A DNA stretch of 64,000 nucleotides, from positions 62,001 through 126,000 of the forward strand of contig BBBM01000001.1 of NCBI GenBank assembly GCA_001311565.1. Direction: 5' to 3'. Position numbers and translations under genes: made by a program. The DNA is from Desulfothermus okinawensis JCM 13304. GTDB lineage: Bacteria; Desulfobacterota; Desulfovibrionia; Desulfovibrionales; Desulfothermaceae. Under the pieces are notes generated by a model. That model was not told the DNA's origin. It searched no databases and was given only the letters and a program-made list of their open reading frames with translations. Positions 1 to 64,000 of this stretch are shown one piece after another. The stretch's first letter is position 1; every line of letters begins with the position of its first letter.

Positions 1-1163
1 TTAACCCAAAACCTATCACGCCACGACCTGGCCCAGTTAATATCCGAGATGTCACCAGACGATAGAGTAGATCTATTGAAAAAAACTCCCAGAGGAGTTC
101 AAAGAAAATCTCTTACCTGCCATTGCCCAGGCAGAGAGGGAAGATATTAGAAAACTTTCTTCCTATCCTGAAGGTACAGCTGGTGCAGTGATGACCTCAG
201 ACTACGCCACTTTGCCACCTGATATTACTGCCCAGCAAGCTATTGATAAACTGAGAAAGGAAGCCCCAGACAAAGAAACCATTTACTATTGTTATGTTGT
301 TGACGAACAGAGAAGACTACTTGGTTTTGTCTCATTGAAAGATTTGATCCTTGCCAAACCAGATACCCTGGTAAAAGAAATAATGAACAAGGATTTAATC
401 TATGCCCATGTATTAGATGACCAGGAAGAAGTTGCCAGAAAGATACAAAAATACGATCTAATTGCATTGCCAGTTGTAAATGGAAATGATGCATTAGTTG
501 GTATAATTACATATGACGATGCAATGGACATAATCACCCAGGAACATACTGAAGACATGGAAAAATTAATGGCAATTACAGGTGAACACGAAGCAGCTGC
601 ATATATGAAAACCCCTGTCATAGAACACTTTAAAAACAGATGTGGTTGGCTTATTTTCCTGGCCCTATTAGGATTTGTGTCAGGATTCATTGTACAAAAG
701 TTCGAAAATGTGATTATGCAATTCACAATACTTGCTACATTTATGCCAATGTTAGCGGATACTGGGGGAAATACTGGCAGCCAATCAGCCACCCTGGTTA
801 TTAGGGCACTGGCTTTAAAAGAAATTACTCCAAGAGATTTTCTCAGGGTAATATATAAGGAATTTAACATCTCCTTACTACTTGGAATTGCCCTTGCGTT
901 TGTTGCGATTTTAAGGGTTTATTTCTACGCTTTGACAACTCCAACTTACCATCTTCCACTTACTAAAATAGGAATGGCTGTTGGAGTGGCACTTTCTCTC
1001 CAAGTGATTTCATCAACTCTTATTGGGGCGATACTCCCTTTAATAGCAGCTAGATTCAAAACAGACCCAGCTGTAGTTGCATCTCCAGCCCTAACAACAA
1101 TTGTGGATATAACAGGACTGTTTATATTTTTTTACCACAGCAAAAATTATTTTAGGAATATAA
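1..1163 (+). CDS. mgtE: Magnesium transporter MgtE, 5' end outside window
   Basis: Mg2+ channel of the inner membrane, gated by a cytosolic N domain and a CBS pair. The first base is already inside the N domain. Two CBS repeats follow (roughly bases 190-560), then five hydrophobic segments, with the motif PMLADTGGNTGSQSATLVIRA at the pore helix. Two indels: an A7 at about 79-85 that must be A6 for the frame to join, and a T7 near 1131-1137. With the second corrected the protein ends IFFTTAKIILGI at 1163, as MgtE proteins do; uncorrected, the frame runs on into the next gene and looks like an MgtE-CinA fusion. I regard that fusion as an artefact. Confidence 0.93.
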
Positions 1164-1166
1164 TCA

Positions 1167-1871
1167 TGCAAACTCTCACTTTATTTCCCTATGATATAGC
1201 TAGATATAACTCGTTTTTAGAGCAAATAAAAGGAAATCATCTCATGGTCACAGAGAAAATAGAGAGATTTCCAGAAGTGTTTTTGCATGTAGCTTCTGAC
1301 ACGGACTACAACAAATCAGATCTTGTCATCCCCACTGATATCTTCTCCTTATACAGAGATATTATAGTAAGTCAATCTGGCAGAGGACTGATAGAAGAGG
1401 TGACTGAGATGTTGAAGCGGTATAAACTGACAATATCTGTGGCTGAAAGCTGCACAGGTGGACTAATATCCCATCTACTAACTCAAGTCTCTGGTAGTTC
1501 CAACTATTTTATTTTGGGGGCAATCACTTATTCAAATTATGCAAAGACAAAGATATTGGGTGTACCCAATGATATACTTAAAAAAATTTGGGGCAGTACA
1601 TGAAAAAACAGCAAAACTCATGGCCACTGGAATTAAAAATAAATTGAACACAGACATTGGCCTTGCTACTACTGGTATTGCAGGACCAACTGGTGGAACC
1701 AAGGAAAAACCTGTTGGCACCATATGTATCTCTCTAATATTTCGTAACAATTTAATCGCTAAAAGATATCATATGGATTTTGGAAACAGAGAGAAAAATA
1801 AAACCTTCTTCGCCTATCTGGCATTAAATTTATTGAGATATGAACTTATTAAACAATCTAACTCATTATGA
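1167..1871 (+). CDS. pncC: CinA C-terminal (nicotinamide-nucleotide amidase) family protein
   Basis: Family known to deamidate NMN to nicotinate mononucleotide in NAD salvage. The C-terminal 155 or so residues are a complete CinA-C domain: ISVAESCTGGLI with the catalytic Ser, then TGIAGPTGG and KPVGT. About 75 N-terminal residues precede it and are only weakly reminiscent of the KH-like middle part of full CinA; no molybdopterin-binding domain is present. The frame breaks at an A7 (about 1579-1585) that should be A6, giving LKKFGAVHEKTA. Its stop overlaps the next start (ATGA at 1868), so it is probably translationally coupled to pgeF. Confidence 0.87.
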
Positions 1872-2607
1872 TACACATCATCTATTTTAAGTTCCCAGGG
1901 GTTTCAACAGTGAAATGCGCCTTTACCACAAGGGTAGGAGGACATAGCCTTGGTAATTTTTCAGCTAATCTCTCCTACGAGGTTGGAGACCAGATAGAAC
2001 ATGTGAAAAAAAATAGACAACACATATTAAATCAATTGAATATAAAAGAAGTTATTGAAGTAAAACAGATACATGGTGATAAGCTAATATGTGTAGATAA
2101 TACAAACTTTAAAGAACAACCCATCCTTAAGGGAGATGCCATTATTTCATCTAAAAAAAAATGTGGGACTTATGGTGAAAACCGCAGACTGTCAGCCTGT
2201 TTTAGTATGTGATAAAACAGGAAATTTTATTGGAGCCTTTCACGTTGGATGGCGAGCAAATAGAGGAGAATTTATAAAAACATGGATAGATATTTTCTGT
2301 GGGCAATATAAGCTAACTCCCCAAAATATCTTGGCTGTTAGGGGACCAAGCCTTTGTCCCTACCACAGTGAATTTGTTAACTTTGATAACGAATTTCCAG
2401 ATAAATTTAAAAAAATATTTTGACACAAAGTCAAGGAGGTTAGACTTGTGGGAAATTACCCATGATCAATTGGTAAAAGCAGGTATACCAAAAAGTAACA
2501 TATTCAGGCTAGATTTGTGTACTTATTGTTTAGAAGAACTGTTTTTCTCCTATAGAAGAAACAGGATTTGTGGTAGACAGGGAAGTATTATTTGGCGAAA
2601 TAATTAG
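1868..2607 (+). CDS. pgeF: Purine nucleoside phosphorylase / laccase-domain protein (YfiH family)
   Basis: YfiH/PgeF family: multicopper-fold proteins acting in purine nucleoside phosphorolysis or peptidoglycan editing. Diagnostic motifs are present: TTRVGGHS near the start, KQIHGD, the metal-ligand motif KTADCQPVLVCD, HVGWRA, and a final CTYC...SYRR...GRQGSIIW. Two A-run insertions split it: A9 (about 2153-2161) should be A8, and A7 (about 2409-2415) should be A6. After correction it is about 245 residues, normal for the family. It overlaps pncC by 4 nt upstream. Confidence 0.9.
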
Positions 2608-2635
2608 TCTCAAAATGACCCATTATAATATTTAA

Positions 2636-2664
2636 TTGACAAAACAACCGTTATGCCTTATCTT
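2636..2664 (+). promoter_or_regulatory. Sigma-70-type promoter for the HesB-like gene
   Basis: TTGACA at 2636-2641, 17-nt spacer, TATCTT at 2659-2664, in the gap between pgeF and the HesB-like gene, about 75 nt before its start codon. A short dyad, CTATC...GATAG, lies at 2701-2718 in the leader and could be an operator or mRNA hairpin. Confidence 0.6.
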
Positions 2665-2738
2665 AATATTAAATTTAGGAAACACTATTAATATTTTTTT
2701 CTATCAATCCTTGGATAGAATTAAAGCAGGAGGAAAGC

Positions 2739-3046
2739 ATGTTAACATTAACAGAAGGTGCAAGGGAATTATTGGACCAACACTTTGAAAACAAGGCCGA
2801 GGTCCCTTCTATAAGGGTGTATTTGGCCCCTGGTTGAGGAGGTGCTCAGTTAAATCTTGCTCTGGATGAGCAAAGGGAAAACGACAAAGTATTTGTATTT
2901 GAACCATATACTTTTATAATTGATAAGAATCTGCTGGAATCAGTAGCACCTGTGGAAATTGATGGCAGCCCATGGGGTTTTAGAATAATATCTAAACTAT
3001 CATCCAGTCAAATGACGGATGTGCATCTTGTAGTAGTTGCGGATAA
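2739..3046 (+). CDS. HesB/IscA-like selenoprotein (in-frame UGA as selenocysteine)
   Basis: A-type Fe-S carrier-like fold, about 100 residues. The ATG at 2739 has a strong site (AGGAGG) 5-6 nt upstream. The frame contains TGA at 2835-2837 in the context VYLAPG-U-GGAQLNLAL, where HesB-like selenoproteins of anaerobic bacteria are known to carry selenocysteine, followed by a bacterial SECIS-type hairpin. Reading continues in frame through FVFEPYTFIIDKNLL and PWGFRIISKL. The natural Cys-rich tail, NDGCASCSSCG then stop at 3044-3046, lies one frame away; AAA at about 3010-3012 appears to have lost one A. In the literal frame the protein would end at 3059 without these cysteines. It is monocistronic, with its own promoter and terminator. 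Substrate or partner unknown. Confidence 0.82.
2835..2873 (+). promoter_or_regulatory. UGA codon plus bacterial SECIS-like hairpin
   Basis: TGA at 2835-2837, then 19 nt, then a perfect 6-bp stem TTGCTC (2857-2862) / GAGCAA (2868-2873) closing a 5-nt loop TGGAT that has G in its second position. Size, position and loop G fit known bacterial SECIS rules, in which the hairpin lies within the ORF just 3' of UGA and is recognised by SelB. The functional role is inferred. Confidence 0.7.
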
Positions 3047-3075
3047 AAATATAGTATAACAATGGCAATTTATAA

Positions 3076-3107
3076 GGCCGAAACTTCATTAGTTTCGGCC
3101 TTTTTTT
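3076..3107 (+). terminator. Rho-independent terminator after the HesB-like gene
   Basis: Perfect 10-bp stem GGCCGAAACT/AGTTTCGGCC with a 5-nt loop, followed by T7. Confidence 0.9.
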
Positions 3108-3123
3108 GTGTCTAAAATTATGA

Positions 3124-4201
<1,078 letters not shown>

Positions 4202-4258
4202 GTTCAAAAACAGGTTATTAGAGATAATTGGAGATTAGTGGATCTGTTTTTTATTTCT

Positions 4259-4450
4259 GCCTATTCCCTTAGCTCCGATTATTGATTGCGTTATGGAGAA
4301 AGTGAATAGTGAATAGAGATTAGTGAAAGGTAGAAGGGTGAAGGATGTATGTGAGAGTTACAGATCACAGACACATACCACAGACACAGCAAAGCTCAGG
4401 ATGAAGACCACATTGAACCTTGAACGTTAACCTTGAACTTTGAACGCAGA
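4259..4450. repeat. Heptamer-mosaic intergenic repeat, copy 1 (degenerate MITE-like)
   Basis: The 256-nt gap between tgt and lon holds no gene. It starts with GCCTATTCCCTTAGCTCCG (4259-4277), similar to the terminal inverted repeat of copy 2 at 26.5 kb, and continues as tracts of degenerate 7-mers: AGTGAAT/AGTGAAT/AGAGATT/AGTGAAA, GGTAGAA/GGGTGAA, CACAGAC/ACATACC/ACAGACA, and TTGAACC/TTGAACG/TTAACC/TTGAACT/TTGAACG. The far inverted end is not recognisable here. Confidence 0.7.
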
Positions 4451-4457
4451 TTTTTAT

Positions 4458-6909
4458 TCACTGAGTCTTTTGTGAAACTTCTTCTTTTCTCAGCCTGTAT
4501 GAAATAGGAACTATTTCCTTTGAGGTCTCTAAAAAGTCCCTGGGTTTTATATCTTGTAGGGCAATTGGCAAAACATCGTCCATGTGATCCACTTCAACTA
4601 TCTCTAAATCTTTTAGAATGGTATTTGGTACTTCTTTCAAGTCCTTACTATTTTCCTTTGGGATAATGACCTTTGAGACCATACCCCTATGGGCCGCAAG
4701 CAATTTTTCCCTGAGTCCACCAATTGGCAATATCCTACCACGTAAGGTGATCTCGCCTGTCATGGCAACATCATTTTTAACCGGAACATTGAGTAGAGCT
4801 GAAACAAGGGCAGTTGCCATAGTTATTCCAGCAGATGGACCATCCTTTGGAGTTGCCCCTTCTGGTACATGAATATGGATGTCCACTTCCTTATAAAAAT
4901 CTCTCTTAAGGCCAAATAGCTCTGAGCGAGTCCTTACATAGCTTAGGGCTGCTTTTGCAGATTCCTGCATCACTTCCCCTATCTTTCCTGTTATTTCTAT
5001 CTTTCCACTACCGTCCATAATTGCTACTTCTATCATCAAGAGCTCTCCGCCAAGCTCTGTCCATGCAAGGCCTGTGGCCAGTCCCACCTGTGATTTTTCT
5101 TCCCTCTCACCATGCCTAAACCTTGGGACTCCCAAATATGATGAAATTGAACTTTTAGTTACAGTAATTTTTCTGTCTAGATCCTTTCCTTCTACCAATT
5201 TTTTTGGCAACCTTCCTACACACAGAAGCTATCTCCCTCTCAAGGTTCCTGACTCCTGCTTCCCTTGTATATTTCCTGATAATCTCAACCACCGCACCAT
5301 CAGAAAAAGAAACATTTTTGTCCTTTATTCCATGTCTCTCACTCTGTTTTGGAATGAGAAAATATTTAGCTATTTTCAACTTTTCATCTTCTAAGTAACC
5401 AGGAAGATGAATTATCTCCATCCTGTCCCTCAATGCCCACGGAATTGTCTGCAAGGTGTTTGCAGTGGTTATAAAGAAGATATTTGATAGATCATAATTT
5501 AGGTCTAAATAGTGATCATTGAAGGCATAATTTTGTTCTGGATCCAAAACCTCTAGCAATGCAGCTGATGGGTCTCCCCTGAAATCTGTGGACATCTTAT
5601 CCACCTCATCTAAGCATATGACTGGATTGTTATACTTTTTCTTTCTCAAAGAAAGTATTATTTTCCCAGGCAGGGCCCCAACATATGTCCTCCTATGTCC
5701 TCTAATTTCTGCTTCATCCCGAACACCTCCAAGAGATATCCTTATAAAGTCTCTATCCATTGCCCTTGCAATAGACCTGGCTAGAGAAGTTTTTCCCACC
5801 CCAGGAGGGCCAACAAAGCACAAAATAGGACCTTTAACCTTGTCCACCAATTTTTGAACTGCCAGGTATTCTAAAATCCTCTCCTTTGGCTTTTCCAACC
5901 CAAAATGATCTTCATCTAATATCTTAGCTGCATGTTCTATATTAATATCTGTTGTTTTGATTTCATCCCAAGGCAAATCCAAAATGCAGTCCACGTAATT
6001 TCTAACAACTGTATACTCCGCAGAGGAAGGGGGCATTTGTTTGAGTTTCTTTATCTCCCCATAACCTTTTCCTTTGCCTCATCAGGCATTCTCTTTTCTT
6101 CAAGGAGTTTTACTAGATTTTCCACCTCCTCAAAGGGATCCTGTTCAAGCCCCATTTCTTTATGGATAGCCTTTAACTGTTCATTTAGATAGTAATTTTT
6201 CTGGTTTGATTCTATTTGCTCTTTCACCCTTTGGTTTATCTTGGCCTCAATTTCCAAGAACTCTATTTCGCTGATAAGAAGTCCGTAAACAATCTCCAAC
6301 CTCTTGACAGGGTCTAATTCTTCCAAGACCTCCTGTTTTTTCTCAAAACCTGCTCTCAAATGGGGGATAATGGTATCAGCCAGTTTTCCAGGATCATTGG
6401 TATCCAAAATTAGCTTTAAGGCATCTTTAGATATTCTCTTTGACGATTTTACATATTTTTTTCAATGTGTCTTTTGTTAGGCGAACAAGAGTATCTCCTT
6501 CTTCCGACACCGATTTACTGTCATGTAAGATATTAATATCCACCACTGGGAAATTACCAGTTTCATCAAATAACGGATCTTCACCTGTCCATGTAGCTCT
6601 TTTTATTCCCTCAAACAGAACTTTAATGGTTCCGTCTGGAAGTCTTAGTAGCTGAAGGATCTTTGCAACTACTCCCATTTCATACAGATCTTCCTTTTTT
6701 GGAATTTCAATTTCAGGATTCTTTTGGGTTACTAAAAAGATCCATCTATCAAATTCACTTAAAGACTTCTCTACCGCTTTAATTGAGCTTGGTCTTCCAA
6801 CATAAAGAGGCATAATCGCACCAGGAAAGATTACTACATCCCTTAAGGTCATAACGGGTAATTCTCTAAATTTTATTTCTTTATCCATTTCATGGGCTAT
6901 TTCACTCAT
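4458..6909 (-). CDS. lon: ATP-dependent protease La
   Basis: Homohexameric cytosolic AAA+ serine protease. Order on the minus strand: N-terminal substrate domain ([22 protein letters not shown]), coiled-coil middle ([13 protein letters not shown]), Walker [10 protein letters not shown], Walker B LDEVDKM, sensor regions, then the protease domain with catalytic Ser in [15 protein letters not shown] and Lys in [13 protein letters not shown]. About 815 residues, normal. Three indels: T7 at about 6465 (should be 6), a G4 at about 6057 that needs G5, and T7 near 5205. A Shine-Dalgarno AGGAGG precedes the ATG. It follows clpX on the same strand. Confidence 0.96.
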
Positions 6910-6942
6910 TGAATTAATTCCTCCTGGGCAATTAAAGTATTT

Positions 6943-8208
6943 CTAGGCAGTTTTCATTTCTCTGTCTTTATCATAAAATAAAAGGGGATCTTTACCACCA
7001 TCAACAACAGAACTATTTATGATGCACTCCTTAACGCCTATTCTTGAAGGAAGCTTGTACATAATATCCATCATAACAGATTCCATTATGTTCCTAAGCC
7101 CCCTGGCGCCTGTCTTTCTCTCCATGGCCTTTTTTTGCAATTGACTTCAGTGCTCCATCAGTAAAGGAAAGTTTCACCCCTTCTAGCTCAAATAATTTTT
7201 GATATTGTTTTACCAGTGCATTTTTAGGTTCAGTTAATATCCTTATTAAATCATTTTCCTCTAATTCATCTAAAGCAGCTATAACAGGCACTCTACCCAC
7301 AAACTCTGGGATCAAGCCAAACTTAATCAAATCCTCTGGCCGACACTCCCTTAAAATTTCACCAATTTTTTTTCTCCTTCTTCTGGGTAATTTTGGCACC
7401 AAACCCCATGGATTTACCTTGAAGACGTCTCTCAATAATCTTATCCAACCCAATAAAGGCACCGCCCATAATAAATAGAATATTTGTGGTATCCAGACGA
7501 ATATACTCTTGCTGTGGATGTTTTCTACCACCCTTTGGTGGGATGTTTGCCATTGTCCCCTCAATAATCTTTAGCAATGCCTGTTGAACTCCTTCCCCTG
7601 ATACATCCCTGGTAATAGAAGCACTCTCTGACTTCCTTGAAATCTTATCTATCTCATCTATATAAACTATCCCTTTGGATGCAGCTTCAATATCGTATTC
7701 TGCATTCTGCAAAAGCTGCACCAGGATATTCTCAACATCCTCGCCCACATAACCAGCCTCAGTCAAGGTGGTCGCATCGGCAATAACAAAAGGCACATTT
7801 AAAATATTGGCCAATGTCCTGGCCAGCAGAGTTTTACCTGTTCCTGTGGGACCCAATAAAAGGATATTGCTCTTGTCCAATTGAACATCTGCTGCAGTTA
7901 TAGACTCTTGATAATAAATCCTCTTGTAGTGGTTATATACTGCCACAGATAGGATCTTTTTGGCCTGTTCCTGGCCCACTACATACTCGTCTAATATCCT
8001 CTTTATCTCCTGGGGAGGGATAAGCTGGCCTTCCTCCACTTCATCGCTGATCTTATCCTGGGTAAGAATTTCATTACAAAGGGCCACACACTCATCACAA
8101 ATAAACACATCAGGTCCTGCAATTAGCCTCTGGACCTGATCTTGATCTTTACCACAAAAAGAACACCTAAATTTTTGAGTGGTATTATCTTTTCTATTTT
8201 TTTCCCAT
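6943..8208 (-). CDS. clpX: ClpXP unfoldase subunit ClpX
   Basis: AAA+ unfoldase that feeds ClpP. N-terminal zinc domain CSFCGKDQ...CDECVALC, Walker [14 protein letters not shown], Walker [11 protein letters not shown], and the C-terminal AAA lid [12 protein letters not shown] runs at about 7365 (T8) and 7131 (T7) each carry one extra base. The first codons also contain an A7; reading it as A6 makes the protein start [13 protein letters not shown] at ATG 8208 with AAGGTGA 5 nt upstream, which I prefer to a GTG at 8216. It lies 62 nt downstream of clpP, so likely one operon with clpP and lon. Confidence 0.95.
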
Positions 8209-8270
8209 AAAATCACCTTAAAAATTGAATTTATGGATTAGCCGGAGTTTATCATTTTAATAAACTCGAA

Positions 8271-8855
8271 TTAATCCTCTCTCTTGGTCAAAATCTTATC
8301 AATAACTCCATATTCAAGGGCTTCATCTGGACCCATAAAATAGTCCCTATCTGTATCTTGTTCGATCTTCTTTATATCATTTCCAGTATGTTTGGCTAAA
8401 ATATCATTTAACATCCCTTTAAGTCTAATAATTTCTTTTGCCTGAATGTCAATGTCAGATGCCTGTCCTTGAAATCCCCCCATTGGTTGATGCAAGAGTA
8501 TCCTGCTGTGGGGCAAGGCATATCTCATACCAGCCTGGCCTGCTGCCAACAAAACTGCAGCCATACTTGCAGCTTGCCCAAGACACAAAGTTGCAACAGG
8601 AGCAGTTATGTATTGCATGGTATCATATATGGCCAAACCAGCAGTAACGGATCCACCTGGTGAATTTATGTAAAAATTTATCTCTTTTTCTGGGTCCTCA
8701 GATTCTAAGAATAAAAGCTGTGCGCAAATCAAGTTTGCCACATGGTCATCAATGGGGGTTCCAAGCAAAACTATACGGTCTTTAAGTAACCTGGAATAGA
8801 TGTCATAAGCCCTCTCACCCCTTCCAGTGGTCTCTATTACTATTGGAACGTTCAT
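8271..8855 (-). CDS. clpP: ATP-dependent Clp protease proteolytic subunit
   Basis: Serine peptidase forming a tetradecameric barrel. Unbroken frame of about 194 residues. Catalytic triad visible: Ser in [11 protein letters not shown], His in [10 protein letters not shown], and Asp in TDRDYFM. The start is set at ATG 8855 ([18 protein letters not shown]), preceded by GAGGTG; an in-frame upstream ATG at 8909 would add 18 residues not typical of ClpP and lacks a ribosome site. Between trigger factor and clpX, the classical protein-quality arrangement. Confidence 0.96.
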
Positions 8856-8935
8856 ACTGCACCTCTTCAAAATTTTTTTCTTATTTTGCCTTAAATATAT
8901 ACAAAACACAACTAAAATATATGCTGTTACTAGCT

Positions 8936-8997
8936 TTGACCATAGTAGCTTGATTTGGTCAACTATTTATAGGTGGGGAAAGGTATGCCCTTTCCCC
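8936..8997 (-). promoter_or_regulatory. Dyad and hairpin in the tig-clpP gap
   Basis: The 185-nt gap between tig and clpP contains a 9-bp perfect hairpin GGGGAAAGG/CCTTTCCCC (8975-8997) without a T tract, and, closer to clpP, a 7-bp inverted repeat TTGACCA-N13-TGGTCAA (8936-8962). The dyad sits where a clpP promoter/operator would be. Function inferred only; no clear -10/-35 pair was found. Confidence 0.4.
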
Positions 8998-9040
8998 AAT
9001 TTACTTCGAATGGTGTAGATAGGGGCAGGAATATAATTTT

Positions 9041-10396
9041 TTAAGAATCTTGTTCTTTATCCTGGGAGCTGTCTTCTACCTCTGCTTCCTCACTGGCCTC
9101 CTTGTGAGCACCATCTTCTTCATACTCTATCTCTGCATATTCATAAACCTTTTCCATAGCCTTATCTGCTATAATACTATCCCTCAAGGCAAACATCATA
9201 TTATTCTTTATATAAAATTCCCTGAGAATTTGGGGGTCTACGCCCATTTGATAGGCTGTTATTGCAATTTTCTGCTCTACTTCTTCATTGGAAACTGTGA
9301 TCTCTTCTTTTTCTGCTATTTCAAGCAACACCAACTGAGATTTCACGATTGCTTCTGCCTCTGACCTAAATTTTTCCTTGAGTTCATCCTCTGTTCCCAG
9401 GGTATCAGGATCTTTACCCTGTCTCTCCAATTTCTCCCTCTCCCTTTCAATCATATTCTGCAACTGCTTTTCCACCAGTGAATCGGGCAATACCACCTCC
9501 ACCTTTTCAACTATTTCATCTAACAGTTTTTTTCTGGGCAAGAGATTTCTCTATGTCCTCAATGTTCCTCTTTAGGTTCTTTGCCACTGTTTCCCTTAGT
9601 TCCTGTTCTGAACTCATTCCAAATTTACTCAAAAAGTCCTCATCTATCTCAGGGAGCACCTTCTCTTTTATTGAATGGAGTTCCACCTCTGCCCTGATCT
9701 TTTTACCTGCCAGGGACTTATTTAAAAAAATTCTCAGGAAAGACTATTTCACCCTCATTTTTCCCACCAGGCTGAAGATCTGCTATAAGTTTTTCAAAAT
9801 CTTCAAGTGCATCGCCTACACCATAGAAAAATTCAAAGAAATCCTGGCTAACATCTTCAAGGAATTTATCTCCCTCATACAACTTAAAGCTCACTACCAC
9901 CTTATCACCTTGCTTTGGAGTCCTGTCTTCTTTTACAACCTCATATTTGGCATATTGGTTTCTCAAATTTTCAATGGCACGATCCACCTGCTCTTCTTTT
10001 ATCTCTACTTTTTTTCTGCTTAACCTTTAGCCCATGATATTCAGGCAGGTCAATTTCAGGCTTTATCTCAAAAGTAAAGGAATAATTGTAATCAGTATCC
10101 CTCTTAAACTCCTGGGGATCGAGGTTCAATTCTGATACAGGACGTAGGCTAAGTTCTCCTAAGATTTCATTAAAATGTACATTTAATAGGTCTGTCTCCG
10201 CCTGCTTGTATATGTCCTCCTTAAATCTGTTCTCCACAATATATGAAGGTACCTTGCCCTTTCTAAAACCGGACAATTTAAGATCCTTTCTAAACATTGC
10301 CACTGCGGCGTCTATTGCAGCATTTACCTCTTCAGCAGGGACCTTTACCACAACCTTTCTCTTTACCGGGGAAACTTCTTCAACATTATATTCCAT
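9041..10396 (-). CDS. tig: Trigger factor, ribosome-associated chaperone
   Basis: Binds nascent chains at the ribosome exit and has a PPIase domain. N-terminal ribosome-binding signature SGFRKGKVPSYIVENRF, a middle FKBP-type domain (KQGDKVVVSFKLYEGD), then the long helical C-terminal domain ending in an acidic tail. Three runs of seven (about 10011-10017, 9724-9730 and 9527-9533) each need six bases. About 450 residues after correction. ATG 10396 is preceded by AGGAGG. It is the first protein gene after tRNA-Leu and its terminator, with only about 27 nt between the T tract and the start, so its promoter must lie within or upstream of the terminator. Confidence 0.94.
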
Positions 10397-10422
10397 TGAC
10401 AAACTCCTCCTAAATAAAAATA

Positions 10423-10461
10423 TAAAAAAAAGACCTTTCAGAGACCCCCTCTGAAAAGTCT
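10423..10461 (-). terminator. Terminator after tRNA-Leu
   Basis: On the minus strand AGACTTTTCAGAG / CTCTGAAAGGTCT stem (one G-T or mismatch allowed) followed by T8, immediately 3' of the tRNA. Confidence 0.8.
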
Positions 10462-10468
10462 TAACACA

Positions 10469-10555
10469 TGCGAGAGGGGAGACTCGAACTCCCACGGCCT
10501 AAATTTGGCCACTGGATCCTAAGTCCAGTGCGTCTACCAGTTCCGCCACTCTCGC
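10469..10555 (-). tRNA. tRNA-Leu (anticodon UAG)
   Basis: 87-nt class II tRNA. Acceptor GCGAGAG/CTCTCGC with A discriminator; D arm GGCGGAACTGGTAGACGC; anticodon stem-loop CTGGA-CTTAGGA-TCCAG, giving UAG, which reads CUA and related Leu codons; long variable arm GGCCAAATTTAGGCC; T arm GGGAGTTCGAGTCTCCC. The 3' CCA is not encoded (TGTGT follows). Confidence 0.97.
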
Positions 10556-10579
10556 AGACAAACACCTTGAGACTGAAAA

Positions 10580-10608
10580 ACAATAATCTTCATTTATTGC
10601 CATGTCAA
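10580..10608 (-). promoter_or_regulatory. Promoter of tRNA-Leu
   Basis: Minus strand TTGACA (10603-10608), exact 17-nt spacer, TATTGT (10580-10585), about 25 nt before the mature tRNA 5' end. Confidence 0.7.
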
Positions 10609-10642
10609 TACAAAAGTCATTCATTAGACACCTGACCCCGGT

Positions 10643-12805
10643 TTATAGATTTAGTCTGTTCTTTAAATTGGTATATCTCTTTTCTTTGTTTAGATCCTTT
10701 AGCGCTATAGCCATTGCCTTTCTACTTCCAAAAATAACAGCCAACTTCTTTGCCCGAGTCAATGCAGTATATATAAGGTTTTTATGGAGCATAATGTAGT
10801 GTTGCACCATTACAGGGAAAAGCACTACTGGATATTCACTACCCTGGGATTTATGGATACTTATACAATAGGCCAAGGCGATCTCATCTAGTTCAGACTG
10901 ATGGTAAACTACATCTCGACCATCAAAACTAATAAGTAATTCCCCTGACTCCAAATCTACCTTTCTTATATTTCCTAAATCACCATTAAACACTTCTTTT
11001 TCATAATTATTTTTTTTAATTGTATCACCCTATCCCCAAGTCTAAATCCCTTCAAAGAATAAGACGTTGCTTTATTTGATGAATTTAAGCTATCTTGTAA
11101 CAATTTATTTAACGCAGATGTTCCTATATCCTTTATGCATTGGAGTTAACACTTGAACATCAACCATGGGATCGTATCCATATACCTCTGGTATCCTATT
11201 GGTCACCATGCTGACAATCAACTTCTGTACCTTTTTGGGGTCTTCTTCTTCCACCCAAAAAAATCTGCTTTAGGAGGTTCCAATTTACTCCTTACAGGAA
11301 ACTTTCCCTCATTTATCCTGTGGGCATTTATCACTATCATTGACTTTTTGGCCTGCCTATATATTTTGGTAAGTCTTTTAGTTGGAACCCTCCCTGATTC
11401 AATCAAATCCTCAAGCACATTTCCTGGACCAACAGATGGGAGCTGATTGACATCTCCAACTAATATGAGTTTGCAGGTAAGGGGCAGTGCCCTTAATAAA
11501 TTCACCAATAAATGGCAATCCACCATTGAAACCTCATCTAAAATCAATGCATTGATCTTTAACTTTTTGTCCTCTCTATATTTAAATTCACCTCCTGGTC
11601 CAAATCCAAGCATACGATGAATGGTTGAAGCAAAAAGGCCAGTTGCATCTTGCAGTCTCTTTGCAGCCCTGCCAGTTGGAGCTGCCAACTTTACCTTAAG
11701 CCCCATCTTTTTCAAAATATTTCCAATAAAACGGGTAATTGTAGTCTTACCTGTACCAGGACCGCCAGTTATAATAAACACTTGATTTAGACATGCACCA
11801 AGTATTGCCTCTTTTTGCTCATCAGAAAGCTCGATGTTATTGGCCTTTTCAAAATCAGTTATATATTTTCTAATAATTTCAGTGTGTCCAGGTGGAATGA
11901 CCCCGCAACTCATAATACCTTTTATCCGAGATGCAATTTCTACTTCCCACTTATAAAAATGCCTCAAATAAACTGCATCTTTTATGTCTTCATCTATCTC
12001 TTCAATATAGATTCTCTTTTTTTCTAAAAGCAGTTTTATTGCGTCTTCCACCAGGCCCATATCATCTAGATTTAACAACTTGATTACCTCAGAAATCAGA
12101 TCCCCCTTTGGATAAAACACATGGCCCCTTTCACTGAGTGAAAACAGGACATATACAACTGCTGCTTCTATCCTCTCAATTGAGTGTTCCGAGAAACCCA
12201 GATTCAAGGCAATTTTATCAGCACTTTTAAAGCCAATTCCCCTTACCTCATATGCCAATTCATAGGGCTTTTCTTTAATCACCCTTAAAGAGTCCTTTCC
12301 ATATGTTTTATATATTCTAACTGCAAAGGATGGAGAAATAGAATGCTCCTGGAGGAACAAAATTAAATTTCTTATTTCCTTTTGCTCATCCCAGGAAGTG
12401 ACAATCTTATCTAAAGTTTTCTTTCCAATACCAGGGACCTCAAGCAATTTTTCAGGGGATTCATCTAATACCTTTAAAGCACTACTCCCAAAATGTTCTA
12501 TCATCCTTTCAGCCAAAACTGGTCCTACACCCTTTACCAGACCAGAGCTTAAATATCTCTTGATGCCAACAGTTGTTGCTGGAAGATTCTGTACCCAACT
12601 CACTATGTTAAATTGTCTTCCAAATTTTGGATGAACCCTCCATTTACCTTTAAGGGATAGTTCTGTTCCAGGGGCAACTGCTCCAATATTTCCAACAACA
12701 GTAACAAGACCTGGTTCCCCCTTTGATTTCAGCCTGGCCACTGTAAAATTGGATTCTGGATCAGAAAAAAACTACTGAAACGACCTCACCTTTTAAGGTA
12801 TCCAT
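10643..12805 (-). CDS. recD2: RecD2-type ATP-dependent DNA helicase
   Basis: SF1B 5'-3' helicase of the RecD2/TraA type, acting without RecBC. The N-terminal region holds helix-hairpin-helix repeats (LLEVPGIGKKTLDKI, GLVKGVGPVLAERMI), then Walker A ITGGPGTGKTTITRFI, motif Ia AAPTGRAAKRL, motif II LILDEVSMVD, a QLPSVGPG motif, and C-terminal DEIALAYCISIHKSQGSEYPVV (motif V) and IYTALTRAK (motif VI). Frame breaks at A7 12766-12772 near the start and again between about 10990 and 11200. The ATG overlaps the recR stop (TAATG), so it is translationally coupled; no independent Shine-Dalgarno is visible. Confidence 0.93.
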
Positions 12806-13414
12806 TACAATTTTTGTCTATAATAAAGGGATTGTTTTAGGGTTTCTCCATCCACATATTTTAAATCACATCCAACAGGTATGCCCTGGGCCAAACGAGA
12901 TATCTGTATATCAAGGTCTTCCTGAGAGATTAAATCAGATAAAAAAACTCTCGGTCATTTCAGCCTCTCTGGTTGAGCCAAGGGCTAAAATAACCTCTTT
13001 TATCTTACCTGATTTTATATGTTTTTTTAATAGCCCAATCCTTAAATTTGACGAATCTTTACCATCCAGAGGAGAGATAAGCCCACCTAATACCAAATAG
13101 ACTCCTTTAAACAGTTTAGTCTTTTCAATAAGCATTAGTCCATCCCAATCTGGCACAACGCAAAGGAGTGAATGATCCCTTGTTGGATCTGAACAAATAT
13201 CACAGGGACTTGTATTACAATAAGATCCACAAATATGACAGATAGTAAGACTGTCCCTGAGTTCTAAAATGTCCTGGCCAAAGGACTGGACCTTTTCCTT
13301 TGGGATTTCTAAAAGGTGCAAGGCTATCCTCATAGCAGACTTAGGCCCAAGACCTGGCATAGATGATAGATGATGGGCCACCTTTCTCAAAGGCTCTGGC
13401 AGAGACTTAAACAT
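12805..13414 (-). CDS. recR: Recombination mediator RecR
   Basis: Clamp-like partner of RecO/RecF in gap repair. HhH motif LSSMPGLGPKSAMRIALHLL, four-Cys zinc finger CHICGSYCNTSPCDIC, and a Toprim domain (LLCVVPDWDGLMLIEKT). The frame breaks at an A7 in the plus strand (12941-12947) that should be six; corrected, the C-terminus ISRLAQGIPVGCDLKYVD is restored and the gene ends on the recD2 start. About 202 residues, typical length. Downstream of dnaX-ebfC, the usual dnaX-ebfC-recR set. Confidence 0.95.
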
Positions 13415-13436
13415 ATATTCTCCCTGTAACTTACAA

Positions 13437-13752
13437 TTACATCATGCCCATACCTGGAAATTTTAGCCCCCCTGTGAGTTTTGAAATCTCCTCTTCCTTC
13501 ATTTCTCGGGATTTTCTCAGGGCCTCATTGGTAGCTGCCACAATTAGATCCTGGAGCATAGTTGTATCTTCTGGGTCAACAACACTTGGGTCTATTTCTA
13601 CACTCACGATTTCCTGTGCCCCATTTGCCACCACCTTTACAATACCTCCGCCAGCAGTTGCTTCTACCACCTTATTCTTTATTTCTTCCTGTGCATCTAA
13701 TATCTTTTTTTTGTAGAAGTTGTGCCTGTCTCATGAGTTCCTGAATATTCAT
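13437..13752 (-). CDS. ebfC: YbaB/EbfC nucleoid-associated protein
   Basis: Small DNA-binding dimer of the YbaB family. N-terminus [21 protein letters not shown], then VEATAGGGIVKVVANG and the Met-rich end KFPGMGMM. About 104 residues. T8 at about 13705-13712 needs T7. ATG 13752 follows GGAGGATGT; the dnaX stop overlaps it (ATGA) once the last dnaX A run is corrected. Confidence 0.93.
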
Positions 13753-15361
13753 ACATCCTCCTCGCTTTTTTTGTCCTTTACTTAACTTTATGTCATAAAT
13801 AGTACCCTTAAATTCATCTAATACTTTCTTAATAACAGGATCATTTTTTTACTTGTTCAGTTACAGAATTTTTTTGAATTTCTTATTATCTCCTTGAAAT
13901 CAATTTCTATATTACCAAAATACTCATAAATTGAATCTTGAAAAAAATTTAAAGACATCTTGTGAGGACTTTAACTTCTGCAACCAGTATCCAGAACACT
14001 GGATTATCAATTTTTCCCCATCTAACTGGCCATTTACGGCCTGCAGGTGGGGTAATTTTTGGGATGGTGCCCTATTTTTTTAAATATTTAATAAATCCAT
14101 GCCATGTCCTGGTTCCTGTTTTTGGATGGGAAACATCTTTTGCTATTTGATTTTTTTTGCCCTGCCTGGGATTCCATTTTATTATGTTTTAAACTTGAAG
14201 CAGTTTCATCTGGATCAACTAAAAAATCTCTATCAGCAAAATCCACCCTTGAAACAGGTGTCAGTTCAGCAAGATATGTAAGGTTCACAAATAAAAGCTC
14301 TAAAAACAACACAGGATCCTGAGCCCTATCTAATTTCATCCTTGCATCCAACAAAAGTTGCCAGGCTGCATGTATTTGTGCCATGGAAAATTTAGTTGCA
14401 AAAAAATTTCATTTTTTCAATTTCAATATGGGACGAAGCTTCACCAATTAATGCTTCTCCACAGCTCTTTATTAAAAAAAAGATCCCTAAATAGGGTTGT
14501 AACCTCTTCCAAAAAATATGGGATATCTATTCCACGATCTAAAAGGGATCTTATGTTTAGAACAATAGAACGGATATCTTTTTTTTAAAACAGCCTCTAA
14601 AATTTGAATTTTGGCCTCAGCAGGCGCAATACCCAACACTTCCCTTACCAGTTCTGCTGAAATATACCCATCACTTCCAGCAACCAATTGAGACAATATG
14701 GATAGACAGTCCCTTACACTTCCATCTCCCCTCTTAGCAATTAAGATTACTGCCTCTTCATCATAGGAAATACTTTCTTTATCCAGTATGGATTTTAAAT
14801 GATCCACCAGTTCCTGGGTGCTCAGTTTTTTTAAATGAAAAATGCTGACACCTGCTAAGAATGGTTGAGGGGATCTTGTTTACCTCTGTGGTGGCCAAAA
14901 TAAATACAGCATGAGATGGGGGTTCCTCCAGGGTCTTTAAGAGTGCATTAAAGGCAGATTTTGATAGCATATGGACTTCATCAATTATCACTACGCGATA
15001 TTTACACTTAACAGGCATAAGGGATATGTCCTCAATTAACTTCCTCACATTATCAACGCCAGTGTGGGATGCCCCATCTATCTCCAACACATCCAGGGAT
15101 ATTCCCTTTGTAATCTCACCACATATATCACACCTATTACAGGGTTCTTCTGTGGGAGCCTGCCTACAATTTATGGCCTTTGCAAGGATCCTTGCAGCCG
15201 ATGTCTTACCGACCCCCCTTGTGCCACTGAATAAATAGACCTTTCCCACTGAACCGTTTTTGGCAATATGGGTGAGCACTTTTTTTTATATGATCCTGGC
15301 CCTTTAATTCTGAAAACCTCTGGGGTCTATAAAATGTTGTTAGGTGTTTTCCCTTATCCAT
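13749..15361 (-). CDS. dnaX: DNA polymerase III subunit gamma/tau
   Basis: Clamp-loader ATPase. [15 protein letters not shown], Walker [19 protein letters not shown], zinc module [11 protein letters not shown], Walker [25 protein letters not shown], sensor [17 protein letters not shown]; then domain III and a short C-terminal domain. This is the most fragmented gene in the window: about nine A/T runs (for example near 15284, 14825, 14580, 14475, 14402, 14155, 14080, 13865, 13845) are one base too long. The corrected end LSKGQKSEEDV stops on the ebfC start. No clear Shine-Dalgarno precedes ATG 15361, and a strong terminator lies only 15 nt upstream. Confidence 0.92.
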
Positions 15362-15375
15362 AAACTTAATGAAAA

Positions 15376-15417
15376 ATATGGGAGCACCAAATAAATACTC
15401 CATTGGTGCTCCCATAT
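15376..15417 (-). terminator. Terminator between ilvE and dnaX
   Basis: Perfect 15-bp inverted repeat ATATGGGAGCACCAA/TTGGTGCTCCCATAT with a 12-nt loop, followed on the minus strand by a run of T. It closes the ilvE transcript immediately upstream of dnaX. Confidence 0.8.
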
Positions 15418-15438
15418 TAAATTATTTTTTTTAGCAAA

Positions 15439-16363
15439 TTATATCTCGTAGTGGGTTAGCCAACCAGCATACTTTAGGTTATCGCCTTTAACTATCTTAA
15501 AAAAATTCCTGTTGAAACAGCTTTGTAATAGGTCCAGCATGACCTGCTCCAATAGTGCGTCCATCTACCTCTCTAATTGGAGTAAGCTCTGCAGCAGTTC
15601 CTGTAAAAAAAGGCTTCATCTGCAATATAGAGTTCATCTCTGGTAAATCTCTGCTCAAAAACTTCATAGCCCATATCTTTTGCTATTGTTATAATGCAAT
15701 CCCTTGTTAGCCCTGGGAGAACTGGACCCAAGGGAGAGGTCTTTACTTTACTGTCCCTGACAATAAAAAGATTCTCACCACTTGCCTCTGCCACATATCC
15801 ATCAACATCTAACATTAGGGCCTCATCATACCCATCAGATACTGCTTCCATCTTGCTAATACAGAATTTACGTAATTGCCGCATATTTTTGCCTTGGTCA
15901 TCATTACATTTACATGATGTCTTGTAAAAGAAGAGGTTTTTACCCTGATGCCTTTCTCCAATGCCTCTTCACCTAAATATGCACCCCAGGGCCAAACAGC
16001 TATTATCACCCTTATTGGATTTGTTGAGGGATGCACCCCCATTGCCCCATCACCAATAAACACCAAAGGTCTAATATAGCCTTCTCTGAGTTTATTCTTC
16101 TTTAAGGTAGAAATTATTGCATCACAAATCTCTTCCTGGCTATAGGGGATTTTGATGTTTAAAATCTTTGCAGAATCAAATAGCCTCCTTACATGCTCCT
16201 GGAGACGAAACACAGCAGAAGAGCCATCTGTGCAAAGATAACTCCTTATTCCCTCAAAAACACCGGCACCATAGTGTAAGGTATGGGTCAAAACATGAAC
16301 CTTGGCCTCATCCCAGGGTACAAATTCTCCGTCAAACCAAATAAAATTTACCTTTTCTACCAT
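15439..16363 (-). CDS. ilvE: Branched-chain amino acid aminotransferase
   Basis: PLP fold-type IV transaminase for Ile, Leu and Val; functional partner of ilvD at 46-47.7 kb. Motifs: [26 protein letters not shown] (PLP Lys in TKAK), [30 protein letters not shown]. Three breaks: GCAAG at about 15855 lacks an A, the A7 15605-15611 in the plus strand should be six, and the A7 near 15500 should be six. Corrected, it is about 308 residues and ends in WLTHYEI at 15439. Confidence 0.94.
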
Positions 16364-16384
16364 AAACCCCTACTCCTTAAATTT

Positions 16385-17711
16385 TTATTTTTTATTTTCA
16401 CGACTATCCCTTGATGTCCTAAAAATTAGTTTTACTGGTGCCATTTTAAACCCAAAAATCTTTCTAATCTGATTTTCTAAATACCTCTTATAAGGGGTCT
16501 TGATAAGTGTATGATCGTTCAAAAAAAAACACAAAAGTTGGTGGTACTGTGTCCACCTGAGTGAGATAGTAAAATTTTGGACGCCTATTTTTCACCACTG
16601 GTGGCTGGTGTCTTTTTATTGCAATCTCAAGCCCCCTATTTAATTCTCCTGTGGTTATCCTCTTGTTGGTTTCTTCCCATAATTTCTCTGCCAAAACCAA
16701 AATTCCACCAAGTCCTCGCCTGTCCACTGTTGAAGTAAATACTATTGGCACATAGGGACAAAATTTAAGTTGATCCTTAAAATATGTCCTTAATCCGTCT
16801 AACTTTGCCCTGGGCACTAAATCTATCTTATTTACAGCAAGTATCATTGGGATATTTTCCCTCTGCAAAAAAATGTATCAGGGTCTTATCCTGATGTGTT
16901 AGCCTGGATGTGGCATCCACCACCAATACAGTTACATGTGCCCTTTTACTTGCACTAAGAGCCCTGAGTACACTGAATTTTTCCAGGGGATCCTTTATTT
17001 TACTTCTCCGTCTAACTCCAGCAGTATCAACAAAAATATACTGGTTGTCACCTTTTTTTTAATACTACGTCCACACTGTCTCTAGTTGTACCAGCAATTG
17101 GGGATTCAATAAGACGCTTTTCCCCAACAAATCCATTTATAATAGATGATTTACCAACATTGGGACGCCCCACAAGGGCAATTTTAAGTCCAGATATCTC
17201 TGGCTCAATAGTTGGCTTTGGTATAATGTCTTGTATTTTCTTAACTAAATAACGAATATTGTATCCATGAGCTGCAGAAACAGCAATAGGTTCAAAACCA
17301 AGTCTATGGAATTCAGACACAAGGGTGCTTACCTGCTCCTTGCCGTCTACCTTATTGACAACTAAGAGTACTGGCTTTTTTTGACCTTCTAATAAACTCA
17401 GCGATTTCTTCATCTAATGGTGTGAGCCCGGCCTTTCCATCAACTAGAAACAAAAGAAGCGATGCATCGTCTATTGCATTTTCAACTTGATCAAAAATAC
17501 CCCTGTCTATTTCACTGTGAAAATCAAATGTAAGTCCTCCAGTATCAAAAAGCACAAAGGGTTTTTCTGTATATCTGACTTCCCCATAAATTCTATCCCT
17601 GGTTACACCCTCCCTATCATGGGTTATTGCCTTATTTGCTCTAACTAGCCTGTTAAACAAAGTAGACTTTCCCACATTTGTCCTACCAATTATTACTACT
17701 ACTGGCAGCAT
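16385..17711 (-). CDS. der: Ribosome-assembly GTPase Der (EngA)
   Basis: Tandem-GTPase for 50S maturation. First G domain: [22 protein letters not shown]. Second G domain: [24 protein letters not shown]; then a KH-like C-terminal domain ([18 protein letters not shown]). Four or five runs (about 17375-17381, 17053-17060, 16867-16873, 16521-16529) carry one base too many. About 440 residues after correction. ATG 17711 lies three nucleotides after the mtnA stop, with GGGGAG upstream. Confidence 0.95.
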
Positions 17712-17714
17712 CTA

Positions 17715-18760
17715 TTAACTCCCCAAAATTACTGCTGGGATATTTACGTCATAAGGAGGATAAATAATTCCTTTTTCACAAATAATAGCTGTAATAAATT
17801 CCCCTGGAGTCACATCAAATGCAAAGTTATACACGTCAACACCATCTGGGACTATTTTCATATTCCCAATATTAGTGACTTCTTTTGCAGGCCTCTGTTC
17901 AATGGGGATCTGGTCACCACTTTTTAAACTCAAATCAAAAGTGGACACTGGTGCGGCCACATAAAATGGAATATTATGATGTTTTGCCAAAATAGCCAAT
18001 GAATATGTGCCTATTTTGTTAGCTGTATCCCCATTTTCCACAATCCTGTCTGCACCTACAATTACTGCATCCACCATATTTTGGGCCATTAAATAACCTG
18101 CTGAATTGTCACACACTACTTTTACCGTTATATCATCATGGTGGAGTTCATAGGCTGTTAAACGTGCACCCTGCAAAAATGGCCTGGTTTCATTGGCTAT
18201 GACTTCTATACCTAGATTTGCAGATTTAGCAGCCCTAATTACCCCCAGGGCCGTTCCGTATCCCCCAGTGGCAAGCCCACCAGCATTGCAGTGGGTCATA
18301 ATACATTTTTTTGTCTTTAATTAACTCCAGTCCATGCTTTCCTATTGCTTTATTAATTAAAATATCTTCATTATGAATCTCTTTTGCCTTTTTGAGCCAC
18401 ACCCACCTGAGCTCATCTAGGCCTATCTCTTCATTTTTCTCCCAAATGTCCCTCATGGTTTGAACCACATGTCGCAAATTTACAGCAGTTGGCCTGGCAT
18501 CTTCTAAATCAATCAGTTTTTTTCTTTAGGAGATCACGCCATTCTGGATCTTCTGGGTCTAGATTAAGTGTACCAAGATAACAACCATAACCAGCCACTA
18601 CTCCTATTGCTGGAGCACCTCTAATAACCATATTCTTTATTGCAAAAATCACTTCCCTCAAATTTCTACACACATACCATATCTCTTTATTAGGCAGATA
18701 TCTCTGGTCTAAAAGGACCAGGATATTTTCCTCGTCTGAAAATTTTATATGCCGTCTCAT
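17715..18760 (-). CDS. mtnA: S-methyl-5-thioribose-1-phosphate isomerase
   Basis: Methionine salvage, eIF2B-alpha-like fold; converts MTR-1-P to MTRu-1-[14 protein letters not shown], catalytic-Cys motif [18 protein letters not shown], catalytic Asp in VIVGADRI, and [15 protein letters not shown] are all present. Two T7 runs (about 18517-18523, 18306-18312) should be six. About 347 residues after correction. Between gatB and der on the same strand. The family also includes ribose-1,5-bisphosphate isomerase; the motif set fits MtnA best. Confidence 0.9.
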
Positions 18761-18779
18761 TGTATTTTACCTTATTTTG

Positions 18780-20215
18780 TTAATTATTCAATCTTTTTGC
18801 AAACAACTTAGATACCACCTTTGGATTTGCCTTGCCCTTTGTTTTTTTTCATTACCTGTCCCATAAAAAAACTCATGAGTTTCTTTTTACCATTTTTGTA
18901 TGCCTCAACTTCCTTTGGATTTTCCTTGATTACTTCCTCAACAATTTTCTCCAGCTGGGAATCATCAGATATTTGAATAAGTCCTTTTTCCTCAATGTAT
19001 TTGTTTGGGTCTAAATTTTTGTCAAAGATATCAGGAAATACATCCTTTGCTATCTTTAAGCTTATTTTTCCATCCTTAACCAATTTTAAAAGATTTGCAA
19101 AATTATAAGGGGTAAGAGTTATCTCTTGAGGTTTTAAATTCTTCTCATTGAGTTCCCTTAAAAGGTCAGTTTGAAACCAGTTGTACACTTCCTTGGGGCT
19201 ATTATAGATCTCTACCACTTCCTCAAAATAGTCAGCCAGGTGTTTATCTGACACAATGAGATCTGCCTCATTCTCAGACAAATGATATTCTTTAACAAAT
19301 CTATCCAGTTTTTCAAGTGGCAACTCTGGAATCTCCCCTTTCCACTGGTTTAATTCCTCATCTAAAATCATAACAGGCACCAGGTCTGGATCTGGAAAAT
19401 ACCTATAATCATGAGCCTCTTCCTTACCTCGCATGGACCTGGTTATTCCCTTTGATTCATCATAGAGCCTGGTCTCCTGAATTACCTTCTCCCCATCTTC
19501 CACAAGGTCTATCTGACGCCTGACCTCATATTCAAGGGCCTTTTGAACATGTCTAAATGAATTCATATTCTTTAGCTCTGTCCTTGTTCCCAGTTTTTCT
19601 TCTCCCCTTGGTCTAATAGATACATTGGCATCACACCTAAAACTACCTTCCTGCATGTTTCCATCGCATATATCCAGATATACCAGAATAGATCTAAGTT
19701 CCTTTAAGTACAAAACAGCCTCCTCAGGACTGTTTATATCTGGAGCAGAAACTATTTCTATAAGGGGCACACCTGTTCTATTTAAATCAATTAAGGTCTT
19801 GTTTTCCCCGGGCACATGTATAGACTTCCCAGCATCGTCTTCCATGTGAATCCTTACAATCCGCACCCTCTTTGTGCCTTGTTCAAGCCTTAAGTCTATA
19901 TATCCATCCACAGCAAGGGGTTCCTCATATTGAGAAATCTGATACCCCTTGGGAAGATCTGGATAAAAATAATTTTTTTCTGGCAAATAGAGAATTTTTA
20001 TTTATTTTACAATTTACAGCTAGGGCCATCTTTGTTGCATATTCCACAGCCTTTTTGTTTACAACAGGTAATGCACCTGGCATAGCAGCGCACACAGGAC
20101 ATGTATTTTGATTGGGTGGTTCACCAAAAGTAGTGGGACAAGAACAAAACAACTTGGATTTTGTCTTAAGTTGTGCATGCACCTCAAGTCCTATAACAAC
20201 TTCATATTTGGACAT
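18780..20215 (-). CDS. gatB: Asp/Glu-tRNA amidotransferase subunit B
   Basis: Part of GatCAB, which amidates mischarged Glu-tRNA(Gln) and Asp-tRNA(Asn). [12 protein letters not shown] at the start, zinc-site cysteines FCSC...[18 protein letters not shown], and a YqeY-like tail. T7 near 19975-19981 should be six. The final T8 (18842-18849) should be seven; corrected, the gene ends [22 protein letters not shown] at 18780, the classical GatB tail, instead of a spurious Gly-rich end at 18808. No gatA or gatC is in this window. Confidence 0.95.
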
Positions 20216-20233
20216 ATTTCCTCCTTTGAATAG

Positions 20234-21440
20234 TTATGCCCTAAAAACTGTGACTGTGGAAGTATCTCCCCTCACAGCTACTTTTTTTAAAAGCAGATAT
20301 ATCTTACCATAAGTAGATAGGCTACCTGCAATTTTCCTGGCATTTTCTCCCCAACCCAAAAAAAAGATCAACATGGTTATTGGTAATAGCTCCACCCACA
20401 TCCTGGGACATAAAGGCCCCTACCACACGAGAACCTTTTTTTCCCAATGGGTAGGACTACGTCATATATCCCAATTGCCCCAAGTGGTATAACATGTGGA
20501 TCTGTTGCCATGGAAGCAAAACCTGTTAATTTAATCCCTGCAGCCCCAATAGGGCCATCTTTTAAGAACCTAAAAAATACATAACTGGGATTTATATAAA
20601 GTATATCAGGCAAAAGTTCTGGATGTGCATTTAAATAATGGGCTATGCCATCTAATGTTGCCTGTCCTGGAGCTATTAATCCCTTCTCAATCATATATTT
20701 GCCAATGGATACATACTGTCTTCCATTTTTCCCCGCATAACCAATATATTTAAAGGTTCCGTCTGGTAAAATCAATCTCCCTGATCCCTGAATTTGTAAA
20801 AAAAATAGATCAACTGGATTTTTTTGCCCAGGCAAGGACCTTTGCTTTTTTTGTTGATTGCCCCATTCTTTTCAATTTCTTCCCTTGTATAATAAGGGGC
20901 AATGGAATCTTTTTCCAGTCTATAAATTAAAATCTCGCCCTTCCACCGTGGGTGAAACTTCCCCAGGTCTGCCCTTTTTAAATCCCTGGGCACTCCATAT
21001 ATGGGATATTTATACACATTGTCCTTTGTCAAAGAGGCTTCAACATCCATCCCAAAATAGCCAGTAAAAAAATGTGTTTGGAGTTAATTGGTAAAAATCA
21101 AAATCCTTTTTTTAGTATATATGGGTCCTTGTCTAAGTCAGGCAAAATACGGATTAAGTGCTGGATACTTTCTATGAGCTTCTCTTTAGTAATAGTTAAG
21201 CCTGGAAGAAATAGTTCATTAAATTTTTTTCCTATGCAGGAACTTAAGTGTATTTTCTAAAGGTTCCCTTAAATCTTCCCATGTGGGAAGCCCTTGTTTG
21301 TTGGCCTTTAGACCCCTTATTATTTTATTTACTCTAAATCCAGGTACCTTTTTATAGCTGATTTCCCTTTCTGAAATCTTTGGATGACATGACCAAAAAA
21401 AAAGAAGGAGAAATATAAGGAATAGACGTAACTTTAGCAT
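20234..21440 (-). CDS. mltA: Membrane-bound lytic murein transglycosylase A
   Basis: Outer-membrane lipoprotein that cleaves peptidoglycan glycan strands. Signal peptide with lipobox FFWSCHP; then TFFTGYFGMDVEAS, YKYPIYGVP, YYTREEIE, PVDLFFLQIQGSGRL, GYAGKNGRQYVSIG, NPSYVFFR, and the catalytic-Asp region MSQDVGGAI followed by DLFLGWGENARKIAG. At least seven runs (about 21224, 21108, 21065, 20847, 20820, 20440 and 20360) carry one extra base, whereas T8 in the PVDLFF segment is in frame. About 400 residues, normal. It directly follows nadK. Confidence 0.93.
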
Positions 21441-21444
21441 TTCT

Positions 21445-22287
21445 CTAGATGTACCCTTTGGATATCAACTTATTTATATATGAACTATCTTGGGGTAATA
21501 AAAATTCCACCTCATATTCATGCCTGGAGATACAAACAATATCCCCTGGAGACAAAAAAAAATCCTTCCTGCCCATCAACTGTCAAGGATGCATCTTGTT
21601 CTATTCCCCCTATTTCAATTGATATTACATGGTCGCCAGACACAATTAAGGGCCTCAATTTTGTCAAAAATGGACAAATGGGACAAATTTCAAGTACTTT
21701 TAGTTCGGGAAAAATTAAACTTCCTCCAGCAGCAGCACAGTATCCAGTGGAACCATTGGGAGTTGACACAATCACCCCATCTGCTTAAATTAAGGGCCTT
21801 TTTTGATCCTGAAATTTCTATATGTAATTCTAAAAGCCTGGCCAGCCCATCCCTTGAAATAACCACATCATTTATGGAACAACCTGAAGTATAGACATTA
21901 CCATCTCTTATTACCTGGTATTTTATGGCTATCCTCCTTGAGCTTATAAACTTTCTACAAATAAGTACATCAGATAGCACATCTTCCCATTCATCTGGAG
22001 AAATTTCAGCGAGAAAACCCACTCTGCCAAAATTTATACCCAAAAAAAGGAATATCCCTTGTCAAAAGACACCTTACAACGTAAAGTAAGGTCCCATCTC
22101 CGCCAAGTACTATAACTAAGTCCCAATTGTCGTCAGCAATGGATCCTGTGGTTAATTTGGAAGTGCTTAATATATTAACATGAAAACTTTTTGATTCTAA
22201 CCACTTTCTTATATCTTTCGCAAGCACTTGAGCCTGAGTATGGCCCTGTTTTGTCACAACAAGTATTCTTCTCAGCTCATTTAACAT
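21445..22287 (-). CDS. nadK: NAD kinase
   Basis: Phosphorylates NAD to NADP. LGGDGTLLYVVR (GGDGT motif), GINFGRVGFLAE and STPNGSTGYCAAAGG are diagnostic. Breaks: the A7 near 22051 (needs six), a change near 21785-21790 between KALNL and ADGVIVSTP, and A9 at 21554-21562 (needs eight). About 280 residues after correction. Its stop lies 5 nt before the mltA start. Confidence 0.93.
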
Positions 22288-22351
22288 AGGTAAAATTTAT
22301 TAGTCCAAAAAAAAGAGTATATTCAAGGTATTTATTTGGAGAGTTGAGACC

Positions 22352-22820
22352 ATGCTTATTCACATAGTTGATACAAAAGGAAAACCCATTGGTGCCATGA
22401 AAGAAGATAAGGTCCATGAGCAGGGACTGCTGCATAAAAGATTGATCTTGGTATTATACGATAAAGAAAAGCGACTATGTATAAAAAAAACAGGTGAGTA
22501 ATGATGGGGATTATGTTTGGGATTTTCCTGTAAATACTCATATCCCCCTTGGTATGTCAGAAGAAGAATTGGCAGAGAAAAATCTACAGAAATTCTCTTC
22601 TAGAAAAGGTCCTATTGATATACTAATAAGAAACCATATGTTGAGTAGAAAAAATGAACTTATCTCCATCTATTTAACAAAAAATATTAAAATAGATGGA
22701 TATGAATTTATATTTTTGGACAGGGAAGAATTTGACTTTGCCGTAAAAAAATACAGAAAAATTTTTTTCTACCTACCTACACTGGGCATATCTAACTGGA
22801 GTCTTGTTTTTTTAGGATAA
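22352..22820 (+). CDS. Nudix-fold protein with degenerate Nudix box
   Basis: About 155 residues. The start resembles the isopentenyl-diphosphate isomerase branch of Nudix proteins (HEQGLLHKRLILVLYDKEKRLCIKKQ...YVWDFPVNTHIPLGMSEEELAEKNLQKF). The catalytic Nudix consensus GX5EX7REUXEEXGU is not present: where E-rich helix residues are expected the sequence reads MSEEELAEKN without REXXEE. It may bind rather than hydrolyse nucleotides. A8 at about 22483-22490 should be seven. Divergent from nadK; convergent with the ORP-like cluster. Confidence 0.6.
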
Positions 22821-22843
22821 CTTAAATAACTACAAAAACAAAG

Positions 22844-22874
22844 GGCCACATAAGTCCATTTGACTGATGTGGCC
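22844..22874 (-). terminator. Terminator of the ORP-like operon
   Basis: Stem GGCCACAT-(A)A-GTC / GAC-TG-ATGTGGCC with short loop; on the minus strand it is followed by CTTTGTTTTTG. It sits between two convergent genes. Confidence 0.7.
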
Positions 22875-22884
22875 GCAAATTATG

Positions 22885-23224
22885 TTAATGGTCGCACACA
22901 TTTTGACCTGTTTGAAGGGTACCGTTTAGATATGCTTCTACCACCTTTTCTGGATCATCTGATGGAGCGCCAACTAATACTTCTATACCTAATTGATTAA
23001 AAAAAATCTATGGCCCTGGCTCCCATGCCACCTGCTATCACCAATGATACCCCCTGTTCCTTTATCCACGGTGGAAGAATACCTGGTTGATGGGGTGGTG
23101 GGGTTACTATTTGTTTTCCTGTAATTGTCTTTGACTCAGGGTCCACATCAATAAGTGCAAATTGCTCACAGTGTCCAAAGTGCATGCAAAGTTTCCCCTG
23201 TGCCACTGGTACAGCTATTCTCAT
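22885..23224 (-). CDS. NifX/NifB-type Fe-Mo cofactor domain protein (last gene of the cluster)
   Basis: Small protein of the dinitrogenase iron-molybdenum cofactor biosynthesis fold (RNase-H-like, binds metal clusters). RIAVPVAQGKLCMHFGHCEQFALIDVD at the start, VIAGGMGARAIDFF in the middle. A T8 reading (plus-strand A8, about 22999-23006) needs seven; corrected, it continues NQLGIEVLVGAP to 22885, total about 112 residues. GGAGG precedes ATG 23224. The CMHFGHC motif supplies two Cys and two His for metal. Confidence 0.87.
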
Positions 23225-23236
23225 ACAACATCCTCC

Positions 23237-24118
23237 TTATAACTGTATGGTTTTATTTAGTTTGTCAAAGACGTTAATAAGCTCATCCCTAACCTTACTG
23301 TCCTTATATTCTATAATATTTGTCTCATTTATCTGGGCCTTGGTGAAAATAGGATCATAGGGGATCTTGCCAAGAATTACAAGCCCGTTCTCTTTACATT
23401 TTTTTTTCAATGGTTGCTGCATAGTCTTTATTTAAATCCCATTTATTTACTATCACCCCTGCTGGGACATTAAAGTGTTTGGACAAGGACACCACCCTTT
23501 CCATATCATGGATCCCTGAAACCGTTGGTTCAGTTATAATAACAACAAAGTGGGTCCCTGTAACTGAAGCAATAACAGGACATCCAATACCTGGAGGGCC
23601 ATCTATTAAGATTTTATCAAGATTTTTTTGAACTTGCTATCTCCCTGGCCTTTTCCCTCACAAAAGAGACAAGTTTTCCAGAATTTTCTGCACCTATTCC
23701 AAGTTTTGCATGCACCATTGGACCATACTTTGTTTCTGAGACCATCCAATGTCCGCACCACCTATCCTCAAACAAGAATGCCTGTTCAGGACAAAAATTT
23801 ACACATACCCCGCAGCCCTCACAGGAATTTAGGTCTAGATTTAGTGTATTATTCTCAATATGGATGGCATCAAAACGACACATCTCTTCACACGTGCCAC
23901 AAAATACACATTTTTCTTCTACCCACTTAGGCTCATGTCCACTATAAAAATCCTCTTTTTGTAAGATGTTAGGTTTTACAATTAGATGCAAATCAGCTGC
24001 ATCTACATCACAATCTGCCAGCACCAGTTTTTTTAAAAAGGGCAGCCAATGCACCTGTAATTGAAGTCTTTCCTGTTCCACCTTTTCCACTAATAATTAC
24101 AATTTCTTTTGGTTCCAT
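23237..24118 (-). CDS. ParA/Mrp-type ATPase with internal 2x[4Fe-4S] ferredoxin domain
   Basis: MinD/ParA-superfamily P-loop ATPase (ISGKGGTGKTSITGALA) with a ferredoxin domain inser­ted after the first third: CVFCGTCEEMCRF and CEGCGVCVNFCPE. After it come DGPPGIGCPV (Walker B region) and a VNKWDLN-type motif. Family members pair with a second such ATPase and NifX-like proteins in anaerobes (orange-protein complex). Three runs (about 24029-24035, 23624-23630, 23399-23407) have an extra base. About 290 residues. Role probably in metal or Fe-S cluster loading; inferred from context. Confidence 0.9.
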
Positions 24119-24149
24119 AACTTATCATCCTACTTTAAATTAAGCTCTA

Positions 24150-24994
24150 TTACCATTTTTTTGAAAGTTCAAAGGCTTTATCCTTTAAATCCACGAACAT
24201 GTCTTTGTATTTAGGGATCTCGTCCACAATGACCTTTCCCTCAGAATACAACCTGGCTATTTCTACATCATGTTTTATTTCCATTAAAATGGGAATATTT
24301 TCGTTTTTTTAAATAATTATGTACCCTGTCATCCCCCATGTCTGAGCGATTTATAACTACTCCAAAGGGGATATTTAGTTGTCTGGTGACCTCTATTGCC
24401 AGTATTAAATCATTTAAACCAAAGGGAGTTGGTTCTGTAACCAGGATTGCCACATCAGAATCTTTTAATGTTTCAATAGTGGGGCAGGAGGTCCCGGGAG
24501 GGGCATCTAAGATACAGATTTTATTTTCATCTATATGCTCTTTTAACCCCTTAATAATTGGAGGTGCTATGGCAACTCCAATATCTAACCTACCTTCATA
24601 GAGATCTACATTGCGTTTCTTAAAATGATTAATCTCTCCAATCCTTCTGTCAATCTCTTCTATGGCCTTCTTAGGACAAATATGATAACATGCCCCACAG
24701 CTATGACACAAATCATAAAAGAGCATGGGAACCTTTTCTATAACAATAATAGCCTTGAACTCACATATTTCTGTACATTTTCTGCACCCATCACAAAGGG
24801 ATTCGTCGACCTTTGGAACCTTTACATAACTTACTTTATTTTCTACAAAATCGCCTTTTAAAAAAAAGGTTTGCATTTGGTTCCTCTACATCACAATCCA
24901 ATAAAATAACTTCCTCATCTAATGCCTTTGCAAGATTTACAGCCACAGTGGTCTTTCCTGTTCCGCCTTTGCCTGAGGCAACACATATTCTCAT
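24150..24994 (-). CDS. ParA/Mrp-type ATPase with 2x[4Fe-4S] ferredoxin domain (paralogue)
   Basis: Paralogue of the following gene. N-terminus RICVASGKGGTGKTTVAVNLAKAL, deviant Walker A with Lys; ferredoxin cysteines CDGCRKCTEICEF and CHSCGACYHICPKKA; then ILDAPPGTSCPTIE and VVINRSDMG. Three runs (about 24858-24865, 24304-24310, 24155-24161) have an extra base; the end is 24150 if the last is corrected (ELSKKW) and 24130 if not. Its ATG overlaps the stop of the preceding NifX-like gene (ATGA). About 280 residues. Confidence 0.9.
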
Positions 24995-25354
24995 ATCCAA
25001 TGCCCCTCTTTATCAAATGTTTTCGCAGGCTCAAGTTCCCCTGCCTTGTATGCATCTATTGCTTGTTTTACTGTTTTTAGATCAGTTAAATATATTGTAA
25101 TTTTAGCTGCTGTTAATACATTAAAGGCCTTTGGCCCAACATGGCCAGTTATTATTGCCTTCACCCCTTCAGAAGCAACATTCTGGGCAGATTGAATCCC
25201 AGCCCCCTGGGGAAGGTTTAGATTCTGTGAATTATCTATAACCTTGTACTCTCCTGTATCTGTGTCATATATTAAAAACTTTTTTTGCCCTTCCAAACCT
25301 TGGATCTACTTCTGCATTTAGATCATCTCCTGTGGTAGTTATTGCTATCTTCAT
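24991..25354 (-). CDS. NifX/NifB-type Fe-Mo cofactor domain protein
   Basis: About 120 residues. Canonical family start KIAITTTGDDLNAEVDPRFGRAK, then GAGIQSAQNVASEGVKAIITGHVGPKAFNVL. A T7 near 25290-25296 should be six. A good ribosome site (AAGGAGG) precedes ATG 25354. This subtype, with PRFGR and GHVGPKAF, is the one found next to paired ferredoxin-ATPases in sulfate reducers and methanogens. Confidence 0.92.
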
Positions 25355-25383
25355 AAAACCTCCTTATAAAATGAAAAATAATC

Positions 25384-25412
25384 GGCCCTGCCAACAAATT
25401 TCTGGCAGGGCC
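25384..25412 (-). terminator. Intercistronic hairpin inside the ORP-like cluster
   Basis: Perfect 10-bp stem GGCCCTGCCA/TGGCAGGGCC with a 9-nt loop, between the DUF5320-like gene and the downstream NifX-like gene. No strong T tract follows on the minus strand (GATTATTTTTC), so it may be an attenuator or mRNA-stability element rather than a full terminator. Confidence 0.55.
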
Positions 25413-25417
25413 TCTCC

Positions 25418-25741
25418 TTATTTTTGGGCCAATTGATTAAGTCTCTCCTCAATCTCCTTAAGGGTGTTTCTCAAATAATTCGCCTCTGCTTCAAGTGTCC
25501 TTTTCTCGGTTTCCTCATCATAAGGCACGTTGTATGGTGTGGGCACATAAGCACCATAGAAGCACCACCTACCTCTACCCCAAAAACCTCTTCCACACCT
25601 TCTGCCTCTTCCAAATCCCATACCTCTACCATAACCTCTCCCATATACCCAGCCTGGATGAGAACTACCTGAACAATATCCAAGACCTCTTCCTGTTCTT
25701 GGCCCTGCTCCAAGTGGTCCAGTCCTATCTCCTCCTGGCAT
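25418..25741 (-). CDS. DUF5320-type Gly/Arg-rich small protein
   Basis: 107 residues beginning MPGGDRTGPLGAGPRTGRGLGYC, the hallmark of DUF5320 proteins, then a Gly/Arg/Trp-rich segment and a C-terminal coiled-coil-like helix (EAEANYLRNTLKEIEERLNQLAQ). ATG 25741 has AGGAGG upstream; the longer upstream frame is A/T-run sequence and unlikely. Function unknown; regularly found beside NifX-like and ferredoxin-ATPase genes. Confidence 0.85.
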   Translation of the reverse strand: MPGGDRTGPLGAGPRTGRGLGYCSGSSHPGWVYGRGYGRGMGFGRGRRCGRGFWGRGRWCFYGAYVPTPYNVPYDEETEKRTLEAEANYLRNTLKEIEERLNQLAQK

Positions 25742-25770
25742 GGCTAACACCTCCTTTTTTTTAATTTTTT

Positions 25771-25977
25771 TTATTCCCTTCTTAAAGGGACGCTGCAATT
25801 TGGACACATCCGCTCAAAACACGGCTGGCCCCTAAAATGCTCTTCTTTGTAACCACATTTTGGGCAAATACACATTCCATCGGGCTGACCCCGCATCCTG
25901 CCACCTCCACCCATTCCTCTTCCACCTCCCTGACTTCTACCTCCGCCTTGACCTCTTCCGCCTCCTTGACCTGGCAT
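25771..25977 (-). CDS. Gly-rich protein with C-terminal zinc ribbon
   Basis: 68 residues: MPG then a low-complexity GQGGGR-type repeat, then a four-Cys zinc ribbon CICPKCGYKEEH...CFERMCPNCSVPLRRE. AAGGAGGTGG precedes ATG 25977, so an independent start is well supported. If the T7 at about 25994-26000 is one base too long, the upstream NifX-like frame reads straight into this gene, making a NifX-zinc-ribbon fusion with an internal start. Confidence 0.75.
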   Translation of the reverse strand: MPGQGGGRGQGGGRSQGGGRGMGGGGRMRGQPDGMCICPKCGYKEEHFRGQPCFERMCPNCSVPLRRE

Positions 25978-26353
25978 AAGCCACCTCCTTAAAATTTTTT
26001 TGCCTAGATCCAAAGCATCCAGGCATAACAAAAGTTCTATGGTTTAATGTTCCCAAAAAAATAAGCTTCCTTTATTTTGGACACACAACCTGATGTGAAG
26101 GGGATAACCATAACCCCGTTTGATGATAATATCTCAAAATATTGCCTTGATATTCCTCCACAAACTAATACATCTAGTTGCAGATGCATGACTTCTTTTA
26201 ATCTATCAAAAAAACTCAGATGTAGAAATGGTTATCACTTCTTCGGATACTATATTAGCCCCCTTATGCGTTATTACCAAAAAACATTTAGCAACATCAA
26301 ACAGTGGAGCTATTCTTCCATTCCAGATTGTGAATGCCACTTTTTTTATTCAT
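25937..26353 (-). CDS. NifX-like protein, first gene of the ORP-like operon
   Basis: KVAFTIWNGRIAPLFDVAK at the start, VLVCGGISRQYFEIL in the middle, and RTFVMPGCFG near the end are typical of the NifX-like branch in orange-protein clusters. Runs at about 26341, 26217 and 26055 are each one base long. Depending on one further T7, the protein ends in an Arg-rich tail at 25937 or continues into the zinc-ribbon gene. The proposed start ATG 26353 lies one nucleotide downstream of the predicted sigma-54 transcription start, with no Shine-Dalgarno, so the mRNA may be leaderless or the real start may be an internal GTG/ATG. Confidence 0.75.
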
Positions 26354-26364
26354 GTAAATATTGA

Positions 26365-26380
26365 TGCAGATTACATGCCA
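26365..26380 (-). promoter_or_regulatory. Sigma-54 (-24/-12) promoter of the ORP-like operon
   Basis: Minus strand TGGCATGTAATCTGCA: GG and GC at exactly the -24/-12 spacing of consensus TGGCAC-N5-TTGCA, with two non-consensus bases (T at position 6 and C at position 12). Predicted start of transcription about 26354. Confidence 0.75.
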
Positions 26381-26442
26381 ACCATGTAATATTTTATTCT
26401 CTAAAAAAAACAGATAATTAACGTTTAACTATTACATCTTTC

Positions 26443-26491
26443 CAGTTGCAATACTGCTACCAACCTTAAATTTCAGTTGCAAGATCGCTAC
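26443..26491 (-). promoter_or_regulatory. Tandem upstream activator sites
   Basis: Two near-identical 18-mers, CAGTTGCAATACTGCTAC (26443-26460) and CAGTTGCAAGATCGCTAC (26474-26491), 31 nt apart (about three helical turns). The first has dyad symmetry GTTGCA-N4-TGCTAC. They lie about 90-135 nt upstream of the predicted sigma-54 start, where activators of this class bind. Likely bound by the activator encoded just upstream (inference). Confidence 0.65.
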
Positions 26492-26521
26492 TAATTTATT
26501 CAAAATAGTAATGAATAATTC

Positions 26522-26719
26522 GCTTATTCCCTTAACTCCGAAATCTAAAACTTTTGATGTGTCTGTGTATGTGGTCTGTGTCTAAAGTTCAACGTTCAAG
26601 GTTCAATGTTCAAAGTTTTAGGTGCTCTTCGCCCTTCTACCTTCATCCTTCGCCCTTATACTAACAACTAAAAACTAATCACTAATCACTTGATCCATAA
26701 CGGAGTTAAAGGAATAAGC
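26522..26719. mobile_element. MITE-like repeat with terminal inverted repeats (copy 2)
   Basis: Bounded by GCTTATTCCCTTAACTCCG (26522-26540) and its inverse CGGAGTTAAAGGAATAAGC (26701-26719), one mismatch in 19. The 160-nt core is a mosaic of degenerate 7-mers (TGTCTGTG-type, TTCAACG/TTCAAGG/TTCAATG, CTTCGCC/CTTCTAC, ACTAATC/ACTAATC). The same motif families occur at 4259-4450 in opposite orientation and partly different order. No coding capacity; probably a non-autonomous repeat. Confidence 0.6.
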
Positions 26720-26751
26720 AGAATGGATAATTCTCAACTAATATACAGTAA

Positions 26752-28109
26752 CTAACTCGACCTTTTGGCAAGTTGAATATTATATTTTTTTTAATTTTCT
26801 GTAGAGGGTAGTTTTGTGGATTCCAAGGAGCTGGCAGTTCTTTTTGGATCGAAATTATTTTGTTTAAGGGCTGAAATAATCAACTGTTTTTCCATTAAGG
26901 ATTTTGTTTGTTTTATGTTGTCGCACAGAGGGGCTGAAGGAGAAAATATTTCTTCAGGCAGGTGTTCCACATGGATAATGTCCCCAAAACACAAAATCGA
27001 TGCCCGCTCTATAACATTTTCAAGTTCCCTTATATTCCCTGGCCAATTGTAGGTCATGAGTAATGACAAGGCCTCAGGAGAAATCCCTTTAATATTTTTG
27101 CCAAGGAGCTTGTTAAAATGGGATATGAAATTATCTACGAGAACAGGTATGTCTTCTTTTCTTTCCCTTAAAGGGGGAAGTTCTAGTTTTATCACATTTA
27201 TTCTGTAATATAAATCTTTTCTAAATTGTTCTTTCTCAACTAACTTGTCTAAATCTTTATTTGTAGCACATATTATTCTTATATCCACAGACACACTTTT
27301 ATTTGACCCAATTGGTTCAAAACTCCTTTCCTGTATAACCCTTAGGAGCTTGGCTTGAATGGATATTGGCATATCCCCAATCTCGTCTAGAAATAGGGTT
27401 CCCTTATTAGCTGCTTCCAATTTTCCTTTTCTGTTTTGTGTGGCCCCTGTAAATGCCCCTTTTTTATATCCAAAAAAATTCTGCTTCAAGTAGGGTCTCA
27501 GGCAGGGCAGAACAATTTATGGCCACAAATGGACCATTTTTTTCTGGGACTTAACTCATGTATGGTTCTTGCTATGAGCTCTTTTCCTGTACCAGTTTCC
27601 CCTAAAATAAGCACAGTGGAAGGAGAATTGGAAATAGTTGGTAATATTTCAAATATTTTTTTGCATCTTGAGGGATCTGGAAACCAAATTTCCCACCCTA
27701 TATTTAGAGGAAAGTTCTAATCTTAACCGTTCAATCTCACTTAAGTCTCTAAAAGTCTCAGCCCCACCAATTATATTCCCTTTATCATCAGTTAAGACCG
27801 CGGTTGAAACACTAATGGGGACCTTTTCACCAAGGGCATTTATTATAAACCCTGCTTGTCCAATTATTGGCCTCTTATCTTTAATGGTCTTTTTTTAAAG
27901 GACAATTTCCCTCACACATATTAGATTTAAAAACTTCAGCACAAAACCTACCAATAACCTCATCACGGGAGATTTTTGTTATCTTTTCTGCTGCATTATT
28001 AAAATAAGTTATCTCCCAATTTAAATTTACAGTAAATACCCCATCACTTATACTTTCAAGGATGGATTCTGCCAGCCCTAAAGGCAATTTTTTTCAAATT
28101 TTCTTTCAT
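26752..28109 (-). CDS. PAS-domain sigma-54-dependent activator (bEBP)
   Basis: N-terminal PAS domain ([28 protein letters not shown]) with a Cys cluster C-x8-C-x3-CPL, a central AAA+ sigma-54 domain ([59 protein letters not shown]) and a Fis-type HTH ([14 protein letters not shown]). At least six runs carry one extra A/T. One GGG in the HTH has lost a G (near 26822), so the literal frame hides the HTH. Corrected end 26752. It lies upstream of the sigma-54 promoter and tandem sites, so most likely controls the ORP-like operon, as DVU2106 does in Desulfovibrio vulgaris. Confidence 0.9.
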
Positions 28110-28248
28110 TGTGCTATTTACCCTGGTTTTTCTACCTAGTTAATTTCTATTTATCTTTTTTTGCAACAGTGAAAAAAACCTTAGAAAAATTTCTTTTTAA
28201 GTAGAGAAAAATTGTTCAAAAAAACTCCAATTATCTCGAAAATTGACT

Positions 28249-28278
28249 TTGACAAAAATGCGATTTTTGATTTATGAA
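28249..28278 (+). promoter_or_regulatory. Promoter of fhs
   Basis: TTGACA (28249-28254), then 17-18 nt and TTATGA/TATGAA (28272-28278). The remaining 80-nt leader to ATG 28358 has no recognised riboswitch. The 28110-28248 stretch is A/T-rich with no gene. Confidence 0.65.
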
Positions 28279-28357
28279 GACCCAAAAAAACAATCATTAA
28301 CCTCATGTAATTGTCGTTTGATTTGTTGTTTAACCCTTAAAAAAAGGAGTATATAAG

Positions 28358-30123
28358 ATGGCCTACGATGCAACCAAAATGGAAGATTGGCAAATCTCAG
28401 AGGCTGCAGAGGAAAATATGCCTACTCCAGATGAGTGGCGGGAAAAATTGGGACTTCAAAAGGATGAAGTAATCCCAATGGGTAGACTCTGCAAATTGGA
28501 CTTCCTAAAAATCATAGACAGGCTCAAAGATCGTCCTGATGGTAAATACATAGAAGTAACCGCTATCACCCCAACACCATTAGGAGAAGGCAAAACCACC
28601 ACATCTGTGGGACTCATGGAAGGACTTGGAAAGAGAGGCAAAAATGTTGGTGGTGCCCTTCGTCAGCCTTCTGGCGGACCAACCATGAACATCAAAGGAA
28701 CAGCAGCTGGTGGTGGAAATGCAATTTTAATCCCAATGACTGAATTTTCCCTTGGACTAACTGGAGACATAAATGACATAACAAATGCCCACAATCTGGC
28801 AATGGTTGCCTTAACAGCCAGGATGCAGCACGAGAGAAACTATGGGCCAGAAAAAAATAGAAAAACTCTCTGGTATCCCAGCACTCAATATTGACCCAAC
28901 AAGGGTTGAAATGGGATGGGTGATGGATTTTTGTGCCCAGGCACTCAGGAATATCATAATTGGTATTGGTGGAAGATTTGATGGATACACCATGCAATCT
29001 AAGTTCGGAATATCTGTAAGTTCCGAATGTATGGCCATTCTTGCCATTGCAAAGGATTTGGCTGACCTCAAAAAAACGTTTAAATGAGATTACTGTTGCA
29101 TTTGATAGGGATGGGAAACCAGTAACCACAGGAGACCTCCAGGTAGGAAATGCAATGTGTGCATGGATGAGAAATACCATTAACCCGACCTTAATGTGTA
29201 CTGCAGAATATCAGCCATGTATGGTGCACGCTGGTCCATTTGCCAACATTGCTGTGGGACAATCATCTATTATTGCTGACAGAATAGGTCTGAAGATGTT
29301 CGATTACCATGTAACTGAATCTGGTTTCGCAGCAGACATTGGATTTGAAAAATTCTGGAATGTAAAATGTAGATTAAGCGGTCTAAAGCCTCACGTATCA
29401 GTTTTAACAGTGACCATCAGGGCACTTAAGATGCATGGTGGTGGACCAAGGGTTGTACCAGGAAGGCCACTTCCAGAAGAATACATCAAGGAAAATGTTG
29501 AGCTAGTTGAAAAGGGATGTGAAAACATGGTTCACTTAATTAATGTGATTAGAAAGTCTGGAATGAACCCAGTTGTATGTATCAATAAGTTCCATACTGA
29601 CACAGACGCAGAGGTTGCTGCAGTGAAAAAGATCGCAGAACAGGCTGGTGCAAGATGTGCTGTATCTGATCACTGGAGATATGGTGGTGATGGAGCATTG
29701 GAGCTTGCTGATGCAGTTATTGATGCATGTGACGAAGAAAGTGAATTCAAATTCTTGTATCCAATAGAAATGAAATTAAGGGATAGGGTTGAGATCATTG
29801 CCAAGGAAGTATACGGTGCAGACGGTGTAACCTGGACACCTGAGGCCGAGAAAAAGGCAAAGATGTTGGAAGAGGATCCAAAATATGCTGATTTTATGAC
29901 CATGATGGTTAAGACGCATCTGTCCCTCTCCCATGACCCAACACTTAAGGGTGTTCCCAAGGGATGGGTACTTCCAATAAGAGATGTTCTCATTTACTCA
30001 GGAGCTAAATTCCTATGTCCAGTAGCTGGAACAATAAGCCTCATGCCTGGAACAAGCTCAAAACCAGCATATATGAGAGTTGATGTTGATCCTAAGACTG
30101 GAAAGGTATCTGGTCTGTTCTAA
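28358..30123 (+). CDS. fhs: Formate-tetrahydrofolate ligase
   Basis: ATP-dependent synthesis of 10-formyl-THF; first methyl-branch step of the Wood-Ljungdahl pathway and general one-carbon supply. [16 protein letters not shown] (P-loop), [32 protein letters not shown], and C-terminal [13 protein letters not shown]. 588 residues after removing one A from each of two A7 runs (28851-28857, 29069-29075). GGAGT precedes ATG. A strong terminator follows. Monocistronic. Confidence 0.97.
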
Positions 30124-30152
30124 TTAAAACACCTAGGAATTGATAAAAAAAA

Positions 30153-30180
30153 GGGCTGCCTAAAAGGCAGTCCTTTTTTT
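30153..30180. terminator. Bidirectional terminator between fhs and yibQ
   Basis: GGGCTGCC-TAAAA-GGCAGTCC followed by T7 on the plus strand and preceded by an A8 (T tract on the minus strand). The inferred yibQ stop (30160-30162) lies inside the stem. Confidence 0.85.
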
Positions 30181-31387
30181 GTTTTAAAAGATATGCCACT
30201 GAAAGGAGTCTAACGTTTGGATCTTTTTCTCCTTTCCATTCTCTAAGTGCCTCTATTGTCTCTTTATATGGATGTCCAATGACAACAACAAGCCCTTTTT
30301 TTTAGAGAATATGTTTCTGCTTTACGTAATTGAAACAAAATATCTTCTACATCCTTTTTATTGTCTAAAAAAAATATCCCTTCTAAATACAGGTAAACCC
30401 AGTTCTTTCCCCAAACTTGAGGAAACACTTTTTGGTGTAGTCATACTATCTATAAAAAAAAGATTTCTTTTTTATTAATCACTCAAAAAAAACCCTCATC
30501 AAACCTCTATTCTGAGTGAATTTAGATCCCATATGATTATTAACAGCCAATATATTTGGGAAATGGTATAGAGCCTTCTGTGTGAGATTTTTAATCTTTA
30601 GAGCGTCCATATTTGTTAACAAAGCACCTGGCCCTGGATTTGTTTCAGGATAGGTTATTGGTTCCATTGGCATGTGCAAAAGTGTGGGGACTTTCTTTTT
30701 TTATGCAAAGATTGTAAACCTCTACCGCATGGGGGCTGTATGGTAAAATTGAAAGATTCACACTACTTCCAAATAGATATATTAATTTTTTTTGCAGCAT
30801 TAAGATCTCTGCCAATATCATCTATTATGAGAATTAGTCTGCCTTTTTTTGAATTGTTTTTTTTAGTTAGCCCTTGTTGTAGATTAAAGATAATAGTATG
30901 AGTGGGGATTCCATCCACCTTAATCTTAACTAAATTTTTATGGACAGCCACTCCTATTTCCCTGTGATCAAACCAGGCTTTCAAAAAAATGAATTAGCTT
31001 TTTTTTTAAATAAACGTATTTTATCTATCTTCCCCTTTATTTCCAGAGATTGATATAGATAGCTTTTACCTTTAACTTCTCTATGTTCTATCTCTATATA
31101 ATGAATACTGTTTTTAGGAAGGGATGAAACAAGAACTGACTGCAGTATAGCAAGATCAATTTTTTTTTATTTTTTTCTTCTAAAGGAGATATCAATCTCT
31201 CTTCATAAGAAAGTTTATTTTGCGAAGACAGTCTTTTTACCTTGTTTTTAGTTAAGCAAAAATTCTTTTCCTTAATATGGTTTCTATGATTATATGGTAA
31301 ATTTAAAACCAATACCAGGGAAGAAAATGTGACAACAAATATAAAAAGGAAGCCCAGGAGTTTACCCAGGCTTCCTTTATTTCTCAT
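30160..31387 (-). CDS. Divergent polysaccharide deacetylase (YibQ family)
   Basis: N-terminal membrane anchor (GKLLGFLFIFVVTFSSLVLVL), a linker, then a divergent polysaccharide deacetylase domain: RLILIIDDIGRDLNAAK, LLHMPMEPITYPETNPGPGALL, NNHMGSKFTQ, and VVVIGHPYKETIEAL. Likely periplasmic, acting on peptidoglycan or related glycan; activity is not established for this branch. About ten A/T runs break it. The end is inferred: correcting the last A7 gives a stop at 30160 within the terminator. It follows ctpA directly; ctpA-yibQ pairs are common in proteobacteria. Confidence 0.85.
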
Positions 31388-31426
31388 TTTATCCTTTTTT
31401 TTTTCGACTTCGCTTTTTTCCCATAT

Positions 31427-32708
31427 TTAATTAAATGTTAGAGTCTTTAATTTTGGCATAATCTTTACAAGCTCAAATGCAATCTTAAGCTGGTTGTCTT
31501 TCTCTAGCATCTCTTTGGCCTTTTTATCCAACTGGGCCTGTTTGTTTTTTGTGTTCTCTTTATTTTTAAGATGCCTTTCAAGGTCTTTTTCCCTGATTTT
31601 CATAATCTTTTCCATTAATTTTTCCTGTTTATCTTTCTTTGTAACAACCAAGGGCACCTCAATATCAGGGGTAATGCCCTGGGCCTGTATTGATCTGCCA
31701 GATGGAGTATAATATTTAGCTGTGGTTAGTTTAATGGCAGACCCATCATAAAGGGGGATTATGGTCTGCACAGAACCTTTTCCGAAACTACGTTCTCCCA
31801 CAAGTAGTGCTCTATGTTGATCTTGCAGGGCACCGGCAACAATTTCAGAGGCAGAAGCACTACCAGCATTAATAAGTACTACTAGGGGACAACTTACATC
31901 TGTATCCTGTTTCTGGGCAGAAAAACTCATCTTACTCTCAGGAACCCTTCCCTTAGTATAGACTATAAGTCCTTTTTCTAAAAACACATCTGCAACAGAA
32001 ACTGCCTGGTCAAGGAGTCCTCCAGGATTATTTCTTAGATCTAAAATAATCCTTTAAGGGAACTCTTGTGTTTATGTATTGCATCAATTAATTCCTTTGT
32101 GGTATTTGAATTAAAATTGGTTATTCTAATGTATAAAAAAATCTTTCCCAAACATGTGAGATTTCACACTGTGGACTGGGATTTTATCCCTCACAATTGT
32201 CACCTCTTCAGGGACATGGGAGCCTTTGTGAAGAATGGTCAAACGAACCTTAGTACCTTTAGGTCCTCTTATTTTTTTTACTGCCTCAAGTAGGGTTATA
32301 TCATCTGTGGGTTCATCATTTATTCTTATGATTATATCCCCAGCTTTGAGGCCTGCCTTATATGCTGGGGTGTCTTCAATGGGTGAGACTACTGTAAGCC
32401 TACCATTCATTATGGTTATCTCAATCCCTATACCTGTAAATTCACCAGACGTCTCAATCTGCATTTCCTTAAAAGCATCCTTATCCAGATAAAGGGAGTG
32501 GGGATCCAGATTTTTCAGCATGCCTTCAATGGCGCCTTTAATTAATTCCTTCCTATCCACTTTTTTTTACATAATTTTTCTCAACAATACTAAGCACCTG
32601 ACTGAACTCTTTTAATGGCTCGTACATTTTGTCAGCTGTGGACTGTGATGGACTAATTGCCAGAGAAAGTAATAAAAATAGTGTTAAAACCCACTTATTT
32701 ATCTTCAT
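31427..32708 (-). CDS. ctpA: C-terminal processing peptidase, S41 family
   Basis: Periplasmic Ser/Lys protease. Signal peptide [26 protein letters not shown] domain ([18 protein letters not shown]...[10 protein letters not shown]), [15 protein letters not shown], catalytic Ser in [16 protein letters not shown] and Lys in [11 protein letters not shown]; a charged C-terminal helix. Breaks: T8 (32561-32568, needs seven), A7 (32134-32140, needs six), and a short A run near 32053 that has lost one base. About 425 residues. Start ATG 32708 with GGAG upstream. Confidence 0.94.
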
Positions 32709-32847
32709 AATTAACTCCAACGTTTTTTTTGTTAAAAAAAATCCCATAAGACCTTTGTTAGACCATATAAAGTAATTCTTTTTTGTTCTATTTCATTGAC
32801 CCAAAAAAATTCAAGGATTAATATGGGAATCGATTACAAGACGTCCT

Positions 32848-33674
32848 TTATGTTAGATGCGACATAAGGAGCCTGTATGCCTCGTGAACATCAAAGACCT
32901 TCTGGGTCCAAGCCTCAAATTGATATAGGGCCTGATAAATAAACATGTATATCCCAGAAATAGCCTTAATACCTACTTTCTTTGCAGACTTTATCAGGCC
33001 TGTCTCCAGGGGATTGTAAACTACGTCATACACTATTTTAAATTTACCAAGTCCCTTTTCATCAGGATATGGACTTTTATTACTGTAAGAAGACATGCCA
33101 AGGGGTGTACAATTTATAAGCATATCTGCTTTAACATATCCCCTTTGCTCCCAGGAAATAACATCTACATTAAACCTTCTCTTTAAAGAGTTTAATTTAC
33201 TAAAATCTCTCCCAGCTACTATAATTTTTTTCAATCTTTTTCTTTTTAAGGCCATAGATACATGCAAGGGCAGCTCCTCCGCATCCAAGAATCAGCGCAG
33301 AATCTATTTTGCTCTCCTTTATTGGCGCTAAAAAACCATCTACATCTGTGTTGTGTCCAATTTTCCTATTGCCATCACGATATACAAGGTTGACTGCCCC
33401 AACGCCTTTAGCTTCATCTGTTAATCCATCTAAAAAAGGAACTATTTTTTTCCTTAAATGGAATGGTTACACTAATGCCCCCAATAGTTAGTATGTCAAA
33501 GGCCACCATAAATTCTGGTAGATGGCATGGGTCTATGTCCCATTTAAAATACACATAGGGGAAATCAAAGTATCTAAAACCCCAGTTATGGATTATTGTA
33601 CTTAAGCTGTGAGATATTGGATGCCCAATAACCCCAAAGATTTTCTCGTATTCAGACCAAGTTTTCCGTTCCAA
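32848..33674 (-). CDS. aroE: Shikimate dehydrogenase
   Basis: NADP-dependent reduction of 3-dehydroshikimate. FGVIGHPISHSLS (shikimate site), VTIPFKEK with catalytic Lys, HNTDVDGF, nucleotide-binding ILGCGGAALACIYGL, INCTPLGM, and VYNPLETGLIKSAKKVG. Two runs, near 33447-33453 and 33224-33230, have one extra base. The start is uncertain: TTG 33674 with GAGGG upstream overlaps the end of korC; an ATG at 33713 would extend further into korC. About 275 residues. Confidence 0.9.
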
Positions 33675-34204
33675 TTTTATAGCCCTCAAGAAGCGCCTTT
33701 TTGTTGTTTTCAATTACTTGTTTCTTTAAATTACTCATATTTTTTTTCCATTGCATTAGTTACTATTCCCAGGTCCAATGCCCTGGTGGCCCCTACCCAG
33801 ACCCCTAAGGCCACCATATTTGCCATTCTTATATCCCCAAGCTTATCTGCTATATTATTTACAGGAACCATCAACACATTGTACTTGTCTTTATCCACCA
33901 AACTTTCATCAACTATGGAAGAATTCACAATAAGGAGGCCATCTTTGACTAACCTTGGCTGGAACTTCATAAGAGATGGTTGATTCATGATTACAAGGGA
34001 CTTTGGATAAAATATGATTGGTGAGCCAATCTCTTCATCAGATATCACCACTGTGCAATTAGCTGTTCCTCCCCTCATCTCCACTCCATACACTGGCATG
34101 TACGTAACATTTAGACCTTGCTCCATGGCTGCATAGGCAAGCACGTTACCAATCAACATAACACCCTGACCGCCAAAACCTGCTATTATCACATCTTGAT
34201 ACAT
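33652..34204 (-). CDS. korC: 2-oxoacid:ferredoxin oxidoreductase, gamma subunit
   Basis: Gamma subunit of the TPP- and Fe-S-dependent 2-oxoglutarate (or related 2-oxoacid) synthase. DVIIAGFGGQGVMLIGNVLAYAA and YMPVYGVEMRGGTANCTVVIS are signatures. The T8 at 33740-33747 should be seven; corrected, the family-typical tail NNKKALLEGYKIG appears and the gene ends at 33652, overlapping aroE. About 183 residues. Confidence 0.92.
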
Positions 34205-34243
34205 AGATCATCACCTCTAATAGTCATTTTCAAAGTATTCTTA

Positions 34244-35003
34244 TCACTTATCCCCTAATTTGTCTTTATAAATACCAGTGGAAAATATTCCATCATTTCT
34301 GTCTCCACCCTTTTATTGGCATCAAGTGGACTCATGTGCCAGTTGGTTGGGCAGGCAGATAACACCTCCACAAAACCAAAACCCAAATCTTCAAGCTGGA
34401 CCATAAAGCATTCTTCATTGCCTTTTTTTGCTTTAAGTATATTTTTTACGTTATTAACGGCAACCCGAGCTGAAAAAGCTGTGCCTTCCAGTGAGCCAAG
34501 CATTTCTGCCATTTTTAGAGGATATCCCTCTTTGTTTTCCCTCCTACCATATGGGGAGGTAGTGGTCTTCTGACCAACTAATGTTGTTGGAGCCATCTGC
34601 CCCCAGTCATTCCATAGACTGTGTTGTTCACAAAGATAATACTCACTCTCTCCCCTCTATTTGCACAATGTACTATTTCAGAAAGTCCAATGGCGGCTAA
34701 GTCTCCGTCCCCTTGATATGCAAATACAAAATTTTCTGGCCTTGCTCTTTTTACTCCAGTTGCAACAGCAGGGGCCCTCCCATGGGGAGCTTCTACCGCA
34801 TCCACATCTATATAATTGTAAATAAAAACAGAACAGCCCACTGACCCAACACAAATGGTGGTATCCTGCAGACCCAGATCATCAATTGTTTGGGCTACTA
34901 ACCTGTGTATAATGCCGTGGTGACAACCAGGGCAAAAGTGGGTAGGAACATCATTCATGCATTTTGGCAATGAAAAGACTTGTTTTTCTAATACTTCAGT
35001 CAT
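34244..35003 (-). CDS. korB: 2-oxoacid:ferredoxin oxidoreductase, beta subunit
   Basis: TPP-binding subunit. [21 protein letters not shown]-type [25 protein letters not shown], and the TPP motif [23 protein letters not shown]. The frame breaks at G5 near 34601 (needs six: [17 protein letters not shown]) and again near 34272, where one G is missing; corrected end [13 protein letters not shown] at 34244. About 252 residues. Confidence 0.93.
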
Positions 35004-35023
35004 ATTATATTCCCCTAATTTAC

Positions 35024-36083
35024 TTAAAACATTTGCTTTATTGGCTCAATAAAGTCCTCTGGAGTGGATACTTTACCAGGCATATTGGCAAAAAAATTCA
35101 CAATCAGTGATGCCACAAAGGGCCAACTTTACATCTTCAACCATCTGACCTGTATTGTTCTCAAGGGTAATAAATTTCTTACCAGACATAGCCAGCTTCT
35201 TCAAAGGTTCATATGGAAAAGGAAAAAGTGTAATAGGCCTAAATACTCCAACCTTATATCCTTGTTCCCTTAATTTCCGTGCACTTGACTTGGCAATTCT
35301 ACCAATGGAGCCAAAAGCTACTGCAACCACATCTGCATCCTCCACTAAAAATTCCTCCCATTTTAGGTCTTGCTCCATGGATTTGTATTTATTTAACAGC
35401 TTCATATTGTGCTCTTCCATGGTGCCTTCACCAAGAAATAGAGATTTTAAAATCCTTTGCTCTCTACCTTTTTTTTCCAGTAAGTTTCCACTCATCTCCC
35501 TCATGGGGATCAATGGTTCGCTCTTTCCACCTTGTAATTGGTTCTTTCATTTGTCCCAAAATGGCGTCTCCTAAAATGAGGACAGGATTTCTATATTTAA
35601 AAGCAAGGTCAAATGCCTCTATGGTAAGGTCATAACATTCCTGACACGTGGATGGTGCCAAAACCATTGTCCTGTAATCTCCATGTCCCCCGCCCCTGGT
35701 GGATTGAAAATAATCTCCCTGGGAAGCTGAATTCCTCCTAGACCAGGACCACCCCGTGTAATATTTACTATAACAGCTGGAAGCTCACTGCCAGCCATAT
35801 AGGAAATTCCCTCTTGTTTCAATGAAATACCAGGGGATGAGGAGGAGGTCATTGCCCTTTTCCCACAGGCAGCTGCTCCTAATACCATATTTATTGAAGC
35901 AATTTCGCTCTCTGCCTGCACAAATTCTCCACCTAATGCCACCAACTCTCTTGACAGATATTCAGGAATATCGCTTTGGGGAGTAATTGGATATGCAAAA
36001 TAACACTCCACCCCAGCATCCAGTGCCCCCATTGCTATGGCCTCATTACCTTTTACAAGCAACCTTTGTGTATTCTTTTCCAT
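35024..36083 (-). CDS. korA: 2-oxoacid:ferredoxin oxidoreductase, alpha subunit
   Basis: Pyrimidine-domain plus transketolase C-domain subunit. [70 protein letters not shown], and a C-terminal [22 protein letters not shown] one-base loss at about 35727 shifts the frame just before [18 protein letters not shown]8 (35469-35476) and A7 (35091-35097) have an extra base. About 352 residues. Starts 3 nt after korD. Confidence 0.93.
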
Positions 36084-36085
36084 AA

Positions 36086-36319
36086 TTACTTATCCCTTTT
36101 TGATTTTATGGTTTTAAAAACCACCAGGGCTCCATCTGGACATATCTCAGCGCAAAAGCCACACCCTCGGCACTTATCTATTTTCTGTTCATTACAAACA
36201 ACAACTTTGTACCCATTTGAATTTAGGGTATCCCCCTGTTCTAATATTCCCTCTGGACATACAGAGGTGCAAAGCAAACATCCTTTACATCTCTCTATTC
36301 TAATTTCAATTCTAGACAT
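36086..36319 (-). CDS. korD: Kor delta subunit, 2x[4Fe-4S] ferredoxin
   Basis: Unbroken 77-residue ferredoxin: [14 protein letters not shown] and [14 protein letters not shown]. Order korD-A-B-C is standard; the complex makes or consumes 2-oxoglutarate with low-potential ferredoxin, consistent with an incomplete or reductive TCA cycle. The 140-nt gap to queA has a poor TTGACT/TAGGAG pair; no firm promoter call. Confidence 0.95.
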
Positions 36320-36460
36320 AACAATCCTAGCACCTTTTGTTAAAAATTAAAATTGAAATAACTAAATAACAATATGAACCAATTCCAAACTTATCTCCTA
36401 TCCCAAAACAAAAACAGAAGTCAATGGGCTTTTTCTCCTCTCAGTTGAACTTCTGATTGT

Positions 36461-37542
36461 CTATAAAATCAGCATGCAGTCTCCGTATGAGAAAAATCTA
36501 AATTTGTTTTTAACTGCGAAGTTATAAGCAGAAATAATAAATTTTCGCCCTGCAAATGCAGAAACCAATAATAAAAGGGATGACCTGGGTAAATGGAAAT
36601 TGGTAATCATGTGATCAATAATATTAAATTTAAAACCAGGATAGATGTATAAATCAACCCAGCCCTTATACTCTTTAAGGTTATGCAATTTTTTTGTAAA
36701 CACCTTCCAATGTCCTCACAGTGGTGGTTCCAACAGCTATAACCGGTCTATTTTCTTTTTTTTGCAAGGTTTATTTTTTTTGGTTGTTTTTAAATCTATC
36801 TCAACATATTCTTCATGCATTCTGTGTTGACGGATATCTTGACACCTCACTGGCTCAAAAGTACCAGCACCAACATAAAGGGTTATAAAAGCTATCTCTA
36901 CACCTTTTTCTTCTAACTGCCTTATGATGTCCTCGTCAAAATGGAGCCCAGCAGTGGGGGCAGCAACTGACCCGGCCTTTTCTTCCCTTGCAAACACTGT
37001 CTGATATCTTACAAAATCATGAACATCTGCTCCTCTCTTTATGTAAGGAGGAAGGGGCATTGTCCCTAATCTGTTTAGGTGATCAACTAAACGAGACCTC
37101 CAAAAAAAGTTCTACTTCACAACGTCCAAATTGAAACTTTTGTTTAACACGTAGGTAAAAATCATCTGAAAATACCACTATATCTCCTTGCCTTAGACGC
37201 TTAAGTGGTCTAAGAAGTCCATATACCACTGAATAACTCCACTGGCCTTGACTTTTTTTTTTGTATCAAAGGAAGAGGTGTGAGCAATAAAAATTCTATC
37301 TTTGCATTTGTGGATTTTTTTCCTTCCAAATATCCTTGCAGGAATTACCTTGGATTGGTTAAATACCAGGAGACTATTTTCTGGGACAAAATCTGGAAGT
37401 TGTTTAAATTTAGACTCAAAAAAATTTTGACCTATCCACTACTAAAAGTCTTGACTCACTGCGTTTTTTTTAGTGGATACTGGGCAATAAGTTCTTTTGG
37501 TAGGTAAAAATCATAGCTAGATAAAAGAAAATCTTTTTCCAT
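36461..37542 (-). CDS. queA: S-adenosylmethionine:tRNA ribosyltransferase-isomerase
   Basis: Converts preQ1-tRNA to epoxyqueuosine-tRNA; partner of tgt at 3.1 kb. Start [23 protein letters not shown]; then [90 protein letters not shown], and SYGDCMLIL at the end. Many A/T runs (about 37466, 37426, 37255, 37102, 36772, 36752, 36690) break it. About 355 residues after correction. Confidence 0.93.
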
Positions 37543-37575
37543 TTTTTTAATCCTATTATAAAAGGAGTGGAAATC

Positions 37576-38067
37576 ATGATAAAAAAAAATCTTTTTGGTT
37601 GTAGTGGCTACACTCCTCATAAGCTGCAGTCAAATAAAAAAAATATCCGCCATTTAGGAGCAACTCTACCAATGGCACCCAAACTTATACAAAGGAGTAT
37701 CAAAAATCAACGTCCTATGATTTTCCAGATATACCAATTCCCAGTGAACTAAAATTAGAACCCAAAAAAATCCTTGTTGTTTGAATCTACAACAGTTAAA
37801 GCTGGAATACTTGTATATAAGGGTAGGGTAGAGCCTTTATCCCTCTTTGAGTATTTTGAATCCAAACTCCCTCAAAATGGATGGAATTTGAGGAGTTATT
37901 TTAAATATGGAAAGTACATAATATTGTTTTCAAAGGATAAGAAAGACCTGGTTATTAGAATCGTAGACAAGGGCTTTACAACAGAAGCCTATATATGGGT
38001 TGTGCCCAAGACAGCAAACTCAATAAACAAGTCATCTGAAATAGTAGAAGAAGAGATAAAACCATGA
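37576..38067 (+). CDS. Small predicted lipoprotein
   Basis: Corrected N-terminus MIKKIFLVVVATLLISCSQIKK, a lipobox (LLISC) signal. Then DFPDIPIPSELKLEPKKSLLFESTTVKAGILVYKGRVEP, SLFEYFESKLPQNGWNLRS and IRIVDKGFTTEAYIWVVP. I recognise the pattern as a Desulfobacterota lipoprotein type usually found before coaBC, but know no function. A9 (37581-37589), A8 (37637-37644) and A7 (37763-37769) each have one extra base. Stop overlaps coaBC start (ATGA). GGAG precedes ATG 37576. Confidence 0.75.
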
Positions 38068-39289
38068 TTCCAAGATATTTGGACTTTTCATTTCCAAAGT
38101 CACAGGGTGTTCACATTGCCATTACTGGTAGTATAGCTGCATACAAAACATTAGATCTTATTCGAACATTTGTAAAAAAAAGAGGCAAAAGTAAGCGTTA
38201 GCCTATCTAAGGCAGCATTGGAATTTATAACACCAATCACTATCAAGGGTCTTGGAGTAGAGACAGTTACCACGGATATGTTCGCACTTGATTCCCTATA
38301 CTCTCACCTGTATCCTGGCTATGACCCAGAGGTATTTGTGATAGTTCCTGCAACAGCAAATATAATGGCAAAAATTGCCCATGGCATTGCTGATGATTTA
38401 ATCAGTGCTCAAGCCCTTGCATTTGAAAGGCAAATAATTTTAGCTCCAGCCATGAATCCTAGGATGTATAATGCATTGTCTACAAAAAAATAATCTAGAA
38501 AGGCTATTAAGCTATGGCATTAAGATTATAGAACCAGATGTAGGGGATGTTGCATGTGGCGAACAGGGCACTGGAAGGCTTGCAGACCTAAAGGAGATAT
38601 ATTTTCAAATAATTAGACAGTTGGCTCCCCAGGATCTAAAGGGGAAAGAAATATTAATCACCATGGGACCAACAAGGGAATTCTTTGACCCTGTAAGATT
38701 TTGGTCAAATCCTTCAAGTGGAAAAATGGGAGCAGCCCTTGCAACTGCTGCCTGGCTTAGAGGAGCACAGGTCACATGCATATCAGGCGATACAGATGTA
38801 TGGCTTCCAAAGGAGATAACAAAGATTAACGTGATATCTGCTAAAGAAATGTTTGACGCTACCCTTGAATATTGGCCTAAAGCAGATATAGGTTGTCTAT
38901 GTGCAGCTGTTTGCGATTTTAGACCAAAAAAATAGGCTTTCTGAAAAATTTAAAAAGGAAAGTGCTGATGATATTTTCATAATAGAGTTTGAAAAAAAAT
39001 CCTGACATACTTAAGTCATTGGGGGAAACAAAAAAAAGAACACCAGATATTAATTGGATTTGCTGCTGAGACAGAGGACAACTTTATAGAATTGGCTAAG
39101 GAAAAAAATGGCCAGAAAAAAATCTTGACTTTATAGTAGCAAATCAAATAAATCGAAAAAAACTCAGGGTTTAAGAGTGACATAAATAGCGTTGTAATAA
39201 TAAACAGAAGTGGCAACTTTAAGGTGCTTAGCACACTGCTCAAAGCCGATATAGCCTGGGAGATATGGAACAGAGTATTAGAGATCTAA
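38064..39289 (+). CDS. coaBC: Bifunctional phosphopantothenoylcysteine decarboxylase / synthetase
   Basis: Coenzyme A biosynthesis. CoaC half: HIAITGSIAAYKTLDLIRTF, a flavin-binding fold, PATANIMAKIAHGIADDL, and catalytic LAPAMNPRM. CoaB half: ITMGPTREFFDPVRFWSNPSSGKMGAALA, DIGCLCAAVCDFRPKK and FIVANQINR-like region near 39140. At least six A-run insertions. Ends at 39289 inside the next gene (frames overlap by 25 nt). Confidence 0.93.
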
Positions 39290-39852
39290 ATATAAGAAAC
39301 TATCTCTGGATAAATGCAGGTCTTAAATTTATACACGTTTACAAAACAAAGACTAAATTTAGCAGATCACAGAAGCCAGATAGCAAAGCAATTTCCACAT
39401 ATGGAGTCCCTCCTTATAAATATGTTATTACCTATTACAACTTGCATGAGGATATAGATCAATTTTTAAACAATCAAAATCCAAGAACAATTCTTTTTAA
39501 AAATATGATTGGCAATGCTCTCAAGTGGCAGTTTGGATATATCTTTATACCTTGTACAAAAAAAATAGGGACTAGAATAGTAAAAACCCCAGACCTTTTC
39601 TGGACAAAGGTAAGTGAATTAAAGAAAACACACAAAATAACCCATATACTTATCTTTGGGAAAGATGCTCACAAAACCATTGTCCCCCATGTACAATCCA
39701 ATCATCCATATTTTATACAAAAATTTAATTCTTATTCCATAATATGTCTACCATCCCCAGAAGATATGTTACCAGACAACAGAGAGATGAAAAAAAATTG
39801 CATGGCATTTCTTGAGGAAATTAAGCAAACCATTAAACAAAAAAAAGGATAA
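39265..39852 (+). CDS. Unrecognised protein, 195 residues
   Basis: Unbroken frame with no indel. Starts inside coaBC (ATG 39265). Visible: WINAGLKFIHVYKTKTKF, KMIGNALKW, a predicted Rossmann-like stretch TRIVKTPDLFW and THILIFGKDAH, and the C-terminal CLPSPEDMLPDNREMKK. The 'CLPSPEDML' phrase is reminiscent of uracil-DNA-glycosylase-like folds, but the catalytic motifs are not seen and I do not assign a function. Overlap with coaBC suggests co-expression. Confidence 0.7.
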   Translation: MEQSIRDLNIRNYLWINAGLKFIHVYKTKTKFSRSQKPDSKAISTYGVPPYKYVITYYNLHEDIDQFLNNQNPRTILFKNMIGNALKWQFGYIFIPCTKKIGTRIVKTPDLFWTKVSELKKTHKITHILIFGKDAHKTIVPHVQSNHPYFIQKFNSYSIICLPSPEDMLPDNREMKKNCMAFLEEIKQTIKQKKG

Positions 39853-39858
39853 CCTTAA

Positions 39859-40877
39859 ATGGAAACAATACTAGTAACAGGATGTGCTGGTTTTATTGGA
39901 TTTCATCTATGTCAAAAATTATTAGACTCACAATATAATGTGATTGGTATAGATAATCTCAATCCTTATTATTCAGTGGCCTTGAAGGAAGATAGATTAA
40001 AAAATACTTGTGGATAGAAAAAAACTTTCAATTCTATAAAGTTTCCATAGAAGATCGCAACAAAATTGAGAATATTTTTAAAGCTCATAAAATAAAATAC
40101 GTTGTGCATTTAGCTGCACAAGCTGGTGTTAGACATAGCTTAAAGGATCCTTATTCTTATATCGACAGCAATATCGTTGCTTTTATTAACATCCTAGAGG
40201 GGTGCAGACATGGTGGTGTTGAACACCTTGTTTTCGCGTCTTCTAGTTCAGTTTATGGTTTAAATACCAAGATGCCTTTTAGCGTGAGGCACAATGTTGA
40301 TCATCCAATATCTCTTTATGCTGCAACCAAGAAGGCAAATGAGCTTATGGCCCACACATATAGCTATCTCTACGGGCTACCGTGTACTGGTCTTCGTTTC
40401 TTCACTGTTTACGGACCCTGGGGTAGACCTGATATGGCTTTATTTAAGTTTACAAAGGCAATAATTGAAGACAGGCCCATTGATGTATACAACTTCGGGA
40501 AAATGGAAAGGGACTTCACATACATTGATGACATAGTTGAAGGTGTCTTTAAAATAATGACCCACATACCATTACCCAACCCAAATTGGACTTCAGATAA
40601 ACCTGACCCATCGTCTAGCATTTGTCCCTACAAAATATACAACATTGGGAACAACAATTGTGTTAGCCTTGAACACTTTATAGGGGTTATAGAAGAATGC
40701 CTTGGCAAAAAGGCAATCAAAAACTACATGGAAATACAGCCAGGTGATGTTCCAAAGACCTACGCTGACATAGATGAATTGACCAGGGACATTGGATTTA
40801 GACCAAGCACAAAGATAGAAGAGGGTATTCCAAAATTTATAGATTGGTATATGGACTATTACAAAATAAGACACTAA
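39859..40877 (+). CDS. NAD-dependent nucleotide-sugar epimerase (UDP-glucuronate 4-epimerase type)
   Basis: Short-chain dehydrogenase of extended type. [12 protein letters not shown] (GxxGxxG), [14 protein letters not shown], catalytic Ser/Tyr/Lys in ASSSSVYG and [28 protein letters not shown], and [15 protein letters not shown]. This combination matches UDP-glucuronate/galacturonate 4-epimerases feeding capsule or LPS. An A6 and an A7 near 40000-40024 each have an extra base. About 338 residues. It could be another C4-epimerase of the same family. Confidence 0.88.
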
Positions 40878-40916
40878 CCACCTATCTAACTTTAAAGTGC
40901 CACTTTGGAGGACTTC

Positions 40917-41202
40917 ATGGGACTAAAAAAAGTTAAAGATGGAAATGGAGGAATTGTTTAACAAACTAATGGAGCAGGTAGAAGAAGGTACCATCCTACT
41001 ATGGAGGACGTAAAAAAAATTTACCAAACTTGCTGCAAGACTACAAAACTTCGCTCCTGATGAATGGTCATATGAAGCAGAGGACTTTGCCCATTTAGCA
41101 AATCAATTAATTGGTGCAGTAAAAACCAATGATCTACAGGAAATATACAGACTTATTTCTGCTTTAGACGATGCAAAAAAATTATTGTCATCGGTCCTTT
41201 AG
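40917..41202 (+). CDS. Small helical protein of unknown function
   Basis: After correction about 94 residues: LKKLKMEMEELFNKLMEQ, THPTMEDVKKFTKLAARLQNFAP, and EDFAHLANQLIGAVKTNDLQ. Predicted all-helical, acidic. A7 (40924-40930) should be six, a C is missing near 40992, and the A8 at 41012 should be seven. GGAGG precedes ATG. It lies 12 nt upstream of parA, suggesting co-transcription. I do not recognise a family. Confidence 0.6.
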
Positions 41203-41214
41203 GGATGAATAGTA

Positions 41215-41983
41215 ATGCAACACATTATATCAATTGCTAACCAAAAGGGAGGGGTAGGGAAGACCACCACAGCTATAAATCTTGCTGCTTCCCTTGCAGC
41301 CCTGGAAAAAAAAGGTGCTTTTGATTGATTTGGATCCACAGGGCAATGCTACCAGTGGCTTGGGAATAAACGTTAGCAAAGAGAAAAATATATACAGAGC
41401 ATTGTTCAAACCAGATTTGGCCCAGTCCATGATTTATGAAACTAGACTTCCTTACCTTTTTATTATTGGAGCTAATCAAGATTTGATTGGTGCAGAGATA
41501 GAACTAGTGGATAAAATTGGAAGGGAGTTTTATTTACGAGATTTGATAAAAAAAATTGACAATGAATATGAGTTTATTCTTATTGATTGTCCCCCATCAC
41601 TGGGCCTGTTAACTGTAAATGCCTTATGTAGTGCATCTAAGATTCTAATACCCTTGCAATGCGAATACTATGCCTTGGAAGGGATTGCTTACTTGATAAG
41701 GACCTATAACCTTATCAAAAATAGGTTGAATCCCAACCTGAATATATTTGGTGTGGTCCTCACTATGTTCGATAAGAGAAATAATTTATCCCATCAAGTA
41801 GCTGATGAGGTCCGCAAGTACTTTAAAGAACTCGTTTTCAAAACAATAATACCCAGAAATGTAAGGCTCTCAGAAGCACCCAGTCATGGTCTTCCTGCAA
41901 TATTATATGACGTAAGGTCCATAGGTGCCAAGGCATACATGGATTTGGCAAAGGAATTTTTAACGCGTTTTAGGAATATGTGA
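41215..41983 (+). CDS. parA: Chromosome-partitioning ATPase ParA
   Basis: Soj-type. [22 protein letters not shown] (deviant Walker A), [45 protein letters not shown]. About 255 residues after removing one A from the A8 at about 41307-41314. Drives ParB-parS segregation of the origin; parB lies 590 nt downstream. Confidence 0.96.
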
Positions 41984-41989
41984 CTACTA

Positions 41990-42399
41990 TTAAACAAACC
42001 TTAATCTTTTTTTTGGGATACACTCAGTTACTATCTTATCCTTAAAATGTTTCTTCACAATCTTTGAACCGCAATTTAAGCACCTAAAACTTACAAGGCC
42101 GCTTACACTGGCTGCAGTTAGCAAAAATTTTTTTTTGAACATCTGTTTCCCAATTTTTGGTTTCATTACCACACACTTTACATTTAACACTAAAGTCAAA
42201 TGGATATTTAAAATCCCAGCACTTTTTAAATAGCTCCCAGTCTTCCATGGGTTCAATTACTTCTTTATTTGTTCCCATTAACCCATGTCTTTTTAAAACC
42301 ATTTCCACATCTTTTTTTTATGAGAGCCCAAACCTCTGGTTCCACAAAAACGCCTATTAATTTATGATGAATATCAAACAACTCATGAATACCCTTCAT
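41990..42399 (-). CDS. Zinc-ribbon protein antisense between parA and parB
   Basis: About 135 residues: KGIHELFDIHHKLIGVFVEPEVWALIKKDV, then CKVCGNET, QKKIFANCSQCKRPCKF and RCLNCGSKIVKK. Treble-clef/zinc-ribbon cysteines at CxxC, CxxC(xxxC) and CxxC. T8 (42312-42319) has an extra base; a further shift near 42093-42096 (TTTT should be TTT) or in the T9 near 42128-42136 is needed to reach RCLNCG. GGAGGAG precedes ATG 42399. Function unknown. Confidence 0.65.
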
Positions 42400-42570
42400 C
42401 TCTCCTCCAAAATTTTATCTCAGAATATCTTTCATGGTAAAGTATACCAGTTCCAACAAATTAACCTTACACCAATTTCATTTGATTTTTTTACAATTAG
42501 CATTTAAAAGTTTGTTTAGCCACGTATTAATTTAAAACTAAAAACTCCCTAAAAAAAACGGAGACAAAAT

Positions 42571-43524
42571 ATGGCATCCCCAAAGGGTCTTGGTAAAGGA
42601 CTTGATGCACTTTTTCAGGAGAAAATTCAAGTAAATAATACAATACAACAGGACTCAAACAGCAGCTTGAAGACAATCCCTCTAAGTATGATCAGGCCTG
42701 GACCTTTTCAGCCAAGAAAAACTTTTGCAAATGAATCAATAGATGAATTGGCCAACTCAATCAAAAACCAGGGGCTTCTTCAACCTATTTTGGTGAGACA
42801 CAATGATGATGAAAATATATATGAAATAATAGCAGGGGAAAGGAGATATTTGGCTTGCAAAAAGGCAGGAATTACAGAAGTTCCCTCCATTATTTGCAAT
42901 CTAAGTGACGATGAATGCATGGTTGTAGCCCTTGTAGAAAATTTACAGAGAGAGGACTTAAGTGTGGTTGAAGAGGCCAGGGCACTGGAAAAGATAAGAT
43001 CTGTACTTGATTTAACTCAGGAGGAACTGGCAAAAAGGGTTGGAAAGAGTAGACCTCATGTGGCCAATACACTCAGATTATTACAACTAGAAGATGAAAT
43101 ATTGGATGCGCTTCAGCAGGGAAACATCACACCAGGCACGGCAGGCACTTTTAGCCATAGGAAATAAACAAGACCGCTTAACTGCGTTTTCATATGTGCT
43201 GAAAAAAAAAGGCCAGCGTAAGAGAGGCAGAAAAGATAGCCACTATATGGAAAAAAAGAGGAACACTGCCAGGATATTGCCTGGCTCAAAAACACAAAAA
43301 AAATATCATCACCTAAACCCGAGATAAACCAGCTTTCCAAATTCATCCGTCAATACCTTGGACTGCCCACAAAAATCAAAGGAGACCTATCTTCAGGACA
43401 AATCACCATTAAATATTCCACAAACCAGGAACTCAAGGGCTTATTACAAAAGTTGAATTTAAGTATAAACTTACTAGAGGAAAATGTTTCACATGAAACA
43501 ACCCGTAAAAAAACAGGACATTGA
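42571..43524 (+). CDS. parB: Chromosome-partitioning protein ParB
   Basis: Spo0J-type CTP-dependent clamp. [78 protein letters not shown], and a C-terminal dimer domain ([22 protein letters not shown]). The frame breaks near 43135 (two bases apparently lost in NITPGHARALLAIG), at A9 (43202-43210) and at A8 (43294-43301). End at 43524 if the last A7 is real. hldE starts by TTG overlapping the stop. Confidence 0.93.
43485..43500. promoter_or_regulatory. parS-like site inside parB
   Basis: TGTTTCACATGAAACA differs from the widely conserved parS TGTTTCACGTGAAACA at only one base (A for G just right of centre). It encodes VSHET in the C-terminus of ParB. Such a match at this locus is very unlikely by chance. 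Confidence 0.75.
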
Positions 43525-44516
43525 CACATCTAATCAATGATATCCAGACCAAAAAGGACTCTCCTATACTTATAATTGGAGATGTTATGCTGGACCACTA
43601 CCAATACGGAGCAGTAGAGCGCATATCACCTGAGGCTCCAGTACCTGTTGTAAAAATAGAAAAAGAAGAATTCAAATTGGGTGGAGCAGCAAATGTAGCA
43701 AACAACATAAAAAAATTGGGGGGGATCCCTACCTCCTGGGTGTAGTAGGCAATGATAGGGCAGGGGATGTATTAATAGATCTCCTTTTTGAAAACAAAAT
43801 ACACAACACTTTGATAAAAATCGAAAACCACCCAACAACAACTAAAACAAGAATATTAGCCAAAAGCCAACAACTGCTCCGAATTGACAAAGAATCAACA
43901 AGTGAAGATCATTCACATAAGCTTTTACAGGTGTTACATGAAATCCTTCCCACATTCCAACTAGTGATAGTATCTGATTATGGAAAGGGTACAATTGGAA
44001 AGGATGTACTACTACTACTTCAAAATTCAAAGGCCAAAGTACTAATTGACCCAAAGGAGAGAAATTACTCTTTCTACAAAAAGCCTTTTATCATTACACC
44101 AAATAAAAAAAGAAGCAGAAGGATTTTCCGGGATAAGAATAACAGACAAGGAAAGTTTAATTGAAGCTGGAAGAAAAATTATAGAAAAAAACAGAATGCT
44201 ACAATTTGTTAATCACATTAGGTAAACAAGGGATGGTCCTGTTTGAAAATCAGGGAAATTTTGTCTACCATCTACCACTTTAGCAAGGAAGGTATATGAT
44301 GTAACAGGTGCTGGAGACACAGTACTCTCTGCACTGGCATATGGGTTGTCAAAGAAAATTGACATCGTTAAATCATGTATCTTTGCAAATATTTGCGCAG
44401 GGATTGTAGTGGGGAAGATGGGGACTTCCTTCCCAGAGTGGGATGAAATCCAATCAGACTCCCGCATATGGGACAACCAGATGAAAATAACTCTATGGCA
44501 GGAGCAAACCCAATAA
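43521..44516 (+). CDS. hldE: D-glycero-beta-D-manno-heptose-7-phosphate kinase
   Basis: PfkB/ribokinase-type kinase domain of HldE (RfaE domain I) for LPS inner-core heptose. [62 protein letters not shown] and the nucleotide/catalytic [16 protein letters not shown]. About 330 residues; no C-terminal nucleotidyltransferase domain. Breaks: G7 at 43718-43724 (needs eight), A7 at 44105-44111, A7 near 44186, and a loss near 44276. Start TTG 43521 with AGGA upstream. The end overlaps ftsE. Confidence 0.88.
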
Positions 44517-45174
44517 TAGAAGTTACAAATCTATATCACTATTTTGGGAAAAGAAAGATATTGGAGAAGATAAATCTAAAGATACCAAAGGGTAGTTTTG
44601 TCTTTCTAACAGGTCAAACAGGTTCCGGCAAATCCACCTTTTTAAAAATTCTCCATGGAGAGATAAGTCCAACAGCAGGAATAGTAAGGATAGACGACTT
44701 TATTATCAGTCCAAAAAAAAAGCCACCAATCCATCTACTCAGGCGTCATGTGCAGATGGTATATCAAGATTTTGAGATCCTTGAGGACTACACTGTTGTT
44801 GAAAATATTGAAATACCACTACGGAGCATGGGACTCTGCAAAAAAAAGGAGGCAGAAGCGACTGAGTATCCTCCTTAAAATTCTAGAGTTAGAGCCCTTA
44901 AGTACCACTCCCACGGTTTTTCTATCAGGGGGAGAAAAACAACGGGTAGCTATAGCAAGGGCCATTTCCACTAACCCCAAAATATTGCTGGCCGATGAAC
45001 CCACAGGTAATCTTGACCCGAACCATGCGGAAAAAAATAATGAAAATCTTATGCCATTTCAACAAACATGGGACAACTATTATATTGGCTACCCATTCTA
45101 ATGGTCTGCAAAAATTAATTCCTAAATCAAGAAAACTGATTATCAGTGGAGGAGCAATCAAGGAGCAAACTTGA
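44468..45174 (+). CDS. ftsE: Cell-division ATP-binding protein FtsE
   Basis: ABC-type ATPase partner of FtsX at the septum. [21 protein letters not shown], Walker [18 protein letters not shown]-loop MVYQDFEIL, signature [14 protein letters not shown], Walker [14 protein letters not shown]-loop ATHS. Starts possible at ATG 44468 or ATG 44495; neither has a good ribosome site, so coupling to hldE is likely. Two runs (44840-44847 and 45030-45036) carry an extra A. About 225 residues. Stop/start overlap with ftsX (TGATG). Confidence 0.93.
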
Positions 45175-46052
45175 TGAACTACTCACTATGTATTTTAGAG
45201 CAATTTTTCATATTATTGAGACATAAAAAGGTCCAACATCTCCTACTTATTTTGGTTCTCACTGTATGTACGTGTCTTGTAGCTGCAATAGTACTTATAA
45301 ATTATAATTCCCAGGTATACATAAAAAGGATGAATCCAAACGAAACAATAATCCTCACTTGGGATAAACTACATCATACTAATATATTGACATTTCTTGA
45401 GAAAATAAAAAAAGAGGGAAAAGTTAAGGAAACAAAAATTTATACACCTAAAGAGGCCCTATCAATTCTCATGAAAGGGCAAAAATCCCTTATACCACAC
45501 GAAGACAACTTAGAAAATAATCCTCTACCTTACACTGCTGTTATTAAATGCAATTTAAATAAAAAAAGAATTTAGTGAAATGGAATCTAGATTCAGACAA
45601 TTATCCGGGATAAGGGATGTAATAGTGGATATATCTAATTTAGAGTTAATGACTACCTTAAAAAACAACTATTTTTATATCATGTCCCTTATGACAATAT
45701 TTTTTTTATTATAGCTGCAATTCTCCTTGCATTCTTCTATTTTTATACATTGTTTCTAAGTAGAAGGAAAGAATTAAAAATATTGCGACTGTGTGGCGCA
45801 TCAAATTTCTTTATAGTAATTTCCTTTATGCTTAATGGATTTCTGAGTGGTATTATTGCAGCAGCCCTTGGGATTTTACTCACTAAAGTAGTGGTGGTCT
45901 ATTTAAACAAGATTCTGAATATACCACCTATCTGGATTGACGTAAAAATGTTGCCCATGAATTACTGTTTTATATTGACATTAGGCATGGCAATAGCTTC
46001 AACATTGGGTTCTATTTTTGCGATTAACCCATTTTTAACCAAAGGAGAGTGA
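45174..46052 (+). CDS. ftsX: Cell-division membrane protein FtsX
   Basis: Polytopic ABC permease-like protein. N-terminal TM (QHLLLILVLTVCTCLVAAIVLINYN), a periplasmic loop (PKEALSILMKG, YTAVIKCN), then TM segments around YIMSLMTIFF, and the conserved SRRKELKILRLCGASNFFI followed by two more TMs. A7 at 45560-45566 should be six; T8 at about 45701-45708 needs six or nine to join the frames. About 290 residues. With FtsE it regulates septal peptidoglycan hydrolases. Confidence 0.9.
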
Positions 46053-46054
46053 TT

Positions 46055-47721
46055 ATGAGAAGTGATAGGATGAAAAAAAGGATTGGAAAAGGCTCCACAT
46101 AGGAGTCTTATGTATGCAATGGGTCTTGTTAAGGAAGAGATTAACAAACCGTTGATAGGTGTGGTAAATCCAGCAAATGAATTGATCCCAGGTCATGTGC
46201 ATTTACACCAAGTGACTAAGGCAGTTAAAGAAGGCATCAGGCTAGCAGGTGGGGTACCCCTGGAATTCCCTACAATTGGAGTGTGTGATGGAATAGCAAT
46301 GAACCATGAAGGGATGAAAATGAGTCTTCCCAGTAGAGAATTAATTGCAGATTCAATAGAGATAATGGCTACAGCACATCCATTTGATGGATTGGTATGC
46401 GTTACCAATTGTGACAAAATCGTCAGGTATGCTCATGGCAATGCTGCGGCTCAATATCCCAAGTCTGATTATAAGTGGCGGCCCAATGCTAGCTGGGAAA
46501 CTAAACAAAAAGTCCATTGATCTCATAAGTGTATTTGAAGGTGTAGGCAGGTATAAAAAAAAGGGGAAATAGATGAACAAGAATTGGAAGAATTAGAAGA
46601 AAAGGCATGTCCAGGCTGTGGTAGCTGTTCTGGTATGTTCACTGCCAACTCAATGAATTGTCTTTCTGAGGCCATAGGGCTTGCACTGCCAGGAAATGGC
46701 ACAATACCAGCTGTATATGCTGAAAGGCTTAGACTAGCAAAATACGCTGGAATGAAGGTAATGGAGTTGGTTGAAAAGGATATTAAGCCAAGAGATATAA
46801 TAACCTTAGAGAGCGTAAAAAATGGAATTGCTGTTGACATGGCACTTGGCTGTTCAACCAACACGGTGTTACACCTTCCAGCTGTATTTAAAGAGGCGGG
46901 GATAGATATTGATGTAGAATTGTTTGATCAAATTAGTAAAAGCACTCCTAATTTGTGTAAATTGTCTCCCGCTGGTCCCCATCACATTGAAGACCTATAT
47001 ATGGCTGGTGGTATATATGGAGTAATTTCAGAACTGAACAAAAAGGGTCTTGTGAATACAGAATGTCTAACAGTTACTGGAAAGAGCGTTGGAGATAACT
47101 TAAAAGATCTAAGGGCAAAGGTCTTGGATCATGAAGTCATTAGACCCATAGATAACCCACATTCCAAAGAAGGTGGGATAGCCATATTAAAGGGTAATCT
47201 TGCACCAGATGGCTCTGTGGTAAAACAGTCAGCAGTTGCCCCTGAAATGATGAAAAGAACAGGCACAGCCAAGGTCTTTGACTCAGAAGAAGATGCGGTC
47301 TCTGCGATCCTGGATGGAAAAATTCAAAAAGGAGATGTAGTAGTCATCAGGTATGAAGGACCAAAAGGAGGTCCAGGAATGAGAGAAATGCTCACTCCAA
47401 CATCAGCCATTGCTGGAATGGGGCTGGATAAGGACGTTGCCTTAATAACTGATGGTAGATTTAGTGGAGGTACCAGGGGAGCAGCAATAGGACACGTATC
47501 CCCAGAAGCCCAAGAAGGTGGCCCAATTGCTTACGTAAAAGATGGAGATAAAATCCAAATAGACATCCCAAACAGAAAGATAGAGTTGTTAATAGATGAC
47601 CAGGAACTAGAAAATAGAAAAAAAATTAATTGCAATAAAAGAACCTCAAGTAAAATCAAAGCTGTTAAAAAGATATGCCAAACTGGCTTCATCTGCATCT
47701 AAGGGAGCTGTTTTTGAATAG
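46055..47721 (+). CDS. ilvD: Dihydroxy-acid dehydratase
   Basis: Fe-S dehydratase of Ile/Val biosynthesis, upstream of ilvE in the pathway. [42 protein letters not shown] (cluster Cys), [19 protein letters not shown] (cluster Cys), [20 protein letters not shown]. Breaks: A7 46074-46080, two bases lost near 46424 (NCDKIVPGMLMAML), A8 46555-46562 (needs six or nine), and A8 47618-47625. About 555 residues. AAGGAGAG precedes ATG. Confidence 0.95.
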
Positions 47722-47731
47722 AAGTAAAAAA

Positions 47732-47755
47732 GGCGCTTTTAAAGCGCCTTTTTTT
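47732..47755. terminator. Bidirectional terminator between ilvD and dxs
   Basis: GGCGCTTTTAAAGCGCC palindromic stem with A-run before and T7 after, serving both convergent genes. Confidence 0.88.
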
Positions 47756-47769
47756 ACTCTTTGCATCAA

Positions 47770-49643
47770 TTACTTTGTCAACTCTAATATCCTCTTTAAA
47801 ATTCCTTCACTGTCCAATCCCAACTTTGATTGAAGTTTTTTTTGAGGACCATGTTCAATAAATTCATCAGGAAGCCCAAGACGAACAATCTTCTTACCAG
47901 TGAGCATTTCTCTATCATTTAATGTTTCCAATATCCCTGATGAAAACCCGCCCATTAGAGAATTTTCTTCTATTACAATAATCTTTTGAAAATTTTCAAC
48001 CAATTGAGTCACTTCACTGGGAACGGGCTTAATGAACCTTGCATTATACACAAGGACATCTATCCCATATCTTTCTTGAGCTTCTTTAGCGGCAATAAGT
48101 GATGGCTCTACCATGCTGCCAACTGCTATTATTAAAACATCCTTACCTTGTTTTAAAATTTCTCCCTTGGGTACGCAAATTTCCTTAAATGGACCTGATA
48201 ATTCTACACCCTTTCCCCTACCCCTGGGATACCTAATAGCAACTGGTCTCTCCAACAAAAGTCCAGTGTACAGCATATCTTGCAGTTCTTTCTCATCCTT
48301 TGGAGCCATAATTGTCATATTGGGTATAATCCTCAAGTAGGACAAATCAAAACTTCCATGGTGTGTTGGTCCATCTTCTCCAACAAGTCCTCCCCTATCC
48401 AGACAAAACACAACAGGGAGTTTCTGAAGACAAACATCATGAATAATTTGATCAAAACCCCTCTGTAAAAAAAGTAGAGTATATGGCAACCACAGGCTTT
48501 AATCCCTGCCTGGCAAGTCCTGCAGCAAATGTCACAGCATGCTGTTCACAAATACCTACATCAAAAAAATCTCTCTGGAAACATATCTCTAAAAACACAA
48601 AGGCCTGTCCCCTCAGGCATTGCAGCGGTAATGGCTACAATACGATTATCCTTTGCCGCTAATTTACATAGAGTATTGCCAAAAACCTCACTATAACTTG
48701 GCGGTACCTTAATATTCTCAGTTTTTCCCTTTAATTTACCAATTCCATGAAAATAGGTGGGATCCTTTTCAGCAGGAGGATATCCTTTACCTTTTTTTTG
48801 TGAGGACGTGAATCAGGACAGGTTTTCCTAATTCCCTGACCTCTCTTAAGACCTTGACCATCTTTTTTATATCATGACCATCAACTGGACCTATATAATA
48901 AAATTTAAATGCCTCAAATAATATACCAGGTGTAAAAATATTTTTTAAAGATTCCTCACTCCTACGGGCATAATTCAAGATATCCTCACCAACCTTTGGA
49001 ATTTGCTTAAGCCATCTTTTTAAGTCCTGTTTAAATTTTACAAATCGTTTATCTGCCAGTTTTCTACTCAAAAAAGCAGAAAGGGCACCCACATTTTTTT
49101 GAAATAGACATCTCATTGTCATTTAAAATTACTATTAAATCCTTCTCTAGATCGCCAGCGTGGTTTAATGCCTCAAATGCCATACCTGCTGTCATAGAAC
49201 CATCTCCTATAACAGCTACAACTTTATAATCTTCACCTTTTAAATCCCTGGCAACAGCAAAACCCAGTGCAGCAGATATTGAGGTGGACGAGTGTCCAAC
49301 CCCAAAAAAAATCATAAGGTGATTCACCAATTTTTGGAAAGCCACTAATGCCTCCCATCTGTCTTAAGGTCTTGAACCTGTCAACTCCTCTGGTGATTAT
49401 CTTATGTGCATAGGCCTGATGACCCACATCCCAAACCAGCTTGTCTTTCTTAAAATTAAATACCTTGTAAAGTGCCAGGGTTAGATCAACAACACCCAGT
49501 GACGGAGCTAAATGGCCCCCAGTTTCAACAACTGTACTAATAATTTCTCCCCTAATTTCCTCAGCTAATATCCTTAGTTCGTCAATTTCCAGACCCATTA
49601 TGTCTTCTGGTTTGCCTAAGTTATTCAAGATTTGTTTATTCAT
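47770..49643 (-). CDS. dxs: 1-deoxy-D-xylulose-5-phosphate synthase
   Basis: First enzyme of the MEP isoprenoid pathway; TPP-dependent. [31 protein letters not shown]-type, [32 protein letters not shown] (TPP), [51 protein letters not shown]. Seven or so T runs have an extra base. About 622 residues. Upstream is ispA (9 nt gap). Confidence 0.96.
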
Positions 49644-49652
49644 ATAGAGTCC

Positions 49653-50547
49653 CTAATTTGTCCTTGTCATAATATATGTTGCCAAGCCCTTCAAAAGATC
49701 AGCCTGTGGAGAATTAAAAGAATCCATTGACAAAATGGCCTTTTCCACACATTGAAAACCAAATTTCTTACTTTCTTCAAGACCTAACAAATATGGATAC
49801 GTACACTTGCCCTTTTTTTAAATCACTATTAACAGGCTTTCCCATGATTTTTTCATCGCCTTCAATATCCAGGATATCATCTGCAACCTGAAATGCCAGA
49901 CCAATCATTTGGCCATATTCCCTGACCATTCTTATGTGTTCCTCAGGTGCATTTGCCAAAATAGCGCCACTAACACAAGCACTTTCTATAAACCTTCCTG
50001 TCTTTAATAAGTGCATTGTTCGTAATTTTTCCATTGTACAATCACCAGATCCTGTTAACTCCATATCTATTACCTGCCCTCCAACCATACCAAAAGGACC
50101 AACTGCGCATATAATTTCCTTTATGGCCCTTAATAACAAATCCCTGGAAAGATCGCAGGAAACCATCATTCTCATAGCATCTGTGAGTAAACCATCGCCA
50201 GCCAAAATGGCAATTGCCTCACCAAATACCTTATGATTAGTGGGCTTACCTCTCCTGAAGTCGTCATCATCCATAGCAGGTAAATCATCGTGAATAAGGG
50301 AATAGGTATGGATTAGTTCTAAAGAACAACCAAAGGGTATTACTGGATCCATTTGTCCAGTAAACATCTCATAGCACACCAGGCACAAAATAGGTCTAAT
50401 TCTTTTGCCTCCTGCCATTACACTATATTTCATCGCTTCTCTGAGAATGTTTGGTACACCGTCTAAAGAATCTAAATAGGTAACCAAAAATTCATCCACT
50501 CTTTGTTTATATCTATTCAAAATTTTTTTTACTTCATGCTCATTCAT
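49653..50547 (-). CDS. ispA: Polyprenyl (farnesyl/geranylgeranyl) diphosphate synthase
   Basis: trans-Prenyltransferase. GGKRIRPILCLVCYEMF, first Asp-rich motif HDDLPAMDDDDFRRGKPTNH, and second QVADDILDIEGD. T7 at about 49813-49819 needs six; corrected, the C-terminus has KGLATYIMTR. About 298 residues. ATG 50547 overlaps the xseB stop; FARM residues do not allow chain length to be decided. Confidence 0.94.
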
Positions 50548-50764
50548 TAATATCACCTTCTATTTCATCTTCTCCCAAAAGCTCCTTTGAATACATCTCT
50601 ACCTGTTGCTTTGCGTTATTGATATATTCACGGAGTTGCTTTGCCAGCTCACAACCCTCCTTATATAGACCCATTGCCCTATCCAGGGACACATTATCCT
50701 CCTCTAAAAGACTGACTATCTCCTTAAGCCTGGCCATTGCTTCCTCAAAATTAAAATCTTCCAT
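50540..50764 (-). CDS. xseB: Exodeoxyribonuclease VII small subunit
   Basis: 74-residue helical-hairpin protein: MEDFNFEEAMARLKEIVSLLEEDNVSLDRAMGLYKEGCEL. Start chosen at the second ATG (50764) with GGTGGA upstream; another ATG at 50776 is in frame. Sits between xseA and ispA, overlapping ispA. Confidence 0.94.
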   Translation of the reverse strand: MEDFNFEEAMARLKEIVSLLEEDNVSLDRAMGLYKEGCELAKQLREYINNAKQQVEMYSKELLGEDEIEGDINE

Positions 50765-50781
50765 ATAGTCCACCATATTTT

Positions 50782-52120
50782 TTAATTAATTATAGATGCA
50801 AGACGCTCTCCATCCTTAAAAAGGATATTTACCTTTTCGTTGATATTCAATTCCCTTGCACTTACGATCACCCTTCCGTCCAATGTTTTTACATAACAAA
50901 AACCTTTATCTAAGGGCTTTCTTGGATCGAGATGGTTAATCTTACTTGATTGCAGTTCAATGTCCCTCTGGAAGCTCTCTGTTCTTTTTAAAACTGTATC
51001 CTTTAATTCCTTTACCATAAATAAAAATTCACGTTTGGTATTCTCTAAAATAGATTCCATTCTCATATTGAGTGCAAAAATCAAACGGGAAAGCTCATTT
51101 TCTTTCAATTGTATGATCCTCCCAAATTCTGATTCAAGATCTTTAGTCCATTGAACAAATGAATACTGCATTCTATTCAATATATTATTTGGAGCAATAC
51201 CATTTAATTGGTCCAAATAATTTTTTTAATCTTTCTGCCCTAGCATTTATATATACATAAATATTTCTTTCAAGTGATAAAGTTAGGGAATCCAACATCT
51301 GGACATAATTTTCAACCGGATCCCATAGAAAGTCAGCCACATAAGTTGGAGTGGCCAATCTCAAATCTGCCACCATATCAGCTATTGTGTAATCTATTTC
51401 ATGCCCTATACCTGTAACAACTGGTATCTTTGACTTATATATGGCCTCTGCTACAATTTCAGAGTTAAAGACATGTATGTCTTCAAAGCTTCCTCCTCCT
51501 CTAATAAGAACTAAAACTTCTGCCCATCCATCTATATTGGCAATCTCAATCATTCTGGCTATATCCTGGGGAGCCTCTATACCCTGAACCAAAGAAGGAT
51601 ATATCCTGACAATATGATCCATTCCCCTTTCCCTGGCTACTTTTAAAAAATCTTGAATTGCTGCACCAGAGGGGGCGGTGATTACACCCACACGTCTAGG
51701 ATTTCTAGGTATGGGCCGTTTTCTGGATTCATCAAAATAACCTTTATTTTTGAGCTTTTGTTTTAACATCTCAAGTTCAACATAGAGCTCGCCAATACCT
51801 ACTTCCTCTATAAATTCCACTATAAGTTGATAATTGCCCCTCTGTGGATATACACTGACCTTACCTGCACAGAGCACCTTTTTACCATTTCTCAGGGAAT
51901 CTGGAGTTAGATTTTGACCGAGATTGTGATTTGATTTAAACCAAACTGCAGAAATTACAGAATTTGCATCCTTTAACGAGAAATATATATGACCAGACGT
52001 AGCCCTGGAAAGATTGCTAATCTCTCCCTTCACCCATACTAAAGGGAACTCTTGTTCCAAAATAGATCTTATAATTAGGGTGAGTTCAAATACAGAGTAA
52101 ACCTTTCTCTCAAATGCCAA
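50782..52120 (-). CDS. xseA: Exodeoxyribonuclease VII large subunit
   Basis: N-terminal OB fold (VWVKGEISNLSRATSGHIYFSLKD), catalytic domain (VGVITAPSGAAIQDFLKV, VLIRGGGSFED, TGIGHEIDYTIADMVADLRLATPT) and a long coiled coil, ending in PLDKGFCYVKTLDGRVI. T7 near 51223-51229 joins the two halves when read as six. About 445 residues. Confidence 0.95.
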
Positions 52121-52137
52121 TTAAGTACTCCTTATTT

Positions 52138-53883
52138 CTATGGACCAATAAGGCCCCATGAACTCCAAATATTGGTCCTAATGGATTTGAATTGCGGGAC
52201 AAAATCCTCAATAACCACTTTAACCACCTCACCTCTTTTGCGATCTTTTACTTCCACATACCCTTTACTCAAACTTTTTTTCCCCACATAAATATGAATG
52301 GGAAAACCAATTAAATCAGCATCCTTAAACTTAAAACCTGGCCTAAGATCCCTTTCATCCCAAAGCACATCAATGCCTAACTCTACAAGCTTATTATATA
52401 TTTCCGTTGACACACCCATCACTTTCCCATCTTTTACATCTAAAGAGATTAGACAGACCTCAAAAGGAGCAATGGATGGTGGAAAAATCATGCCATTTTC
52501 ATCATGGTTCTGCTCTATGGCAGCAGCAACTATTCTACTAACACCAATTCCATAACAGCCCATTACCATAAATTTTTCCTTTCCATCAACATCAATGAAC
52601 TTGGCGTTCATGGCCTCAGAATATTTTGTGCCCAGTTTAAAAACATGACCTACTTCTATGCCTTTTAAAAATTTAAGTTGTCCTCCACATTGAGGACACG
52701 GATCAGTTTCCTTCACATTAACCAGATCCAAAAATTCAGCATCTTTTAAATGTTTACTTATATCTAAATTTTTTTTGGTGATAATCCTTTTTATTGGCAC
52801 CGCAAATAAGCCCCTTTCTGCCTAAAAGCAATTTATCTACATATATCTTTTTAACCCCAAGCCCAATGGGACCTGCAAACCCAACTTCACATCCTGAAAC
52901 CTCATATACCTCCTCATGGGTGGCCATGCGAATCTCAGGAACTTTTAAGGCAGATTTGACCTTGGCTTCATTTAATTCCCTATCCCCAGGAATTACAAAC
53001 GCAACTACATCATTATCCAAGACATATATCAAAGTCTTTACAATAGCTTCTTTGGGTACATTTAGATATTCTGATACTTCCTCTACTGTGTGTTTGTTTG
53101 GTGTATGAACCTCTTCTAGCTTTCCTGATCCACTTTTTGCTTCAATATTTTTTTGATTTTTCTCTGGACACAACCTCAGCCTTTTCTAAGTTAGATGCAA
53201 AGTCACAGGCCTCACAGACTACAATTGTATCTTCACCTGTGTCTGCAAGAACCATAAATTCATGGGAAAAACTTCCTCCGATTTGTCCTGTGTCAGCCTG
53301 AACTGCCCTAAACCTAAGTCCTATTCGTTGAAAAATTTTTGTATATGCTTCATACATTTTCCTATAGCTTTCTTCTGCACCCACCTCGTCCCTATCAAAT
53401 GAATATCCATCTTTCATTATAAATTCTCTACATCTCATGAGGCCAAAGCGTGGTCTGATTTCATCTCTAAACTTGGTATGGATTTGATATAGATTTAAGG
53501 GAAGTTGTCTATAAGATCTGACCTCATTTCTAACAATATCAGTAACAACTTCCTCGTGGGTAGGACCCAAACAAAAGTCCCTATCATGCCTATCTTTAAA
53601 CCTCAGTAACTCCTTTCCATAAAAATCCCACCTCTTACTCTCTTGCCAAAGCTCAGCAGGCTGTACAACAGGCATCATTACTTCCATACAACCAGCCTTG
53701 TCCATTTCTTCTCTTACAATCTGACCCACCTTTCTAAGGACTGAGTCCCATGGGTAAAAAAGAATAAATACCTGATGTTAACTTTCTTATCATACCCCCC
53801 CTGACAAGGAGTTTATGACTTATCACTTCAGCATCCTGGGGATCCTCTTTTAGAGTAGGACAATAAAATTTACTAAATTTCAT
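52138..53883 (-). CDS. proS: Prolyl-tRNA synthetase (bacterial type)
   Basis: Class II aaRS with a YbaK-like editing insertion. [25 protein letters not shown], motif 2 [12 protein letters not shown], editing domain [16 protein letters not shown] with AGPIGL, motif 3 [17 protein letters not shown], and anticodon-binding C domain. Near 53745 the SFLPMGLS...LRKVGQIV junction needs two bases; T7s near 53153 and 52770 have an extra base; G7 near 53800 is in frame. About 580 residues. The ispG stop overlaps its ATG once two A runs are corrected. Confidence 0.95.
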
Positions 53884-54977
53884 TGTGAAATCTCCTTTTT
53901 CTTATCTTCTATGCATTTTTTTAAACTCTTTTTTTGAATTCTTCCAGTAATCTGTCTCGGTTATACACCTTTTTTTACCACCTTACCCTTCCTAAAAATA
54001 ACACCCAACTCTTTCCCACCAGCAATACCAATATCAGCCTCTTTAGCTTCCCCTGGACCATTCACAACACACCCCATTATAGCTACTTTTATTGGCAACT
54101 CCTCAGTTGATACCCACTTTTCCACTTGAGAGACAAGATAGGCTACATCTATTTCAGTTCTAGCACAAGTAGGACAAGATATGATCTCAGGGCCCCTATC
54201 TCTTAGGCCAAGAGATCTCAAGATCTCATACCCTGCTATTACCTCCTGTGTGGGATCACCAGTTAGGGAAACCCTGATTGTATCCCCTATTCCCTGGCTA
54301 GTATGATACCAATACCAACACCACTTTTGATTGCACCACGAATACCAGGCCCAGCCTCAGTAATGCCAACATGAAGGGGATAGTCACATTTTTTTTGAAA
54401 AAAGACTGTAGCTTTTTATGGTGTGGATCACAGATGAAGATTTTAAAGAGACCTTTATGTTATAAAAGCCTCTATTTTCCACTTTCTTAACCCACCTGAG
54501 GCCACTTTCCACCAAAGCATCAGGGGCGGGGCCCTGGTACTTTTTTTAGCAAATCCTTTTCCAATGACCCACTGTTCACCCCTATGCGTATAATAGAGTT
54601 ATTTGACTTGCAGGCATCAATTACAAAATTTAGCCTTTTTTTCTCCACCAATATTACCTGGATTGATTCTAACCCCATGGGCTCCATTTTCTACAGCAAG
54701 CACAGCGAGCTTATAGTCAAAATGCACGTCAGCTATAAGGGGTATATTTATTTGTTCCCTTATCCTCAACACAGCCTTTGCAGCCTCAGGATTATTTACA
54801 GCAACCCTAATTATCTCACACCCAACCTGCTCCAGTCGTTTTATTTGAGAAATTGTGGTTCCACAATCCTCAGTAATTGTATTGGTCATTGACTGGACCC
54901 TAATTGGAGCACCCCCCCCAACATCAACGCCACCCACATATATCTTTTTTTGTCTCCCTTATCTCACATATTTCCAT
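53880..54977 (-). CDS. ispG: 4-hydroxy-3-methylbut-2-enyl diphosphate synthase
   Basis: Penultimate MEP-pathway Fe-S enzyme. [52 protein letters not shown]-terminal cluster Cys in [12 protein letters not shown] and [22 protein letters not shown]7 at 54943-54950 region, T runs near 54636, 54545, 54395 and others break it. The G8 in [10 protein letters not shown] is in frame. Start ATG 54977 after GAGGTGGG. End: the literal frame stops at 53961; correcting the three final T7 runs places the stop at 53880, overlapping proS. Confidence 0.93.
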
Positions 54978-55148
54978 GTTCCCACCTCAAATGTTTTGAT
55001 CACTTATGTTACAAAATAGGCATAACAATCTCAAGCCAAAACAAAATCCATTTTTTTACTTGACAAAATAGTATATTTAAATCAGGCTGTAATTGGTTTG
55101 TAGGTTTTTTTTGTTAATTTTTATTTTCATTGTTAGGAGAGTTTTTTT

Positions 55149-55395
55149 ATGAAGAGGATGTATGTTGGAAATCTTCCTTTTTCTTCAAAAGAGGAGGATG
55201 TAAGGGAGCTTTTTTTCTCAATTTGGCGAAGTTACAGATGTTAACCTAATCAAAGATCGCCAAACAGGAAGGCCCAGGGGGTTTGGCTTTGTTGAGATGA
55301 AAGAAGAGGATGCACAAAAAGCAATGGAAAATTTAGACGGAACTGAGTTTGGTGGAAGAAGGATAAGAGTAAATGAGGCAAGAGCCAGAAGATAA
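55149..55395 (+). CDS. Small RNA-recognition-motif protein
   Basis: Single RRM, about 81 residues: RNP2 MYVGNLPF and RNP1 RGFGFVEM; ends FGGRRIRVNEARARR. T7 at 55210-55216 should be six. Related RRM proteins are found in cyanobacteria and Desulfobacterota and are often cold-inducible (family knowledge). A 170-nt A/T-rich leader without clear promoter precedes it; a TTGACA lies at 55060-55065 but no matching -10 was found at normal distance. Strong terminator downstream. Confidence 0.93.
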
Positions 55396-55423
55396 CAAGT
55401 AATAGTTTGTAATTGCTGGGCAT

Positions 55424-55460
55424 AAGCCGCCTTTAATATGCTTTAAAGGCGGCTTTTTTT
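55424..55460 (+). terminator. Terminator after the RRM gene
   Basis: AAGCCGCCTTTAA / TTTAAAGGCGGCTT stem, then T7. Confidence 0.92.
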
Positions 55461-55490
55461 ATTAAATATAATGGAATGGAGGTCTCGCTC

Positions 55491-56146
55491 GTGGACATAA
55501 GACAATATGTAATTGATGATCTATCTTACGAGGATTCATGGAGATTATTTAAAATTATAGCTGAATTTGTAGATGGCTTTGATACCTTAAAAAAATGTTG
55601 GTCCTGCAGTATCCATATTTGGCTCTGCAAGGGTTGAACCCCAGGACCCAGTTTATGACCTAGCTTACAATATAGCAAAAAAAACTGGCACAAGAGGGTT
55701 ATTCAATAATAACAGGAGGTGGTCCAGGGGTAATGGAGGCAGGCAATAAAGGGGCCAAAGATGGAAAGGGTAAATCAGTGGGCCTGCATATTCATCTACC
55801 CTTAGAGCAAAAACCCAATGACTTTATCGATACAAGGGTGGATTTTAGATATTTCTTTGTAAGAAAGGTGATGTTTATAAAATACGCCATGGCCTATGTG
55901 GTAATGCCTGGAGGCTTTGGCACCTTAGATGAGTTAAGCGAGGCCTTGGTCCTGACCCAGACAAAGAGAATTAAACCTTTTCCAATCATTTTAGTGGACA
56001 AAGACTTCTGGTCTCCACTTATCGATTGGTTTAAAAACAAACTACTTCAAAGAAAATTCATCAAAGAATGTGATTTTGAAATATTCTCAACCATGGATGA
56101 TCCAGATGAAGTGGTGGGACTTATAAAGAAGCTGGTGATTTTGTAA
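55491..56146 (+). CDS. LOG/TIGR00730-family Rossmann protein
   Basis: Phosphoribohydrolase-type fold (nucleoside-5'-monophosphate N-glycosidase family). SIFGSARVEPQDPVYDLA, TGGGPGVMEAGNKGA, RKVMFIKYAMAYVVMPGGFGTLDELSEAL (PGGxGTxxE motif). GTG 55491 with GGAGG upstream. A7 (55590-55596) and A8 (55677-55684) have an extra base. About 218 residues. The substrate of such bacterial enzymes is usually unknown. Confidence 0.9.
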
Positions 56147-56149
56147 AAA

Positions 56150-56182
56150 AAGAAGGCAGGCCCCTTTTGGCCTGCCTTCTTT
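56150..56182. terminator. Bidirectional terminator between LOG gene and prepilin gene
   Basis: AAGAAGGCAGGCC-CCTTTT-GGCCTGCCTTCTT, perfect 13-bp stem with A-run and T-run flanks. Confidence 0.9.
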
Positions 56183-56214
56183 GAATTGTGTTTTTTGAAA
56201 ATTTGAGAAATTGG

Positions 56215-56583
56215 CTACTGACAGGTAATTTGCATACTGCCACTTGTATTGGTAGCAGTACATGTAATTCCATTTGCTGCACCAGCACAAGTAGCGGTTC
56301 CATTAATTGACCCATCACTAGTATTTACATTTAAAGTGATCGGATTTGCATTAGTTGTAGATGCTGGATAATCTGTTCCTGCTGTACAATTTTGTGCACT
56401 AGCATTATCCGCAAGATGCCCGGCGCACATACTGATAGCATTTCTAAGGTCAGCCTCACACGCCTTTTTAGCAGCATTTACCCTGTATTTGCCAAACTGA
56501 GGGATAGCAATTGCAGCTAAGATACCGATAATGGCAATTACAATGAGTAATTCAACCAATGTAAAACCTTTTTGTCCGTTCAT
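56215..56583 (-). CDS. Type IV pilin-like prepilin
   Basis: 122 residues, unbroken. Short leader MNGQKG cleaved before F, then the class IV prepilin helix FTLVELLIVIAIIGILAAIAIP, followed by a Ser/Thr/Ala-rich globular part with two Cys pairs (KKACEADLRNAISMC; NCTAGT, ATCAGA, ITCTAT, ITCQ). Conserved Glu5 present. AAGGAGGTG precedes the ATG. It is an isolated gene with a sigma-54-like promoter candidate upstream; no pil assembly genes in the window. Confidence 0.92.
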   Translation of the reverse strand: MNGQKGFTLVELLIVIAIIGILAAIAIPQFGKYRVNAAKKACEADLRNAISMCAGHLADNASAQNCTAGTDYPASTTNANPITLNVNTSDGSINGTATCAGAANGITCTATNTSGSMQITCQ

Positions 56584-56622
56584 AGTACACCTCCTTGTTT
56601 TTTTTAATTTGCTAAAGTGTAT

Positions 56623-56638
56623 TTCAAGACCTATGCCA
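56623..56638 (-). promoter_or_regulatory. Sigma-54-like promoter candidate for the prepilin gene
   Basis: Minus strand TGGCATAGGTCTTGAA: intact TGGCA-type -24, with -12 reading TTGAA instead of TTGCA. Predicted start about 56612, giving a 28-nt leader with the AAGGAGGT site. Pilin genes in other bacteria are often sigma-54 controlled. Confidence 0.5.
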
Positions 56639-56826
56639 ACACAAATCTAGCTAAAAAAACTCATCATCCTTGAGAGAAAATAAACAAATTCCAATAATTA
56701 AAGTTCAATTTTTGTCAATTACAGACAATTTTTGCAAGGCTAATTAATTCTCACTTGCAATTATCCCTTTACATTTCCCCAGATCCCCCCTATTTTTATT
56801 CCCACCTATAAGTGGAGGAATTTCTA

Positions 56827-57753
56827 ATGGAAGTCTATGGTAGCATCGAGGAAATTCGTGAGAACATTAAGATGGGTTCAGTGATATCTATTGGGAATTT
56901 TGACGGAGTACATGTTGGACATAGAGCTCTTATTGAAAAATTGATTGAAAGGGCTAATTCCTTAAATGCAGATTCAGTGTTGGTTACCTTTGAGCCACAT
57001 CCTTTAAAAGTCATAGCTGGTAAGCGTCCTCCAGTTATTACTCCCCTAAATCAAAAATTAGAACTCCTGGAAAAACTGGGAGTTGGTGTTACCATATGCC
57101 TTAAGTTTACTAAAGATTTGGCTAACATTAGTGCAAAAGATTTTGTTACAAAGTTTTTATTACCCCTTAGGGTTAAAGAAATTATTATTGGATATGATTA
57201 TAGGTTTGGGAAAAACAGACAGGGGGATTATAATCTACTTAAGAAGCTGGGGAAAGATCTAAATTTTGAGGTAATCCAGGTGGAACCTGTCTATTTTAAA
57301 GGAGAGGTTGTGAGCTCAACCAGGATAAGGACATTGGTACAAGAGGGCAAGGTTAGAGAAGTTGTACCAATGTTAAATAGATATTACCAGGTATATGGCA
57401 AGGTAGTAGAGGGACATAAAAGAGGTGGCAGGCTCCTTGGTATTCCCACAGCGAATTTAAATCTTGTTGATGAACTAGTACCAAAAACCGGTGTGTATGC
57501 AGTTTTTGCTGAACTAGAAGATAAAAAATATAAAGGTGTGGCAAATGTTGGTTATAATCCAACATTTGGGAACAGGGTTCTGTCTGTGGAAGTGCATATT
57601 TTTGATTTTAATAAAGATATCTATGGACAGGATTTTAGAGTACATTTTGTGGATAGGATCAGGTCAGAAAAAAAATTTTCTGGCATTGAGGAACTAAAGT
57701 CCCAAATATTAAAGGATATAGAAAAAGCAAAGGAAATTTTAAAAAATGGATAG
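56827..57753 (+). CDS. ribF: Bifunctional riboflavin kinase / FAD synthetase
   Basis: Makes FMN and FAD. FAD-synthetase half: ISIGNFDGVHVGHRALIEKL, TFEPHPLKV, IIGYDYRFGKNRQGDY, SSTRIR. Kinase half: GGRLLGIPTANLNL, GVYAVFAELEDKKYKGVANVGYNPTF, VEVHIFDF. Continuous frame with no indel, including an in-frame A8. ATG 56827 is preceded by GTGGAGG. About 308 residues. The 229-nt upstream gap has no FMN riboswitch that I recognise. Confidence 0.96.
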   Translation: MEVYGSIEEIRENIKMGSVISIGNFDGVHVGHRALIEKLIERANSLNADSVLVTFEPHPLKVIAGKRPPVITPLNQKLELLEKLGVGVTICLKFTKDLANISAKDFVTKFLLPLRVKEIIIGYDYRFGKNRQGDYNLLKKLGKDLNFEVIQVEPVYFKGEVVSSTRIRTLVQEGKVREVVPMLNRYYQVYGKVVEGHKRGGRLLGIPTANLNLVDELVPKTGVYAVFAELEDKKYKGVANVGYNPTFGNRVLSVEVHIFDFNKDIYGQDFRVHFVDRIRSEKKFSGIEELKSQILKDIEKAKEILKNG

Positions 57754-58582
57754 AGGCATCCTACACATTTATCGCAATGTGCCATATGGAAGAGAAACTC
57801 TTCTTAGTTCCATCTACTTTGCGAAAAACTTAGATATTGAGCTATATATATATATCCCTAAATTTCAAAAATTCAATATGTATTTTGAAAATGAGGCTGT
57901 GCAGGTCACATTGGACGATAGTTATTTAAAGGAGTTGGATCTTGCAAAGTCCAGGATTGATAAAATCTTAAAGCAGGAAAAATCCTACGCATCCTATGTG
58001 GAAATAAAAGAATTCAGTGCCTCTACCCTTCCAGATTTGCCAACTGACTTTTCATATATGGCCTGTCCCAGGGTCATAAAGGGGCTTTTAAATAAAATAT
58101 ATCCAGGTCAAATAGGACCTATTGTTAGAAAGATAATTTTAAATGCCAGATTTCCTGTGTACCTTCCATCATTAATATATAAGCCATGGAAATCTGTTTT
58201 GGTAATGTTTGGAGGATCAGCTACCAGTCTAAAAGCTGCAATATTAGGATTTAAAATAGCTAGTAGGGCAGGAGTGCCTCTATATTTTTTTTACCCAAAA
58301 TGAAAATAAAGATCTAACAACATACAAAACAATATTAAAATCAAACAGGGAAACTAGAGACATTTTATCAAAGATCCAAAACTGGCATTTTTTTTGAAGA
58401 TGGGGACTTTGAACAGAACCTATTTAATGTTCCCCATGATTCCCTGATAGTTGCCGGAATATTTGGTCATGGACTAATAAAAGGAATTACTTTTGGCGGA
58501 AAGCTTGAAATTATGCAATCTACCCTGCCCAATAATTTTTTTGTTGGTTGGTCCAAATTTTGATGAACAAGCACAATTTTAA
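57746..58582 (+). CDS. Universal-stress-protein-like protein
   Basis: Two USP-like halves: ILHIYRNVPYGRETLLSSIYFAKNLDIELYIYIP and SVLVMFGGSATSLKAAILGFKIASRAGVPLYF, followed by a C-terminal DSLIVAGIFGHGLIKGITFGGKLEIMQSTLPNNFLLVGPNFD. T8 (58285-58292) and T8 (58388-58395) should be seven; if the T7 near 58540 is six the usual LLVGP end appears. Overlaps ribF by 8 nt and precedes the ClC genes, so it may act with them; no proof. Confidence 0.7.
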
Positions 58583-58600
58583 TTTGTAGAGATAAGCACC

Positions 58601-60435
58601 ATGGAAAATATTATTTCAGAAATAAGCTCCCTTTGGAAAACAATTAAGGATGTGTATAAGGGCATATCTTCTTTTAGACTTATAATGCTTAGTGTTTTGG
58701 TTGGCATACTTGCGGGATTGGCTGCAGCTTTATTCTTTTTTTGGAATTGAATGGACTAAATTTAAACTCATTCACCACCTTGCAGGCGTCTCTATCCCTG
58801 GGCCAAGTGGTGAAGAAATTTTTAAAGGCAATCCTGGAGAATTTAGACCCTGGCTAATACCAGTTTTTACTACCCTGGTTGGGCTTATTACAGGAGTTTT
58901 AGTGAAAAAAATTTATCCCTTATGCCCAACAAGACCACATAACAGATGGAACAGACACAATAACCAGGGCATTTCACCAAAATGAAGGGAGAATAAAGCC
59001 ATTAGTTACATTTTTAAAGGGACTAACTGCTGTATTTACCATTGGAAGCGGTGGCAGTGCTGGTAGGGAAGGTCCAATTACCTTAATTGGAGGAGGCATA
59101 GGCTCATATCTGGCTTCACTTTTAAAACTTTCTCCAAAGGAGAGGCGAATACTCCTACTTGCTGGAGCAGGTGGAGGTCTTGGAGCTATTTTTAGGGCGC
59201 CTCTTGGCGGTGCAATAACTGGAGTGGAAATTATTTACAAAGAGGACTTTGAGAGCGAAGCCTTACTTCCCGCCATTATCTCATCTGTAATAGCTTATAC
59301 AGTTTTTACCTTGATATATGGCAATCATCCCATATTTGAAATCCCACATTTTTATTTTAGTCCAAAGGAATTGCCCTTTTATTTGATACTGGCACTATTT
59401 TGTGCACTTTGTGGTTTTCTTTATGTAAAGACATTTTTCTTTATTAAGTATTCAATATTTCAAGAAATAAAAAAAGCGTGCAGGGCTAGTTATAACATGT
59501 GGACTTGGTGGACTGGTCATGGGACTCATGGGGATGTTCATGCCCTATGTGCTAAGTGGTGGCTATGGTTACCTGGAGCTAGCCATATTGGGGAAATTGT
59601 CCTTACTTACAATGGTCACCTTAATGGTTGCTAAGACTATTGCAACTTCTGTTACCATTGGTTCTGAAATGAGCGGAGGTATGTTTGCTCCAACCCTTTT
59701 TGTTGGTGGTATGGCAGGAGGAATAATTGGAACATACGCGCATATACATTTTCCCCACTTTGTCCAGCATCCAGGTGCATTTGTATTAGTTGGCATGGCC
59801 TCATTTTTTTGCAGGAGCAGGGTCAGCTCCTATTGGTCCATTTATTATAGTATGTGAGCTTACCCAGGACTATGGACTCCTTGCGCCCCTTATGTTTTGC
59901 TCAGCAATATGTATATTTTTTTAACAGAAACATATCTATCTACGAAAACCAGTTGGACAACAAATTTCAATCTCCAGCCCATTCTGGTGAGCTGTTTGTG
60001 GATATTTTAAGCGACCATAAGGTAGAAGAGTTATTAGATGAGTTAGATCCTGTTTATGTGGTCCCAGAAGAGATGAAGTTCTCAGATTTTAAAAGAAAAA
60101 TCTTCATTAATACCACCCAATACTCTTTTCCTGTGGTTGACAAAAATGGGAAACTAACAGGTATATTCTCTAGCTCAGACTTTAGACATGTGTTATTTAA
60201 TCCTGAAATAGAAAACTTGGTTATTATAAAAGACATAGCAGTCTCCAACGTGGTGGTTACATATCCTGATGAAACCCTAAATATTGCCCTGGATAAACTG
60301 ACCAATAAAAATATAGATGCATTACCTGTGTTATCTGACAGAGATGATGGGAAAATATTGGGTCTTTTAAGAAGAAAATCAATTATTGGATTTTATAACA
60401 AGCTAGTAGAAGGACTAAAGGCCACAAAATTATAA
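58601..60435 (+). CDS. ClC-family chloride channel/antiporter with CBS pair (first of two)
   Basis: ClC membrane protein. GSGGSAGREGPITLIGGGIGSYLA carries the ClC selectivity/gating signature (GSGGS and GREGP, gating Glu present), FRAPLGGAITGVEI, SVTIGSEMSGGMFAPTLFVGG (third signature), VGMASFFAGAGSAPIGPFII; C-terminal two CBS domains (FPVVDKNGKLTGIFSSSDFR, LPVLSDRDDGKILGLLRRK). Five or more T/A runs broken. About 610 residues. Preceded by the USP-like gene and followed by a second ClC. Confidence 0.93.
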
Positions 60436-60451
60436 GGCAAGGAATCATTAA

Positions 60452-62242
60452 ATGGGTCTATTTTTGTCTAGGGATATAAAGAGGTCCACAAGATTTCTTC
60501 TGTTTTTTATCTCTATTGGCATCATCGCTGGACTTGGTTCAGTAATCTTCCAATTTTTGTGCGATGCAGGTATGCATTATCTACTTGACATGCTTGCTGG
60601 TTACAGGCCTGAAGGCCCGAAAGGTGAGATACCTTTTTTCCCCCATACCAATACCCCATTTAATAGATGGATGCTCCTTGTCTTACCCACCCTTGGAGGA
60701 TTTATAAGTGGGTTTATTGTCTATACATTTGCCCCAGAAGCAGAAGGTCATGGGACCGATGCTGCAATAGAAGCATACCACAAAAAAAGGGGGCCTAATC
60801 CGCCCCCAGGTGCCAATTGTTAAGACAATTGCTTCAGCTATTACTTTAACATCTGGGGGATCTGGAGGTAGAGAAGGTCCCATTGCCCAAATTGGAGCAG
60901 GTTTTGGATCATTTTTGGCCACAAAACTAAAACTTTCACCCAATGAAAGAAGAGTTATGATGGCAGCTGGAATTGGGGCTGGAGTTGGAAGTATATTTAG
61001 GGCACCTCTCGCTGGTGCCTTTTTGCCTCAGAAGTATTATATAAGGATCCAGATTTTGAGCCAGATGTCCTCATTCCTGCAGGGATCTCTTCCATAGTAG
61101 CCTATTGTGTTTTTTGCATGATATTTGGCTTTGGCTCACTTTTTGACTCCCCTCCATATTTTTTTCAAAAACCCAATTGAACTTGGGCCATATACTATTT
61201 TGGCCCTTATTTTAAGTGGAGCCAGTTTTCTCTACGTAAAAACATTTTACACAGTCCATGATTTCTTCAAAAATCTAACAATACCCAATTGGATTAAACC
61301 AGCAATAGGAGGATTTTTGACGGGCATTATTGGATTTTTCCTCCCACAAACCCTTTCTTTTGGTTATGGAATACTTCAAAAGGCCCTTTTTAATCAGGTC
61401 AGTATTTATATTTTAATTGGTGTTGCATTTGGTAAAATCCTCACTACTTCTTTTAGCATAGGCTCAGGTGGATCTGGTGGTGTTTTTGGACCTTCTGTGG
61501 TAATTGGAGGGTGTTTAGGAGGAGCTGTGGGAATATTTTTTTAATAATCTCATGCCAGAAATAATCGTGTCTCCCCAGGCCATGGCCATACTTGGTATGG
61601 CTGGTTTTTTTTCTGCTGTATCAAATGCCCCAATCTCTACAATTATTTTTGTCAGTGAAATGACCAACTCCTATGAACTTCTCCTTCCAAGTTTTTTTGG
61701 TCTGCATATTGTGCTATAATTTTTCCAAATCCTGGACAATCTATGCAGAGCAAGTAAAAAAATCGACCAGCGTCTCCTGCACATGCAGGAGAGTTCTTCT
61801 TTGATATCTTGAAGTCTTATTATGTTAGGGACATAAAGCATTTGATTAGGCATGTGGATACTGTACCAGAATATATGAGTTTTGCAGAATTTAAAAAAAA
61901 TTTTTTTGCAAATACCAATCAACACTATTTCCCTGTAGTTAACAAAAAGGGAGAGTTGGTTGGTATATTCTCAAATACAGATTTTAGAAGTATTTTATTT
62001 GCAGAAGGCGTTGAACATTTAATCATTGTAAAAGACATAGCTACGACAGATATAATTACCACTAATTTTAAAGACGATTTACAGACAGTTATGAAAAAAA
62101 TTCACCAAAAAAAATCTAGATAGTTTGCCTGTTGTTGACCTAAGATATCCAAAGCAACTATTGGGCATGCTGAGAAGAAGAGAAGTCATAGCATTCTACA
62201 ACCAAAAAGTGGATGAGATAACAAAAAAAAGGTTCATCTTAG
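60452..62242 (+). CDS. ClC-family chloride channel/antiporter with CBS pair (second)
   Basis: Paralogue of the preceding gene. [81 protein letters not shown] pair [20 protein letters not shown] and [20 protein letters not shown]. Breaks around 60790, 61028, 61140, 61539, 61696, 61790, 62100. The A8 at 62222-62229 should be seven, giving a stop at 62242 (ITKKGSS); otherwise 62307. About 590 residues. Confidence 0.92.
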
Positions 62243-62268
62243 CCCAAATTTTGATAAACTTGGGCGAG

Positions 62269-63515
62269 TTATTTACTAATAAGACACCTTCCTCCCTGAA
62301 CTTTTAATAAAGTGAGTGGGAGGTCTTTGTAAAATAGCTGTACATATTTAACTTTTCCAGAATATGGCAAGCTCTTCCCAGAAATAAGCCCTTTTATTTG
62401 GCTTATATCAGATATAACAATTTTATTTTCCCCATTCTCGTCAAAAAAACCTCCACAACCCAATTTTAGGGAAGAAATTAGAAGATTTTACCTTTCCAAG
62501 AAAAAGCCCCTGTGTCTTTATTTTAGCTCCCTCCAATATCCTTTTAAAAAAAAGACCTTGTCTTTTTTTTAAATAAAAAAAATCCATTGGAAAAATTTGT
62601 AAATTTGAGTCCTGCTAACTGAAATCCTTTTTTTTATTATAGCCTGATCTAAAAGGTTATAGTCCTTCATACAATCCTTATTTACAACTTCCATTTTTAA
62701 GTTTTTTTGTAGCATCCCTTTCCAGACAAGCCACAAAAAAAACCTTGAGAACCAAGTTTATGTCCCTTAATGGAAAGGGCACCTGGTAATTTTTCTGAAA
62801 AATATTCAAAGCCTTCAATCCTTGATAAGGGGATGAGTCTAAACCCTAACTCTTTTATTGCCCATTTTATCTGGTTTTCATTTTCTTCCACATTTGTAGT
62901 ACAAGTAGAATAAACCAATCTTCCACCTGGACCAAGGAGCTATATGCCTTTTTCAATAATTCTCTCTGGAGCTTTATAAGGGGCACTATCTTATCCCCAT
63001 GCCAAATATCCATTACTCGTGGGTTTTTATTTGCTGTACCCCACCCACTACATGGAACATCTAAAAGTATGTAAGAAAAGTTCATTTCTTCTGGAAATTC
63101 CTCTCCCCTATAGCTAGTTAAGCAAACATTAAAAATGTTTAACCTCTCTAAATTCCTTTTTAGAGTCATGTATCTTTTTTTTGTTTGGTTCATTGGCAAC
63201 GATTAGACCTTCATCTCCTATAAGCTCGCTTAGGATGGCAGTCTTTCCCCCAGGACTTGCACAAAGATCCAGGACAACACTCCCTTTTTTTTGGAGACAA
63301 AATCAATGGGGGTAACATGGACGAGAGGTCTTGAATATAGATATGGCCAAAAAAAATTTAAAAGGGAGCTACCTAATTTTATCTCATTTTCTATACATAT
63401 CCTTGCCTTTGAATAAAAACTAACTGGTTCTATTACAAATCCTTCTTTTTTTTAAAATATCCTCAGCTATATTAATATGTTTGTAATCCAGTGTAATCCT
63501 AAATGAATTTCCCAT
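62269..63515 (-). CDS. RsmB/NOL1-NOP2-Sun-family RNA m5C methyltransferase
   Basis: SAM-dependent m5C methyltransferase of rRNA. LDLCASPGGKTAILSEL (SAM motif I), PNKKRYMTLKRNLERL, ILLDVPCSGWGTANKNPRVM (Cys in PCSG), MVYSTCTTNVEENE (catalytic Cys), and a C-terminal PUA-like ISDISQIKGLISGKSLPYSG. Start ATG 63515 (MGNSFRITLDYKH), AGGGG upstream. Seven or so A/T runs broken. About 415 residues. RsmB versus RsmF subfamily cannot be decided. Confidence 0.88.
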
Positions 63516-63609
63516 ATTTTCCCCTAAAAATATTCTTTACCTCATAATACATAAGTGTTAGAACTGGCTCGAAATTAGCTCTGTAATGAATATATGGAGG
63601 ACAAGAAAG

Positions 63610-64000
63610 ATGAGGAAGTTTATTTTGCTTTTTATATTCTTTTTGATTCCAAACATGGCCATTTCAGCTCAAGTAAAAAAAATTTTCAGTGCTTCCATTC
63701 AGTGTTAATGGTCCCAAAGAATTTAGGTATCTTTCCCAAGGAGTCCAGTCAATGTTAATTTCAAGGCTCTCAACTCCATCTAAGTTAGAACCAGTAAAAG
63801 TAACAAATACCAGTGACAGCCCAATGAAGTTAATAAAAGAGAATAATCTGGATGTCCTTATTTTTGGTGATGTTACAGTAGTGGGAAACAATATTAGCAT
63901 TGATATTAATGTATTGGATAAAAAAAGGAAAGTCTTTTACCCGAAATATAAGCGGATCCCAGGACAATCTACTTTCTAAATTTGACGCAGAAGCAGTTTA
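63610..64000 (+). CDS. Secreted protein, probable VCBS/FG-GAP-type, cut by window end
   Basis: Signal peptide MRKFILLFIFFLIPNMAISA; then VKKFSVLPFSVNGPKEFRYLSQGVQSMLISRLSTPSKLEPV, a conserved N-terminal domain (VxPFxVxGPxEYxYLxxGIQxMLxSRL) found in Desulfobacterota proteins that carry FG-GAP/VCBS repeats, then VLIFGDVTVVGNNISIDINV. A7 at 63675-63681 needs six; a further shift near 63950 is needed for ISGSQDNLLSKFDAEAV. The literal stop at 63979 is probably not the end. TGGAGG precedes ATG 63610. Confidence 0.7.

Follow-up and report, generated by a model that had tools for sequence, protein, structure and literature searches.

The DNA analyzed here is a stretch of 64,000 nucleotides (the window) from Desulfothermus okinawensis JCM 13304. 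Between positions 22900 and 28120 it carries the gene for a bEBP-type activator, an intergenic region with a predicted promoter and two predicted operators, and the genes of an orp-type operon, for "orange proteins" of Fe-S type. The features are listed below in the direction of transcription, with their positions in the window.

26780–28120, minus strand: activator gene, PAS, sigma-54 AAA+ (GAFTGA) and Fis helix-turn-helix (HTH) domains; frame broken, ends approximate
26510–26780, no strand: dispersed intergenic repeat (47 matches in the genome) that separates the operators from the activator gene
26476–26491, no strand: predicted promoter-distal operator, same palindrome as the proximal one and 31 bp from it (pattern searches and shuffles)
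26445–26460, no strand: predicted promoter-proximal operator, imperfect palindrome GTTGC-N6-GCTAC (pattern searches and shuffles)
26365–26380, minus strand: predicted sigma-54 promoter TGGCATGTAATCTGCA, −24 GG and −12 GC (spacing, and retention in relatives)
26354, minus strand: predicted +1, from the promoter spacing with the T of TGG as −26
26351–26353, minus strand: ATG of the first gene, without a Shine-Dalgarno sequence; homologous to the start in leadered relatives
25771–26353, minus strand: first operon gene, Nitro_FeMo-Co (NifX/ORP-like) domain, Gly-rich linker and Cys-rich tail; frame broken, approximate
25418–25741, minus strand: gene for a DUF5320 protein (PF17253, 2.3e-29)
24991–25342, minus strand: Nitro_FeMo-Co (NifX-like) gene; frame broken near the start, start approximate
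24140–24991, minus strand: MinD/Mrp-type P-loop ATPase with two 4Fe-4S motifs; frame broken, ends approximate; homologue L035:8847-9701
23237–24109, minus strand: second MinD/Mrp-type P-loop ATPase with 4Fe-4S motifs; frame broken, ends approximate; homologue L035:9710-10582
22900–23224, minus strand: ORP-domain (Nitro_FeMo-Co) gene; frame broken near the end, end approximate

The NifX/ORP and MinD/Mrp ferredoxin-ATPase gene set of orp operons is thus present at this locus. Intact homologues of the first gene lie at L035:7523-8059 and L034:215-790, and the homologue of the ORP-domain gene (L035:10597-10932) matches the ORP part of MrpORP at 2.3e-40. The MrpORP fusion gave no match over the cut-off in the host genome (G000), G002 or G004, where a separate ORP-domain gene is found instead. 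The activator gene lies upstream of the promoter on the same strand as the operon, and its product, an AAA+ activator with GAFTGA and a Fis HTH, has the composition of a cognate bEBP. Two congeneric species have intact orthologues of it (70 and 67% identity) with the PAS-AAA+-Fis architecture and GAFTGA, and in a third congeneric species an orthologue at 83% identity is ended by the contig edge.

Nearly all genes in 22900–28120, like genes throughout the genome and rpoN among them, are broken by one-base length differences, often in homopolymers. Because rpoN and the activator gene are broken in the same way, we read the broken frames as homopolymer-length assembly errors; the first gene is itself broken in the host because the assembly is full of such breaks, and the 44% completeness of the assembly probably reflects them. 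A copy of rpoN was found in 5 of 5 genomes, that of the host as fragments under the cut-off because of its frame breaks. The repeat at 26510–26780 is made up of GAACATTGAACCTTGAACGTTGAAC-like and GGGCGAAGGATGAAGG-like blocks; it is absent from G002 and G004, in which the operators abut or overlap the 3' end of the activator gene.

Sigma-54 promoters have a consensus of the TGGCAY-N5-YTGCW type, and TGGCATGTAATCTGCA matches this pattern with a GG-GC distance of 10 bp. The exact −24/−12 spacing claimed for this element in an earlier note on the same DNA, at 26380–26365 on the minus strand, is right in both sequence and coordinates, and counting the first T of the element as −26 returns the same predicted +1, 26354, with a possible error of 1–3 nt. 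By itself, the promoter match is weak evidence and no better than chance in the window: allowing up to 2 mismatches, the pattern has 19 matches in the 64 kb, compared with 15.2 expected from shuffles. The text available from PMC4641369 quotes the consensus as tGGcacg / tTGCt.

Further upstream lie the 18-mers CAGTTGCAATACTGCTAC (26443–26460) and CAGTTGCAAGATCGCTAC (26474–26491), which share 15 of 18 letters on the plus strand, start 31 bp apart and each form an imperfect palindrome, GTWGC-N6-GCWAC. The same note had described them as tandem 18-bp sites 31 bp apart and 90–135 nt upstream; letters, coordinates and period are all correct, and the operator centres fall ~98 and ~129 bp upstream of the predicted +1. 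The sites are thus tandem, phased and within 80–150 bp upstream, as in a bEBP enhancer. The single operator pattern, with up to 2 mismatches, occurs at chance level in the window (27 matches against 23.9 expected from shuffles). The exact word GTTGCN6GCTAC has 2 matches in the 2.77-Mb host genome, both at this locus, and the reversed-pattern control has 0; on this ground the two exact operator copies are not due to chance. A pattern search found no second tandem operator pair elsewhere in the host genome.

Related genomes had been suggested as a place to look for these sites upstream of orp genes, and we ran this search across 297 genomes of the order with a tandem pattern: two GTWGC-N6-GCWAC words, 15 bp between them, and no more than 2 mismatches. 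Eight genomes matched. In 7 of them the match lies just upstream of the same orp first gene with its sigma-54 promoter, and the eighth match (G107, 2 mismatches) is in an unrelated place. Since the operator pattern was derived from these very loci, its enrichment at them is partly circular, and the 297-genome search is the fairer test. The seven genomes with the unit belong to one genus (G000, G002 and G004), a second family (G020 and G053) and a third family (G063 and G066), and the promoter is kept at the same place in all six relatives of the host. The operator-to-promoter gap is 64 bp in G000, 63 in G002, 75 in G004, 75 in G066, 74 in G063, 74 in G053 and 73 in G020, which gives two classes, 63–64 bp (2 genomes) and 73–75 bp (5 genomes), about one helical turn apart, while the operator period across orthologous loci is 31–33 bp. 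At the corresponding place, G032 has a pair of perfect GTAGC-N6-GCTAC palindromes whose period of 33 bp falls outside the searched spacing. The bEBP-type geometry proposed in the earlier note therefore gains support from the bEBP gene directly upstream and from the recurrence of the pair, its 31–33 bp period and the promoter at orthologous loci. Because the operator word is unique to the locus in the host and 7 of the 8 matches in the order are at the orp first gene, we consider this, on sequence grounds, to be a real promoter-enhancer unit of the orp operon, to which the PAS-AAA+-Fis activator encoded next to it most likely binds.

For a wider survey, genome contigs were scanned with a peptide of the first gene, W[QK]x[RH]IAP[VL]FD, alone and without any promoter criterion. 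The scan matched 41 stretches, 38 of which were confirmed. A bEBP of this family adjoins the gene in 35 of the 38 loci and is missing in L048, L053 and L059; L048, the locus of G053, keeps the sites without a bEBP beside the operon. In Desulfobacterota loci the activator gene points the same way as the operon. It is divergent from the operon in an acidobacterial-type clade of 14 loci, of which 13 have acidobacterial titles and one (L068) is titled Deltaproteobacteria. Among the 25 loci outside this clade, which include G000 and G020, the operator pair was reached by 0 of 200 shuffles in 18 and had a p of 0.01–0.04 in 3 (L072, L079 and L078); in the remaining 4 (L051, L070, L071 and L074) the shuffle-scored search found no GTWGC-type pair. 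The same search found such a pair in 0 of the 14 acidobacterial-type loci. Read by eye and without statistics, L054–L056, L060–L068, L080 and L082 mostly have paired TTGCA-like words ~32 bp apart between the divergent activator gene and the operon. Several loci of the acidobacterial-type clade have an in-frame ATG within the promoter −12 box.

The ATG of the first gene (26353–26351) begins 1 nt past the predicted +1, so the predicted 5' leader is ~1 nt and a start at 26354 would make the mRNA almost leaderless. We predicted leader lengths from the promoter position in 39 loci, comprising 37 of the 38 scan loci (L053, without a start codon, was dropped), G000 and G020. In these 39 loci, which come from several phyla, a leader of 0–4 nt is predicted for 22 and one of 14 nt or more for 14, with no locus at 5–13 nt; the strict promoter pattern was unmatched in 3 (L070, L071 and L074). 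When the same upstream stretches were dinucleotide-shuffled, a mean of 0.14 loci and a maximum of 2 fell at 0–4 nt (300 rounds). By a script rule, a Shine-Dalgarno sequence is present in 0 of the 22 short-leader loci versus 12 of the 14 long-leader loci, and the start codon is homologous in the two kinds (MKxxFxxWQ versus MARIAIHYWQ). Near-duplicates occur among the loci (L066/L067, L056/L082 and L070/L071), so the 22 do not stand for as many independent events. On a quick tree of the activators, with L070 and L071 set as leaderless by an after-the-fact reading, there are at least 5 switches between leaderless and leadered. That reading, made by eye and left uncounted in the survey, finds TGG...GC with a G after the GC in L070, L071 and L074, with leaders of 2, 2 and 1 nt, respectively.

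A strict search for sigma-54 promoters fused to an ATG (TGGCAY-N6-TGCW followed by the start codon) in 7 genomes gave 19 matches. Six of these are the orp first gene, in 6 different genomes; in the seventh genome, G003, a contig end falls within the activator gene. A control search with leaders of 20–24 nt gave 13 matches. That sigma-54 genes of these genomes are leaderless in general is unsupported, as the other 13 of the 19 strict matches either fall within longer frames or have short frames downstream, and the strict pattern revealed no other convincing sigma-54-ATG fusion in the 7 genomes. Comparison across the loci establishes, as predicted features, the promoter-operator unit with a conserved period and phase, an activator gene next to it and the geometry of the start codon.

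The PAS domain of the activators contains a C-x8-C-x3-C motif (Cys54, Cys63 and Cys67 in the numbering of the G002 activator) that is invariant in 44 of 44 orp-type activators; in the intact L035:6045-7406, for example, the cysteines are residues 54, 63 and 67. DVU2106-like activators have one extra Cys at +5. In a first activator search, which covered 29 loci (L004–L032) and gave frames in 22, the motif was found in L004–L010 and L017 and was absent from the other 14. More speculatively, this motif may be a sensor of Fe-S or redox state through which Fe-S-type genes are controlled.

We are highly confident that the locus is an enhancer-dependent promoter of an orp-type operon, at which the adjacent bEBP would act on two palindromes, sigma-54 transcription would start at ~26354 and the first cistron would probably be leaderless. 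The PAS-AAA+-Fis bEBP encoded by the adjacent gene would bind as dimers to the two GTWGC-N6-GCWAC palindromes, three helical turns apart, and a hexamer would be assembled at the operator pair. Looping would then bring it to sigma-54 RNA polymerase at TGGCATGTAATCTGCA, where ATP hydrolysis would open the promoter; the transcript would start at ~26354, and the ribosome would begin at an ATG 0–2 nt from the 5' end, so that the first cistron would be read leaderless. Binding, looping, the actual +1 and leaderless translation are the steps that we infer.

The unit could be real and translation of the first gene nevertheless begin elsewhere than at the near-5' ATG, either at a start codon further in or on a longer transcript that comes from an upstream promoter or from read-through of the activator gene. 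Such a reading could draw on the loci where an in-frame ATG overlaps the −12 box (starts at k = 13), as well as on the co-oriented activator gene upstream in Desulfobacterota loci. We regard it as unlikely, given that the leadered relatives with a strong Shine-Dalgarno sequence start at the homologous codon, that leader lengths are split with no locus at 5–13 nt, and that the ATG of short-leader loci has no Shine-Dalgarno sequence before it; moreover, the activator gene is divergent in acidobacterial-type loci, so read-through cannot serve there.

It is considerably less probable that the palindromes bind another regulator, such as a repressor or a global factor, and that the neighbouring bEBP acts elsewhere. 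The operators are predicted sites, and G053 keeps them without a neighbouring bEBP, but the site word covaries with the HTH of the bEBP: one ten-residue type of HTH sequence goes with GTWGC-N6-GCWAC, [GD][IV][ST]KDTLR goes with GGGCG-N7-CGCCC, and GI[ND]PSTLYR goes with neither. The pattern searches, moreover, found no second tandem pair in the host genome, and the period and promoter phase are typical of bEBP enhancers. Least credible of all is a chance resemblance, in which AT-rich intergenic DNA happens to contain a sigma-54-like word and a fortuitous repeat. The relaxed single-site and promoter patterns do stand at shuffled expectation in the window, yet the unit is kept in three families of the order and the operator word occurs at a single place in the host genome; with the exact-operator, order-search, gap and 25-locus shuffle results, this reading is already contradicted.

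Building on the enhancer-dependent promoter, we propose with moderate confidence that the sigma-54 promoter and the start codon of the orp first gene are fused, so that a strictly enhancer-dependent promoter would yield a leaderless mRNA. The fusion would be under selection, recurring in Desulfobacterota, Acidobacteriota and Kiritimatiellae/Lentisphaerae-type genomes with at least 5 leaderless/leadered switches; the activator would keep its tandem-dimer layout and change its DNA word, and the PAS Cys triad would read an Fe-S or redox state. The locus offers a compact model, open to testing, in which an activator and its operators have kept their geometry (a period of ~31–33 bp and a phased gap) and changed the word. 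It also leads to the prediction of a class of sigma-54-controlled leaderless transcripts that, at a single operon, has been conserved in different phyla. If 5' ends confirm the leaderless start, the question would become why an Fe-S-type operon is translated without a leader.

The conserved, probably leaderless sigma-54 transcript is the novel part; the portions of the open-access literature consulted contained no earlier report of leaderless sigma-54 genes. Leaderless mRNAs are known from maps of transcription start sites (PMC3616915, PMC3847290, PMC4842269 and PMC5243855); in the available text of these papers the promoters named are of the sigma-70 or extended −10 type, and the leaderless genes are not tied to sigma-54. 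The predicted transcript of the orp first gene would resemble these mapped mRNAs in beginning at its start codon or close to it and in lacking a Shine-Dalgarno sequence, and would differ from them in its sigma-54 promoter.

The closest known system is the DVU2106/orp system. In the available text of PMC3897727, orp1 and orp2 of D. vulgaris Hildenborough (DvH) are two divergent operons, controlled by DVU2106, with IHF sites and one palindromic site per promoter. Shine-Dalgarno sequences of the DvH orp genes are mentioned in the legend of Fig. S1 of that paper, which thus does not describe these genes as leaderless. As far as these descriptions go, the two systems have in common a sigma-54 promoter, a cognate single-component bEBP in the cluster, upstream palindromes and NifX/ORP plus MinD/Mrp-type genes, whereas DVU2106/orp consists of two divergent operons and the present locus of one co-directional operon with tandem sites. 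DVU2106 is listed with GAFTDA in the part of PMC4641369 consulted.

We took ten stretches with MrpORP over the curated cut-off; a bEBP is present in nine (none in L116), and eight of these were treated as DVU2106-like. The eight activators have GAFTDA and the helix [GD][IV][ST]KDTLR, and on a quick tree their clade is separate from that of the activator described here (SH-aLRT 93 and 95). The latter thus forms a sister clade to DVU2106, with GAFTGA instead of GAFTDA and another recognition helix. A GGGCG-N7-CGCCC-like pair reaches p ≤ 0.015 in 7 of the 8 DVU2106-like loci, this being the word inferred for the relatives, which may not be DvH's own; in L119 and L121 the best-scoring pair of this type differs from the pair picked by eye. 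A GTWGC-type pair was found in 0 of the 8. The published IHF2 site of the D. vulgaris orp1 promoter, combined with −24/−12 spacing, matched 9 of 348 genomes, none of them among the ten MrpORP genomes. A second, more distant bEBP (42% identity, GAFTDA) occurs at L120:14444-14700, followed by a GTTGC-N6-GCAAC-type pair 32 bp apart; the operon after this pair begins with a heterodisulfide-reductase-like Fe-S gene. Because the DVU2106-like loci carry GGGCG-type pairs and none of the GTWGC type, the layout appears to be common to both systems and the operator word changed. The locus, as judged from these comparisons, works like the DVU2106/orp system, yet not through that exact regulator.

NtrC-type two-site enhancers, such as that of glnA, have paired dimer sites about three helical turns apart, ~100–140 bp upstream of a −24/−12 promoter. 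The present locus has the same layout, with another activator family and another DNA word. Set beside these systems, it appears to be an ordinary kind of unit, an orp operon's bEBP enhancer, that is unusual in two respects. The layout is conserved but the operator word has changed, and in several phyla the sigma-54 promoter is predicted to be fused to the start codon.

Follow-up and report, generated by a model that had tools for sequence, protein, structure and literature searches.

A probable MITE with a heptamer-mosaic interior in Desulfothermus okinawensis JCM 13304

The heptamer-rich element found at two loci of the 64,000-nucleotide stretch of DNA analyzed here (hereafter the window) is very probably a MITE, that is, a non-autonomous DNA transposon that would be moved in trans. 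Its interior would consist of captured heptamer arrays, copied as passengers and later altered by internal deletions. The features of the two copies, including terminal inverted repeats (TIRs) and target-site duplications (TSDs), are as follows.

26511-26518, + strand: left TSD of copy 1, ATGAATAA, 7/8 identity with the right TSD
26519-26722, + strand: MITE copy 1, complete, 204 bp, defined by both TIRs and the TSD
26519-26541, + strand: left TIR of copy 1, TTCGCTTATTCCCTTAACTCCGA, 2 mismatches against the genome-wide TIR consensus
26558-26583, + strand: TGTG-type module of copy 1, TGTGTCT/TGTGTATG, from sequence reading and alignment to the 286-bp copy
26587-26621, + strand: GTTCAAN heptamer module of copy 1, N = C, G, T, A, final unit GTTTTAG
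26627-26658, + strand: CTTCNNC heptamer module of copy 1
26660-26689, + strand: ACTANNN heptamer module of copy 1 (ACTAATC/ACTAACA)
26700-26722, - strand: right TIR of copy 1, the reverse strand reading TCTGCTTATTCCTTTAACTCCGT
26723-26730, + strand: right TSD of copy 1, ATGGATAA
4248-4255, + strand: left TSD of copy 2, TTTTTATT
4256-4450, - strand: MITE copy 2, 195 bp, beginning on the - strand with TCTGC fused straight onto the GTTCAA array
4256-4278, + strand: intact TIR of copy 2, TCTGCCTATTCCCTTAGCTCCGA, 0 mismatches to the consensus
4446-4450, - strand: remnant of the other TIR of copy 2, TCTGC (5 bp), with deletion of positions 6-78 of the 286-bp copy
4451-4458, + strand: right TSD of copy 2, TTTTTATT

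Ends, copy number and target-site duplications

The window belongs to contig C1 of a draft assembly of 2.77 Mb, 2.45 Mb of which was read. The ends of the element are imperfect 23-bp TIRs with the consensus TCTGCYTATTYCHTTARCTCCGA, which gave 67 matches with no more than 3 mismatches, as against 0 for the reversed control. The 19-bp TIRs with one mismatch described in the original prediction, at 26522-26540 and 26701-26719, were confirmed, the real ends of the element being 26519 and 26722 according to the 23-bp consensus. The second locus had been regarded as a partial copy at 4259-4450. It is indeed a second copy, the bounds of which are 4256-4450. It is complete rather than a fragment, being flanked by a perfect 8-bp TSD, although one of its TIRs has been cut to TCTGC.

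None of the conditions that the original prediction had named as refuting it held: the copy number is far above two, the TIR is conserved among the copies, and the 7-mers are enriched well beyond chance. In the 2.45 Mb read, 30 of the 67 TIR ends pair up into 15 copies, from which the size of the family was estimated to be roughly 50 copies. The end profile searches gave about 25 left ends and about 25 right ends in 1.94 Mb. The copies, which at 79-286 bp fall in the MITE size range of 50-1000 bp, show the features of a MITE: they are multiple and dispersed, lie mostly outside long ORFs, and are bounded by TIRs and by a TSD of fixed length. Many copies have a single recognizable end, and several of these show no clear TSD.

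The TSD was examined in 17 paired copies by anchoring on the TCTGC...GCAGA ends, with mismatched flank pairings as the null. Perfect 8-bp TSDs were observed in 8 of the 17 copies (null, 0.4%), and 8-bp TSDs with at most one mismatch in 10 of the 17 (null, 3.7%). The signal dropped to the null at 7 or 9 bp, and none of the 20,000 permutations reached the observed value. The duplicated sites are 91% A+T. On contig C13, two near-identical copies lie 862 bp apart and carry the TSDs TTTTTCTA and TAACTTTA, respectively. This difference shows that the two copies, with the same interior, were inserted separately.

The outer flanks lie within long ORFs for just 17 of 70 ends, while ORFs account for 62% of the sequence read. 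Such avoidance of ORFs would also be seen if the element were a structured RNA or a transcription terminator under selection, similar to REP/BIME sequences, and copy 1 does fold better than its shuffles (z = -3.98). The fold of copy 1, however, is largely due to the pairing of the TIRs, as in any MITE, and no significant folding was seen in copy 2, where one TIR is lost (z = -1.68; 15 of 200 shuffles were equally good). In addition, the sole Rfam match in the window is a tRNA, and the element was not found in the 16 relatives searched. It is therefore extremely improbable that the element is a selected RNA structure.

Heptamer periodicity and interior architecture

The core of the element had been described as built almost wholly of degenerate 7-mers, and the 7-bp periodicity was confirmed in both copies. 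The lag-7 identity was 0.524 in copy 1 and 0.492 in copy 2, as against 0.271 ± 0.034 and 0.266 ± 0.034 expected from Markov simulations, and none of the 20,000 simulations reached the observed value of either copy. The two copies have the top two lag-7 scores of the 64-kb window. Their 7-nt tandem units, which exceed other periods, are those of a heptamer long simple sequence repeat. An imperfect 18-bp tandem repeat of 3.2 copies was also noted in the window, at 25916-25972. In the genome as read, 74 tandem arrays were found at lag 7, as against no more than 26 at any lag not divisible by 7. GTTCAAN triplets with no more than 2 mismatches numbered 121, as against 0 for the reversed control.

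The seventh base of the GTTCAAN units is nearly even among A, C, G and T (19/19/23/14), and the other positions vary little apart from the recurrent terminal unit GTTTTAG. Adjacent units show no preference for identity: the base was shared in 9 of 58 distinct neighbor pairs, where about 14.5 were expected. An active avoidance of the same seventh base by neighboring units was considered and rejected (P = 0.06 with duplicates removed). A stop codon in every heptamer as a reason for selection was rejected likewise, because the count of 49 among 63 families was not significant against 45 ± 2.9 expected. Nor do heptamer arrays in general appear to be governed by a single wobble position: at external loci, the most variable phase of 165 arrays accounted for 0.47 of the variation against 0.40 expected, only a slight excess.

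Every paired copy is collinear with the 286-bp copy (C8:49715-50000), with 81-93% identity; modules are missing, and short insertions are occasionally present. In the alignment, for example, positions 123-182 of the 286-bp copy are absent from copy 1. The motif families of the two copies in the window had been described as being in a partly different order. Because both are collinear with the longer copy, this difference is only apparent, and is due to different internal deletions, not to shuffling. It is worth noting that the ancestral state of the 286-bp copy is an assumption, and that module gain could likewise explain parts of the pattern. The gap lengths between copies showed a mild enrichment for multiples of 7.

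The ends and the interior can also be found separately. A minimal copy of 79 bp on contig C20 has the ends, while the GTTCAA, CTTC and ACTA modules are absent; the ends are thus able to exist without these modules. Conversely, the mosaic occurs without recognizable ends at some loci of the genome, for example C9:19988-20200 and C15:5262-5366, and 10 of the 23 GTTCAAN clusters in the genome have no nearby TIR. Two GTTCAAN arrays of this genome, C16:5575-5601 and C15:8204-8243, apparently lie within protein-coding sequence; the host gene of the former resembles a flagellar rod-binding gene by eye.

These free-standing arrays bear on another explanation, namely that replication slippage created the arrays separately at every site, as ordinary long simple sequence repeats, and that the TIRs are incidental. 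Slippage of heptamers was put forward by Mrazek et al. 2007 (cited in PMC4679880). The heptamer is the dominant tandem unit not only in the present genome but also at 80 external loci from many phyla, where lag 7 was still dominant after GTTCAAN was masked (78 arrays, against at most 8 at lags other than 14). Independent slippage, however, does not account for the exact 8-bp TSDs, nor for four different modules that share a common order and common single-copy joints, and recent slippage would have made neighboring GTTCAAN units preferentially identical. As a general account of the element, it is thus very improbable. Slippage is contradicted for the TIR-bounded copies and remains the likely origin of the free-standing arrays. 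The original prediction had offered slippage-driven arrays or a mobile cassette as alternatives; the mobile MITE is supported by the 8-bp TSDs, the 67 TIR matches and the C13 copies, while slippage alone does not account for the dispersal and is not required for it, although it may contribute to gain and loss of units.

Transposase search and proposed movement

A transposase recognizing the TIR, which the original prediction had proposed to look for, was not found among four Pfam transposase families in this fragmented and frameshifted assembly, and in the 2.45 Mb read no gene lies between a pair of matching ends. In the window, the genes for Lon (4458-6036), GatB (18808-19986) and formate-THF ligase (29041-30123) are split or truncated across frames, as indel assembly errors would give. 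Such splitting of conserved genes is probably behind the 44% completeness of the assembly. The IS1595 and ISL3 families were rejected as the source of the element, both being absent from the genome. A DDE_Tnp_1 gene on contig C53 was also rejected as the parent: no matching end was present upstream of the gene in the stretch examined, and the other end would be beyond the contig end. This locus (C53:16-1700), beside the contig end, contains a long ORF in which an upstream domain is joined to a DDE transposase-like domain.

The genome has a single copy of an IS256-family gene (C4:22158-23227), and a half MITE (C4:21797) adjoins this IS. The element might accordingly be regarded as a deleted remnant of the IS, the more so because IS256 elements make TSDs of 8-9 bp. 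The ends of the IS256 copy (TAGTGTA...TTTTTCTGTAAAA), however, are unlike the MITE TIR and so do not point to an IS256-derived MITE. The layout also fits insertion of the IS in or beside a MITE. An origin as an IS256 remnant is consequently highly improbable.

The preferred reading, a MITE moved in trans, would proceed as follows. An element of about 80-290 bp with imperfect 23-bp TIRs would be mobilized by a DDE-type transposase, a class suggested by the TSD together with the TIRs, and the parent element would now be lost or absent. The enzyme would make staggered cuts, the length of which is shown by the TSDs to be 8 bp, in AT-rich and mostly intergenic DNA. The interior mosaic of TGTG-type, GTTCAAN, CTTCNNC and ACTANNN modules would most likely go back to a single capture of free-standing heptamer arrays from intergenic DNA, and these would then have been copied as passengers of the MITE. 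Later, different modules would have been lost from each copy by internal deletion, and a TIR would have been lost from some copies.

The direction of capture is suggested by the distribution of the two components. In the 16 relatives, which were searched with the 286-bp copy, the element with its TIRs was not found; six of the 16 gave matches in the heptamer modules only and none in the ends. Free-standing arrays of the words, lacking the TIRs, occur in several of these relatives and in bacteria of over ten phyla, so that the MITE is most likely to have trapped arrays that already existed.

Known systems and the heptamer words in other genomes

The closest precedent is BrickBuilt of Porphyromonas gingivalis (PMC4596501), a MITE-like element described by its authors as having trapped a direct repeat of 23 nt, which it now propagates. 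Both are intergenic, species-restricted bacterial MITEs that spread tandem repeats, with variable repeat content and many copies missing one end. The unit of BrickBuilt, however, is 23 nt (41 nt in the accompanying 464/PgRS elements) and belongs to a single family, while the present element has a period of 7, a mosaic of four heptamer families and exact 8-bp TSDs. By inspection, the TIR of BrickBuilt (CCGAAAGGTCTC-like) also differs from that found here. The present element therefore appears to work as BrickBuilt does but to belong to a different family. It resembles prokaryotic MITEs in general (reviewed in PMC10969869) in being small, non-coding, TIR-bounded, intergenic and without a transposase; it differs from them in its repeat-mosaic interior, and its parent element was not found.

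Heptanucleotide long simple sequence repeats have been described as TAACTGA arrays (PMC4679880) and GGGAATC arrays (PMC4692102), and GTGATTA arrays in Helicobacter pylori are cited in the latter. Like the present modules, these arrays are degenerate and intergenic, and the ACTAATC family is the reverse complement of GTGATTA. Unlike the element, they were described without carriers having TIRs or TSDs, and the TAACTGA unit is not matched by the GTTCAAN, ACTANNN, CTTCNNC and TGTG-type units found here. Among the longer tandem repeats of many bacterial genomes, heptamer arrays are the most common, and their spread is unexplained. The distribution of the TAACTGA arrays was suggestive of horizontal transmission, the mechanism of which was not evident (PMC4679880). 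The TSDs observed here show that heptamer arrays can travel as transposon passengers, which is one possible mechanism of transmission, for words other than TAACTGA and within one genome only. Since the same words are free-standing in many unrelated bacteria, the element would be one way of copying such arrays around a genome.

Among the genomes searched, the TIRs are confined to this one while the words are widely common; the origin of the words can therefore be tested as a separate question. A genome of the same genus (G001) has its own mosaics of other words (GTGATTN, ACCAATA and TAGAACN), and the TIRs of the element were not found at its loci that were read. These loci (L331-L360) are dispersed mosaics without TIRs, with their own vocabulary, in which GTGATTN has all four bases at N. 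The TIR gave no match in viral contigs, a pattern specific to the element gave none in public genomes, and comparison of the whole element with plasmids and phages gave nothing beyond one GTTCAAN match of 33-34 bases each.

A four-unit GTTCAAN array, on the other hand, was found on at least 118 contigs from more than ten phyla, including Bacteroidota, Cyanobacteria, Verrucomicrobia, Acidobacteria, Desulfobacterota, Nitrospirota, Planctomycetes and candidate phyla. Three-unit arrays were present in 51 of the 297 genomes belonging to the phylum of the host. In viral contigs, the four-unit array was present in 90 stretches, as against 4, 3 and 15 for three letter-permuted words and 24 for GTGATTN, counts that are not independent because the viral set contains related contigs. 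The dominance of heptamers has been described before (Mrazek 2007, cited in PMC4679880; also in PMC4692102), but why these particular words recur across phyla is unexplained. The numbers of contigs and viral stretches are compatible with a further reading, in which certain heptamer words, chiefly GTGATTN and GTTCAAN, the latter with a free seventh base, make up an intergenic array vocabulary that recurs across bacterial phyla. This vocabulary would be made or kept by some sequence-specific process or binding protein and not by neutral slippage, MITEs such as the present one being one carrier. We consider this rather unlikely.

In some viral contigs, apparently in related groups, four to six GTTCAAN arrays lie on one contig (L386, L424, L411 and L435). 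At seven other loci (L138, L225, L226, L241, L252, L253 and L273), from many phyla, GTTCAAN arrays form inverted pairs about 20-90 bp apart, which may represent long hairpins or inverted ends made of heptamers.
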